Part shown: positions 1-45,583 of the stretch, piece by piece
Position numbering within the stretch: the first letter of the stretch is position 1
Layout of the letters: every line of letters starts with the position of its first letter
From: an uncultured Ruminiclostridium sp.
Lineage (GTDB): Bacteria; Bacillota; Clostridia; Oscillospirales; Ruminococcaceae
Length of the DNA stretch: 45,583 nt
Direction: 5' to 3'
NCBI GenBank assembly: GCA_947629925.1
Contig: CANRFO010000021.1
Span: 1 to 45,583 of the forward strand
Program-made: the position numbers and the translations under genes
The notes under the pieces: model-generated
Told to the model about the DNA's origin: nothing
Database searches by the model: none
Seen by the model: the letters and a program-made list of their open reading frames with translations, nothing else

Positions 1-103
1 TTTTAGTGATTAATTTATTTATTATGTCTTGCAACACCGCTTATTTACTGCGTTTGTACAGTTTTGCTCAAGGCTATTGACCTTGCACAGAGGAGGTGAA
101 AAT

Positions 104-2014
104 ATGATAATTCTTCAGGGCAAGGACATATCCGTCAGCTTCGGGGAGCGTATCCTGTTTGAAAACGTAAACTTCGCCGTTGACGAAAACGACAGGATAG
201 GTCTTGCGGGAGCAAACGGCGCAGGAAAGACTACCCTTTTCAAAATGCTTTCAGGGCAGGAGCCTGAGGACTGGCAGGGGCAGATAACAAAGCAGGCGGG
301 GCTTTCCGTGGGCTTTATGGAGCAGCACGTCCTAAGACATGACGACGTCACCGTTTACGAAGAAGCGTTATCTGTTTTCGCTCCGCTCATGGAAAAGGAA
401 AAGGAGATAGAACGGCTCCACGACAGGATAGACGGCGGCGAGGTGACTGACGAGCTGCTGGAAAAGCAAATGCGCCTTACCGAGGAGTTTCAGCGTGACG
501 GCGGGCTTACCTACCGCTCAAGGACTGAAAGTATGCTGGCGGGAATGGGTTTCCCCGCAGAAACGCTGTCAAAGCCTGTCAGCGTTCTCAGCGGCGGCGA
601 GCGCTCCAAGCTGCAGCTTGTGAAGCTGCTGTTGTCGGGAGCAAAGCTGCTGCTTCTTGACGAGCCTACCAACCACCTTGACATTGACGCCTGCGAGTGG
701 CTGGAGAACTTTTTGCAGGAGTTCAGGGGCGCATACATCGTCATTTCACACGACAAGTATTTTCTGGACAAGGTGACGAATAAGACCTTTGCCCTTGACA
801 ACGGCACGCTGGATACCTACAAGGGGAACTACACAGAATATCTCCGACAGTATGACGAGAGGGTGACCTATATCACAAAAAAATATAAAGAGACCAGCGA
901 GGAGATAAAGCGGATAGAGGGCATAATCGAACAGCAGCGCCGTTTTAATCAGGAGCACAACTACATCACCATACGCTCCAAGGAAAAGCAGATAGAGCGG
1001 CTGAAAAAGGAGCTTGTCCCGCCCCCGCCCCCAAGGAGGAAGATCCACTTTTCCATTCCCTGCAAGACCGCTCACGGCACGGACGTTATCACGGCGAAGA
1101 ACCTTTCCTGCAAAATAGGAGAGCGGACGCTGTTCCAGAACGTTGATTTCGAGATAAAGCACGGGGAGCGGGTGTTTTTGTTAGGGGCAAACGGCTGCGG
1201 GAAATCCACCCTGATGAAGCTTATCTTAGGGGAAAAGCGGGGCGACACCGCAGGGTATTCCGACATAGCCGATTGGCTGAAAATAGGATATTTTGACCAA
1301 TTACAGGAGCTGCGCCTCACAAGCAAAAAGTCGGTGATGGACTTTGTGTGGGACGATTTTCCCGCGCTGAACCGAACGCAGGTGCAGTCTGCGCTGGCGC
1401 TGTTCCGCCTGTACGGTGACGAGCTTGAAAAGCCTGTGAACACCTTGTCGGGCGGCGAGGCGGCAAAGGTAATACTGCTTAAAATCATGCTGGAGGGACC
1501 CAACCTCCTGCTCCTTGACGAGCCCACCAACCACCTTGACCTTGAGGCGAGAGAGGGGCTGACCGAGGCGTTGCAGGACTATCAGGGCACTATGCTGATA
1601 ATCTCCCACGACAGGGGAATGATAAACGCTCTTGCCACCAAGCTGATGTTTTTGCATAAGGACGGAATGGAGGTTTTCGACGGGGACTACGACCGCTGGA
1701 AGGAGAGCAGGGCGGCAATTATGCCAGAAAAGTCCGCTCCCAAGGCGGAAAAGCCGAATTCCTACAAACAGCAGAAGGAGCTTCAGAGCCGCCGCCGCAA
1801 GGCGGAAACTGCGGTAAAGCGCATTGAGGCGGAGATAGAGGCGGCGGAGCAGGAAACGGCGGAGATAAACGCCCGCCTTGCTGACGGCAGTGCGGATTAT
1901 CAGAAGGTGATGGAGGATACTGAACGTCTGAGCGAGCTTGAGGAGCTTCAGGCGCAGCTTATGGAGCGATGGGAACAGGCGATGGAAGAGCTGAACGAGC
2001 TTGAGGATAAATAA
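104..2014 (+). CDS. ABC-F family ATPase (duplicated ABC domains)
   Basis: Cytosolic ABC protein without membrane segments, 636 aa. ABC-F proteins act on the ribosome, as translation factors or antibiotic-protection factors. Domain 1 has Walker A GANGAGKT (about residues 36-43), signature LSGGE (about 158) and Walker B LLLLDEPTNHLD (about 182). Domain 2 has Walker A GANGCGKS (about 360), LSGGE (about 448) and a second LLLLDEPTNHLD (about 468). The inter-domain linker (about 235-315) is charged and ends in a proline-rich stretch. A Lys/Glu-rich coiled-coil tail follows (about 540-636). The start at 104 is preferred over upstream in-frame codons because AGGAGGTGA lies 4 nt before it. Whether it is an Uup/YdiF-like housekeeping protein or a resistance protein cannot be settled from sequence alone. 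Confidence 0.93.
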   Translation: MIILQGKDISVSFGERILFENVNFAVDENDRIGLAGANGAGKTTLFKMLSGQEPEDWQGQITKQAGLSVGFMEQHVLRHDDVTVYEEALSVFAPLMEKEKEIERLHDRIDGGEVTDELLEKQMRLTEEFQRDGGLTYRSRTESMLAGMGFPAETLSKPVSVLSGGERSKLQLVKLLLSGAKLLLLDEPTNHLDIDACEWLENFLQEFRGAYIVISHDKYFLDKVTNKTFALDNGTLDTYKGNYTEYLRQYDERVTYITKKYKETSEEIKRIEGIIEQQRRFNQEHNYITIRSKEKQIERLKKELVPPPPPRRKIHFSIPCKTAHGTDVITAKNLSCKIGERTLFQNVDFEIKHGERVFLLGANGCGKSTLMKLILGEKRGDTAGYSDIADWLKIGYFDQLQELRLTSKKSVMDFVWDDFPALNRTQVQSALALFRLYGDELEKPVNTLSGGEAAKVILLKIMLEGPNLLLLDEPTNHLDLEAREGLTEALQDYQGTMLIISHDRGMINALATKLMFLHKDGMEVFDGDYDRWKESRAAIMPEKSAPKAEKPNSYKQQKELQSRRRKAETAVKRIEAEIEAAEQETAEINARLADGSADYQKVMEDTERLSELEELQAQLMERWEQAMEELNELEDK

Positions 2015-2045
2015 AAAAGGAGCGTTTTGAACCAACGCTCCTTTT
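2015..2045. terminator. bidirectional intrinsic terminator
   Basis: A 12-bp stem (AAAAGGAGCGTT / AACGCTCCTTTT) with a 7-nt loop lies directly between the stops of two convergent genes. T-runs are present in both directions. Confidence 0.85.
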
Positions 2046-2046
2046 G

Positions 2047-2280
2047 TTATTCTCCGTTTTCAATTTCCGCCGATCTCTGACCCAACCGCATTCCCACATC
2101 GAAGTAACTGCATTCGATTAGCACGGACAGGCGGTTTTCATCTTCATTTATGCTGTCGTACAGTGCTTTTGCTTCGGGAGAAAGTATTTTTTCAAGCTTC
2201 TTTTTATTTTCCCGTATCTTACGTTTCAGCCCGTCGATCTCGTCGCTGAGCATCGTTGAAAGATTGTCGCTTTTTTTCAT
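2047..2280 (-). CDS. small charged coiled-coil protein, unknown
   Basis: 77 aa, rich in Lys, Glu and Ser, with a predicted helical/coiled-coil stretch (DEIDGLKRKIRENKKKLEKI) and no signal peptide. I do not recognise the family. The start at 2280 is chosen over 2298 because AAAAGGAA sits at the correct distance from 2280. It is transcribed divergently from the XRE regulator at 2411. Its promoter spacer contains a perfect palindrome, so that regulator probably controls it. It could be an effector or antitoxin-like partner of the regulator, but that is speculation. Confidence 0.6.
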   Translation of the reverse strand: MKKSDNLSTMLSDEIDGLKRKIRENKKKLEKILSPEAKALYDSINEDENRLSVLIECSYFDVGMRLGQRSAEIENGE

Positions 2281-2320
2281 TTTATTTCCTTTTCTCATGA
2301 ATATTTTGCCCTTTATATAT

Positions 2321-2363
2321 ATTATAGTTTAGATGTAAACTAAAGTCAAGAGTAAATAGTTTA
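2321..2363 (-). promoter_or_regulatory. promoter of the 77-aa gene with palindromic operators
   Basis: On the minus strand TTGACT (2344-2349), a 17-nt spacer and TATAAT (2321-2326) form a SigA promoter. A perfect inverted repeat TAGTTTA-GATG-TAAACTA (2325-2342) fills the spacer. A second, shorter palindrome TAAA-TAG-TTTA (2353-2363) lies toward the XRE gene. This arrangement is typical of an XRE repressor controlling a divergent pair. Confidence 0.65.
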
Positions 2364-2410
2364 TATATGATATAACTTGTATATATGAACAAAAGGGGCA
2401 GGTCGTTTTT

Positions 2411-2635
2411 ATGCAAGTCAAACATTTCAGCAGACTCAGGGATCTAAGGGAAGATATGGATAAAAGTCAGCGCGAGGTAGCGGAATATCTGGGCACGAGC
2501 CAGTCGTATTATTCCCAGTATGAGGCGGGCAAGCGTTCCATACCCTTTGAAAGGATAGTGGAGTTGGCGAAATATTATAATGTTTCCATCGACTATATAG
2601 CGGGACTGACCAACAAAAAGTCGAAAAACTGGTAA
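2411..2635 (+). CDS. XRE-family transcriptional regulator
   Basis: 74 aa, essentially one helix-turn-helix domain. Recognition elements include SQREVAEYLGTSQSYYSQYEAGKRSIP, the usual Q-x-Y-x-x-YExGxRxIP signature of phage Cro/C1-type repressors; the cited span covers about residues 19-45. There is no effector domain. The gene ends 14 bp before a strong terminator. It is divergent from the 77-aa gene, with palindromes in the shared intergenic region that are its likely operators. The ribosome-binding site is weak (AGG about 11 nt upstream). Confidence 0.88.
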   Translation: MQVKHFSRLRDLREDMDKSQREVAEYLGTSQSYYSQYEAGKRSIPFERIVELAKYYNVSIDYIAGLTNKKSKNW

Positions 2636-2649
2636 ACGGCGTATGAAAT

Positions 2650-2674
2650 GACCCGCCTGAAAAATAGGCGGGTC
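2650..2674. terminator. terminator of the XRE gene
   Basis: Stem GACCCGCCT / AGGCGGGTC with a 7-nt A-rich loop, followed by TTTT on the plus strand. Confidence 0.85.
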
Positions 2675-2696
2675 TTTTACTTTGCGGAATAAAAAC

Positions 2697-2715
2697 GCGC
2701 GATCTCAGATCGCGC
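2697..2715. terminator. terminator, probably for yicC
   Basis: Near-perfect palindrome GCGCGATCT-C-AGATCGCGC. Read on the minus strand it follows the yicC stop and is followed by GTTTTTATT. T-rich sequence also follows on the plus strand. Confidence 0.75.
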
Positions 2716-2738
2716 TTTTTTGCATTACATCAAGGCTT

Positions 2739-3614
2739 TTATTCCACATTCTGTATCTGTTCTCTTATCTTTTCTATCTCGCTTTTCATATCTATGACCA
2801 GCTTTGTGATCTTCAGATCCTGCGCTTTTGAGCCTATGGTATTGGATTCGCGGTTAAATTCCTGGATAAGGAAATCCAGTTTTCTTCCTATCGGCTCGGC
2901 GCTTTCCACCATATCCCTGAACTGCCTGAAGTGACTGCGCAGGCGGACGGTCTCCTCGTCCACCGCTATCTTTTCCGCAAAAATAGCGGTTTCGGTAAGC
3001 ACTCTCTGCTGATCGAACTGCTGACCCTCCAGCAGCTCGTTCAGCTTGTCTGTAAGGCGCTGACGGTAAGCGGCGGTGGTCTCGGGGGACAGCTTTTCTA
3101 TCTCTCCCACCATAACTTCGATATTCGCCACCTTTTCCAGCAGGTCGGTCTTCAGCTTTTCCCCCTCCTTTTCCCGCATAGCGGTAAATTCGGCGAGAGC
3201 GGCGTTGGCAACGGTCTGCACCGCCTGCCATATCTCCTCCTCGTCCGCCTCGGTGCGAACTATCGTAAAAGCGTCGGTCATGCGGAAAATGCTTGAAAGC
3301 TGAAGATCGTCGGGCAGGGACAACTCCTCCCCGCACTTTCGCATTTCCTCAAGATAATTTTTAACCACGGGAAGATTGACGGTGACGCTGGTACTTCTGT
3401 CCTCCACGTCGGTGACGGACAGCCACACGTCCACCTTGCCCCTGCTGATAACGCCTTTTAAAAGGGTCTTCAGCTTTTCCTCAAGATATGTACAGCTCCG
3501 CGGGAGCTTCATGTTGAACTCGCTGTAACGGCTGTTCACCGATTTTATTTCCAGCAGGTACTCCTTGCCGCCGATAACGGCGCGCGACCTGCCGAAGCCT
3601 GTCATACTGCGCAT
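2739..3614 (-). CDS. yicC: YicC/YloC family endoribonuclease
   Basis: 291 aa, the usual length for this family. It begins with the family-defining MRSMTGFGR motif followed by EIKSVNSRY, and has the C-terminal block characteristic of YicC/YloC proteins (GRKLDFLIQEFNRESNTIGSK). Family members are endoribonucleases involved in RNA turnover and stationary-phase survival. The start is supported by GAGGA 8 nt upstream and by a consensus promoter at 3646-3674. In many Firmicutes yicC precedes remA/gmk; here the downstream neighbour is a terminator, so it appears monocistronic. Confidence 0.93.
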   Translation of the reverse strand: MRSMTGFGRSRAVIGGKEYLLEIKSVNSRYSEFNMKLPRSCTYLEEKLKTLLKGVISRGKVDVWLSVTDVEDRSTSVTVNLPVVKNYLEEMRKCGEELSLPDDLQLSSIFRMTDAFTIVRTEADEEEIWQAVQTVANAALAEFTAMREKEGEKLKTDLLEKVANIEVMVGEIEKLSPETTAAYRQRLTDKLNELLEGQQFDQQRVLTETAIFAEKIAVDEETVRLRSHFRQFRDMVESAEPIGRKLDFLIQEFNRESNTIGSKAQDLKITKLVIDMKSEIEKIREQIQNVE

Positions 3615-3645
3615 TTTTTGTCCTCGTTTCGTAGATCTTGCTTTT

Positions 3646-3674
3646 ATTTTACACCATTACGGCGGGATTGTCAA
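3646..3674 (-). promoter_or_regulatory. yicC promoter
   Basis: TTGACA (3669-3674), 17-nt spacer, TAAAAT (3646-3651), reading leftward into yicC. Foreign AT-rich DNA begins immediately upstream of the -35. Confidence 0.8.
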
Positions 3675-4019
3675 CTGTGATGCAATTGATACCATTCCAA
3701 TAGATGGAATAAGAGGTGAACAAAGAGGAAATTCAATAGTTATCTTTATGAAAAGTCCAAGCATGAAAAATGCACGAATTGCTGCACAAACAGTAATTCA
3801 CGAAACTACTCACGTTTACTGTGATATAGGTTATTGTCAATGGGCTGAAGCAGTATGCATGGCAAAAGAACAAATGCATATTGTGTTGGAAGAAACTGTT
3901 TGACGATTGCAGAAAAAGGTATATAATAAAATTAGTAAAAGATAATTACAATCAGGTTTAATTGGAAAAAAGGAGGGTACATAAGTGGACGACCGTTTAG
4001 ATTTAAAAGAAGAAAATAA
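3675..4019 (+). pseudogene. 3' remnant of a zincin-type polymorphic toxin
   Basis: A 5'-truncated coding remnant begins right at the yicC -35 element. It encodes TVIHETTHVYCDIGYCQWAEA. The HETTH zinc-binding motif is followed 12 residues later by Glu, as in gluzincin-like metallopeptidases and metallopeptidase toxin domains. The frame stops at 3901. After a frameshift the reading resumes as RKRYIIKLVKDNYN, and after a second one as NWKKGG, which looks like the normal C-terminus. The remnant overlaps the start of the next gene (3985), as toxin and immunity genes often do. The toxin assignment is an inference from motif and context. Confidence 0.55.
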
Positions 4020-4194
4020 TAGCGGTCATTTAGACTTATATGAGAAATTGCAATCTGGAGAAAAAGTAAAATGTCTCCAATGCAATAACGGATATTATGT
4101 TACAGATGCGAAAGATATAAGAAAAAGCTACTATTTTTACTGTGACAAATGCGGTGAATTTATTCATTTTGAACCCGGAGTAATCATAGAGTGA
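3985..4194 (+). CDS. small zinc-ribbon-like protein, possible immunity protein
   Basis: 69 aa, GTG start, with an excellent AGGAGGG 7 nt upstream. It is acidic, with two Cys pairs (CLQC near residue 33 and CDKC near residue 55) spaced like a zinc ribbon, and has no signal peptide. It lies immediately downstream of, and overlaps, the decayed HETTH toxin remnant. That is the position of an immunity gene, and such genes often survive after toxin loss. The immunity role is inferred from position only. Confidence 0.6.
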   Translation: MDDRLDLKEENNSGHLDLYEKLQSGEKVKCLQCNNGYYVTDAKDIRKSYYFYCDKCGEFIHFEPGVIIE

Positions 4195-4216
4195 TGTTAC
4201 AACAAATTCAACACAA

Positions 4217-4387
4217 TCAAGAGCAACTAATAACTTTAACTATGTCAGCACGGGTAACAGACACATTATCCCAAGTTTCAGGAGTTTCACCAACATCCAC
4301 AGAAAACAAATCTTTGCCCAATACCGCGACAATCGTTCCCTCACGTCCATCTTTGAGCAAAACAGTATCTAACTCTTTATATTCCGT
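4217..4387 (-). CDS. DUF4926-like small protein with ACG in place of ATG
   Basis: 56 codons starting at ACG 4387. The translation includes YKELDTVLLKDGREGTIVAV, which resembles DUF4926-type small beta proteins associated with toxin loci (LDTVVLLKD...GTIVEVY). AAGAAAGGG lies about 7 nt before the ACG, exactly where a ribosome-binding site should be, and no ATG/GTG/TTG occurs at that position. The simplest reading is an ATG-to-ACG start mutation. Use of ACG as a poor start, or of the internal TTG, is possible. It lies 20 nt downstream of the toxin remnant at 4408-4548, the usual immunity position. Confidence 0.5.
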   Translation of the reverse strand, partial: TEYKELDTVLLKDGREGTIVAVLGKDLFSVDVGETPETWDNVSVTRADIVKVISCS

Positions 4388-4407
4388 TAATGAATCCCTT
4401 TCTTATC

Positions 4408-4548
4408 TTAGTACGGAAACGCTGTGATCATTCTTGTTGTGCCTTTTTTCAATCGGTCATAGGTTTGCCCGACGCCTGCGTTGTTTTCGGCTTCACACTC
4501 TCTTAATGCGCTACCTTCCTTTAAGCACCGCGGGAGCTGTCCTTCCAT
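4408..4548 (-). pseudogene. C-terminal remnant of a second toxin-like protein
   Basis: Open frame of 46 codons from the first ATG, ending GVGQTYDRLKKGTTRMITAFPY*. The frame is also open upstream, running into the terminator of the neighbouring PLP enzyme gene, so no native start or N-terminus exists. The C-terminus resembles the tails of secreted nuclease-type polymorphic toxin domains. A DUF4926-like frame follows 20 nt later on the same strand. It is convergent with the HETTH toxin remnant. The toxin identity is an inference. Confidence 0.4.
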
Positions 4549-4572
4549 GAAAAGGGCAGTACATAAAAAGCA

Positions 4573-4610
4573 AAAGTTGACAATGACAAAGCCCCGTCAT
4601 TGCCAACTTT
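4573..4610 (-). terminator. terminator after the PLP enzyme gene
   Basis: 15-bp imperfect stem (AAAGTTGACAATGAC / GTCATTGCCAACTTT), 8-nt loop, followed by TTTTGC on the minus strand. It lies just downstream of the stop at 4617. Confidence 0.8.
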
Positions 4611-4616
4611 CTGCTA

Positions 4617-5855
4617 TCAATTGTCGAGCGTCATCTGCGCCGCATTCATGATTCCCAACCTTGCGGCGTAATACGAAACTCCGCCCTGCACCCAGACTGC
4701 GTAAGGCTCGCGCAAAGGCGCGTCGGCGGAAAGCTCGATGGAGCTTCCCATAGTGAAACAGCCCGCCGCCATTATCACCTTGCAGCCGTAGCCGGGCATA
4801 TCCCACGGCTCGGGAGCGGCAGTGCTGTCAACGGGGCTTGCCGTCTGAATGCCCTTGCAGAAAGCAATCAGCCTTTCGGGACTGCCCAGCTTTATGGAGC
4901 AGATTATGTCCGTTCTGTATTCATCGCAGGCGGGAAGCGCTGTAAAGCCCAGCTCCTCAAAGAGCGCAGAAGCAAACACCGAAGTTTTCAGCGCATTTGC
5001 CACGGCGGCAGGAGCGTTGAACAGTCCCATAAACATCTCTCTGTTCTGTGAAAGTGAACAGCCCGCCTCCTTGCCCGTTCCCACCGTTGTAAGGCGATAG
5101 GAGCAAAGCTCCACCAAGTCCTTTTTCCCTGCGATATATCCGCCTGTGGAGCAGATACCGCCGCCGGGATTTTTTATCAGCGACCCTGCGATAAGGTCTG
5201 CGCCCACGGCGAGAGGTTCCTTTTCCTCAACAAATTCGCCGTAGCAGTTGTCCACCATTATCACGGCGTTGCTGCCTGCGTCTTTGACTGCTGAAACTAT
5301 CCTTCCTATCACCTCAACGGTCAGGGACGGACGGAGGGAATATCCCCTTGAACGCTGGATATACACCATTTTGGCGGACTTTGACAGCTCCGCTATTTTT
5401 TCGTAATCGGGAGTGCCGTCGGGGAGCAGGTCTATCTGCTGATATTTAACGCCGAACTCTTTAAGCGAGCCGCCGCTTTCCCCAAATATCACCTGTTCAA
5501 GGGTGTCGTAAGGTCTGCCTGTCACCGCAAGCATAAGGTCGTTCGGGCGCAGTACGCCGAAAAGGGCGGTGGAAAGGGCGTGGGTGCCGTTCACAAAGCT
5601 GTGGCGGACCAATGCGTCCTCCGCTCCCAGAGCGGCGGCAAACACTTCGTCCAGCTTGTCCCGACCCTCGTCGCCGTAGCCGTAGCCTGTGGTACCTTTA
5701 AGGTGCATATCCCCTACGCGGTTGTCAATAAAGGCTTTCAGCACCTTTTCGCTGTTCAGGCGGCAGGTCTCCTCTATCCGCGCGAAAGCGGGGACGATCT
5801 TCTGTTCTGCCTTTTGTGCAGCGGAGATTATTTTCGAGTCAAAGTTAAAATTCAT
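4617..5855 (-). CDS. methionine gamma-lyase family PLP-dependent enzyme (YnbB/'aluminium resistance' type)
   Basis: 412 aa. A PLP-dependent fold-type I enzyme of the Met_gamma_lyase family (YnbB-like). The motif GTTGYGYGDEGRDKLDEVFA near the N-terminus and the lysine in AGSLIKNPGGG, the presumed Schiff-base lysine, are diagnostic. GTHALSTALFG supplies the cofactor phosphate site. The true reaction of this family is poorly defined; C-S lyase activity is the usual annotation. The start at 5855 is chosen over 5861 because AAGGA is 7 nt upstream of it. Upstream lies a hairpin-array repeat rather than an obvious operon partner. Confidence 0.85.
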   Translation of the reverse strand: MNFNFDSKIISAAQKAEQKIVPAFARIEETCRLNSEKVLKAFIDNRVGDMHLKGTTGYGYGDEGRDKLDEVFAAALGAEDALVRHSFVNGTHALSTALFGVLRPNDLMLAVTGRPYDTLEQVIFGESGGSLKEFGVKYQQIDLLPDGTPDYEKIAELSKSAKMVYIQRSRGYSLRPSLTVEVIGRIVSAVKDAGSNAVIMVDNCYGEFVEEKEPLAVGADLIAGSLIKNPGGGICSTGGYIAGKKDLVELCSYRLTTVGTGKEAGCSLSQNREMFMGLFNAPAAVANALKTSVFASALFEELGFTALPACDEYRTDIICSIKLGSPERLIAFCKGIQTASPVDSTAAPEPWDMPGYGCKVIMAAGCFTMGSSIELSADAPLREPYAVWVQGGVSYYAARLGIMNAAQMTLDN

Positions 5856-5944
5856 GGTCATGTCCTTTTGGTTTTATTTTAGAGCGGCTGCAAGTTTTTC
5901 ACGGTAAATGGGGAAGGCTGCGGGCTTGAGATAATGCAGTGCGT

Positions 5945-6066
5945 GTCGGGGGGCGGCGAAGCCGCCATTGTTTCGGGCAGCGCCCGAAACAATGGTTCCC
6001 GTCGGGCACCGCCCGACGGGAACGAACGAACGCGGAGCGTTCGTTCGCGGCTTCGCCGCCCCTGAC
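5945..6066. repeat. nested-palindrome, cloverleaf-like intergenic repeat
   Basis: An outer 14-bp inverted repeat (5952-5965 with 6047-6060) encloses three perfect hairpins, each with a 3-nt loop: 5966-5978/5982-5994 (loop AGC), 5996-6007/6011-6022 (loop ACC) and 6023-6033/6037-6047 (loop GGA). The outer arms are themselves palindromic (GGCGGC-GAA-GCCGCC). Open frames across it are compositional artefacts. It resembles a REP/MITE-type element or a structured RNA. Confidence 0.75.
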
Positions 6067-6171
6067 GAGCAGTTCTTCATAAAAAGCGCAAACTGAAAGA
6101 TCAAAAAGGCTCTGCTCAGCAGGCATTGAAATATCAGGTACAACGCCTGCAAATTGTCGCAGGGCGATACC

Positions 6172-6915
6172 TTAATTTTCTATCGTTATCGCCTTTCCCG
6201 CCACATAAAATCCCGCCTTGTTATAAAACGGCACAAGCTCATCGCGGCACAGCACGCAGGCCTCTTTCCCCTGCTTTTCAAACTGCGTCCCCAAGGCTCT
6301 CAGCAGATTTTTCGCCGCACCTGTTCCCCTCGCCGCCTTTGCGGAGGCAAGCAGGGTGAGATACGCCGTTCCGTTCATATCCGCTATAAGCGTTGCCGTC
6401 GCCCCGCCGTACAGGTAAACGTGAGCGATACCGTGGCGTATCTTGTGATTTATATCGGTGTACCACCCGTCGTGGTCTATATCGGGAAATCCGTCCTTAA
6501 CAATGGGGAAAACCTCGTCCGGCGGCGGGTCGGTGGTTATCTCCTCAAAAGGGATAATACTTTCGTTTTCGGGAATAAGCTGTGAGGCAAATTTCAGCAG
6601 TACGCTTTCCTTAGCGTTGCTCCAGCCGCTGTTTATCAGCCTCTGCCCTGTTTCAAGCCCGCAAAGCGCGCTTTTGAAACCGCATACCTTGAGAAACAGG
6701 GACAGCTCCTCGATCCCCTCGTCGGTAAGGCTTCCCTTCGTGCGTATCACAAGATCGTCGTAATACCTGCCGATAAGCACATTCATGCCTCCGTAAACGG
6801 AGCAGAAATCATACCCGTCATACGCCGCAAGGTTTGAGGCTATCTTCAGGGCGAAAATATCGTTTGCGCCTTTCAGCAGTCTGTCCGCCGTCTTTTTGTC
6901 TGTTTTTGTTATCAT
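6172..6915 (-). CDS. GNAT family N-acetyltransferase
   Basis: 247 aa. The C-terminal half (about 150-247) has a GNAT core. TATLIADMNGTAYLTLLASAKAARGTGAAKNLL is beta4-alpha3, whose R/Q-x-x-G-x-G/A acetyl-CoA pyrophosphate loop is represented by ARGTGAAKNLLRAL; CRDELVPFYNKAGF is the beta6-alpha4 segment (the cited spans are read as separate motifs). The N-terminal half is not recognised. The ATG at 6915 overlaps the upstream peptidase stop by 4 nt (ATGA), implying translational coupling. It is the last gene of an operon with two M42 peptidases. The substrate is unknown. Confidence 0.8.
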   Translation of the reverse strand: MITKTDKKTADRLLKGANDIFALKIASNLAAYDGYDFCSVYGGMNVLIGRYYDDLVIRTKGSLTDEGIEELSLFLKVCGFKSALCGLETGQRLINSGWSNAKESVLLKFASQLIPENESIIPFEEITTDPPPDEVFPIVKDGFPDIDHDGWYTDINHKIRHGIAHVYLYGGATATLIADMNGTAYLTLLASAKAARGTGAAKNLLRALGTQFEKQGKEACVLCRDELVPFYNKAGFYVAGKAITIEN

Positions 6916-7940
6916 TGTATCTCGCCTAACTTAGTAATCAGTGCCCTTGCAAGCTTCATCGTGTCCTCAAGGTCGCTTTCCTTTATCACGCAGGAGGGGG
7001 AATGTAAGCAGCGGCAGGGCAGCGATACCGCCATTGTGCGAACGCCGCCTGCGGCTTTGTGGATAGCGCCGCTGTCATTTCCTCCTGCAACTACGCTTTT
7101 TGTCTGGCATTTTACGCCTATTTCCTTTGCGGTATCAAATGCCAGCTTATATAATTCTCTGTCGTAAATGGTGGAGCGGTCCATATAGGAAACAACGGGA
7201 CCTTCCCCAAGAACGCAGACCCTCTGCTCATTCTCAACGCCGTTTATGTCGCAGGCAGTTGTGGTTTCAAACACTACGGCAATATCGGGGTTCACTGAAA
7301 ATGCCGCCGCAGTTGCGCCTCTCGTGCCTATCTCCTCCTGAGTTGTGAAAACAAAGGTCATATCGTAGGGAAGCTCGCTGTTCAGCAAAGTCAGCATTAT
7401 TGCGCAGCCCGCTCTGTCGTCAAGAGCCTTTCCCGCCATAAAGCCGTCGCCGAAATCAAGCTGTTCGCTTGAAAAGTATGCGCAGTCCCCCACGCTCACC
7501 AGCTTTTCAGCCTCTTCCTTGTTTTCAGCTCCTATATCTATCCTCAGCTCCGAAATTTTCGGCTGTGCGCTTTCTTCCTCGTCTTTCAGCAGGTGCAGGG
7601 GCTTTCCCGCCACTGCTCCATAAACTCCGTTTTTAAACACCAGCTGACGCCCGAACACCACGCTTGGCAAAATTCCGCCCACGGGAGCAAAGCAAAGACT
7701 TCCGTCCTCCTCGATATAGGTGACGATAAATCCCACTTCGTCCATATGCGCCGCCGCTATAAGCTTTTTGGCGGGGACTTTTGCGCCCTTTTTCTCAACT
7801 ATGAGGTTGCCCAGATTGTCGGTTTTGTAGGAAACGTCGGCGGGAAGCCGCTTTATTATCTCTTCCCTTACGCTGTCCTCGTCGCCGCTTGCGCCGTACA
7901 GGGCGGAAAGGGTCTTTACAAGCTCTTTCAGATTTTCCAT
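6912..7940 (-). CDS. M42 family metallo-aminopeptidase (1)
   Basis: 342 aa. A cobalt/zinc-dependent M42 (glutamyl/deblocking aminopeptidase, PepA/FrvX-like) exopeptidase acting on peptides in the cytosol as a large tetrahedral complex. Metal ligands are visible in AAHMDEVGF (His about 65), KALDDRAG (Asp about 174), TQEEIGTRGA (the Glu pair, with the catalytic base) and HSPSCVI near the end. The ATG at 7940 lies 1 nt after the upstream gene's stop, with AAGGGG inside that gene as ribosome-binding site; longer in-frame extensions are not credible. It is a tandem paralogue of the next gene. Confidence 0.92.
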   Translation of the reverse strand: MENLKELVKTLSALYGASGDEDSVREEIIKRLPADVSYKTDNLGNLIVEKKGAKVPAKKLIAAAHMDEVGFIVTYIEEDGSLCFAPVGGILPSVVFGRQLVFKNGVYGAVAGKPLHLLKDEEESAQPKISELRIDIGAENKEEAEKLVSVGDCAYFSSEQLDFGDGFMAGKALDDRAGCAIMLTLLNSELPYDMTFVFTTQEEIGTRGATAAAFSVNPDIAVVFETTTACDINGVENEQRVCVLGEGPVVSYMDRSTIYDRELYKLAFDTAKEIGVKCQTKSVVAGGNDSGAIHKAAGGVRTMAVSLPCRCLHSPSCVIKESDLEDTMKLARALITKLGEIQ

Positions 7941-7941
7941 A

Positions 7942-8961
7942 TCAGCAGACCCCTTTCTTGATAAATTCGGCGATAAGCCGTCCCGTGTTTTCAATATCCG
8001 CAATATCAAGAACTTCGCAGGGAGTATGCATATACCTCTGGGGAACGGAAACAAGCCCCGTTCTCACTCCGCCTCTGCTTATTGAAATGTCGTCGGCGTC
8101 GGTGCCGCTGTCGCCGCCCATAACCTCCGTCTGATACGGTATCTCGGCGGACTTTGCGGTTTCGATAAGCCCTGCGGAAATTTTTCTGTCAAGAGAGGCG
8201 GCTATCCCTATCATAGGACCTTTTCCCAGCTTTCCGCATTTTGAGGGGTCAACTCCCTTGCTTTGCGCAAAGCTAACATCAACTGCGATAGCGTAATCGG
8301 GGTCGATATTGAAAGCGGCGATCCTCGCTCCTCTGCCGCCCACCTCCTCCTGCGCCGCAAACTGCACAGCCACGCGGAAGGGCAGCTCCTTTTCTTCTTT
8401 CAGAAGCTCCAAAGCATAAAGTAAAGCAACGATTCCTGCCCTGTCGTCGGTGGCGGGACTGCAAACACGGTTCCCCGCCAGAACGGAAAATCTTCCGTCA
8501 ACGGTGACAAAATCGCCTTGTGAGATAAGCTCCTTTGCCCTTTCTCCCGAAAGTCCCGTATCTATAACGATGTCCTCCAACTTCGCCGCCTTGTCCTTTT
8601 CCTTGGCAACGTGGGGAGGGAGGGTGGAGATAACGCCTTTCAGCGGTTCTTTTCCGTGAATGGTGACGGTCTGGGCAAGGAGAGTCCTCACGTCGATACC
8701 GCCGCATTTTCCCACCTTCAGAAAGCCGTCGTCGCAGATATAGGTGACGGTAAAGCCTATCTGGTCGATGTGTGCGTCAAGCAGGATAAGAGGCTTGCTC
8801 TCGTCCTCTCCGAGATAGCCGATAACATTTCCGAAATCGTCTATCTCCGCTTTTTCGGTGTAATTTTTCAGCAGCTGCAAAGCACATTTGCTTGCGGGAA
8901 ATTCCCCGCCGCTGACGCCCGCCTGTGAGCAGAGCGATTTTAAAACCTGAACAGTATCCAT
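7942..8961 (-). CDS. M42 family metallo-aminopeptidase (2)
   Basis: 339 aa, the same fold as its downstream neighbour but clearly diverged. The metal and catalytic motifs are DAHIDQIGF (His about 64), PATDDRAG, AQEEVGGRGA, GGDSGTDADD and YMHTPCEV. ATG 8961 has TGGAG 6 nt upstream; a TTG at 8973 in frame is less likely. Two adjacent M42 genes suggest heteromeric or complementary aminopeptidases with different side-chain preference. They probably recycle peptide-derived amino acids. Confidence 0.92.
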   Translation of the reverse strand: MDTVQVLKSLCSQAGVSGGEFPASKCALQLLKNYTEKAEIDDFGNVIGYLGEDESKPLILLDAHIDQIGFTVTYICDDGFLKVGKCGGIDVRTLLAQTVTIHGKEPLKGVISTLPPHVAKEKDKAAKLEDIVIDTGLSGERAKELISQGDFVTVDGRFSVLAGNRVCSPATDDRAGIVALLYALELLKEEKELPFRVAVQFAAQEEVGGRGARIAAFNIDPDYAIAVDVSFAQSKGVDPSKCGKLGKGPMIGIAASLDRKISAGLIETAKSAEIPYQTEVMGGDSGTDADDISISRGGVRTGLVSVPQRYMHTPCEVLDIADIENTGRLIAEFIKKGVC

Positions 8962-8993
8962 TGTATACTCCAAATGATCAATAATTGACAGTT

Positions 8994-9019
8994 AAGGTAC
9001 CGCCTTGCGGCGATACCTT
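8994..9019. terminator. hairpin between leuB and the M42 operon
   Basis: AAGGTA-CCGCC-TTG-CGGCG-ATACCTT forms a stable hairpin between leuB and the M42 genes. There is no clear U-tract on the minus strand, so terminator function is uncertain. Confidence 0.4.
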
Positions 9020-9041
9020 TGTTTTATGCGGTTTTATGTTG

Positions 9042-10118
9042 TCAGCTGATAAATCCCGCTATCCTGTCGCCCATTTCCGAGCAGGAAACAAGGGTCATTC
9101 CCTCGCTCATAATGTCCCCTGTGCGAAGTCCCGCTTCAAGCGCCTTATCAACGGCGGCTTCTATCGCGTCCGCTTCTTTTGCCATATCAAAGCTGTATCT
9201 CAGCATCATTGCGGCGGAAAGTATTGTTGCTATGGGATTTGCCTTGTTCTGTCCCGCAATATCGGGCGCAGAACCGTGGATAGGCTCATAAAGTCCCAGA
9301 CTTCCCTCTCCCAGACTTGCCGAGGGTATCATTCCCAGCGAGCCTGTTATCATACTTGCCTCGTCCGAAAGAATGTCCCCGAACAGATTTTCTGTAACGA
9401 TAACGTCAAACTGCGCAGGATTGCGCACAAGCTGCATAGCGGTGTTGTCCACCAGCATATCCGAAAATTCAACGTTGGGATATTCAGCGGCTACCCTGTG
9501 AGAAACCTCTCTCCAGAGCCTTGAGCTGTCAAGCACATTGGCTTTGTCAACGCTTGTTACCTTACCCCTGCGCTTTTTCGCCATATCGAACGCCACGCGG
9601 CAGATACGCTCTATCTCATGGTCGCTGTAAATCATCAGGTCAGAAGCGGTCTTTTCGCCGTTTTCATCGACGTAAGTTTTTTTCTCACCGAAATAAGCGC
9701 CGCCGATAAGCTCACGGACTATTACCAAATCAAGCCCCTGATCGGTTATATCCGTTTTCAGCGGGCAGGCGGAAGCGAGAGGCTTCAGCAGCTTTGCGGG
9801 TCTGATATTCGCAAACAGCTTTAACGCTCCTCTTATCCCCAGAAGTCCCGCTTCGGGGCGCATTTTGCCTTCCCCCTTGTCCCACTTGGGTCCGCCCACT
9901 GCGCCCAGCAGAACGCTGTCGCTGGCAAGGCACTTGTCGATGGTCTCCTGGGGCAGGGGAACGCCCACCGTGTCAATGGCGATACCGCCCATCAGAACTT
10001 CTGTGTAGTTAAAGGTGTGACCGTATTTTTCGCCCACCTTATCCATTACCTTTATGGCTTCGTTCACGATCTCAGGACCGATGCCGTCGCCTTTGATGAC
10101 TGCTATATTTTTTTCCAT
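9042..10118 (-). CDS. leuB: 3-isopropylmalate dehydrogenase
   Basis: 358 aa, the full length of the family. NAD-dependent oxidative decarboxylation of 3-isopropylmalate or, in the citramalate route, of erythro-3-methylmalate to 2-oxobutanoate. Visible motifs are the N-terminal GDGIGPEIV, the substrate Arg block ([15 protein letters not shown]), [13 protein letters not shown] with the metal-binding Asp residues, and the C-terminal NAD site [25 protein letters not shown] precedes the ATG. It is separated from leuD by a 165-bp gap containing a dispersed repeat. It is probably still co-transcribed with cimA-leuC-leuD. Confidence 0.96.
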
Positions 10119-10138
10119 ACCGTTGCTCCTTAATATTG

Positions 10139-10280
10139 ATAATTGTTAGTAGTTAGTTTGATAGTAGTTAGCAGCTGGTTAGTGGTGTTTTTGCTGCGCA
10201 AAAACGAATTTTAAAATACATTTTTTCCGCAGGAAAAAATTCCACGAACTAACAACTAACTACTAATCTCTAATAACTAA
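10139..10280. repeat. dispersed hairpin repeat with TTAGTAGTTAG arms, copy A
   Basis: The left arm carries GTTAGTAGTTAGTTTGATAG and the right arm AACTAACTACTAATCTCTAA, inverted relative to each other. Between them are small 3-nt-loop hairpins (GTTTTTGC-TGC-GCAAAAAC and TTTTTTCC-GCA-GGAAAAAA). Matching arms occur at 45443-45540. It separates leuD and leuB. Confidence 0.7.
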
Positions 10281-10283
10281 AAT

Positions 10284-10763
10284 TTACTTTAACGACTTCA
10301 ACAGTCCGCCCGCATTTATTATCTCCTTGATAAACTCCGGGAACGGCTCTGCCGTATAGGTCTTTCCCGTGGTGACGTCGGTTATCTTCCCGCTGTCAAA
10401 GTCCACGTCCACCTCGTCCCCCGCCTTTATCTCCTTTGCGGCGTCGGGACATTCCAGAATAGGCAGTCCGATGTTTATTGAGTTGCGGTAGAAAATTCTT
10501 GCAAAGGTGGCGGCGATAACACAGGAAATGCCGCTTTCCTTTATCGCTATGGGAGCGTGCTCGCGGGAGCTTCCGCAGCCGAAATTCGCCTCTCCCACCA
10601 TAATGTCGCCCGCCTTCACTTTGTTCACAAAGTCCTTGTCAATGTCCTCCATGCAGTGTGAGGCAAGCTCCTTGTGATCGGCGGTGTTAAGGTATCTTGC
10701 GGGGATTATAACGTCGGTGTCCACGTTGTCCCCGTACTTGTGTACTGTTCCGTGTGCGTTCAT
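10284..10763 (-). CDS. leuD: isopropylmalate dehydratase small subunit
   Basis: 159 aa, the short (bacterial type 2/archaeal-like) LeuD. It forms the aconitase-type dehydratase with LeuC, isomerising isopropylmalate or citramalate/methylmalate. Motifs are [16 protein letters not shown] near the N-terminus, the substrate loop [16 protein letters not shown], and [13 protein letters not shown] strong AAAGGAGAG precedes the ATG. It lies 19 bp downstream of leuC in the same operon. The compact LeuC/LeuD pair is the version also used for the citramalate pathway in archaea and many Clostridia. Confidence 0.96.
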
Positions 10764-10782
10764 ATGTCAGCTCTCCTTTCTC

Positions 10783-12039
10783 TTAACCGTTATAGCCTGT
10801 TATTTTGCCTGCGATCGCGCTTGCGGCGGCAACTATCGGGCTTGCCAGATATACCTCGCTGTCAACGTGACCCATTCTTCCCACAAAGTTGCGATTGGTG
10901 GTGGAAACGGCTCTTTCCCCTGCCGCCAAAATTCCCATATGTCCGCCGAGACAGGGACCGCAGGTGGGAGTTGAGAACACGCAGCCCGCATTTATGAATA
11001 TCTCCGCCAGACCTTCCTGTATGCACTGGAGATATATCTTCTGCGTTGCGGGGATAACTATACAGCGAACGCCCTTTGCAACGTGATTTCCCTTGAGTAT
11101 AGCGGCGGCGGCTCTCATATCGCTTATTCTGCCGTTGGTGCAGGAGCCTATCACCGCCTGGTCTATCTTCACCTCGCCCCAGTCTGCCGCAGTTCTTGTG
11201 TTTTCAGGCAGGTGAGGGAATGATACCGTCTGCTCTATTTCGTCAAGGTTTATCTCATAAGTTTCGCAGTAAACTGCGTCAGGGTCGGGGGCAAATACCT
11301 CGAAATCCCTGTCAACACGCTCCTTGACATAAGCCAAGGTCTGCTCGTCCACTTCAAAGATACCGTTCTTTGCGCCCGCCTCGATAGCCATATTCGCCAT
11401 ACAGAGCCTGTCGTCAACGGTGAGGGAGGAAAGCCCGTCCCCGCCGAATTCCATACTCTTGTACAAAGCGCCGTCAACGCCTATCATTCCGATTATATGC
11501 AGGATAACGTCCTTGCCCGTAACGTACTTTTTCAGCTTGCCGTGCAGGTTGAAGCGGATAGCCGCAGGCACCTTGAACCACGCCTCGCCTGTTGCCATTC
11601 CCGCCGCCATGTCGGTGGAGCCCACGCCTGTTGAGAAAGCGCCAAGCGCGCCATAAGTGCAGGTGTGGCTGTCTGCGCCTATGCACAGCTCACCGGGAGC
11701 GATAAGTCCTTTTTCGGGGAGCAGAGCGTGTTCAACGCCCATATCTCCCGCGTCGTAAAAGTTCACGATGTCATACTTTCCCGCAAAATCCCTGCACTGT
11801 TTGCACTGTGTCGCCGCCTTTATGTCCTTGTTGGGAGCGAAGTGGTCCATTACAAGGCTTATCCTTTGCGTGTCAAAAACGCTGTCAAAGCCCGCCTTGT
11901 TGAATTCGTTGATAGCCACGGGACCTGTGATGTCGTTTGCCAGAACCATATCCAGCTTCGCCCTTATAAGCTGTCCCTCACGGACCTCGGGCAGTCCCGC
12001 ATGCTTTGCCAGAATTTTCTGGCTCATTGTCATACCCAT
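10783..12039 (-). CDS. leuC: isopropylmalate dehydratase large subunit
   Basis: 418 aa, matching the short LeuC (about 420 aa) that pairs with a 160-aa LeuD. It carries the three [4Fe-4S] cysteines in [29 protein letters not shown] and [15 protein letters not shown]. The start at 12039 is supported by GGAAG 8 nt upstream. It follows cimA by 43 bp. With leuD it can interconvert isopropylmalates, or citramalate and methylmalate. The adjacency to cimA and the isoleucine T-box argue that the second reaction matters here. Confidence 0.96.
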
Positions 12040-12082
12040 GTTAAATTCTTCCTTTCTTTGTTTGATTTATTTTCAAAAATTA

Positions 12083-13654
12083 TCAGCCTTTATAATACAG
12101 AAAATACTCGATAGAATCCAGCAGTGCCATAAGGCTGGCGTCGATGATGTCCTTTGACGCTCCCACCGTCGTCCACACGTCCTTGCCGTCGGTGCTTTCG
12201 ATAAGGACTCTCGTCCTTGCGGCGGTGCTGTCCCCAGCGGCGATTACTCTTACCTTGTAGTCCTCTAAATGCATCTTTTTCAGCTTGGGATAGAACACCT
12301 CAAGCGCTTTTCTCAGCGCCCTGTCTATCGCATTTACAGGACCGTCGCCCTCGTCGGCGGTTATCTCGTACTTGTCCCCCACCTTCACCTTTACCATAGC
12401 GTTTGCCTTTTCACGACCCTCTATGGCGTAGTTCTGGGTGGAGATAACGTGAAAATGTTCTATCGTGAAAAACGGCTTGAACCGTCCCAGCTCTTTCAGT
12501 ACCAGCAGCTCAAAGCTTGCTCCCGCCGCCTCAAATTGATAGCCCTTGCTTTCCAGCTTTTTCAGCCTTTCCATAATGCGGAGAGTTTCGGGGCTGTTCT
12601 TGTCAAGGCTCTTGTCGAAGTTCTCCAGCTTGGAAAGAATGGTGCTTCTTCCGCTGACCTCTGACAAGAGGAAGCTTCGCTCATTTCCCACCGTTTCGGG
12701 AGGGATATGCTCAAAGGTGGCGGGGTCTTTTGCCACTCCGTCGGCGTGCATACCGCCCTTGTGACCGAAGGCGCTGCGCCCCACGTAAGGCATACTTCCC
12801 GCTAACTTTATGTTTGCGATCTCAGCGATGTAGCGGGCAGTCTCAGTAAGGCTCTGCATACTGTTTTTCGGCACGCACTCATAGCCCATTTTCAGCTGAA
12901 GATCGGGTATCACGGTGGAAAGATTCGTGTTCCCGCAGCGCTCGCCGATACCGATGAAAGTACCCTGAACGTGCGCCGCCCCCGCCTTTACCGCCGCCAA
13001 CGTGCCTGCAACCGCGCAGCCGTTGTCGTTGTGACAGTGGATTCCTATTTTTGTTTTTACCGCCGCTTTGCTTTTAGCGGTTATCTCAGCTATCTCGTCG
13101 GGGAAACAGCCGCCGTTGGTGTCACATAAGACAAGCGCGCAGGCTCCCGCCTTTTCCGCTGTCTGAAGGACCTTCAGGGCGTATTCGGGATTATCCTTGA
13201 AGCCGTCGAAATAATGCTCCGCGTCAAAGAAGACCTTTTTCCCCCTTGCTCTCAGAAAACTGATCGTGTCGCTTATCATGGCAAGGTTTTCCTCAGGCGT
13301 TACCCCCAAAATAATGTTGACGTGGAGCAGCCAGCTTTTTCCGAAAACGGCAACGTATTCCGTTCCCGCTCCCGCCAAAGCGGCAAGGTTCTCGTCCTCC
13401 TCCGCCTTTACGTTTTTGCGGCGGGTGGAGCCGAACGCTACTATCTTCGCATTTTTCAGCTTAAGCTTTGCCGCCTTTTGGAAAAACTCAATGTCCTTGG
13501 GGTTGGAGCCCGGGTTTCCCGCTTCAACGAAGCTGATACCGAAAGCGTCCAGCTTTTGCAGTATCTTCACCTTGTCATCGGCGGAAAAGCTTATCCCCTC
13601 CCCCTGCGCGCCGTCACGGAGGGTAGAGTCGAATATCTCTGTCTTTCCGTTCAT
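12083..13654 (-). CDS. cimA: citramalate synthase
   Basis: 523 aa. It condenses pyruvate and acetyl-CoA to (R)-citramalate, the first step of the threonine-independent isoleucine pathway. The N-terminal HMGL-like TIM barrel has FDSTLRDGAQGEGISF (metal-binding Asp, catalytic Arg), IGIHCHNDNGCAVAG (the His-x-His metal ligands), and THVQGTFIG-type barrel strands near GAAHVQGTFIGIGERCGN. The C-terminal LeuA-type allosteric domain (about 405-523) begins near the IEHFHVISTQN segment. The 'AQGEGISFS' variant and the length fit CimA rather than LeuA or NifV. AAAGGGA precedes the ATG. It is the first gene after the T-box. Confidence 0.93.
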   Translation of the reverse strand: MNGKTEIFDSTLRDGAQGEGISFSADDKVKILQKLDAFGISFVEAGNPGSNPKDIEFFQKAAKLKLKNAKIVAFGSTRRKNVKAEEDENLAALAGAGTEYVAVFGKSWLLHVNIILGVTPEENLAMISDTISFLRARGKKVFFDAEHYFDGFKDNPEYALKVLQTAEKAGACALVLCDTNGGCFPDEIAEITAKSKAAVKTKIGIHCHNDNGCAVAGTLAAVKAGAAHVQGTFIGIGERCGNTNLSTVIPDLQLKMGYECVPKNSMQSLTETARYIAEIANIKLAGSMPYVGRSAFGHKGGMHADGVAKDPATFEHIPPETVGNERSFLLSEVSGRSTILSKLENFDKSLDKNSPETLRIMERLKKLESKGYQFEAAGASFELLVLKELGRFKPFFTIEHFHVISTQNYAIEGREKANAMVKVKVGDKYEITADEGDGPVNAIDRALRKALEVFYPKLKKMHLEDYKVRVIAAGDSTAARTRVLIESTDGKDVWTTVGASKDIIDASLMALLDSIEYFLYYKG

Positions 13655-13711
13655 TTCACCTGTCCCTTTCTTTATTTCATTTTATCATCGAAAAGTGAGG
13701 CGAACAGGCTC

Positions 13712-13990
13712 TGATATAAAAATAACCTTCACCTCACAAAGAGATGAAAGTCACACTTCCACGTTACCACTCTTAATTGACACAGCCTCACGGCGTATGC
13801 CCTCTCATGCGTATCCATCAATACGCTCCCCTGTAACGTGAGGACACGTTTCGTTCTACGGGCAAATGCCTTTCGACGAAAAGCTCAAAGGTGATTTAGA
13901 AAGAATTTCAGCCGTTGTCTCGCACCGAACGACAACTCTCTGGAGGCCTACGGACTTTCCGCTCCTTGTCACAGCCTTTTCGATATTACT
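13712..13990 (-). ncRNA. T-box leader, isoleucine (AUC) specifier
   Basis: The T-box core reads AATTAAGAGTGGTAACGTGG (about 13757-13779). It includes the UGGU tRNA-acceptor-pairing bulge, matching an A discriminator base. The Stem I base pairs AAAAGGCT (13973-13980) with AGCTTTT (13879-13885). On the 3' strand just before it is AAATCACC, giving specifier AUC (13893-13895), Ile. The competing terminator CTTTCATCTC-TTTGT-GAGGTGAAGG (13726-13750) is followed by TTATTTTT. It controls cimA-leuCD(B) by uncharged tRNA-Ile. Confidence 0.85.
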
Positions 13991-13995
13991 CAGTT

Positions 13996-14024
13996 ATGAT
14001 AGCACAAAATTTTTCCTTTGTCAA
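13996..14024 (-). promoter_or_regulatory. promoter of the T-box/cimA operon
   Basis: TTGACA (14019-14024), 17-nt spacer, TATCAT (13996-14001). The predicted start (about 13989) is just upstream of T-box Stem I. Confidence 0.85.
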
Positions 14025-14063
14025 GATGTTTCACCTAATTTTTACTTTTATGAAGTGGAAAAA

Positions 14064-14092
14064 TTGACATAATTTTACCGAAGTGGTAAAAT
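14064..14092 (+). promoter_or_regulatory. promoter of the type I toxin mRNA, overlapped by a palindrome
   Basis: TTGACA (14064-14069), 17-nt spacer, TAAAAT (14087-14092). A perfect 10-bp inverted repeat TAATTTTACC-GAAGT-GGTAAAATTA (14070-14094) fills the spacer and covers the -10, a likely operator. Confidence 0.75.
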
Positions 14093-14141
14093 TACCTTGT
14101 CGGCATGTCCATATCTCCGACAGGAGGAGGTGAAAACTGCC

Positions 14142-14237
14142 GTGAGTTACATACTTTCTTTTTTATTGCCTGTCGCAGCACGCATAACAGCTTTTTTTGT
14201 GTGCAAGTGGCTTGACAGGCATAATGCCGACAAGTAA
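14142..14237 (+). CDS. type I toxin-like small membrane peptide (Fst/par-like)
   Basis: 31 aa, GTG start. The sequence is one hydrophobic helix followed by a charged tail: MSYILSFLLPVAARITAFFV, then CKWLDRHNADK. The size, single membrane span and KWLDR-type polar tail are those of Fst/Ldr-like type I toxins. A very strong AGGAGGAGGTGA lies upstream. A 5' hairpin (TGTCGG ... CCGACA, 14099-14122) abuts the ribosome-binding site. An antisense RNA promoter lies downstream on the opposite strand, with two direct repeats shared between the transcripts. Expected action is membrane insertion and depolarisation. Homology to Fst is by architecture, not by close sequence identity. Confidence 0.75.
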   Translation: MSYILSFLLPVAARITAFFVCKWLDRHNADK

Positions 14238-14242
14238 AGCCT

Positions 14243-14322
14243 GAAAAGAATACCCCCGAAGTAGCCGCTTCGGGGGTATTCGTTTTTAGGTGAAAACCTA
14301 AAATTACATACTTTCTTTTGTT
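14243..14322 (-). ncRNA. candidate antitoxin RNA of the type I module
   Basis: A perfect consensus promoter (TTGACA 14352-14357, 17 nt, TATAAT 14329-14334) fires leftward. The roughly 80-nt RNA begins with a segment complementary to TTACATACTTTCTTTT (toxin codons 2-8, 14147-14162). It then folds a hairpin (14284-14303) whose loop region is complementary to AGGTGAAAAC at the toxin ribosome-binding site (14129-14138), and ends at the shared terminator. This reproduces the convergent RNA I/RNA II layout of par loci. Confidence 0.75.
14248..14281. terminator. shared bidirectional terminator of the toxin/antitoxin RNAs
   Basis: 14-bp perfect stem GAATACCCCCGAAG / CTTCGGGGGTATTC with a 6-nt loop. 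GTTTTT follows on the plus strand and TTTTC on the minus strand. Confidence 0.9.
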
Positions 14323-14385
14323 GAGATGATTATAACACAATGTTAACGTTTTGTCAACAAATTTTATAAAATCTTTTTTCGCCGC

Positions 14386-15567
14386 TTATTCCCCCAGCGC
14401 TTTCAGCAGCTCCTCCGCCTTATCCCTTTGCTCCCACTTTACGCCAAGCTCCTCACGTCCCATATGACCGTAAGCGGAAAGGGCGGCGTACTGGGGCTTT
14501 CTAAGTTCAAGCGCCTCGATTATAGCGGCGGGGCGCAGATCGAACACCTTTTTCACCGCCTCTTCTATTTTTTCGGCGGGATACTTTCCCGTGCCGAAGG
14601 TATCAATAGTCAGCGCAACTGAAACAGGCTTCGCCACGCCGATAGCGTAGGCGAGCTGCACCTCGCAGCGCTTTGCAAGACCTGCGGCAACGATATTTTT
14701 TGCAACATATCTTGCGGCGTAAGCGGCGGAGCGGTCAACTTTTGTGGGATCCTTCCCCGAAAAGGCGCCGCCGCCGTGACGGGCATAGCCGCCGTAGGTG
14801 TCAACGATTATCTTCCTGCCTGTAAGACCGCTGTCCCCCTGAGGTCCGCCGATAACAAAGCGGCCTGTGGGATTTATGAAAATGTTTGTGTTCCCGTCCA
14901 GCAGACCTGCGGGAATAACAGGCTTTATCACCTTTTCGATAACGTCCGCTCTTATCTGTTCAAGCTGAGCGCTTTCCTTGTGCTGGGTGGAGATAACTAC
15001 CGTGTCTATACGAACAGGCTTGTCGTCCTCGTATTCCACTGTCACCTGGGATTTTCCGTCGGGGAGCAGGTAGGGTATCTCCCCGCTTTTTCTGCAATCC
15101 GCCAGCCTTTTCGCCAGCTTGTGAGCAAGGGAAATAGGCAAAGGCATAAGCTCAGGCGTTTCATCGCAGGCGTAGCCGAACATCATACCCTGATCCCCCG
15201 CGCCGATATCCAGCTTGTTCTCCTCTCTCCCCTCAAGGGCGTTGTCAACGCCCATAGCTATGTCGGGGGATTGCTCGTCTATTGAGGTGATAACTGCGCA
15301 GGTGTTGCAGTCGAAGCCGTAGGTGGCGTTGTCATAGCCTATCTCCCTGACGGCGTTCCTCACTATCTTGGGGATATCCACGTATCCCTTTGTGGTTATC
15401 TCTCCCATTACCAGTACCATTCCCGTGGTGGTGCAGGTCTCGCAGGCGACGCGGCTCATAGGGTCCTGCTCCAGCAGGGCGTCAAGTATGCTGTCGCTTA
15501 TCCTGTCGCAAATTTTATCGGGATGTCCCTCCGTAACGCTTTCGGAGGTAAAAAGACGCTTTGACAT
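14386..15567 (-). CDS. metK: S-adenosylmethionine synthetase
   Basis: 393 aa, the normal length. It makes SAM from methionine and ATP. Motifs are [19 protein letters not shown] at the N-terminus (ATP-binding His), the [15 protein letters not shown] loop, the phosphate loop [19 protein letters not shown], and a C-terminal [11 protein letters not shown] block. AAAGGAAAA precedes the ATG. It sits directly behind a SAM-I riboswitch with its own terminator and promoter, so the product represses its own synthesis. It is monocistronic; the toxin-antitoxin locus lies beyond its stop. Confidence 0.97.
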
Positions 15568-15601
15568 AATATTTTTTCCTTTCGTGCTTCAGACAAAATA
15601 A

Positions 15602-15742
15602 AAAGCCCCCTCAGGGGGCTTGAATTTTTAACGCCCCTCATCTTCCGCCTTTCGGCGCAGGAAGTAGCACCATTTCCGCATTTTTGCGGAGGGTTGCTGC
15701 AGCGTCATGGGGCCTGTCCCTCGGCTGCTCTTGATAAGGTAA
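15602..15742 (-). ncRNA. SAM-I (S-box) riboswitch and terminator
   Basis: Minus-strand leader of metK with the S-box core: CTTATCAAGAGCAGC, GGAGGGAC-like GAGGGACAGGCCC, ATGACGCTGCAGCAACC, GGTGCTAC-TTCCTGC, and the closing GATGAGGGG. The expression-platform terminator AAGCCCCC-TGA-GGGGGCTT (15602-15621) is followed by TTTATTTT. Confidence 0.95.
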
Positions 15743-15746
15743 CTAT

Positions 15747-15775
15747 ATAATAGCACAATTATATCCGCTTGTCAA
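15747..15775 (-). promoter_or_regulatory. metK promoter
   Basis: TTGACA (15770-15775), 17-nt spacer, TATTAT (15747-15752), starting just upstream of the S-box. Confidence 0.85.
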
Positions 15776-15777
15776 TA

Positions 15778-17298
15778 TCACTGCCAGTATTTCCTGTCAA
15801 GGGAGCGATACTGCACCGCCTTGCTGATATGCCTGCGGCTGATCACTTCTTCTCCGTCAATATCAGCCACCGTTCTCGCTACTTTCAGTATCCTGTCATA
15901 CGCTCTCGCGGAAAGCCCCAACTTGTCAAAGGTGTTTTGGAGAAATTCCTCCGCTTCGCTGTCCATAAGGCAGTATTCCTTTAACTTTGCGGGAGGTATC
16001 TCCCCGTTAAAGAGGATATCCGTGCCTTTGAAGCGCTTTTCCTGAAGCTCGCGGGCTTTTTGTATATTTTCCAGCATTTCCGCGGAGGAAAGCCCTTTCT
16101 GCTCCGAGCGAAGCTCGGCGTATTTCACTGCGCCCACTTCTATCTGAATATCTATTCTGTCAAGGACAGGACGGCTTATCTTCCCCAGATACTTTGTTAT
16201 CGCGGCGGGAGTGCAGGTGCATTTTCCTTCGCTTCCGTAATTTCCGCAGGGACAGGGGTTCATCGCCGCCACCAGCATAGTTTTGCACGGGAAAGAAGCT
16301 TTTCCCTGAGCGCGGGTAATGACTATCCGCCTGTCCTCCAGCGGCTGACGCAGGGTTTCCAGCACGTCGCGGCGAAATTCGGGCAGCTCGTCAAGGAACA
16401 AAACTCCGTTGTGGGCAAGGCTTATTTCCCCCGGCATAGGCGTTTTTCCTCCGCCGATTATCCCAACAGCGGAAGCGGTATGGCTCACCGCCCTGAAAGG
16501 ACGTAAGGTTATAAGCGGCGACTTGTCGTCCAGCATTCCCGCCACGGAGTAAACAGAGGTGGTCTCAATGCTCTCCTCGAAGGTCATAGGCGGGAGTATG
16601 CCTGAAATGCGCTTCGCCAGCATACTTTTTCCCGCTCCCGGAGGACCTATCATCAGCAGATTGTGAAAGCCTGCTGCTGCGGTCTGTATCGCCGCCTTGA
16701 TATTTTCCTGCCCCTTTACGTCCGCAAAGTCGGCGACAGCCGCACAGCCGTCCGTATCGGGGATATACGGCGGAGCGGGAGCGATATGCTCTTTTCCGTT
16801 CAGAAACGCCGTAAGCTGGGCGATATTCTTTATCCCGTATATATTTATCCCTCTCACAAGGGAAGCTTCTTTAACGTTTGCTTCGGGGAGAAAAAGGTTC
16901 CTGACGCCGTTTTCCTTTGCGGCAGCCGCCATCGGCAGAACGCCGTTGGTCCCCGCCAACTCTCCCGACAAGGACAATTCCCCGATAAAGACGGAGCCTT
17001 CGGGGACGCCGCTTATCTCTCCCAATGCGGCGAGAATGCTCACCAGTATGGGAAAGTCATAGGAAGAACCGCTTTTCCTCACGTCGGCGGGAGAAAGATT
17101 AACGGTGACTTTCAGCCTGCTCCCGTCAAAGCCCGAATTTTCCATGGCGGCAAGCACGCGCATACGGCTCTCCTGTACCGAAGCATCGCCAAGCCCGCCT
17201 ATCCTGAAATCGGGAGTACCTTTTTCGGTATTGCTCTCCACCGCCACGGAAAAGGCTTTCAGCCCGTTCAGCCCCATGGACTCAACTTTTGCGAACAT
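15778..17298 (-). CDS. YifB/ComM family Mg-chelatase-like AAA+ ATPase
   Basis: 506 aa. The N-terminal Lon-like/chlI domain (about 1-170, FRIGGLGDASVQESRMRV) is followed by an AAA+ domain with Walker A GPPGAGKS (218-225) and a Walker B in GVLFLDELPEF. MNPCPCGNYGSEGKCTC is a Cys-rich, family-specific insert, and the C-terminal helical domain has SARAYDRILKVARTVAD. In naturally competent bacteria ComM is a branch-migration helicase in transformation; the role in Clostridia is unknown. AAGGAGAG precedes the ATG. It is the third gene of the HAD-kinase-yifB operon. Confidence 0.93.
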   Translation of the reverse strand: MFAKVESMGLNGLKAFSVAVESNTEKGTPDFRIGGLGDASVQESRMRVLAAMENSGFDGSRLKVTVNLSPADVRKSGSSYDFPILVSILAALGEISGVPEGSVFIGELSLSGELAGTNGVLPMAAAAKENGVRNLFLPEANVKEASLVRGINIYGIKNIAQLTAFLNGKEHIAPAPPYIPDTDGCAAVADFADVKGQENIKAAIQTAAAGFHNLLMIGPPGAGKSMLAKRISGILPPMTFEESIETTSVYSVAGMLDDKSPLITLRPFRAVSHTASAVGIIGGGKTPMPGEISLAHNGVLFLDELPEFRRDVLETLRQPLEDRRIVITRAQGKASFPCKTMLVAAMNPCPCGNYGSEGKCTCTPAAITKYLGKISRPVLDRIDIQIEVGAVKYAELRSEQKGLSSAEMLENIQKARELQEKRFKGTDILFNGEIPPAKLKEYCLMDSEAEEFLQNTFDKLGLSARAYDRILKVARTVADIDGEEVISRRHISKAVQYRSLDRKYWQ

Positions 17299-17321
17299 AA
17301 GCTCTCCTTAAATCTTGATTT

Positions 17322-18233
17322 TCAGCCGCCGATAAATTCCCTTATGATAGAGCCTTCGGCGACGGCTTCAGGCGGGAGCGGACGTATGCTCGTAAGAAAA
17401 TCCGTAAGCTCCTGCACGATGTCGTAATGTGAAAATGTCTTGTCTATCCTTTTGAGCGTATCGTCAAGGATATAGCCGTAAACCGCCGCTTCAAAGGACA
17501 TAAACGTATCTATCTCGGCCTGCGCCAGAGTTTTGTAGGGCATTATGTAGCGCTGTTCCCCAAGCTGAACCGAATCAAAGGCAAGGATAGTTTCCTCGGC
17601 GCTTCTGCCTCTGAAAAGGCTGTCGCGGATAAGACGGCGCAAAAGCCGTATTTTTTCAGGGTGCAGAAGCCTTTCTCCCAGCGCGAGGCGGGTACGAACG
17701 CTTACATATATCCCTATCGAATATCGGCTCACGCAGCCTGTGACGGCGGGGTTAAGAGCGTGTATCCCTTCGATTATCACAGGCTCGTTTTCCCGCCGCA
17801 GGAAAAGGCTTCCCTCTCCGCGGCTCTGCGTCGCGAAGTCAAAAGCGGGAAGACATACCTCCTCGCAGCGGCAGAAACGCTCAAGATGTTCGGTCAGCAG
17901 CGGCATATCCAGCCGTTCGGGGGATTCGAGGTCGAGCCTGCTTTTCTGCTCCTCGCTCAGCCCGTCAAGCGGCAGAAAATAGTTGTCGAGCGAAACGGCG
18001 TGAGCCTTTATGCCCCTTTCGCCGAGCAGCGTTTTCAGGCGAAAGGCGGTGGTGGTCTTCGAGCTTCCCGACGGACCCGAAAGCAGGACGACGGGACGTC
18101 TGAGCGCGTTTTCCGCAATAAGCTTTGCGGCGGCCTCAAGCTGCGTTTCGTAGTTTTTCTCCGCCAGCTCCGTCACGTCGGCGGAGGAACTTTCCAGAAG
18201 CTTGTTCAGACGGTCAACAGACAGTATCTTCAA
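17322..18233 (-). CDS. uridine kinase-like P-loop nucleoside kinase
   Basis: 303 aa. A PRK/uridine kinase family P-loop kinase with Walker A SGPSGSSKTT (about 52-61), VSLDNYF (metal/substrate Asp), FDFATQSR, and IIEGIHALNP as the Walker B-like strand. It is longer than canonical Udk (about 210 aa), with extra helical N- and C-terminal regions, as in the Clostridial 'nucleoside kinase' group. The first codon appears to be TTG, 2 nt after the stop of the HAD gene, with only a weak ribosome-binding site, so it probably depends on translational coupling. The exact substrate is undetermined. Confidence 0.82.
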   Translation of the reverse strand: MKILSVDRLNKLLESSSADVTELAEKNYETQLEAAAKLIAENALRRPVVLLSGPSGSSKTTTAFRLKTLLGERGIKAHAVSLDNYFLPLDGLSEEQKSRLDLESPERLDMPLLTEHLERFCRCEEVCLPAFDFATQSRGEGSLFLRRENEPVIIEGIHALNPAVTGCVSRYSIGIYVSVRTRLALGERLLHPEKIRLLRRLIRDSLFRGRSAEETILAFDSVQLGEQRYIMPYKTLAQAEIDTFMSFEAAVYGYILDDTLKRIDKTFSHYDIVQELTDFLTSIRPLPPEAVAEGSIIREFIGG

Positions 18234-18235
18234 GG

Positions 18236-18907
18236 TCAGTAGAACAGCTCGTATTTTACTGTGTCAAGCACCCCGATGATGTCTACAAGGCTGCTGCATT
18301 TCCTGTAGACTTTTTTAAGCAGTTCGGGGTCGGGCTGGGTAAGGTCGGGGATAAGCACGGGGAACACGCCCGCGTCGTAGGCGGAGATTATCCCGTTGGG
18401 CGAATCCTCCACCGCCAGACATTCGCAGGGCCTCAGCCCCAGCTTCTGCACGGTAAAAAGATAAATATCGGGCTTCGGCTTCCCGTGCTCCACCGAAGGA
18501 CCGCAGCAGACAACGTCAAATCGGTTTTCAAGCCCCGTCATCTGAAGATAGGTCACTGTCCGCTCATAGTCGGTAGAAGTGGCTATCGCTTTCTTGTAGC
18601 CGTTCTTGTCCAGATAGTCCAGAAGCAGGCGAAGAAAAGGCTTCGTTTTCAGTCCGTTGCGCTCGATATGCTCCTCCATAAGCTCAATGCGGCGGGCGCG
18701 GACTTTACGATAGCTGAACTCCTCGCCGAAGCGCTCCTTCAGCATCGGCTCGGCGTACCTTCTGGCAAGGCTCCTCAGCTCAAGCGCGTCCGCCATTTTC
18801 ATGGGAAAACCCATTTCGTTGGCGGCTCTGCACCAGTACTTAGTGAGCAGCCGTTCGGTATCAAACATAACGCCGTCCATATCAAAGATTACAGCTTTGA
18901 TGTTCAT
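18236..18907 (-). CDS. HAD family hydrolase (beta-phosphoglucomutase-like)
   Basis: 223 aa. Haloacid dehalogenase superfamily, subfamily I cap. The motifs are FDMDGVMFDTE (nucleophile Asp9, acid/base Asp11), ATSTDYERT (motif II Thr/Ser), KPKPDIYL (motif III Lys) and AVEDSPNGI (motif IV acidic pair). The substrate is probably a small phosphorylated sugar or nucleotide. It is the first gene of a three-gene operon and is preceded by its own promoter. Pairing with a nucleoside kinase-like gene suggests nucleotide or sugar-phosphate metabolism. Confidence 0.9.
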   Translation of the reverse strand: MNIKAVIFDMDGVMFDTERLLTKYWCRAANEMGFPMKMADALELRSLARRYAEPMLKERFGEEFSYRKVRARRIELMEEHIERNGLKTKPFLRLLLDYLDKNGYKKAIATSTDYERTVTYLQMTGLENRFDVVCCGPSVEHGKPKPDIYLFTVQKLGLRPCECLAVEDSPNGIISAYDAGVFPVLIPDLTQPDPELLKKVYRKCSSLVDIIGVLDTVKYELFY

Positions 18908-18971
18908 TCAACAGATCCTTTCCGTATTCGGCTTTCCCGTGCCGAACGTTTCAATATTCCTTCCTGCCATT

Positions 18972-19000
18972 ATTTTAGCACATAACCGTTAATTTTTCAA
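18972..19000 (-). promoter_or_regulatory. promoter of the HAD-kinase-yifB operon
   Basis: TTGAAA (18995-19000), 17-nt spacer, TAAAAT (18972-18977), reading leftward. Confidence 0.75.
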
Positions 19001-19145
19001 TAGATATTTTATTTTGCGAAAATCGTCTGTTTTTCTGTGAAAAACGCCATTGTTCCCACCGATAAGACAAACGCGGGGATTTGCCGTAAAATTTCCGCAA
19101 AACAGGATATTTTTGTAAAAAACAGGCGGCTTCCTGCGGCTGCCC

Positions 19146-19174
19146 GCATAAAACGCAGTTTTCTCCGCATAATA
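19146..19174 (+). promoter_or_regulatory. candidate SigG/SigF-type promoter of spoVACDE
   Basis: GCATA (19146-19150), 17-nt spacer, CATAATA (19168-19174). This matches the forespore SigG consensus GNATR / CATNNTA and lies about 55 nt upstream of spoVAC. No SigA-type promoter is evident between here and the gene. Confidence 0.6.
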
Positions 19175-19229
19175 GCGGTAAACTTCTTTGAAAGAAGCAG
19201 GATACATCACTTAACACGAGGTGCGAAAC

Positions 19230-19673
19230 ATGAAAATGACCAACGCGGAATATGACAAGCTTACAAAAAAAGCCTCCCCCAACACCAAGCTGTACCTGAC
19301 CCTGCCTAAAGCATTTGTGATAGGCGGGCTGATATGCTGCCTGGGACAGGCTTTGTTCAATCTTTACTCCTACTGGGGACTGAACGAGATGAACGCCCGA
19401 AGCGTCACTTCCATAACGCTGATATTCTTCAGCGCCTTTCTGACAGGCTTCGGGCTGTACGACAAGATAGCAAAGCACGGCGGCGCAGGAACGCTTGTGC
19501 CTATAACCGGCTTTGCAAACTCAGTCGTTGCGCCCGCACTTGAGTTCAAGACCGAGGGCTTTGTGCTGGGAACGGCGGCAAAAATGTTCATAATAGCGGG
19601 ACCCGTCATAGTTTACGGCATAGCGGCGTCCGTTATTTACGGAATAATTTTGTATTTGTTCCAACTGATGTAA
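19230..19673 (+). CDS. spoVAC: stage V sporulation protein AC
   Basis: 147 aa integral membrane protein with about four hydrophobic segments. The start at ATG 19230 is preferred over GTG 19221 because GAGGTG sits 6 nt upstream. It carries the SpoVAC signature (KASPNTKLYLTLPKAFVIGGLICC, read as two motifs) and the PITGFANSVVAPALEFKTEG loop. SpoVAC forms a mechanosensitive-like channel in the spore inner membrane, moving dipicolinic acid during sporulation and germination. It is the first gene of the minimal Clostridial spoVACDE set. Confidence 0.96.
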   Translation: MKMTNAEYDKLTKKASPNTKLYLTLPKAFVIGGLICCLGQALFNLYSYWGLNEMNARSVTSITLIFFSAFLTGFGLYDKIAKHGGAGTLVPITGFANSVVAPALEFKTEGFVLGTAAKMFIIAGPVIVYGIAASVIYGIILYLFQLM

Positions 19674-19685
19674 GGAGGCGGGAAA

Positions 19686-20690
19686 ATGCTTATAAAAGAC
19701 GGAACGATAGCTTTGGACTCTCTCCCCTCAGTGACGGCTTACGCCTCTGCGGCGGGGAAAATGGAGAGCGAAGGACCTTTGGGAAAATGCTTTGACTTCA
19801 CCACTCAGGACAACACTCTTGGCGAAGTGAGCTGGGAGAAAAGCGAGAGCAAGCTCCAGCAGATAGCCTTTACCACCGCTCTCAGCAAGGGCGGCTTTTC
19901 TCAGAAGGACATCGACGTGATGTTCGCAGGCGACCTGCTGAACCAGTGCGTCAGCTCCAGCAGCGGGGCAAAGGACACCAATATCCCCTTTGTGGGACTT
20001 TTCGGCGCCTGCTCCACTATGGCGGAAAGCCTTGCGCTGGCAGGCATTTTCGTGGACAGCAAAGCGGCAAACAATGCCGCCGCCGTCACCTCCTCCCACT
20101 TCTGCTCGGCGGAAAGACAGTTCCGCTTTCCCGTGAATTACGGCGGACAGCGAACTCCCACCGCCCAGTGGACGGCAACGGCGGCAGGCTGCGCGATAGT
20201 TTCATCACACTGCAAGCCGCCTTATATCCGCTCGGTCACTATCGGAAAGATAAACGATATGGGCGTCACTGACGCCAACAATATGGGAGCGGCGATGGCT
20301 GAAGCGGCATACGATACGATTTCCCGCCACCTTGCCAACACCGCACAGCAGGTTAGCGACTTTGACCTTATCCTGACAGGCGATCTGGGACAGGTGGGCA
20401 GCGATATGCTGAAGGAGCTGTTCAAGCGCGATGGCGTTGATATTTCGGCGGTGCATAACGACTGCGGACTTATGCTGTACGACAGGGAAAAGCAGGACGT
20501 TCACGCAGGCGGCTCAGGCTGCGGGTGCAGCGCCTCGGTGCTTTGCGGCTGTATCTTAAAGCAGATAGAGCAGAGAACGCTGAAAAACGTGCTGTTTGCG
20601 GCGACGGGAGCGCTTATGTCCCCCACCATAAATCAGCAGGGGGAAAGCATCCCCGGCATAAGCCACGCAGTTCAGCTTTCGGCGCAGTAA
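19686..20690 (+). CDS. spoVAD: stage V sporulation protein AD
   Basis: 334 aa soluble protein with a thiolase-like fold. Known SpoVAD proteins bind dipicolinic acid on the outer face of the spore inner membrane. Recognisable segments are GDLLNQCVSSSSGAKDTNIPF, GLFGACSTMAESLALA, FCSAERQFRFPVNYGGQRTP (the conserved SpoVAD block) and SGCGCSASVLCG. AAGGAGGCGG precedes the ATG, 12 bp after spoVAC. It is co-transcribed with spoVAC and spoVAE. Confidence 0.97.
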   Translation: MLIKDGTIALDSLPSVTAYASAAGKMESEGPLGKCFDFTTQDNTLGEVSWEKSESKLQQIAFTTALSKGGFSQKDIDVMFAGDLLNQCVSSSSGAKDTNIPFVGLFGACSTMAESLALAGIFVDSKAANNAAAVTSSHFCSAERQFRFPVNYGGQRTPTAQWTATAAGCAIVSSHCKPPYIRSVTIGKINDMGVTDANNMGAAMAEAAYDTISRHLANTAQQVSDFDLILTGDLGQVGSDMLKELFKRDGVDISAVHNDCGLMLYDREKQDVHAGGSGCGCSASVLCGCILKQIEQRTLKNVLFAATGALMSPTINQQGESIPGISHAVQLSAQ

Positions 20691-20708
20691 AGAAAGGCAG
20701 GGAAAATT

Positions 20709-21080
20709 ATGGAAATGTTTATGGAATATTTCTGGGCGTTTGTGATAGGCGGAGCGTTCTGCCTTGTGGGACAGCTTTTGATAGACCTGACAAAGCTGAC
20801 CCCCGCAAGGATACTTGTAGCTTACGTCGTGGCGGGAGTAGTTTTGGGCGGCTGTGGAGTTTACGAGCCTATCGTTGAATTTGCTGGAGCAGGGGCGACA
20901 GTTCCCCTGACAGGCTTCGGCTACGCATTAGCCGAGGGAGTAAAAAAGGCGGTGGCTGAGGACGGACTTCTCGGCGCGTTCACAGGCGGCTTTACCGCAG
21001 GCGCGGCAGGACTTACCGCGGCGGTGGTGTTCGGAATAATCGTGGCTCTCTGCTTTAAGCGAGGGGATAAAACAAGCTGA
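20709..21080 (+). CDS. spoVAE: stage V sporulation protein AE (SpoVAEb type)
   Basis: 123 aa hydrophobic protein with three to four membrane segments. FWAFVIGGAFCLVGQLLID and EFAGAGATVPLTGFGYALAEG are the SpoVAE(b) signature and mirror the SpoVAC loops (PITGFAN), showing their paralogy. AGGCAGGG lies before the ATG. It ends the operon and is followed by a strong terminator. Confidence 0.95.
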   Translation: MEMFMEYFWAFVIGGAFCLVGQLLIDLTKLTPARILVAYVVAGVVLGGCGVYEPIVEFAGAGATVPLTGFGYALAEGVKKAVAEDGLLGAFTGGFTAGAAGLTAAVVFGIIVALCFKRGDKTS

Positions 21081-21088
21081 AATAAAAA

Positions 21089-21113
21089 AAGGACTGTGTA
21101 ACTCACAGTCCTT
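21089..21113 (+). terminator. terminator of spoVACDE
   Basis: Stem AAGGACTGTG / CACAGTCCTT, loop TAACT, followed by a T-rich tract. Confidence 0.85.
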
Positions 21114-21232
21114 GAATTTTGTAAAATCTTATATAGAACAAATAATTTTTCAATCACATTATATACGATATTTTCTTTTTGTCAAAGAGGAATTTAAAAT
21201 AATCTGAAAAATGCGTTATTTTTCCTCAACAT

Positions 21233-21799
21233 TCATCTCACCGCAATATAAATATCCATACTCTCCCCGTCCACCTCAAAGCAGGGGATAACGCCTTTGT
21301 CGTCACGCTCAAGACCGTTTACCCTGATATATTCCAACAGCGTCTGATAGCCCTTTGGAATTGACGCAAAGGGATTTTCAAAGGGGCTTGTTATGGTGAT
21401 GGCGGCATACAGGTGATCCTCCTGCTGATGTATCTCACAGCCTGAGGGGGTCATTCCCTCTGGCAATATCCACGCCGCCTCATACCCGTGCATATTGTAA
21501 ACATTTATCTGCTCCTGTGACAATACGGGAAAATCCCGGCCGATCACCCTGGGGTTTTCAACGCCGTTGCTGCGGGCGATGGTGAGTATCCTGTCAATGG
21601 CGTCGTCTTCGGGAGTGGCGCTTACCACAGCGTGCTTTACATAACGAAAGCCCTTTACTGCCTCTGTACGCAGATTTGTGTAAATATCCTCAACACCGTT
21701 CATTTCACTTCTGAACAGGTCGTCTAACGAGCAGTTGAATAACTCGCACAGGGAGACAGCCTTGTCAATTTCAGGCTGGGCGTCGTCTGTTTCCCCCAA
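21233..21799 (-). pseudogene. 3' part of an XRE/GyrI-like regulator split by the mobile element
   Basis: About 188 codons without a credible start. The first residues (GETDDAQPEIDKAVSLCELF, then NCSLDDLF) are the last helix of an XRE HTH domain. The rest (about 45-188) is a GyrI/AraC-type effector-binding domain (VIGRDFPVLSQEQINVYNMH, HGYEAAWILPEG, YAAITITSPFENPF). The missing 36 residues are encoded at 41664-41775 on the same strand. Joining the two at the shared TTGG gives an uninterrupted 224-aa protein reading SKWELGETDD. The regulator is therefore inactivated by insertion. Confidence 0.9.
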
Positions 21800-21820
21800 T
21801 TAAAGATACAATTTAGTTTT

Positions 21821-23044
21821 TCAATCAATTTTACCTACAAAACGGTAAAATATTTCAATTTCCTGATTTCTGGTTCCGTCAGGTTCCTTGACAGCTTCGT
21901 GGATAACGATTTTATCGATCAGCGTGTTGAGCAGCTCGGCTGTAAGTTCTGCGGGATCGGTGTACTGCCTGATGAGCATGATCCACTTTTCTGCGTCAGC
22001 TTTCGTCTGCTTTTCAGCCGCAAGATCAGCTTTGAGCCTGTCAATCTTCTCAATCAGCTCCTGCTGCTCGGTCTGATATTTCTTAGAAAGCATTGTGAAA
22101 TTAAACTCGGCGATACGCCCACTTGACCAATCCTCATAAAGCTTTGTAAACAGCTTGTCTGCTTCCGCTTTGCGCTTCTCGGCTCTGGCAAGCTCGGAAG
22201 CCTGCTTTTTTGCCGCGTTGTCACGCTCGGAATTTCCGCTTTTCAGCAGCTTCCGGAGCAGCTTTTCCTCGCTGATCTCCGCTTGCTTCGACCAGTATTG
22301 AACCCTTGCAAGAACATAAGCATAAAGAGTGTCGTAGCGGACGTAATGAGCAGTGCAGCGACCGCCGTTTTTGCCGAGCTGACGGTAATTTGTACAGTTA
22401 AAATAACTGAATGCCGTTTTATTCGATTTGTTTGTTCCGAAACTCATCGACCAACCGCAGTCCGCGCACTTTAAAAGTCCTGCGAAAATCTGAGTATCAG
22501 CAGCGTTTTTCATCTGCCTGCGCCGTTCAGCGATCTGCCCCTGCACCTGTTCAAAAACATCACGGCTGATTATCGCCTCATGTGTATTCTCTACCCTGAA
22601 CCACTCCTCCTGCGGCTTGCGTATCCGCTTCTTGTTCTTGTAGGAGATATTGGTCTGCTTGCCGTGGACGCTGTTGCCGATGTAGGTTTCATCCTTGAGA
22701 ATTGATCTGACCTGCGCTATCGTCCACGCACAGGCTTTTTCCTCCGATTTCCCCTCATAAATGTGGGCGAACGTTCCATACCGTTTGAAGTTCAGCCAAT
22801 CGGGAGTGGGGACTTTTTCAGCAGTCAGGATTTTTGTGATTTTAGCTGCTCCCGCGCCGTGTACGGCAAGGTCGAAAATCCGTTCAACGATCCATTTTGT
22901 TTCATCATCAACGGCAAGCGAATTTTTGATTTCAGGGTGACGGATATAGCCGAGCGGAGCGTAAGCAAAGGTCCTTTCTCCCGCCGCAAATTTGGCGTGA
23001 AGAGCAATTTTGACTTTCCTGCCGGTATCCTTGGCCAGCCATTC
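21821..23044 (-). pseudogene. 3' part of the outer element's large serine recombinase
   Basis: About 407 codons. It covers the post-catalytic helix onward, NEWLAKDTGRKVKIALHAKF, then the recombinase domain (APLGYIRHPE ... ILKDETYIGN), the zinc-ribbon domain (LLKCADCGWSMSF ... RCTAHYVRYDTL) and a long C-terminal coiled coil. The catalytic resolvase domain is missing here and is encoded at 30477-30883. The upstream in-frame ATG within the inner element's terminal repeat is not the real start. Rejoined at GA, the two parts give a 542-aa protein. The gene is disrupted in its current state. Confidence 0.9.
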
Positions 23045-23075
23045 GTTAGTCAACCTTGCATAAAGCATGACGGGT

Positions 23076-24710
23076 TTACAGTTCCACAAAGCCTACGAAA
23101 TTGTAGTAGATATTTATGTCGCGCTCGATGTGCCCGTCAACCTCGCGTTTTTCGCCGATTTCAATCTTTTGAATCAACCTCACAAGCGTCGCACGGTCAA
23201 GCTCCTCAAGTTGAGCATAATCTTGAATCATATCGAGCCAGTCATCTACTGATTTTTCACTCTCTTGACTTGCTGCAAGTTTTGCCGAAAGCTCCTTTTT
23301 ATGCTCCAACTTTTCAGCACGTTCAGCTTCATACTTGTTAAGCAAGTTAATACAAACGCCCTCGGGTATGCGACCCATAACTTTGTCCTCATATGCGGCT
23401 TGAATCAGCTTTTCAAGCTCGGCAAGGCGTTTGTCAATCGCTGTCAACTCGGTTTTCAGCAAACTCATTTTTTCCTCATTCGAGGTCTTTTTCATGTTGA
23501 GAATCCGCTCTTTCAATGCTTCGCGATTTCTTTGCGCGAGGATAGCCTTGCTCCGAATATCTGTCAGCACTACGGCAATGAGTGCTTTCTGATTTATGTA
23601 GTGCGTTGAACAAGCGTCTTTTCCGCCGATAGCGTACCTGTTGCAGACATACGATTTGAATTCGGGCTCTTTTCCCGACATCGTTTTGCGATAATCTCGC
23701 ATGTATCGCAGCGACGAGCCGCAGTCCATGCATCTCAAAATCCCGCCAAACAAGGCGATCATTCCGCTCTTGCCTGTCCTGCTTCGCGAAGGGTGATCGT
23801 CCATACGCTGAACTGCGTCCCAGATTTCCTGTGAGATGATCGGCTCGTGGGTGTTCTCAACCTTGATCCACTCGTCTTTGGGCTTGTCCACCTGCTTATG
23901 ATTTTTGTAGGACACCGTCCCCGTTTTATTCTGAACCGTATGACCGATATAGACCTCGTTGCGGAGAATTGTCTTTACGGTAACATCGTTCCAATACGGA
24001 GTTTCATTTCGAGGATTTTCTCTGCCCTCCGCCATATAGTAGAATGTTCTCGGTGCAGGAACGCCCTCAGCGTTAAGCTGCACCGCAATTTTTCGGAAAC
24101 CGTTTCCTTGCAGGCGCATATCGAAAATATGTTTTACTACGGGAGACGTTATCGGGTCTATCTCCAAAATGTGCTTATCGGCTGAGCTTTTTCGGTAGCC
24201 GAGAGGCGCATAACAGCCTACATACTTGCCAGACTTAAACGTGGATTGCTTAACCGCCTTGATTTTGTTGCTTGTATCCCGCGCATAAAGGTCGTTCATT
24301 ACATTTTTCATTATGACAAGCATTTCGTTGTTTTTTTGCTGAGTGTCCACTCCGTCATTAAGAGCGATAAACCTACAGCCGAGAGACGGAAAGACAAAAT
24401 CCGTGTATCTGCCTGCCTCGATATAATCTCTGCCAAGGCGGCTTAGATCCTTGCAAAGGACAAGGTTGATCTTCTTATCCGTTGCGTCCTGAACAAGACG
24501 GTTAAATTCGGGGCGGTCAAATGTTGTGCCTGAAACTCCGTCGTCACAATAGAAGCCGTAAATGTTCCAACCCTGCTCTCGGGCGTAGCGGCTGAGTAAT
24601 TCCTTTTGATTCTCGATTGAAACCGACTCACCGATTCTTTCGTCATCTCGGCTGAGCCGAGCGTAGATCCCTACATTGTATTTTTCCTGATTATTTATCT
24701 GCATAGCCAT
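23076..24710 (-). CDS. large serine recombinase (TnpX-like), inner element
   Basis: 544 aa, complete. The N-terminal resolvase catalytic domain has GIYARLSRDDERIGESVSIE with nucleophile Ser20, LCKDLSRLGRDYIEAG and YARDTSNKIKAVKQ. Then come the recombinase domain (APLGYRKSS ... ILRNEVYIGHTVQNK), a zinc ribbon (ILRCMDCGSSLRY ... CSTHYINQ) and a C-terminal coiled coil. It should catalyse excision and integration of the inner element at a GA dinucleotide. AGGAGG lies 7 nt before ATG 24710. It is 31 bp from the element's left end, and it is related to, but distinct from, the split recombinase it interrupts. Confidence 0.95.
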   Translation of the reverse strand: MAMQINNQEKYNVGIYARLSRDDERIGESVSIENQKELLSRYAREQGWNIYGFYCDDGVSGTTFDRPEFNRLVQDATDKKINLVLCKDLSRLGRDYIEAGRYTDFVFPSLGCRFIALNDGVDTQQKNNEMLVIMKNVMNDLYARDTSNKIKAVKQSTFKSGKYVGCYAPLGYRKSSADKHILEIDPITSPVVKHIFDMRLQGNGFRKIAVQLNAEGVPAPRTFYYMAEGRENPRNETPYWNDVTVKTILRNEVYIGHTVQNKTGTVSYKNHKQVDKPKDEWIKVENTHEPIISQEIWDAVQRMDDHPSRSRTGKSGMIALFGGILRCMDCGSSLRYMRDYRKTMSGKEPEFKSYVCNRYAIGGKDACSTHYINQKALIAVVLTDIRSKAILAQRNREALKERILNMKKTSNEEKMSLLKTELTAIDKRLAELEKLIQAAYEDKVMGRIPEGVCINLLNKYEAERAEKLEHKKELSAKLAASQESEKSVDDWLDMIQDYAQLEELDRATLVRLIQKIEIGEKREVDGHIERDINIYYNFVGFVEL

Positions 24711-24783
24711 ATTTTACCTCCTGTTATGCAGCGCGTTTGCAATCAGAAATCCACCGCCATTGTAACATATTTTCATCGTCATT

Positions 24784-24990
24784 TCAAGCCACCTCGCGAT
24801 CGATTTTTTCAATATCAAGCGCGTCGAGCATATCTCCCATTTCTGCTTTTCCGACGAACAGACTGTTTACGCGGTAAACCGTGCCGTCAGGGAAAGTCAT
24901 TTCGGTCTGATTAGGCAGACACACAAATTTTCTGCCTTGGCATTCAACTATCGGCAGCATTTTCTCATTTTCAAATTTGTTTTCGTTCAT
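24784..24990 (-). CDS. small accessory protein upstream of the inner recombinase
   Basis: 68 aa, AGGAGG 6 nt before ATG 24990. It is acidic, and I recognise no domain with confidence. It contains FPDGTVYRVNSLF followed by a C-terminal amphipathic helix (GDMLDALDIEKIDREVA). It precedes the recombinase by 73 bp on the same strand. The outer element has a small gene in the matching position (30953-31213), and such small genes often accompany TnpX-type recombinases. It may be a transposition accessory protein (TnpW-like), but this is a positional inference. Confidence 0.65.
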   Translation of the reverse strand: MNENKFENEKMLPIVECQGRKFVCLPNQTEMTFPDGTVYRVNSLFVGKAEMGDMLDALDIEKIDREVA

Positions 24991-25068
24991 TCAATTCCTC
25001 CTGAAATTATTTTGTCCTGTCAGCTTACAAGACGAACACTTGTTTCGGCTCGCAGAGCGCACATACCG

Positions 25069-25149
25069 CTAAACTTGTTTTGTGGTATATAAGTGCGCCC
25101 TTGTTCCAAGGGGAGAAGTATTGACGGGATCGCAAAACTGCTTTTTCAT
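25069..25149 (-). CDS. possible 26-aa peptide
   Basis: A short frame, MKKQFCDPVNTSPLGTRAHL plus six residues, with a strong AAAGGAGGAAAT before its ATG. It is upstream of the recombinase operon on the same strand. It has no recognised homology and may be a leader peptide. Confidence 0.35.
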   Translation of the reverse strand: MKKQFCDPVNTSPLGTRAHLYTTKQV

Positions 25150-25204
25150 ATTTCCTCCTTTCAGATTTTATTCAGGAATTTCTGTTGACGGGATAAATTA
25201 TCGC

Positions 25205-25583
25205 CTTTTTGCTTGCTGTTGTGTACGCCCTGAATCAGGGCGTACTTTTTGCAACATACACCAAAATTGCATTTATTGGTTTTGCATACACTATCAAAAA
25301 CTTGAAATTTGCCCCTCTATTTTTAAAGCCGAAAATTTGGGCAAGTGGACCACTTAATTTTAAAAAATTTTTTTCTTGTTGAGCAGATTTTGCTCAACGT
25401 TCATCAATGAAAAAGATGTACGAATGGACAGAAAGCATTTTTGCAAAATTTAATAAAATAACTGCCTGTGAAAAATACCTGAATATAGAAAAAGGCTGCT
25501 CTTAAAAAGAACAGCCTTTGAAAAAATTGTTCAAGAGTTATGTCGTGGGTAGTTGACAGCAAGCATAGCCTTTGTCTATACAC
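25205..25583. repeat. long noncoding repeat, inner-element copy
   Basis: The sequence recurs at 31268-31685 in direct orientation with high similarity. It contains a perfect palindrome GTACGCCCTG-AAT-CAGGGCGTAC (25217-25239) followed by TTTTT. It continues through GCAAGTGGACCACTTAATTT, a hairpin TTGAGCA-GATT-TTGCTCAA, a 32-codon frame beginning MKKMYEWTES (25407-25505) and a terminator-like AGGCTG...CAGCCT. No protein-coding gene is convincing. It may be a cis-acting or RNA element of this transposon family. Confidence 0.7.
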
Positions 25584-25730
25584 TCTTGATTTTTCTGTGA
25601 AAAATCAAGAGCGGACAAACGCCCGTTTGTAAAATCAGGAACCTGAACCTGATTTTACAACTTTGCTTGCAGAACAAATCCCCATACCCTTTGCAATATT
25701 GTCTTGATAAATTTGTAGTCTTTCTAATGC
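25584..25730. other. AT-rich intergenic segment
   Basis: It holds the hairpin CTTGATTTTT-CTGTG-AAAAATCAAG and a segment (CAAACGCCCGTTTGTAAAATCAGGAACCTG, read in parts) that recurs inverted at 31840-31950. No gene is seen. Confidence 0.6.
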
Positions 25731-26363
25731 TTATCTCAAAACCGTCAACACACCCTTATCCATCTCGCAAACAGTATCACAAAGCACCTCAATATCCTCC
25801 GCACTGTGAGAGGCGATAAGTATCGTTTTCCTCTGCTCTTTCAAATCAAGAAGATATTTGCGCATATCCTTTACGCCGTCATTATCCAATCCGTTCATCG
25901 GCTCGTCGAGTATAAGCAAATCGGGATCTTCCATTATGGCTTGCGCAAGTCCCAGACGCTGCCGCATACCTAAGCTGTATTTGCGGACATGCCGTTTCAG
26001 ATCGGGATCAAGACCGACCTGCTCCATTGTTTTTCTAATAACGTCCTTGGATATTTTCCCGCGCAAATCGGCGAGGAGCTTCAGGTTTTTGAAGCCCGAA
26101 TAGTACGGGATAAAACCCGGAGTTTCAATGATAATTCCCGTGTTTTTAGGGAAATCAACGTCCTTTCCTATCCGTTTTCCGTCAACGGATATTTCGCCGC
26201 TTGTAGGCTTCACAAAGCCACAGATGCACTTCATCAGCATCGTTTTTCCGCTGCCGTTCCTGCCGATAAGTCCGTGGATTTTGCCACGCTCGAAATGCGC
26301 GGAAACGTTTTTAAGTATCTCGTTTTTTTGCAGAGTTAAATTAACATTTTTAATTTCAATCAC
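25731..26363 (-). CDS. ABC transporter ATP-binding protein
   Basis: 210 aa, a single nucleotide-binding domain. Walker A GRNGSGKT (about 36-43), signature YSLGMRQRLGLAQA, Walker B LLILDEPMNGLD and H-loop SHS are all present. Subfamily features resemble drug/antimicrobial-peptide exporters of the BcrA/LptF-like type. It is the last gene of a four-gene operon, directly after two permease genes. It should energise the two membrane proteins encoded just upstream. The substrate is unknown; the arrangement resembles bacteriocin or antibiotic self-protection exporters. Confidence 0.93.
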   Translation of the reverse strand: MIEIKNVNLTLQKNEILKNVSAHFERGKIHGLIGRNGSGKTMLMKCICGFVKPTSGEISVDGKRIGKDVDFPKNTGIIIETPGFIPYYSGFKNLKLLADLRGKISKDVIRKTMEQVGLDPDLKRHVRKYSLGMRQRLGLAQAIMEDPDLLILDEPMNGLDNDGVKDMRKYLLDLKEQRKTILIASHSAEDIEVLCDTVCEMDKGVLTVLR

Positions 26364-26364
26364 T

Positions 26365-27204
26365 TTATTTTTCCTCAGTAAATCTTAGCTTTTTCAGCGC
26401 TATAAAATTCGCCGCTGCAAGCAATGTCAAGAGTAATCCGAAATACAAAAACGATGCCCACATGGGATAAATCGGCTCGCTTAAAATTTCCGTGTAGTGA
26501 AGCCAGATTATCGTGTTCGCCGTCGGAAACGCCCACTTTATCGGCGAGTAAAGCGCCGTTGTGACCGTACCGAGAGCCATAACGAGCACCGCGCCCGCAA
26601 GTCCCGAGGAGCCGCCAAAAAGAATTTTAAGCAGATAAATTATCAGAGCGAGCGACAATAAATATGCCGCTAAAAGCACACTCGTCTGCCACAGCGCCGT
26701 CATCATCGGGATCTGATTATACAGATTTGAAGGCAAAAGATTGCTGTCAAAGCTCCTTGCTTCGTCAGGAAACTGTGCGTTGTATTTGCGGATCGCTTCG
26801 CTCCATTCCGTTCCGAAATGTCCGTTCGAAAACAGCATACTTGCCGCAAAAATCGCTGCCAGAAATGTAACTATCGCCATTATCAAAAACAAAATCTGCC
26901 CGCAAAGCCAGTTCTTTTTTCCTGTTCTCGAAACGCTAAACAGCGAGCTTCCGCCCAGCTTCGGATAATCCGATAACAAAACCAAAAAAACAAGCGGCAT
27001 AAAAAGTGTCAATGCTCCCGAATTCCCTACGGCTATAAACGGCTCAAAGATTATCATTGTGTCGCCGAATTTTTCCGCGCGTGCCGCAAGCGTGTCAATA
27101 GCGAGCGTTTTAATAAATATCAGCAGAATTCCCAGAATTATCACACGCGGATTGGTTATCCAGCCGACAAATTCCGTTTTTGCAACACCCCATATTTTAC
27201 GCAC
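26365..27204 (-). CDS. ABC transporter permease (1)
   Basis: 279 aa with about six hydrophobic segments: WITNPRVIILGILLIFIKTL, TLFMPLVFLVLLSDYP, ILFLIMAIVTFLAAIFAASM, then two more in the middle and one near the C-terminus. It begins MRKIWGVAKTEFVGW, as in ABC-2 type permeases. Its start overlaps the upstream permease by 8 nt, and its stop is 1 nt from the ATPase start, showing tight translational coupling. It forms a heteromeric exporter with permease 2. Substrate unknown. Confidence 0.85.
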   Translation of the reverse strand: MRKIWGVAKTEFVGWITNPRVIILGILLIFIKTLAIDTLAARAEKFGDTMIIFEPFIAVGNSGALTLFMPLVFLVLLSDYPKLGGSSLFSVSRTGKKNWLCGQILFLIMAIVTFLAAIFAASMLFSNGHFGTEWSEAIRKYNAQFPDEARSFDSNLLPSNLYNQIPMMTALWQTSVLLAAYLLSLALIIYLLKILFGGSSGLAGAVLVMALGTVTTALYSPIKWAFPTANTIIWLHYTEILSEPIYPMWASFLYFGLLLTLLAAANFIALKKLRFTEEK

Positions 27205-28036
27205 CGCAATCGCTCCTTTTCATCGAAATCATCAAATAAACCGTGAACAGGATCAATGCCGAAATCAAAAATAAAATTATTACGGAAACACGATTAAATT
27301 CGTTGATCCAAATAATTCCGTCGGGGTTTACCGCGCTTAAAATCCTCAGCATTTTTGCGTCCGGGAGTTCCCCCGCGTAAATATTTTGCGAGATTTTTTG
27401 ATATGTTTGCGTAAGCCCGTATTTAATAAAAAACGGTATGCACATTATCAGATATTTGTTTCGGAGAACGCTTGTAAGGAGCATTGCGGGAACGCTCCAG
27501 AACGCGCCGTAGCACCACATTTCGAGCAGCAGCTTCGGGAAATTGAATGTAGTTCCCTCGAGCATATTTTTTGCAAATTCGCTCATTTCGGAAACGCTCG
27601 GGAACAGCGGGTAAACAATTGCCGAGAAAGCCATATAGCCAAACGCCGTCGCGGTTCCCGCGGAGATTACTCCCGCGAAGAATTCCGCGATGTAATGTTT
27701 CAGCTTCGACGTGCGGAATATCTGAAAACGCACGGCGTTTTCCTCGCGTTCCTCAGTCATCAGCGGCACGAAACAGAATGCCGAGATGACAGGCGCAAAC
27801 ATCATAAACCAGCCGTTTCGCGAGTAATGTATGACCATAATGTTGCAAAATTCGAATTCCTCTGCCAGCTCCTCCGCGGAAAAATCCATAAGAGCGCGTA
27901 TCACCGAATAGCGGTTCTGCGTGGAGATGTCCGTATGTACCTCCGCCGCAAACAACAGCAGGACTGTCATTATCACGCACAACCAAAAGCCACGCGAGGT
28001 TATTTTTTTTCTGAACGAAATCACAAGCCCTCTCAT
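27197..28036 (-). CDS. ABC transporter permease (2)
   Basis: 279 aa, ABC-2 type permease with a first transmembrane helix at about 16-35 (WLCVIMTVLLLFAAEV) and at least four more hydrophobic segments. It has the same length as permease 1 but is diverged. It follows the lipoprotein gene by 11 bp and overlaps permease 1 by 8 nt. FFIKYGLTQTYQ and DGIIWINEFNRVSVIILF are loops before the last helices. No metal or substrate motif is visible. Confidence 0.82.
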   Translation of the reverse strand: MRGLVISFRKKITSRGFWLCVIMTVLLLFAAEVHTDISTQNRYSVIRALMDFSAEELAEEFEFCNIMVIHYSRNGWFMMFAPVISAFCFVPLMTEEREENAVRFQIFRTSKLKHYIAEFFAGVISAGTATAFGYMAFSAIVYPLFPSVSEMSEFAKNMLEGTTFNFPKLLLEMWCYGAFWSVPAMLLTSVLRNKYLIMCIPFFIKYGLTQTYQKISQNIYAGELPDAKMLRILSAVNPDGIIWINEFNRVSVIILFLISALILFTVYLMISMKRSDCGA

Positions 28037-28047
28037 GATCCTTACCC

Positions 28048-29376
28048 TCAGCGCCCTCCCTCAAACTCGCCCGTAAGCGCGTTAACATAGGCAACGTAAA
28101 TAAAATTATCGTTCGGGTTGAGCATAGTTAATTTCCACGACGGATAAACGGGATACAGCGTTTCGCCAACGTTGATACCCGCGCCCGTGTTGGGCTTATA
28201 ACGGTAGATCAGCTCCGCTCTTGTTACTTCAAACCCAACATAATCGGTCATCTTTTCCGAAACGGTTAAAACGGCTTCCTCAAACGGAACAAATTGCGAA
28301 TATTGCGTCTCATCGTATGCCTTGTACGCGCTAAACGGAGCGTAGATATGGTCAACGTCGCTGCTTTGCACCATTATGCCGTATGACATATCCCTGTTCA
28401 GCCCGTCAATGCTGCAGCCGTCCCAAACGAAATTAAAATGTATTCCGTCATAAATTCTTGAGTTTATGAATTCAAACCCGTAATGCTCCTCGTCAAGTCG
28501 GTAAACGTCCACATTATTCACATGTATCCCAAATATCGGCTCTTCCGAAACGGGGATGGAAGCAACATAATTTTCAAAGAATAAAACCGCATCTTTTATT
28601 GAAATTTCCTTATCGAGAAGCATAAATGTCTCCTCGCTGTCGGGCGGATAGGAGCCGACAAATTCAAACCCGAAATCGGAGTCGTTCAATCTGAATTGTT
28701 CATACGCGTAATATTTATCCTCCCCATTCTGATTGGCGGTAAGCCTGTTGCATACGCCCTTATTAAATACGCAATAATCGTTTCCGAACGGGCTGCGGTA
28801 AAACAAGGAAACGCTGTCCTCGCGCGGAAATTGTTCCTCGGTATACATTAAATGCCGCATTAAATCAGGGTCGCCGAGCGTTCCGTTTAAATACGCATTT
28901 AAATTGTCACTGTTTTTAAGCGAGTGAAAATGTGTTTTGAATAGATCCTGCTCTTCGGGGTTTTCGTCCTGCACTACGGCGTAAGCGTACAGGCAGTTTT
29001 CGTCGAGCTCGTGAGACGGAAAAAGATATTTGAAAATGCGTTTGAATTCCTCTAATTCCTTTTCGGGCTCCAACTGATAAGACGTGCCGTAGGTAAATTC
29101 GCATAAATGATCTATCGTTTTCGGTGCGGAAACGTAGAAATAATCGCTGCTTACTTTCAGGTTTGAGTTGCGCTCAATTATCTCTCGCGCCTCGTCACTT
29201 GTATAATCCTCACGCGGATTGTCGTGCTTTATAACGGGCGTTTTGGAACTGCCGACAGCCGAAGTATCGCCGCCGGAAATGTCGGCGGAAGCGTTTGAGT
29301 TTATGTCCTGCTTGCTACAAGCAGTACAACAAATCAGGAATGATATTAACATACAGAATGCTGTTAATTTTCTCAT
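28048..29376 (-). CDS. secreted lipoprotein of the ABC operon, unknown
   Basis: 442 aa. It has a signal peptide MRKLTAFCMLISFLICCTAC, with the last Cys the likely lipidated residue (CTAC is a slightly atypical lipobox), followed by an Asn/Ser/Gly-rich linker. The large extracellular domain is not recognised with certainty. Its C-terminal 70 residues (YRYKPNTGAGINVGETLYPV, then PSWKLTML ... VAYVNALTGEFEGG) resemble PepSY/YcdB-like domains that end in a 'V(n)A(l)TG' motif. It has GAGGAG before the ATG. It is first in the lipoprotein-permease-permease-ATPase operon and may sense or bind the exported substrate. Confidence 0.75.
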   Translation of the reverse strand: MRKLTAFCMLISFLICCTACSKQDINSNASADISGGDTSAVGSSKTPVIKHDNPREDYTSDEAREIIERNSNLKVSSDYFYVSAPKTIDHLCEFTYGTSYQLEPEKELEEFKRIFKYLFPSHELDENCLYAYAVVQDENPEEQDLFKTHFHSLKNSDNLNAYLNGTLGDPDLMRHLMYTEEQFPREDSVSLFYRSPFGNDYCVFNKGVCNRLTANQNGEDKYYAYEQFRLNDSDFGFEFVGSYPPDSEETFMLLDKEISIKDAVLFFENYVASIPVSEEPIFGIHVNNVDVYRLDEEHYGFEFINSRIYDGIHFNFVWDGCSIDGLNRDMSYGIMVQSSDVDHIYAPFSAYKAYDETQYSQFVPFEEAVLTVSEKMTDYVGFEVTRAELIYRYKPNTGAGINVGETLYPVYPSWKLTMLNPNDNFIYVAYVNALTGEFEGGR

Positions 29377-29421
29377 TTTGTTTTCTCCTCATCTCTTACG
29401 GGAACGACAAATTTCCCCGTT

Positions 29422-29636
29422 TTATAAAGAAAACTGTTCAGGCAGGCAAAAGGTTACAGTTTTTGTAAAATATTTCTGGCAATCAATGATTTTTGTAGAA
29501 TATGCTAAATTCAACATGTCTTTTTTGGCTAAATTGCCTGCGATTTCCATTAGGTATCCATCATATATCCAAAATATTACACTGTCATTTTCAAAATTCA
29601 ACATAAAGCCGTTGCTATCATTTCGTCAATATTCAT
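29422..29636 (-). pseudogene. remnant of an anti-sigma factor (DUF4367-like)
   Basis: From ATG 29636 a frame MNIDEMIATALC stops. After a frameshift it continues in the frame ending IAGNLAKKDMLNLAYSTKI. The stretch DGYLMEIAGNLAKKDMLNLA resembles the conserved end of DUF4367 anti-sigma or regulatory domains (DGY..ITGNLSKEELLKIA). The N-terminal zinc-finger and transmembrane segments are missing, so the middle has been deleted. Its ATG overlaps the decayed sigma-factor stop, the normal order for an ECF sigma/anti-sigma pair. Confidence 0.6.
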
Positions 29637-30130
29637 AATCTATCCCTTTTTTTCGGCCGCTTAGCGAGCCTTTTTCTCGCTCTGTGAACGCAGACACGAG
29701 CATTTCTCTCAGAGATCCGCAATATCCGAGATATCCTTATAGCTTTTTCCCTCAAACAAGTAAAGCCTAAGTATGAGTCTGTCTTTTATGGACATTATGC
29801 GAATTATTTGCTTTATCTCCTAGACCGTTATATTTACAACAGAAGTATTCTCAACGGATATATAGGAGCTTAGTTCTTCGCGCTCGTCAATGTCATCTGT
29901 CAGGTGAGCGCGTCTTTGGTTGATGTGTAATATTAGCAAAATAACAAGCCCTTTTGTTACAGGCTATTTGAGAAATTTTATCAAGATTGTTGATTATCCA
30001 TAAAAAGCATCCTGAACAACGTCCTCGGAGTCGGATTTGTTGTGCAAAATGCCCATGCGATTTTAAACATCATCTGTCTGTATTGGGTGAACAGCTCACT
30101 TATCAGTGCATCGTCCGTCTCTTTTGACAT
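29633..30130 (-). pseudogene. decayed ECF-type sigma factor gene
   Basis: It starts at ATG 30130 (MSKETDDALISELFTQYRQM). A one-base loss then shifts the frame: GILHNKSDSEDVVQDAF is region 2 in the next frame. The 3' part reads IMSIKDRLILRLYLFEGKSY and KDISDIADL, the region 4 helix-turn-helix, then shifts again to ERNARVCVHRARKRLAKRP. All segments are typical of sigma-70 family ECF factors. Several frameshifts make it non-functional. It probably once drove the downstream ABC/lipoprotein operon. Confidence 0.8.
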
Positions 30131-30476
30131 TCTCCCGACCTCCCTTCAATTTGTTTCGACACAATTATAACATTTTGTTGAAAAATGCCAACGAATCTCA
30201 AATATATTGCGTTGAAAAGTGTTTTTTGCACGAGCTTCCGCCGTTCAAAACCTCGGCGCGGGTTTGAAACCGATACTTAAAGCGATGAGGGTGTGGAGAG
30301 ATGTATAAGAAAGAGAAAGAGTAAACGAATCGGGGCTTTGCAAGAAAGTCCCGATTTTTTGAATATTGGTGATTAAAATAACCCGCCCAAACCCGCATAA
30401 TGCAGAAAAGGGCGGTTTTTGGATTTCTGATCACTCCGCACTGCTTATGTTTTTTGTCATGCTTTATGGGGAGTTG
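30131..30476. other. right-end segment of the inner element, no gene
   Basis: AT-rich DNA between the sigma pseudogene and the inner element's right terminal repeat (GTCATGCTTTATG, about 30456-30468). Short frames occur, but none with a ribosome-binding site or recognisable product. Confidence 0.6.
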
Positions 30477-30883
30477 TCATTGAACAAATTTTTAAAAGGA
30501 ACGAAATCGCTTAAACCTTTCTCGGTATCCTCATTTTCCGCCACGGCGATGTAGCGGATCTGCTTCTCAGGGAACATAAATTCCAGATAATAATCCATCA
30601 TAACGTGTTCACGACCGAAGCGGGAAAGATCTTTGGTAATTATACAGTTTATCTTTCCTGCCTCAACATCTTCCATCATTCGCCGAAAAGCGGGCCGTTC
30701 AAAGTTCGTTCCGCTCCAGCCGTCGTCGACGTATTCGTCATAAACGACCAGATCATTATCAGCAACGTATTTGCGCAATAACACTCTTTGCGTTTCGATC
30801 GAAACGCTGTCGCCGAAATTTTCGTCATCTCTTGATAGACGCATATATAACGCAGTTGAATATTTTGCATTGCCGGGTGTCAT
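30477..30883 (-). pseudogene. 5' part (catalytic domain) of the outer element's serine recombinase
   Basis: About 135 codons of resolvase catalytic domain: ALYMRLSRDDENFGDSVSIE with nucleophile Ser17, YVDDGWSGTNFERPAFRRM, CIITKDLSRFGREHVMMDYY, and the end at FVPFKNLFN. The frame then runs four residues into the inner element's terminal repeat and stops. The rest of the protein lies at 21821-23044. AGGAGG precedes ATG 30883. The interruption falls exactly at the codon pair FN|EW, the helix joining the catalytic and recombinase domains. Confidence 0.9.
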
Positions 30884-30952
30884 TTGTAACCTCCTTTTTC
30901 AAACACCCACGCTTACAATACAAGGTCATTATATCATAAACGCTGTTTGGTT

Positions 30953-31213
30953 TCAAGCTTTACCCGAATACATTATGATGCCTTCAAGCAGATCCGTGAC
31001 CTGCTTTCCGCTTTTGTTAAAATGTTCTGAAACCTTTATACAGGCATTCCCCACAATAAAAAAGGTCGTTCCGTCGGGTTCTGTGATATAATACGGCGAT
31101 CGCTCCTGAGGCTCACAAGGCTGTTTCCACTGCTTTGAAACTGATTTTGGAATTAAAACTTTCGGCTCGTAACATTCGCACAAGTCTATGTTCTCATAAT
31201 TTTTTCTTTTCAC
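30953..31213 (-). CDS. small accessory protein upstream of the outer recombinase (TnpW-like?)
   Basis: 86 aa, GTG start with AGAGAGGAA upstream. The N-terminal half is Lys/Pro/Cys-rich. The C-terminal half, TEPDGTTFFIVGNACIKVSE, then HFNKSGKQVTDLLEGIIMYS, resembles short TnpW-like transposon proteins in which a strand pair (xxFxVxxxF) is followed by a leucine-rich helix. It lies 69 bp upstream of the recombinase on the same strand, as does the 68-aa gene in the inner element. Function unproven. Confidence 0.6.
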   Translation of the reverse strand: MKRKNYENIDLCECYEPKVLIPKSVSKQWKQPCEPQERSPYYITEPDGTTFFIVGNACIKVSEHFNKSGKQVTDLLEGIIMYSGKA

Positions 31214-31267
31214 TGATTATTCCTCTCTTTTTTATGCTGTCAGATGATGGGATCGGATCAAGGCATA

Positions 31268-31685
31268 TCTCGCTTGCTGTTGTGTACGCCCTGAATCAGG
31301 GCTCCCTTTTTCTTTTTTGCAGTAGGAAGCGAAATTGATTTGTTCTTTTGAATTTTTTAGATCTGAATTTTATCAAAAGTTTTAGTGAAGATGAGAGAAA
31401 TTTGCCCCTCACTTTTAAAGCCGAAAAATTGAGCAAGTGGACCACTTAATTTTAAAAAATTTTTAAATTTCTTGTTGAGCAGATTTTGTTTCAAGTTCAT
31501 CAATGAAAAAGATGTACGAATTGGCAGAAAGCAATTTTGCAGAATTTAATAAAATCACTGCCTGTGCAAAATGTATGAACATAGAAAAAAGACCGCTATT
31601 AAAAAAGAACAGTCTTTGAAAAAATTGTTCAAAAGTTATGTCGTGGATGGTTGACAGCAAGCATAGCCTTTGTAGCTACACTCTG
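31268..31685. repeat. long noncoding repeat, outer-element copy
   Basis: Direct repeat of 25205-25583. Shared blocks include CTTGCTGTTGTGTACGCCCT, CAAGTGGACCACTTAATTTT and TTGACAGCAAGCATAGCCTT. The palindrome here has lost its outer arm (GCCCTG-AAT-CAGGGC), and the corresponding short frame (31503-31619, MKKMYELAES) has many amino-acid changes. It sits upstream of the recombinase operon in the same relative place as in the inner element. Confidence 0.7.
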
Positions 31686-32354
31686 ACTTTTTTGTGAAAA
31701 GTCGATTGCTGCCGCTTCGGCACTTTCTGAAAATTTCGGTTTCCTCAATTTGTCAGAAAGTCGCTTGCTGTGGAAATACCCAGACCCCTTTAAAATAGAA
31801 AAAATTTCGTCAAGTGCAAAATGTAGCTTATAAAATATCAATCGAAGTTTAAAAATCAGGTCAGGTTCCTGATTTGGTAAACGGGCGTTTGTCGGCTTTT
31901 TGATTTTTCTTGAAAAATCATAAATGTATAGACAAAGGCGCTGCTTGCTGTCAAGCGCCTACGCCTCAGCGCTTGAACAAATTTTTAAGGAATTATATTT
32001 CGCTCAAAACAGAGTATTTTAGAATTTTTCGATATTTTTGGTCAAGCGGGAACTTTTGAAACTTCAGACGGTGAAGAAAAATGTTGATATGATTTTAGAC
32101 AGAAATACAGATAGAGAACAGAAAAATGACATAGCGAAAAAGTGTTCAGGGGAATTGAAATAAAACGAGAAACGGTAGGTTGTTTGAAAATGTTTATTCT
32201 ACGGTAGAGCTGAAGGCATTGTATACAGATAGGGAAAATTTGGATATGGAGATACTGAGGAAGTTTCCGCAGGCGGCGGAGCCTATCGAATTTGAGGATG
32301 GTGAAGTAATATCCAAAAAGTGTGCGCAAAAAACAAGAAAAAGAAATAATATTG
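31686..32354. other. AT-rich decayed region
   Basis: It contains an inverted partial copy of the repeat tail (about 31840-31955: CAAACGCCCGTTT-type block and TGACAGCAAGC on the minus strand). It is followed by short Lys-rich frames on the plus strand (32041-32370) interrupted by stops. No intact gene is supported. Confidence 0.5.
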
Positions 32355-33662
32355 TTAATGCAGCTTTAGGGTAATGCTCAGTGTGAAAAAGCCGTCTTCA
32401 AGCAGCGTATGCATTGTCCCCTCATATTTGTTTACAATATATTGTATATTTGAGAATCCGAATCCGTGTGACATATTATCCGATTTTGAAGTTTTCGGAA
32501 AAATATCCTTTTCATTACCTTCAAGTACAGTAGGATTTTTTATAATAAGTATAAAAATGCCTTGCTGATAATTTCCGTATACAGAAATATTCTTGCTGCC
32601 ACATAAGATACTGCTGGCTTCTGCCGCATTTCTTATTGCGTTTGAGAGAATTATACACAGATCCGTACTATCAATGTCTTGTAGAATACAACCTTTAAAT
32701 TCAATAGTTATATTTTCCGAAGCAAAATTCTCCTGCGTTTCGGTGAGAATGGCATCCGATATATAATTTCCCGTACTGAAAAGGAATTCCCCAAACGGCA
32801 TCATACCGGAAATTTTCTCAAGATACGACACAGCTTCTTCGTATTTTTTAGAAACCATCATGGATTCCAAGCATTTTATATGATTATTGTAGTCGTGTCT
32901 GAAGCTCTGTATTTCCGAGTTAATTCTTTCTCTCTTTTCATAATGCTGGAGTTGTGAGTTAACCTGTTCACGAAGTATTTTATTTAATCCGGCATAATAT
33001 TTTTGATACAGTACATTAACAGCCAGCGATACAACCAACACCGCAACACAAATGATAAGCAAAAGTGATAAAATTTTAACAACCATTATCTGCATTTCAA
33101 TTTTGGGAGTGTTATAGCATAAAACTTCAATTAATCCGCCTTCAATAAAAATTGCAATAAAAATACATATGTAAGTATAAACGGGAATACTTGATGCAGC
33201 GCCGCTTATAACCTTGGCTTGATGTTTTGTCTTTGTTTTTAAATATATTGCAATAACAAGCATACAAGCCGGAACCGCAATCATAGGTATGTAATTTATG
33301 TAAGGATTTTCGGAAACAATTTTTAACGGAAACAGCGCCGAAACAGCAGCGCTTAGTATCGAGCAGGTGTACTGAATTATCATAAGAGTCATAATATCTT
33401 TAAGTCTGAATGATTTTAACGCCAAAAGAGCCAACATGGAAAGTCTCAGACCGTAAAAGATCAAAAGCGGAAAATCCGAGTTTTCTCCTAAGGAATAAAA
33501 TAACAGTTCAGATATAAAACCTGTGATCGCTGCCACAGCAATAACTGCGGCAAAACGTTTTTTAGAACAGCGCTTTTCAGAGATAACGGATAAAACCAAT
33601 ATCTGTATACATAAAATCATTGCATCTGATGCCGCAGAAATTATAGCCGAAAAAAAGCTCAT
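32355..33662 (-). CDS. AgrC-like sensor histidine kinase (GHKL)
   Basis: 435 aa. The N-terminal half (about 1-220) has six to seven hydrophobic helices, as in AgrC/ComD/BlpH peptide sensors. The cytoplasmic kinase part has an H-box SFRHDYNNHIKCLESMM (phospho-His about 252), an N-box LCIILSNAIRNAAEA and a G-box SHGFGFSNIQYIVNKY. The HDxxNH form and GHKL ATPase place it in the HPK10 quorum-sensing group. Its start abuts the stop of the response regulator gene (0 nt gap), so they are one operon. The ligand is presumably a peptide; no agrB-like processing gene is present in this window. Confidence 0.92.
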   Translation of the reverse strand: MSFFSAIISAASDAMILCIQILVLSVISEKRCSKKRFAAVIAVAAITGFISELLFYSLGENSDFPLLIFYGLRLSMLALLALKSFRLKDIMTLMIIQYTCSILSAAVSALFPLKIVSENPYINYIPMIAVPACMLVIAIYLKTKTKHQAKVISGAASSIPVYTYICIFIAIFIEGGLIEVLCYNTPKIEMQIMVVKILSLLLIICVAVLVVSLAVNVLYQKYYAGLNKILREQVNSQLQHYEKRERINSEIQSFRHDYNNHIKCLESMMVSKKYEEAVSYLEKISGMMPFGEFLFSTGNYISDAILTETQENFASENITIEFKGCILQDIDSTDLCIILSNAIRNAAEASSILCGSKNISVYGNYQQGIFILIIKNPTVLEGNEKDIFPKTSKSDNMSHGFGFSNIQYIVNKYEGTMHTLLEDGFFTLSITLKLH

Positions 33663-34373
33663 TTATATCCTCCCCATGTTATACTTCAAAATGTATTCTT
33701 GAAATGTGGTTTTAAAAGCGGTAAGATTGTTTCGGCTGACATAGACTTTTTCACCGTTATCCATAATAATACAGCTGTTGTCAAACGATTTGATATGTAT
33801 AAAGGAAACAATATACGCTTTGTGGCATCTAAAGAAAATTTCTTTAGTCAACAGCTTCTCTACTTCTTTTATGTTTTTCAAGATTTCAACAGTTTCGTTT
33901 ACAGTATGCAATAATGTATGTTTATCGACGGCTTCACAGAAAATGACCTCCGAAGCTCTTATTATTTTTTTGTTGTCTCTGTTTTTAATAACTATAAAAT
34001 TATCACTTTCCGTTTGTTTCCGGTAATCGTCGAGAGATTTAAAAAGCTTGTCCTTGTTAATGGGTTTTATTAAAAACCGGTATGCGCTTACATCGAAGGT
34101 ATCTATTGCAATATCCGGATATGAACTAACGAAAATTATCGCACAGTCATTGTTTTGCATTCGTATCTTTCTCGACGTCTCAATTCCGTTAAGTTCATCC
34201 ATTTTATAATCCATAAAAATAATATCATATTTATTCTGGCTTTTGAGTAGCTCCGTATTGCTTGAAAAAACCGTAATGTAGCAGTCAATATGTCTTAGCG
34301 TATGATATTCCTCAAGTAAACTGTATAATTCATCGATCCAAAATCTTTCGTCATCACATAATGCAATTTTCAT
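33663..34373 (-). CDS. LytTR response regulator (AgrA-like)
   Basis: 236 aa. Receiver domain (1-115) with the acidic pair CDDE, phospho-acceptor Asp55 in IIFMDYKMDELNG, and Lys103 in RFLIKPINK. The LytTR DNA-binding domain (about 130-230) includes FFRCHKAYIVSFIHIKSFD and NGEKVYVSRNNL. AGGAGCAG precedes the ATG. It is divergent from the 14-aa peptide gene, with a 21-bp-spaced direct repeat at 34444-34477 in the shared promoter region. An identical arrangement at 36834-36867 marks its second probable target. Confidence 0.94.
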   Translation of the reverse strand: MKIALCDDERFWIDELYSLLEEYHTLRHIDCYITVFSSNTELLKSQNKYDIIFMDYKMDELNGIETSRKIRMQNNDCAIIFVSSYPDIAIDTFDVSAYRFLIKPINKDKLFKSLDDYRKQTESDNFIVIKNRDNKKIIRASEVIFCEAVDKHTLLHTVNETVEILKNIKEVEKLLTKEIFFRCHKAYIVSFIHIKSFDNSCIIMDNGEKVYVSRNNLTAFKTTFQEYILKYNMGRI

Positions 34374-34408
34374 AACTTCTGCTCCTGTTTTTATGTCGAA
34401 TTTTTATT

Positions 34409-34437
34409 ATTATACCATAATAAAGCATTCTTTTCAA
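34409..34437 (-). promoter_or_regulatory. promoter of the LytTR regulator/kinase operon
   Basis: TTGAAA (34432-34437), 17-nt spacer, TATAAT (34409-34414). The -35 is 6 nt from the first operator repeat (34444), so autoregulation is plausible. Confidence 0.8.
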
Positions 34438-34443
34438 CCCTTA

Positions 34444-34513
34444 TACCGTTCCTCAGCTAATCAATACCTGTCCTCCGATTTCCGTTGAAAACGGAGCATG
34501 CTCATGTTATTCT
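34444..34513 (+). promoter_or_regulatory. LytTR-type operator and promoter, site 1
   Basis: Direct repeats TACCGTTCCTCAG (34444-34456) and TACCTGTCCTCCG (34465-34477) start 21 bp apart. Seven nt later come TTGAAA (34485-34490), a 17-nt spacer and TATTCT (34508-34513). Two-turn direct repeats just upstream of a -35 are typical for AgrA/ComE-type activators. Confidence 0.8.
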
Positions 34514-34544
34514 TTAGGCACAAAATTCGAAAGGAGGATATAGC

Positions 34545-34589
34545 ATGAGCTTTTGGCGTTATTTTTGCTATTGGCTTTTTGGAGTATAA
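34545..34589 (+). CDS. 14-aa aromatic peptide, candidate signal or leader peptide
   Basis: MSFWRYFCYWLFGV, with the strong ribosome-binding site AAGGAGGATA 4 nt before its ATG. It is the first coding frame of the LytTR-controlled transcript. Its stop is 2 nt before the next gene's ATG, suggesting coupling. It is extremely aromatic, with a single Cys followed by four hydrophobic residues, loosely like the thiolactone part of AgrD-derived peptides. It could instead be a translational leader. There is no evidence for processing. Confidence 0.45.
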   Translation: MSFWRYFCYWLFGV

Positions 34590-34591
34590 AA

Positions 34592-35056
34592 ATGTTTTTT
34601 TTAGAACATCAGCACATTGAGTTTGAAAACGTTCTGTCCTACAAAACAAGAACTGATTCCGAAAGACTCAACACCTTATTGGAATTTATCAAAAGAAACT
34701 CAGACGCGCTTGATTTGGAAATAAAGGGGAACATTATTTTTACCATACAAGAAATGTATGAATTTTCAAACAGGTGTATTTTAGGACTCGAGGTGCTTGC
34801 TCCGGTAAACAAGGCATTCGAAAGCAGTGAACGGTATGTTTACAAGCCTAAATTCAAGCTTGTAAACGCTGTTTCGGCTCGCTGTGGCAGTAATTTCAGC
34901 GATTTAATCAAAGTAAAAAACGATATTCGACTTTATATCAGTCAAAAAAAATTGAGAGCAATAAGCGATGTTTACTATATTGCTGGTTTCAATGAAGATT
35001 GTGTGCTTGCGGAAGCCTGTGACGCTGTTGTAAGTATTGATAACAATATTCTGTAA
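34592..35056 (+). CDS. LytTR-regulated protein of unknown function
   Basis: 154 aa, cytosolic, no signal peptide. The ATG at 34592 has GGAG 7 nt upstream; an overlapping longer frame from TTG 34553 is rejected because it overlaps the better-supported 14-aa peptide. The C-terminal third (DVYYIAGFNEDCVLAEACDA) weakly resembles GyrI-like effector-binding domains; otherwise it is not recognised. It is the main product of the transcript driven from operator site 1 and is followed by a terminator at 35090. Confidence 0.7.
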   Translation: MFFLEHQHIEFENVLSYKTRTDSERLNTLLEFIKRNSDALDLEIKGNIIFTIQEMYEFSNRCILGLEVLAPVNKAFESSERYVYKPKFKLVNAVSARCGSNFSDLIKVKNDIRLYISQKKLRAISDVYYIAGFNEDCVLAEACDAVVSIDNNIL

Positions 35057-35089
35057 ATTTCGGTATTAAACTCAATAAAAATCCTTATT

Positions 35090-35115
35090 TGCCTGCGGTA
35101 TGCGCGGGCATTTTT
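35090..35115 (+). terminator. terminator of the site-1 operon
   Basis: TGCCTGCG-GTATG-CGCGGGCA hairpin (one G-T pair) followed by TTTTT. Confidence 0.8.
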
Positions 35116-35556
35116 ATATTTCAGAAAATTTTGTCCATTTACCGTTCATCCGTTTTATGTTGAGAAAAATAAAATAATTTGCTGTAATAAAAATATATAG
35201 TATTTTCAAAAGAGAAATATTCAATGATATGTTTTATATGGAGGTAAAAATGAATCATTCAAAATTGATAAATAGGACAAAATAAAGATAGTCATTAAGG
35301 TATATTTGGTTCCTACTATGTGGTTTAATTTTTTATTGGGTTGCTATAAAAACTCTTAGTAAAAAAACCGATATGGCAATCATATATTTTATCAACTACT
35401 CTTGGTAGACAGGCAGACTGCCTTTGAGGTCTTCCTCATATTCTACACACTCTGCTCGTTCTTGCCTTTCACAATGTTTTAAAGGTTTACCACAATTACT
35501 TTTAAAAGTGTTTTAAATGTTTATTAATTTCTATTTTTAAAAGGGGTATTGGATAA
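35116..35556. other. decayed coding region
   Basis: A frame from ATG 35250 with TGGAGGTAAAA stops after 11 codons; in another frame a membrane-like stretch (WFLLCGLIFYWVAIKTL) follows. On the minus strand near 35400-35490 is an open fragment ending EYEEDLKGSLPVYQE. These are remnants of at least two genes. Confidence 0.45.
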
Positions 35557-36305
35557 ATGTCAAAGCAAATTAATAAAAACTCCCTAATTATTTTAGCAAT
35601 TATAGAGATAGGATATTTTCTAAGAGGACACTTACCGTCAATGTGCTATTACACGCAGTTTTTGTCAAACTATACAAAATATCCTGTGCTACATATTTTT
35701 TCCTTTTTTAGACTATCTTTTTCTTTTTTAGTCATTTGTATGGGAATACTTGGTATTAAAAATATAAAAACTATTTTAAAAATATTTGGTTTGGTTCAGC
35801 CTTTGAAGATTGTAACGGACATGCTTTTCAGTTTTATTCACGTTTTTTCGGAAGGGTTCTATTGAATATATCCGTTGTTAAATTTTTATTTGCTGATTAT
35901 TAACATTATTTTTATAAAGACATACTTCATTGATTACAGCAAAATAAGCAGACGATTTTTTAAGCCTGCTGCATTTTCGAGGGAGCTGTTGTATTTCAAT
36001 TTTTGATTTATCGAATACCAACGGCAATATATCTTAATATTCAGCTTTCCCATATTCAAGCAGGAGAAGTGGTAAGCAATACCCAATTCCCTTTTATAAT
36101 GCTGATCGTTCAATTTGCCGTATGTGTTATTCTCCAAGTATTAGGCGAGATTATGCTTGTAAAGCACTATAATTTAACGGCGACTGAATTCGAAATTTCA
36201 AGAGAAAAAACAAAATATATTAATTTATCCGATTGCATTACTTGGAAGATTGTTATTATTACTTTTATATTACTTATGGTTAAAAATGCCCAATACAATA
36301 ATTGA
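35557..36305 (+). pseudogene. frameshifted membrane protein
   Basis: Three overlapping pieces in different frames read as one protein of about 245 aa. Residues 1-102 (MSKQINKNSLIILAIIEIGY, transmembrane segments) end at 35865. The next frame continues YPLLNFYLLIINIIFIKTYF to about 36004. The third frame gives FIMLIVQFAVCVILQVLGEI and ends at 36305. At least four hydrophobic helices are visible. No family is recognised; a bacteriocin-immunity or CPBP-like role cannot be shown. At least two indels make it non-functional. Confidence 0.55.
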
Positions 36306-36833
36306 AATTATTGGCTTTGGATTTCCAATGGATTAATAAGAAGAACAAATATGGTGAGACATTTTATGGAAAAACACAAATTATATGGCTGTAACATTTC
36401 AAACAAAAGAATAGAGTTCGGAGATTACCATATAATATCGGGTATTGAGTATTGTACGTAAAGGATCCGATTATTTACTACGGAAGCGGAAATATGATAC
36501 TTCCTACAATTGAGCAATTATTAAGGCTTTCCGAGGTTTCTTTTCATGAAACTTGGGAAAATATTACCCCAAAAACTATTTTTTGACTGACAAGCAGTTT
36601 ACATGCCTGTTGGTCAACTAATCTGTGGAATAAAAATGAAAGTAAAAACAACTGACGATCAACAATTAATATACGCATTTTAACAATTTTAAATTCGAGG
36701 CTAAAATTATACGCCTCGGATTTTTATATAATTATGAAATCAATATTTATGTTATTGAAATTGTAGAGACATTAAAAACACGTTCAAAAAACTATGCTTT
36801 ACTAAAATGCCTTGCTCCCTTTAACTTTAAAAT
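36306..36833. other. no intact gene
   Basis: AT-rich. A 31-codon frame from ATG 36367 (MEKHKLYGCNISNKRIEFGD...) stops early and looks like a decayed 5' end. No other supported feature. Confidence 0.5.
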
Positions 36834-36903
36834 TACCTTTTCTCCGCTTTTTACTACCTGTCCTCCGTTATGTGTTGAAAAAATCAATATAATTCGACAT
36901 AAT
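36834..36903 (+). promoter_or_regulatory. LytTR-type operator and promoter, site 2
   Basis: Direct repeats TACCTTTTCTCCG (36834-36846) and TACCTGTCCTCCG (36855-36867), 21 bp apart. Then 7 nt, TTGAAA (36875-36880), a 17-nt spacer and CATAAT (36898-36903). The second repeat is identical to that at site 1, and every spacing is the same. Confidence 0.8.
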
Positions 36904-36954
36904 AAAAACACAATGTTTCCATTAAATTGGAATTTTCGAAAGGAGAAAATATCT

Positions 36955-37521
36955 ATGGCACTCATTCATATTGACAGGCCGAAGAATTTAACGGAAGCCA
37001 CCGCACTCTCGAATACTCCAATCTCCAAATGTGAAATTTTATACGAGAAAAACGAAAACGGCTTATATGAATTTGTTGGACTTTATGATCCCGATATTCC
37101 TGATGAGGAATACCCCAACGGTATGGCCGCTTTTTCATTCAGATCTGGTTTTGTAGATGTTGTAACCATTTATAAGGACACTTCCGTATGGAACGTTGAA
37201 GGAAGCAGTAACGATAAGTGGGAGGGTAGGAAGAAGCCCAACTGGCTTGAGATTTGGAATATCGAAACCAAAAACAGTGTCAAAAGCGACAGCGAAACAT
37301 GTTATGTAGCCGGAAGCGTAAAAACAAACGGTAAAAATAACTGCAAAGGCTGTACTTTAGGCGGACATATGGCTTTATCAAGTACGACCGTAAATCCAAC
37401 AAAAAGTGATTATATTTATATTGTCCCTATTTGTAAATCTCATAATAATACTCACAATAAAGCTGAAATGAAAATTTGTGAAGACGTTAAGGCAGTAAAA
37501 ATGAATAGATTTATGGATTAG
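36955..37521 (+). CDS. LytTR-regulated protein with a Cys/His metal-binding motif
   Basis: 188 aa, AAGGAG 11 nt before ATG 36955 (cgaaaggagaaaatatct). There is no signal peptide. The C-terminal domain has C130-x2-C133-x4-H138 (NNCKGCTLGGHMA) and C160-x2-H163 (YIVPICKSHNN), a pattern of small HNH-like/treble-clef zinc domains known in bacteria ('GAHV...PLCxxCN' type). The N-terminal 110 residues are not recognised. It is expressed from operator site 2, so it is probably part of the quorum-type response. Nuclease activity is possible but unproven. Confidence 0.75.
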   Translation: MALIHIDRPKNLTEATALSNTPISKCEILYEKNENGLYEFVGLYDPDIPDEEYPNGMAAFSFRSGFVDVVTIYKDTSVWNVEGSSNDKWEGRKKPNWLEIWNIETKNSVKSDSETCYVAGSVKTNGKNNCKGCTLGGHMALSSTTVNPTKSDYIYIVPICKSHNNTHNKAEMKICEDVKAVKMNRFMD

Positions 37522-37546
37522 AAAATAAAATTTAATGAGGTATCCC

Positions 37547-37905
37547 CATGGCAAATTCAAAAAACGAAAAGAACAAAGGCACAGAACAGGAAAGTAAAAT
37601 TCTGTCCGTAAATTAAATTGAAGCAGCGGCAGAAAAGGAACAGGGATTCGAAAATAAAAACGGTAAAAATTCTAAAGTTGTAGGTGGCGGACAACGGCGA
37701 TAAGTCTCTCGTTGACATCCATGTATGACAAAATCAACTAGGTAATTGGTGGCGACAATGCAAACCAGTATTTCTGCACGACCTTTCCTGCGGCCATTCT
37801 CGCAATGGAGTCCTATGAATATGACAACAAAAACGGCAAGGCGAACTATCATATTTATGAACCCGCCGACGGACAGTCGCTTGATCTTGGCAATACGCCC
37901 ACCTG
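37547..37905 (+). pseudogene. decayed gene downstream of the Cys/His protein
   Basis: It begins MANSKNEKNKGTEQESKILS and stops after 22 codons. Later in-frame pieces read EAAAEKEQGFENKNGKNSKV and, after stops, CTTFPAAILAMESYEYDNKN ... YEPADGQSLDLGNTPT ending at 37905. It contains multiple stops. The product is not identified. Confidence 0.5.
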
Positions 37906-38046
37906 ATTTTTGATTATTTTTGCCTGTTAAATAAAAGAGTACCTATATAACGAAAGGAGAAGAGCATGTTACGAAAAAAATTTTATTAAAATTCATTCAT
38001 ATATTTTATTTTAAAACTAATTGAATATATATTAAGGAGAAGAATA

Positions 38047-39003
38047 ATGCAAATTCATTTGAAAAAATTTTTATCTATAGTATTAGTAATTGCTGTCGGC
38101 TTTGTGTTTTCAATTCCGTGTCATGCTTACAAAACAGATGATTCAATAAATGCTGATACCGTCGTTACACTGCCACTTTCCGAATATAAAGCGGGATCTG
38201 TATTTTCCTCTACATATGCTGGTGCAAGTCAGTGTATGGCCTTTGCTCTTTATGCATTTGACAAATATAGTCATATAACTAGTCCCAGTGGTTCTTGGGG
38301 CATATTAAACAGTCACAAACATACATATTCAGCGTATCAATCGAAAATAACTACATCCCAACTTCAAAATGTTTTAAAATCATTGCCTATTGGTTCTTAT
38401 GTCCGTGTTGCGAAAGGAACTTCAAATCAGAATACAAATGGTCATTCATTTATTATAGTTTCTACTACAAATGCAGGCGTAATGGCATATGATGCAAACC
38501 GCATTGGGACTAACATAGTTGGCTATCAGCTTTGGAAATACAGTGAAATTGTTGATAGTTTCCCATATTTATATCTGACTGCATATCACAATTATGGAAA
38601 ATCAACCAAATACAACAGTATGTACCATAAATCAGAGTGCACAACAAATGGGTGCGAAGGGTATGCTTATATGCCCCATTATACGACTAATCCGGGAGAA
38701 AAAGCTGTGTGCGCAGCATGTGGATATGTAGGTTCTATATCTGCTGGAACTGTATCTATAGGTGATGAACTTACTTTTGATGATGATGAATATGACACAA
38801 ACGAAGAAATTACGATTACAAGTAGTATATTGTTCGAAGATGACTGTATATCTGTTGATGAAAATGACCTTATTTCAGAAGATGGCTATTTCAATAATAT
38901 TACAGTTGAATCACCCATATCACCTGTATTTGAAACCGAACCATTTTTTAACGAAAATGAAATTATAACTTCTGAAAATAAGGAGGTAATCTGTGATGAA
39001 TAA
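38047..39003 (+). CDS. secreted papain-fold (CHAP/NlpC-like) protein
   Basis: 318 aa, AAGGAGAAGA before the ATG. Sec signal peptide (KKFLSIVLVIAVGFVFSIPC) with cleavage after CHA, about residue 27. The domain at 55-190 has GASQCMAFALYAFDKY (candidate catalytic Cys63), TNGHSFIIV (His133) and YDANRIG (Asp149/Asn151), the order expected for CHAP/NlpC-type cysteine peptidases or amidases. A short Cys-pair region (CTTNGCEGY ... CAACGY, about 198-225) may bind zinc. The tail (about 240-318) is highly acidic. Its stop overlaps the lipoprotein start by 8 nt. Exact activity is inferred. Confidence 0.65.
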   Translation: MQIHLKKFLSIVLVIAVGFVFSIPCHAYKTDDSINADTVVTLPLSEYKAGSVFSSTYAGASQCMAFALYAFDKYSHITSPSGSWGILNSHKHTYSAYQSKITTSQLQNVLKSLPIGSYVRVAKGTSNQNTNGHSFIIVSTTNAGVMAYDANRIGTNIVGYQLWKYSEIVDSFPYLYLTAYHNYGKSTKYNSMYHKSECTTNGCEGYAYMPHYTTNPGEKAVCAACGYVGSISAGTVSIGDELTFDDDEYDTNEEITITSSILFEDDCISVDENDLISEDGYFNNITVESPISPVFETEPFFNENEIITSENKEVICDE

Positions 39004-39742
39004 ATCATTTTCTTATAAGTTTTTTATTTTTAATTTAATATTCTGTCTTGTTTTTTTATCTGCTTGCAATAATGATACAATTACCAACACCACCGTCGAA
39101 CCGAACACTGTCAACGGGGCATGCTTTATCGCGCCCGATCCGTCGAATGAGCTTCTTGCGGAGGTATATAATTCATACGACTGCGTTCAGGGATATTTAT
39201 ATTTTGAGGCGGGAGCAGACGGAATGAAAAACGGAAAGCCTAAGCTTCTGCTGGATAAAAAATTCAAAGACGTCTGGGTTCAGGGCTTGTATCAGGACAA
39301 TGAATACGTCTGGGCTTTTACGGAGGACAACGAGCTTCTTAAAGTAAACAAGAGCAGTGCCGCCTATGAAACGCTTTATACCGCTCAGTACGGCGATATA
39401 GGAAAATTTGTCGTATCCGACCTTGTCCGCGAAAAGAAGATACTTTATTTTATCGACGGGGCTAATGACGCAGTCATTTACAATACCGATTCGGACACAT
39501 ATGATATCCTCCACAATGACAACGGCATAACCGACCTTTATTGGGCAGGCTATCAGGAGGAGCGCAGTAAAAACGGCAAAGACGCATATATTTGTGAAGA
39601 ATGTAATGCTGAAGGCGATTATGTTATCTGGGGAGATAATGACGGCAATTACTTCTGGTATCACCCGCACTCAGGGGAGAATGAGCCTCTGAAAATAGAA
39701 GAAGATGCCGCAGATAAATATTTTATCAAGGCGGAACAATGA
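38996..39742 (+). CDS. lipoprotein, possible beta-propeller, unknown
   Basis: 248 aa. Start at ATG 38996 (GTG 38993 is alternative) with AAGGAGG upstream. A lipoprotein signal peptide ends in FLSAC (lipobox LSAC). The mature part has repeated strand-like units (YLYFEAGADG, VWAFTEDNELLKVNKSS, ILYFIDGANDAVIYNTDS, YVIWGDNDGNYFWYHP) resembling a small beta-propeller of the DUF5050 type. It overlaps the secreted papain-like gene by 8 nt, so the two are translationally coupled. Codon use from about 39100 on is GC-richer than the preceding gene, hinting at a different origin. Confidence 0.7.
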   Translation: MNKSFSYKFFIFNLIFCLVFLSACNNDTITNTTVEPNTVNGACFIAPDPSNELLAEVYNSYDCVQGYLYFEAGADGMKNGKPKLLLDKKFKDVWVQGLYQDNEYVWAFTEDNELLKVNKSSAAYETLYTAQYGDIGKFVVSDLVREKKILYFIDGANDAVIYNTDSDTYDILHNDNGITDLYWAGYQEERSKNGKDAYICEECNAEGDYVIWGDNDGNYFWYHPHSGENEPLKIEEDAADKYFIKAEQ

Positions 39743-39751
39743 GCTGAAAAT

Positions 39752-39833
39752 AAAAAAGCGATACTGAGGTACCGCTTCTCAGCCGCACTGTCTGAGGAAA
39801 ACGCAGGTTTTCCCGTGGCAGCGCGGCTTTTTA
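39752..39833. terminator. bidirectional structured terminator
   Basis: Two hairpins: AAGCG...CGCTT, and AGCCGC...GCGCGGCT enclosing GGAAAAC-GCAG-GTTTTCC. TTTTTATTTT follows on plus, and AAAAAA runs on the other side. It separates convergent genes. Confidence 0.7.
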
Positions 39834-39844
39834 TTTTCCGCTTT

Positions 39845-40355
39845 TTATCCGATATCCGCAAAGGGAAGCTCGTCAAGTGTAAGAAAAGCTTCGTGATTAT
39901 ATGCCTTGTCCAGCTGCTCGTTTGAGGTAAGCTCCTGTGTGAGCCTGCTTTATCCACCATGTGGCATAGGTGGAGAATTTATAGCCCTTGCGGTAATCGA
40001 ATTTCTCCACCGCCTTTATAAGGCCCATGTTCCCTTCCTGAATAAGGTCAAGGAACTGCATTCCCCTTCCAACATATCTCTTCGCTATGCTGACGACAAG
40101 GCGAAGGTTTGCTTCGGAAAGGCGCTTGCGGGCGAACTGGTCGCCCTGGCTCTTTCGCATGGCAAGCTCTATTTCCTCCTCGGCGCTTAACAGGGGGACT
40201 CTTCCTATCTCTTTAAGATATATCTTTACAGGGTCGTCGATGGTTATTCCCTCGGTGGAGAGCGCCATGTCAAGGTCGTCCTCGCTGGTAAAGTCCAGTG
40301 CGCTGTCGAGATCCTCGTCCGTAATGAAATCATCCTCAAGTTTGAGCTCGTCTAC
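39845..40355 (-). pseudogene. internal fragment of rpoD fused to another gene's 3' end
   Basis: 40355-39942 encodes the sigma-A segment [20 protein letters not shown] (region 1.2) through [20 protein letters not shown] and ATWWIKQA (regions 2.1-2.4). It is in frame, but without the true N-terminus and without regions 3-4. At 39943 it switches to an unrelated frame, [20 protein letters not shown] ... LPFADIG*, which ends at 39845. It is therefore a chimeric remnant, not a usable sigma factor. An artefactual start (MALSTEG) exists at 40268. Confidence 0.85.
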
Positions 40356-40357
40356 TA

Positions 40358-40572
40358 ACCCTCATGTTAAGTCAAGCGGAAACAGCGCAACCATAAGGTT
40401 TATTGACCCACAGGGTCTCAGTTATTATACGGAAGCCACTATGCCTGACAAGCGCATGTATATTGACAACAACACATCAGCTAATAGCAGTATCTGTTAT
40501 GTAACTATCATGGAATTTGTAGAGAAAGGCAAAGCCGCTTTTGCTCAGAATATTGAGGAATTAGGTTTGTAA
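40358..40572 (+). pseudogene. 3' fragment of an unknown gene
   Basis: About 70 codons open to the stop at 40572: SSGNSATIRFIDPQGLSYYT ... MEFVEKGKAAFAQNIEELGL. It has no start and abuts the rpoD fragment on the opposite strand at about 40356. The family is not recognised. Confidence 0.5.
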
Positions 40573-40893
40573 TTTGTTGTGAGCTTAACAAAACATTCGT
40601 TTATATGTAATGAATAGGAGTTGATCATTATAGTCCAAACAGCTTGTGGAATCAAAAGGCTGTTTTAGAAAATCAAAATCCCACCGACAAAACAATCGGC
40701 ACATTTTGATAACGATTTTAATCCATAGGCTTTAAAAAGTTTCAGGTATTTTTTTACCCAAAAGAAATAACCAAAATGTTCTGAATGATGAATTAAACAG
40801 GTTAAAAGCCCGCTGTCCGCATTAGAATGTGAACAGCGGGCTTTTATTTGTTTTCTTGTATCCTTTTACAGTGAGTACTTAAGGCGAGACTGT
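40573..40893. other. intergenic region within the element
   Basis: No coding potential seen. It contains the terminator at 40804-40845. Confidence 0.6.
40804..40845. terminator. strong intrinsic terminator
   Basis: 13-bp stem AAAAGCCCGCTGT / ACAGCGGGCTTTT with a 16-nt loop and T-rich flanks on both strands. Confidence 0.85.
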
Positions 40894-41211
40894 TTATACA
40901 TCCATCTCTTTAATATCCTTTTCAGGAGCTTTTTCTTTAGCTATGCGATCTGATTGCATTTCTCTAATTTCTTTTATTTTTCCAAGTATAGACGGCTTTT
41001 CATCTGCTACAATTCCACAGTCAAGTATTTGGTCAGCAGCCATTCTATCCGATACAATTGAGACGTTTTCGATTGCTTTATCGTCAATATTCAGCAGCGC
41101 ATTCAGCTCAGTAAGTCTGGCAAGTTTTTCGTTCAGCTCATCTTCCTGCGGGAAAGGTTTTCCCAGTTCAAATTTCCCATTTGTCTTTATTATATAACGT
41201 GTTCTTGCCAA
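40894..41211 (-). pseudogene. C-terminal fragment of a large conjugative-element DNA methylase/helicase-type protein
   Basis: 105 codons, with no ribosome-binding site before the first ATG. The segment NGKFELGKPFPQEDELNEKL followed by ARLTELNALLNIDDKAIENV resembles the extreme C-terminus of the very large SNF2/N6-methylase proteins carried by Clostridial integrative conjugative elements (LxELNxLLNxD). The family call is from memory of this motif. It implies the outer element derives from, or recombined with, a larger conjugative element whose genes have been lost. Confidence 0.5.
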
Positions 41212-41646
41212 TCAACTTTGGCAAAGAAGAAAAATACATTTTCAAAAGCCATAACAATAAATTTCAAATATTATAAATAAATTTCAGCAGTCGGCTTAGT
41301 GGATCACTGTGGAAAATATAGAGGTGTTCAGTAAAAAATTAATTTATAATATGTGGGAAAATGAAGACGAATACCGGAAAATTTAAAAAACAGAATTAAG
41401 GCTGCTATAAACCGACAACACGGTTTTGCTAATTTCCTGGCATGGCATTTCCCTAATTCCGAGAGCTGTTTCTATTTAAAAACATATGAATGCAAAAAGC
41501 ACAAAGTATAAGGAAGTTATGCCCTATGCTTTGTGCTTTTGACTTTTTGACTTGTTGATTATTTTTGCATAATAGAAACTATACAAAAAAATAAGAATAA
41601 TAAGAAAAGTTATGAATTGTAAGCGTGGATTGTCAATGAGGTATCC
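41212..41646. other. right-end region of the outer element
   Basis: AT-rich with no gene. It contains the hairpin AAAAGCACAAAG ... CTTTGTGCTTTT (41495-41540), which can terminate in both directions. Confidence 0.6.
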
Positions 41647-41775
41647 TTAACTAAGTGAAAACTCCAACTCCCACTTGGAAACTGTCTGTCTGCTCACCGC
41701 TAACTTTTCCGCAAGCTCCTCCTGAGTAAGATCTTTCATCTTCCGCAGAAATTGCAGATTTTTTCCCACGCTCAT
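41647..41775 (-). pseudogene. 5' part of the split XRE/GyrI-like regulator
   Basis: ATG 41775 with GGAGAATTTTT upstream. The first 37 codons are native: MSVGKNLQFLRKMKDLTQEE, then LAEKLAVSRQTVSKWEL, an XRE HTH. After TTGG (41664) the frame continues six codons in element DNA and stops. The remainder is at 21233-21799. The promoter at 41818-41846 is intact, so a 42-aa truncated HTH peptide might still be made. Confidence 0.9.
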
Positions 41776-41817
41776 AAAAATTCTCCTTTACAGTAGATAT
41801 TATCAGCTGACAGGAAC

Positions 41818-41846
41818 ATTGTAGCATAATGGCGGACGCTGTTCAA
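41818..41846 (-). promoter_or_regulatory. promoter of the disrupted XRE regulator
   Basis: TTGAAC (41841-41846), 17-nt spacer, TACAAT (41818-41823). Confidence 0.7.
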
Positions 41847-41876
41847 CCAATTCTGTATTGCTTTTTCTGGAAAGCA

Positions 41877-41893
41877 CGCAACTTTAGGTTGCG
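41877..41893 (-). terminator. short terminator after the 480-aa gene
   Basis: CGCAAC-CTAAA-GTTGCG hairpin just past the stop at 41902, followed by TGCTTTCC on minus. Confidence 0.55.
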
Positions 41894-41901
41894 CAAAGCG
41901 A

Positions 41902-43344
41902 TCAACTTTTCTTCCTCATCAGAATTATTCCCACAATTCCCGCCGCTATGGCGAGAACAACGGGAATTGCCAAAGCGGCAATACCAATGATAAGAAGTAT
42001 GTTTGCGCCGCTGGAGGAGCCTACCGCAATGTCCCTATCACACAGCGTAAACACAAGGTCCTTTTCGGGGAGTCCCTCGCAGGAATAAAAATACCCCTGC
42101 TTATTGCCCTCTTCACTGTCCATCTTCTCAAAGGGGAGAGCGGCTACGCTGTCAAGGCGATAGTCCCTGTCTATGATATAAAATGGAGTGTTTATCACAA
42201 TGTCAAGCTGTCCGAAATCCGCCCATGTCTCAGCAGGAGAGAGCAGATAGGTATAGTCGCACAGCGTGGGATCGTACGATGTGTCTATATCGGGATAGAC
42301 AGGGGCGGTAACTATGTTTTCCGCCCTTTCGCCGGGGGCAAGGGTCATCTCGTACTGATACCACCGCATAAGCCTGCCGCTTATATCCTGCTCCCATTCG
42401 TGGCGCAGGCAGATACCTCCTGCCCTGTCGTCCGTCAAAAAGTCCACCATGGCGTTGTACCAGTCGGTTTGAGAAATTTCCGAGTTCGGGTCATAGTCTT
42501 GCAGGGCAAATTCCTCAAAGCTCATTTCTTCGGTGCTTGTCAGGGCGATCTCTCCGCTTACTTCTGTTTCCCAAGCGCCGTTGTCGTACAAATTCCATTT
42601 CAATTCAAGATTTTCAGGGTCGCCAAGGCACCAGAGGATAACGGTGTCGCCGTTTTGCACGTCCACCGAGCCCCTTTCGGTATTCCGTATATCGGCGTTC
42701 GTGGTCCTGTACCCCGACATTCCCTCTAAAATAAGCGCGCTGTCGCCGTTTTTCGTGACGGAGAGAACTGCGTCCGTATAGTCGCCCTTTTCCGCTGAAA
42801 GCCCGCTCACCTTGTAGGTATACTTGTACACGGGAAGGTCGGGGGAATAAATGTATTTTTCGCTGTATCCGTCCTTCAGCCTGCTCAGGTCTCTTTCAAG
42901 GTCAAAATATCCCGTGGAAAAAGTGTGGCGCAGGACAGTCTTTGCCTTTTCTCCGTTCAGGGTAACGCCGTACTTTTCCGCCTCCGCCTGATAAACCTCG
43001 TCAGTTCTATCGTAAAAATATTCGGGGAGCCTGCCGAAAGGGAACACCAGCGTTGCGGTAACTTGGTAATCGGCGGGATTGTAAAAGGTGTAATTTGCCG
43101 TGACTGAATTTTTGTAATCCCTTAGTTGTGAAACGTCTTTATAATAGTTACTTGGAGTTTCGGTTATGTCAAAGGTGAGGACTTCCCGCTCTACCGTTAT
43201 GGGGCAGTTCTTGTCGCTTGTCATAGTCCCCGTCGCGTCAACGCCGTTCCAGTACATCTGGGCGGAATTTGCGTATGCGGAAACAGAAAGGGCGGAAACC
43301 GAAACGGCTATCGCCAAAATCACTGTAATAAATCTTTTTATCAT
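41902..43344 (-). CDS. secreted, C-terminally membrane-anchored protein of unknown function
   Basis: 480 aa. The start at 43344 (MIKRFITVILAIAVSVSALS) is preferred over 43374 because GAGGTG lies just upstream and a clean signal peptide begins there. The large extracellular region has no motif I recognise; it is rich in Tyr, Asp and Trp with beta-type patterning. The C-terminus has one transmembrane helix (ILLIIGIAALAIPVVLAIAA) and a short RKKS tail, so the protein is anchored facing outward. There is no LPxTG. It is divergent from asnS, with its own consensus promoter. Confidence 0.8.
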   Translation of the reverse strand: MIKRFITVILAIAVSVSALSVSAYANSAQMYWNGVDATGTMTSDKNCPITVEREVLTFDITETPSNYYKDVSQLRDYKNSVTANYTFYNPADYQVTATLVFPFGRLPEYFYDRTDEVYQAEAEKYGVTLNGEKAKTVLRHTFSTGYFDLERDLSRLKDGYSEKYIYSPDLPVYKYTYKVSGLSAEKGDYTDAVLSVTKNGDSALILEGMSGYRTTNADIRNTERGSVDVQNGDTVILWCLGDPENLELKWNLYDNGAWETEVSGEIALTSTEEMSFEEFALQDYDPNSEISQTDWYNAMVDFLTDDRAGGICLRHEWEQDISGRLMRWYQYEMTLAPGERAENIVTAPVYPDIDTSYDPTLCDYTYLLSPAETWADFGQLDIVINTPFYIIDRDYRLDSVAALPFEKMDSEEGNKQGYFYSCEGLPEKDLVFTLCDRDIAVGSSSGANILLIIGIAALAIPVVLAIAAGIVGIILMRKKS

Positions 43345-43428
43345 AGCGCACCTCAAAGTCAGGTCAAAAGGCATATCTGCGGAGCTTTCAGCGTTTGCGA
43401 GACCGCTCCGCAGGTCTTAACTGTCAAT

Positions 43429-43457
43429 ATTATATCATAAATATTTTTTCCTGTCAA
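43429..43457 (-). promoter_or_regulatory. promoter of the 480-aa secreted protein gene
   Basis: TTGACA (43452-43457), 17-nt spacer, TATAAT (43429-43434): a perfect SigA consensus. Confidence 0.85.
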
Positions 43458-43464
43458 TTTGCCC

Positions 43465-43493
43465 TTGAAAACCGTAGGAAAAAGTGTTACAAT
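43465..43493 (+). promoter_or_regulatory. asnS promoter
   Basis: TTGAAA (43465-43470), 17-nt spacer, TACAAT (43488-43493), 47 nt before the ATG. Confidence 0.8.
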
Positions 43494-43539
43494 ATAACAG
43501 GCGAAAACTTTGAAATTATATAAAAAGGAATTTTAAACT

Positions 43540-44931
43540 ATGAAACGTACACAGATCGCACAGCTTTACAAAAACACCCCTGAAAATCACTTAACACTGA
43601 CCGTCTGCGGCTGGGTAAAGACCGTGAGAGGGAGCAAAGCCTTCGGCTTTATGGAGCTTTCCGACGGCAGCGGATTTAAAGGGGTGCAGATAGTTTTTGA
43701 GCAGGATAAGATAGATAATTTTGAGGAGGTGAGCAAGCTGGGGGTAGGCTCCGCCGTCACCGTTACAGGTGAATTTTTGCTCACTCCCGAGGCAAAACAG
43801 CCCTTTGAAATTCACGCAGCAGAAGTTATCGTGGACGGACTTGCGCCCTCTGATTACCCCTTGCAGAAAAAGCGTCACACCCTTGAATATCTGCGCACCA
43901 TTTCCCACCTGAGAGCAAGGACCAACACCATCGGCGCGGTGCTGAGAGTAAGGAGCGTCGCCGCTTATGCGATACACAGCTTTTTCAACGAGCGGGGCTT
44001 TGTATACGTCAACACTCCCATAATCACAGGGAGCGACTGCGAGGGAGCGGGAGAGATGTTCAGGGTCTCCGTACTTGACCCGCAGGATCCTCCCCGCACC
44101 GAGGAGGGAAAGATAGATTATTCTCAGGACTTTTTCGGCAAGCCCACCAGCCTTACCGTTTCGGGACAGCTTGAGGGTGAGGCTATGGCTATGGCTTTCG
44201 GAAATATCTACACCTTCGGTCCCACCTTCAGGGCGGAAAATTCCAACACCACCCGCCATGCGGCTGAATTTTGGATGATAGAGCCTGAGATAGCCTTTGC
44301 GGACCTGCAGGACGATATGGACCTTGCAAGGGATATGATAAAATACGTGCTGAAAACGGTCATGGAAAAATGCCCCGACGAGATGAAATTCTTCAACGAT
44401 TTCTACGACAAGGAGCTTATACAGCGCCTTACTGACATAGTGAACAGCGATTTTGCCCACGTCACCTACACCGAGGCGGTTGAAATACTTGAACAGCATA
44501 AGGATCAGTTCAAATACCCCGTTTTCTGGGGCGCGGATCTCCAGACGGAGCATGAGCGTTTCCTCACCGAACAGGTGTTCAAAAAGCCGCTTTTCGTCAC
44601 CGATTACCCCAAGGAGATAAAGGCGTTCTATATGAGAATGAACGACGACAACAAGACGGTGGCGGCAGTAGACCTGCTTGTTCCCGGCGTGGGAGAAATA
44701 ATCGGCGGCAGTCAGCGTGAGGAGCGGCTTGACAGGCTTGAAGCGAGAATGGCGGAGCTGGGACTTGACCCCGAGGATTACGACTGGTACCTTGACCTGC
44801 GCCGTTACGGCGGCACCAAGCACGCAGGCTTCGGTCTGGGCTTTGAGCGGCTGATAATGTATATAACCGCCGTCGGAAACATCAGGGACGTTATCCCGTT
44901 CCCCAGAACGGCAGGAAACGCGGAGTATTAA
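43540..44931 (+). CDS. asnS: asparaginyl-tRNA synthetase
   Basis: 463 aa, the standard length. The N-terminal OB-fold anticodon-binding domain (1-110) includes [20 protein letters not shown]. The class IIb catalytic core has motif 2 [20 protein letters not shown] and motif 3 [20 protein letters not shown], ending [14 protein letters not shown]. The terminal PFPRTxGxxxY form is characteristic of AsnRS rather than AspRS. AAAAAGGAA precedes the ATG. Monocistronic, followed by a hairpin and then the tRNA cluster. Confidence 0.97.
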
Positions 44932-44941
44932 ACAGCGGAAA

Positions 44942-44975
44942 CTGCGGAGTTTTTGCACAAGCGAAAGCTCCGCAG
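44942..44975 (+). terminator. hairpin after asnS
   Basis: CTGCGGAG ... CTCCGCAG with an 18-nt loop and a weak T-tract. A probable terminator. Confidence 0.6.
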
Positions 44976-45005
44976 TATTATCTGTAAATTTTTTTAAATT
45001 TCCTC

Positions 45006-45034
45006 TTGACAAGCAGGAAAAAAGTGTGTATAAT
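45006..45034 (+). promoter_or_regulatory. promoter of the tRNA cluster
   Basis: TTGACA (45006-45011), 17-nt spacer, TATAAT (45029-45034): a perfect consensus 20 nt upstream of tRNA-Val. Confidence 0.9.
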
Positions 45035-45054
45035 TAAAAAGCCGTTAAAAAAGT

Positions 45055-45130
45055 GGGAGCTTAGCTCAGCTGGGAGAGCATCTGCCCTACAAGCAGAGGG
45101 TCACAGGTTCGAGCCCTGTAGCTCCCACCA
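45055..45130 (+). tRNA. tRNA-Val (UAC)
   Basis: 76 nt with encoded CCA. Acceptor stem GGGAGCT/AGCTCCC, D arm GCTC...GAGC, anticodon loop CCTACAA (anticodon TAC), T arm ACAGG-TTCGAGC-CCTGT. Confidence 0.97.
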
Positions 45131-45132
45131 AT

Positions 45133-45362
45133 AGTTATTGGCGATTAGTAGTTAGTAGTTAGTTTTAAAATTTCTAACTTCTTTAAAATTTAATCGTGTT
45201 TGCTTCGCAAATGCATTTATCGGCAAGAAATACTTTGCAGTCAGCAAAACCTTATGTAACCGCACAACGTGTCCAATATTGCGGTTTTCGCGAAGCGAAA
45301 ATGATTTTCCTTAAGGGAAAATCAAGCAATATTGGATCGTAGTTTTGCTACGCAAAACTACT
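45133..45362. repeat. hairpin-array repeat between tRNA-Val and tRNA-Phe, copy B
   Basis: It begins with TTAGTAGTTAGTAGTTAG. Perfect 3-nt-loop hairpins follow (TTTGC-TTC-GCAAA; GTAGTTTTGC-TAC-GCAAAACTAC). An outer inverted repeat TCCAATATTGC ... GCAATATTGGA encloses TTTTCGC-GAA-GCGAAAA and GATTTTCC-TTAA-GGGAAAATC. No gene. Confidence 0.65.
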
Positions 45363-45364
45363 CT

Positions 45365-45440
<76 letters not shown>

Positions 45441-45442
45441 AA

Positions 45443-45540
45443 TAGTTATTAGTTTGATAGTAGTTAGTAGTTAGTAATTGTTTTTCAACAACGAAATATA
45501 CTGTCAACTAACTACTAACAACTAATCTCTAACAACTACC
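45443..45540. repeat. dispersed repeat with TTAGTAGTTAG arms, copy C
   Basis: Left arm TTTGATAGTAGTTAGTAGTT and right arm CAACTAACTACTAACAACTA, then CTCTAACAACTAC. Both closely match the arms of the copy between leuD and leuB (10139-10280). It lies between tRNA-Phe and tRNA-Gly. Confidence 0.7.
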
Positions 45541-45541
45541 T

Positions 45542-45583
45542 GCGGATTTAGCTCATCCGGTAGAGCGCCACCTTGCCAAGGTG
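45542..45583 (+). tRNA. tRNA-Gly (GCC), partial at the window edge
   Basis: The 5' half is present: GCGGATT acceptor strand, D arm GCTC...GAGC, and anticodon stem/loop CCACC-TTGCCAA-GGTG (anticodon GCC). The remainder lies outside the window. Confidence 0.9.

What the first reader, a model, noticed from the sequence alone, without database searches (positions are those of the whole stretch)
14064..14357. Compact par-like type I toxin-antitoxin module next to metK
A 31-aa single-helix peptide (14142-14237) is driven by a consensus promoter (14064-14092). An antisense-side consensus promoter (14329-14357) fires toward it, and both transcripts end at one bidirectional terminator (14248-14281). 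Two direct repeats are shared. AGGTGAAAAC covers the toxin ribosome-binding site (14129-14138) and recurs at 14288-14297. TTACATACTTTCTTTT lies just after the start codon (14147-14162) and recurs at 14304-14319. The antitoxin RNA would therefore be complementary, in trans, to both sides of the toxin start. This is the layout of the enterococcal par/Fst locus, here in a chromosome that looks like Oscillospiraceae and with a peptide of little obvious sequence identity to Fst.
Basis: partly seen in the sequence, partly recalled or inferred. Interest (0 to 1): 0.9.

Follow-up and report, generated by a model that had tools for sequence, protein, structure and literature searches.

The report
Par/Fst-type toxin–antitoxin beside metK
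A 300-base stretch next to a bacterial housekeeping gene looks like a complete 'par' toxin–antitoxin unit, in which a small RNA would keep a tiny membrane-peptide gene silent, and it has many relatives in gut Clostridia and other bacteria that standard annotation libraries mostly miss.

Summary
The 31-aa GTG-start peptide (14142-14237), two convergent consensus promoters, a shared terminator and two direct repeats are present. In three sister species the elements vary at 5 of 131 sites, the rest at 29 of 215. Relatives found by a peptide motif, not by layout, gave 106 non-redundant loci; 77 show the full layout, against 5 of 247 control small ORFs. Repeat and helix sequences differ between loci but match within them, as RNA pairing predicts.

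It works like par: antisense RNA II blocks translation of a membrane peptide. The peptide has the Fst/Ldr signature tryptophan, lacks the PXXXG glycine and hits no Pfam or NCBIfam model, although a relative with the same layout passes NCBI's Fst cut-off.

The metK position is shared by 3 of 29 metK loci with a full flank, so it is local. The family is patchy (20 of 343 class genomes). No RNA or toxicity was measured. Verdict: new member of a known kind; the little-annotated clostridial branch is the interesting part.

The parts
14064..14092 (+). RNA I (toxin mRNA) promoter, TTGACA-17-TAAAAT, TG-extended
   Evidence: hexamers invariant in three species
14099..14286 (+). RNA I, predicted toxin mRNA (ends inferred from promoter and terminator)
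   Evidence: inference
14096..14106 (+). 5' arm of the upstream helix (5'-UH)
   Evidence: I12, 11 nt 100%; in the predicted fold 14099-14106 pair with 14224-14231
14123..14130 (+). Shine-Dalgarno sequence, predicted paired (mean unpaired probability 0.09)
14128..14137 (+). DRa copy over the toxin ribosome-binding site
   Evidence: D13
14142..14237 (+). 31-aa toxin-like peptide ORF, GTG start, one hydrophobic stretch, Trp23, charged tail
14147..14162 (+). DRb copy just after the start codon
   Evidence: D1
14224..14234 (+). 3' arm of the upstream helix, within the codons of the peptide's C-terminus
14248..14281 (.). shared bidirectional terminator
14288..14297 (-). DRa copy in RNA II (antisense to the SD region)
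   Evidence: D13
14304..14319 (-). DRb copy at the 5' end of RNA II (antisense to codons 2-7)
   Evidence: D1
14243..14322 (-). RNA II, predicted antitoxin RNA of about 80 nt
   Evidence: inference
14329..14357 (-). RNA II promoter, TTGACA-17-TATAAT, 12 of 12
   Evidence: hexamers invariant in three species

Best explanation
This is a chromosomal par-type (RNA I/RNA II) type I toxin–antitoxin module. RNA I starts near 14099 and encodes a 31-aa membrane peptide. Its 5' end is tied to the end of the ORF by a helix and its ribosome site is folded shut, so free mRNA is poorly translated. RNA II starts near 14322 on the other strand and stops at the same terminator. It is complementary to RNA I through the terminator and, in trans, through the two repeats on either side of the start codon; binding there blocks ribosome entry. 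If RNA II is lost or falls behind, the peptide is made and harms the membrane or the cell. Shown: the sequence elements, their conservation in three species, and their within-locus co-variation across the family. Inferred: the transcripts, the order of pairing (terminator loop first, then repeats, by analogy with pAD1), toxicity, and the trigger. The likely origin, also inferred, is a plasmid or phage addiction module retained on the chromosome.
For: Elements in the window. Conservation in three sister species. Family of 106 non-redundant loci chosen without using the layout: repeat score at least 12 in 70 of 106 cognate pairs, 9 of 2650 mismatched, 1 of 1060 shuffled; antitoxin-side promoter at least 10 of 12 in 71 of 106 against 42 of 1060 shuffled. 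Full layout in 77 of 106 against 5 of 247 other small ORFs with SD in the same loci, and in 18 of 29 loci brought in by the window peptide itself, window included. Upstream helix: cognate mean 7.00 against 5.50, sd 0.10, in 2000 re-pairings, none as high; 60 different helices among the 62 loci scoring at least 7. SD less accessible than with shuffled flanks, 0.276 (n 106) against 0.380 (n 318), p 1.3e-6. Start-region duplex energy mean -38.2 cognate against -21.7 mismatched. Fst/Ldr signature Trp in 26 of 28 members found with the window peptide (A1) and 78 of 80 of A2, a set mostly picked with a motif that contains that Trp. A relative with the same features scores 31.1 bits against NCBI's Fst model, cut-off 26. 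Plasmid relatives: 6 of 9 fetched loci pass the layout thresholds; one further, annotated as Fst, passes repeats and promoter but not the hairpin threshold.
Against: No expression or toxicity data. The window peptide itself hits no Pfam or NCBIfam model up to E 10. The glycine of PXXXG, essential in Fst of pAD1 according to PMC7472228, is Arg14 here. No YUNR U-turn in the terminator loop. The minus-strand U-tract of the terminator is only four bases. A simple test for a local SD hairpin was only weakly above shuffled (score at least 10 in 21 of 106 against 108 of 1060). 29 of 106 family loci and 11 of 29 loci found with the window peptide (two of the 29 have a cut flank) miss at least one layout threshold; three of the latter (L051, L055, L065) show no sign of an antitoxin-side promoter or repeats. 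The five variable toxin sites among the three sister species lie in four codons, each with a changed amino acid and no silent change, too few to show selection on the protein.
Confidence: 0.88

Rival explanations
1. A non-toxic or inactivated descendant: the layout is intact but the peptide has lost its activity, and RNA II is retained as an anti-addiction RNA or by chance.
For: The residue at the essential PXXXG glycine position is Arg; the module is single-copy and lies beside metK in only 3 of 29 metK loci with a full 3' flank. Toxin-less antitoxin units exist in related genomes, so decay happens.
Against: Promoters, SD, start, repeats, helix and terminator are intact and vary less than their surroundings in three species. 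Most family members lack that glycine too (G in 29 of 80), and A2 was mostly chosen for repeats and promoter.
Confidence: 0.12
2. A regulatory RNA of the neighbours: RNA II or the small ORF controls metK or the divergent T-box leu operon rather than being a toxin–antitoxin pair.
For: No terminator was found between metK and the module; the T-box promoter (14024-13996) is divergent from the RNA I promoter.
Against: The toxin profile finds nothing in the metK 3' flank of 26 of 29 metK loci of the genus, and relatives sit in many other records, plasmids and viral contigs. Pairing partners lie inside the module.
Confidence: 0.04
3. A convergent type I pair of the txpA/RatA or C. difficile kind, in which 3' overlap leads to RNase III decay of the toxin mRNA instead of a translation block through repeats.
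For: Convergent transcripts that overlap at the terminator; 49 of 80 family peptides weakly match NCBI's C. difficile type I toxin model (best 2.7e-4).
Against: RNA II is not predicted to reach the ORF (stop ends at 14237, RNA II end near 14243), whereas the two repeats placing RNA II over the start site match within loci far above chance. No match reached that model's cut-off in 60 genomes searched.
Confidence: 0.08

Closest known systems
par of Enterococcus plasmid pAD1 (RNA I encoding Fst, RNA II)
   Same: Convergent promoters, shared bidirectional terminator, DRa and DRb at the translation start, a GUG start, 5' upstream helix, masked SD, about 30-aa single-helix peptide with charged tail (features from PMC7472228).
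   Different: Toxin sequence; no YUNR loop; Arg instead of the PXXXG glycine; on a chromosomal contig, no plasmid function known.
Chromosomal Fst systems (parEF0409, Fst-Sm of S. mutans)
   Same: Chromosomal location and par layout, as described in PMC7472228 (sections read); PMC3543317 seen only as a search listing with the start of its abstract.
   Different: Neighbours are metK and a T-box leu operon, not the mannitol-type transport genes that flank parEF0409; the host looks clostridial.
NCBIfam NF033608 type_I_tox_Fst and Pfam PF13955/PF13940 (Fst, Ldr)
   Same: 7 of 80 family members match NF033608 at E up to 1 (best 1.5e-7); the best, from Candidatus Stoquefichus, exceeds the cut-off (31.1 against 26) and has repeats, antitoxin-side promoter and terminator.
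   Different: The window peptide and the other 73 of 80 do not match NF033608; Ldr (PF13940) matches are weak (9 of 80, best 0.046); PF13955 had no match over its cut-off in 60 relatives.
C. difficile type I systems (e.g. CD2517.1-RCd8; NF047374)
   Same: Convergent overlapping genes, small membrane peptide, multiple copies, mostly cognate-specific antitoxins (PMC6563280, abstract and passages).
   Different: Peptides there are mostly 34-53 aa; the words 'direct repeat' do not occur in that review; the NF047374 cut-off of 60 bits is not approached.

Membership tests
par (pAD1-type RNA I/RNA II) | Convergent promoters flanking the locus | tested here: met
   (11 and 12 of 12); family: antitoxin-side promoter at least 9 of 12 in 99 of 106, against 239 of 1060 shuffles. 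Sequence only; no start-site mapping.
par (pAD1-type RNA I/RNA II) | Shared bidirectional intrinsic terminator | tested here: met
   15-pair stem 14248-14281, T5 and T4 tails, z -8.3 and -6.2. Termination itself not measured; the minus-strand tail is short.
par (pAD1-type RNA I/RNA II) | Direct repeats DRa and DRb that let RNA II cover the SD and start region | tested here: met
par (pAD1-type RNA I/RNA II) | 5' upstream helix closing the mRNA 5' end | tested here: met
   family co-variation.
par (pAD1-type RNA I/RNA II) | Intramolecular structure hiding the SD (5'-SL) | tested here: met
   Predicted in the window (unpaired 0.09; 4.5% of 200 shuffles as low) and family-wide lower accessibility. 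A search for a purely local hairpin was weak, so its exact form is unsettled.
par (pAD1-type RNA I/RNA II) | YUNR U-turn in the terminator loop of RNA I | tested here: not met
   Loop UAGCCG by direct reading. PMC7472228 says not all homologues have it, so it is not required.
Fst/Ldr toxin superfamily | Conserved Trp between a hydrophobic helix and a charged C-terminus | tested here: met
   Trp23 lies between a hydrophobic stretch (Kyte-Doolittle 1.9 over residues 3-21) and the tail LDRHNADK; Trp in 26 of 28 (A1) and 78 of 80 (A2, mostly picked with a motif containing it) members.
Fst/Ldr toxin superfamily | P/D/S/T-XXX-G motif in the helix (majority of members) | tested here: not met
   Window has P10 but R14. 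In the family 27 of 80 (A2) and 5 of 28 (A1) fit.
Fst/Ldr toxin superfamily | Match to a curated model (PF13955, PF13940, NF033608) | tested here: not met
   Window peptide: none up to E 10. Indirect link through a relative above the NF033608 cut-off.
Type I toxin–antitoxin system | Peptide is toxic and the RNA neutralises it | not testable with these tools
   Needs expression experiments.
C. difficile type I toxins (NF047374) | Score over the curated cut-off of 60 bits | tested here: not met
   Weak partial matches only; of the peptides scanned one by one the best was 24.6 bits. No genome match over the cut-off in 60 relatives. The window peptide does not match at all.

The most novel reading that the evidence does not exclude
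Fully built par modules form a large, little-annotated branch across Clostridia, Negativicutes and Erysipelotrichia, on chromosomes, plasmids and virus-like contigs. They sometimes stand in tandem arrays whose RNA pairs are largely private to each unit, with orphan antitoxins beside them. In this copy the antitoxin lies inside the 3' end of metK transcripts: no metK terminator is found before the unit, so read-through from a SAM-riboswitch gene would add antitoxin when SAM is low, tying toxin control to methyl metabolism.
Probability: 0.2. Interest if true: 0.75.

Novelty: new member of a known kind. Interest (0 to 1): 0.5.

Why it matters
[quoted passage not shown] Here the par layout is found around a peptide family in many clostridial records, in plasmids and in viral contigs, and curated models mostly miss it. 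If it works as inferred, it gives dozens of natural, independently varied RNA pairs in which to read the pairing rules of antitoxin specificity, tandem arrays in which to test cross-talk, and chromosomal copies in which to ask what par does when it is not holding a plasmid.

Tried and rejected
Own-genome paralogues: none found. Profile A2, of which the window peptide is a row, finds only the window copy; the DNA hit at G000:C17:31274 (L003) lies in what by eye is an ABC-transporter reading frame and is taken as chance.

Weak DNA hits to the RNA II promoter region in same-genus genomes (eight inspected by eye) look like ordinary promoters, not par units.

Phage record search gave two 47%-coverage hits in small virus records; not used.

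Solved structures: nothing meaningful.

metK conservation: expected if the module regulated metK; rejected (3 of 29 loci with a full 3' flank; a 30th locus, L382, has only about 95 bases there). A toxin too divergent for the profile would be missed.

Breadth: with profile A2 at E up to 1e-4, only 20 of 343 genomes of the class and 14 of 348 of the phylum match, the own genome counted. The family is widespread but patchy, and a 29-position profile has limited sensitivity.

Literature: searches, seen as capped listings, showed no paper describing par/Fst modules in Oscillospiraceae, Ruminococcus or Lachnospiraceae. Four older papers sought by DOI recalled from memory (surveys and a database of type I systems) are not held, so absence from print is not established; PMC7472228 already calls par-like loci ubiquitous in Firmicutes. 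PMC8309996, PMC10903887 and PMC4147584 were read as passages only.

Rows dropped before counts: 252 motif matches, 119 with an SD start and at most 60 aa, 113 with full flanks, 106 after removing near-duplicates. Alignment A2 took 74 of the 87 peptides that passed repeat and promoter thresholds, plus the window peptide and five others, so counts on A2 lean towards good layouts and towards the motif used to find them. Of 11 regions fetched, the cross-match of units was computed for four.

Full report
WHAT IS THERE. Between a divergent T-box leu-type operon and metK lies a 300-base unit. Searches confirm a plus-strand promoter (14064-14092), a GTG-started 31-codon ORF with a strong ribosome site (14142-14237), a 15-pair inverted repeat (14248-14281) with T tracts on both sides, and a 12-of-12 minus-strand promoter (14357-14329). 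An exact 12-nt repeat in such geometry occurs at 5 of 1788 other places in the window.

EXTRA FEATURES. The mRNA 5' end (14096-14106) is perfectly complementary to the last codons of the ORF (14224-14234), and the predicted RNA I fold uses this helix and pairs the SD with the DRb region (SD unpaired 0.09). RNA II is predicted as a single-stranded 5' tail carrying anti-DRb, a small hairpin carrying anti-DRa, and the terminator hairpin. Pairing of the start region with the RNA II 5' part is -37.5 kcal/mol, against -11.6 (sd 2.7, minimum -26.3) in 1000 shuffles.

CONSERVATION NEARBY. Two same-genus genomes of 60 searched (own included) carry the unit nearly full-length and at the same place. Named elements vary at 5 of 131 sites, other sites at 29 of 215; both terminator changes fall in the loop. 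The five variable toxin sites lie in four codons, each with a changed amino acid, so protein-level selection cannot be shown from these three species. The unit is single-copy in its genome. 38 of 40 genus genomes had a metK match; 30 metK loci were held, 29 with a full 3' flank, and 3 of those 29 have the unit there.

FAMILY. The window peptide found relatives in 92 of 396 same-family genomes at E up to 1; many of the weaker hits are likely chance, as they sit in long open frames. Of 29 fetched loci with the better hits, window included, 18 pass all three layout thresholds (two of the 29 have a cut flank). Among the 28 peptides aligned, A13, K22, W23 and D25 are nearly invariant. To test the layout without circularity I scanned public collections for a peptide-coding motif and kept every hit with an SD start, a short ORF and full flanks. 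That gave 106 non-redundant loci. Repeat score at least 12: 70 of 106 cognate, 9 of 2650 mismatched, 1 of 1060 shuffled. Antitoxin-side promoter at least 10 of 12: 71 of 106 against 42 of 1060. Full layout: 77 of 106 (viral contigs 10 of 16, genomes 67 of 90) against 5 of 247 control small ORFs. The window scores 16, 12 of 12 and 23 on the same scales. Titles of the motif records are mainly Lachnospiraceae, Oscillospiraceae and other Clostridia, with some Negativicutes and Erysipelotrichia. Breadth is patchy: 20 of 343 class and 14 of 348 phylum genomes match profile A2 at E up to 1e-4.

CO-VARIATION. The upstream helix differs in nearly every locus, yet cognate ends match: mean 7.00 against 5.50 (sd 0.10) under 2000 re-pairings, none reaching it; 60 different helices among 62 loci scoring at least 7. 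In some loci the 3' arm lies inside the last codons, in others it spans or follows the stop, so the RNA helix may help shape the C-terminal residues (ADK, SDK, DN). SD accessibility is lower than with shuffled flanks (0.276 against 0.380, p 1.3e-6). Start-region duplex energies are -38.2 cognate and -21.7 mismatched. These patterns are what pairing between RNA I and RNA II, and within RNA I, requires. Against: a purely local SD hairpin was only weakly enriched, and with wide search windows the helix signal is diluted (mean 7.70 cognate against 6.97 mismatched).

ARRAYS AND ORPHANS. Four of the fetched arrays (L366, L367, L375, L376) hold 3 to 6 units each. In these four the cognate repeat score is the highest in each of the 17 rows; the largest mismatched score is 15, between the first two units of L366. 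Two toxin-less antitoxin units each stand in the arrays of two genus relatives (L375, L376); none matches a toxin of its own array above a score of 8. They may be remnants. One of the four has a terminator too imperfect for the scan.

RELATION TO KNOWN SYSTEMS. The layout features that PMC7472228 gives for par (sections read) are met except the YUNR loop, which that review says is not universal. The toxin carries the Fst/Ldr tryptophan signature but not the PXXXG glycine, and no curated model matches it. Seven of 80 relatives match NCBI's Fst model at E up to 1; the best (1.5e-7, 31.1 bits, cut-off 26) has the par features and aligns with the window peptide at 41% over 22 residues. A Megamonas plasmid gene annotated as Fst has strong repeats and an antitoxin-side promoter but misses the hairpin threshold within the span scanned. 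So it works like par with high confidence; membership in the Fst superfamily is likely but rests on the signature and on intermediates. Matches on plasmids of 3-44 kb from Mediterraneibacter, Waltera, Butyricicoccus, Amedibacterium, Ligilactobacillus, Enterococcus hirae and uncultured bacteria are weak by sequence alone (E 8e-4 to 2), but 6 of 9 such loci, Megamonas counted, pass the layout thresholds. This suggests an addiction-module origin.

HOST.

HOW IT WORKS (inferred steps marked). RNA I is made (inferred), folds with its SD masked (predicted) and waits. RNA II (inferred) meets it at the terminator loop (by analogy with pAD1) and then covers the SD and codons 2-7 through the repeats (supported by within-locus matching), stopping translation (inferred). 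Loss or shortage of RNA II releases the peptide (inferred), which would act in the membrane (inferred from sequence; Kyte-Doolittle 1.9 over residues 3-21). No terminator was found between metK and the unit, so metK read-through could add antitoxin; this is speculative.

VERDICT. Observation confirmed, interpretation supported. The locus is a new member of a known kind. The wider interest is the breadth, variability and poor annotation of this branch outside Bacilli.

Noticed in passing
window 14281-14386 (-): No terminator is found between the metK stop and the RNA II promoter, so the metK transcript may end at the module's terminator and carry the antitoxin in its 3' UTR; metK is preceded by a SAM riboswitch at 15635-15740.
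   Followed up: partly
window 13737-14024 (-): T-box leader (RF00230, 95.8 bits) of the leu-type operon, whose promoter-like site (14024-13996) is divergent from the RNA I promoter with about 40 bases between the -35 boxes.
   Followed up: no
L375 724-835 and 2742-2860; L376 640-749 and about 2030-2136 (oriented as): Toxin-less antitoxin units (terminator plus promoter, no peptide) inside par arrays of two same-genus genomes; possible orphan or anti-addiction RNAs. The last one's hairpin is imperfect and was seen by eye only.
   Followed up: partly
L366 (G979:C23), L367 (G1101:C28), L368 (G1092:C4), L369 (G420:C1): Tandem par-like units, in L366 and L367 about 400-600 bases apart, with their own repeats and 12-of-12 antitoxin-side promoters; L368 and L369 were not cross-matched.
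   Followed up: partly
L051, L055, L065: Related peptides beside a tRNA-like stretch without antitoxin-side promoter or repeats; by eye their mRNA leader is complementary to the start region, perhaps a different, self-blocking arrangement.
   Followed up: no
alignment A2: 49 of 80 family peptides weakly match NCBI's C. difficile type I toxin model NF047374 (best 2.7e-4), hinting that those toxins, described as without homologues, may be distant relatives.
   Followed up: no
L401 and L397: Toxin-profile hits (2.4e-7 and 4e-4) near metK but not in its 3' flank in two other species.
   Followed up: no
window 21821-24710 and 30464-30883: Reading frames resembling large serine recombinases near SpoVA-like genes, suggesting an integrated mobile element in the window (recognised by eye, no family search).
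   Followed up: no
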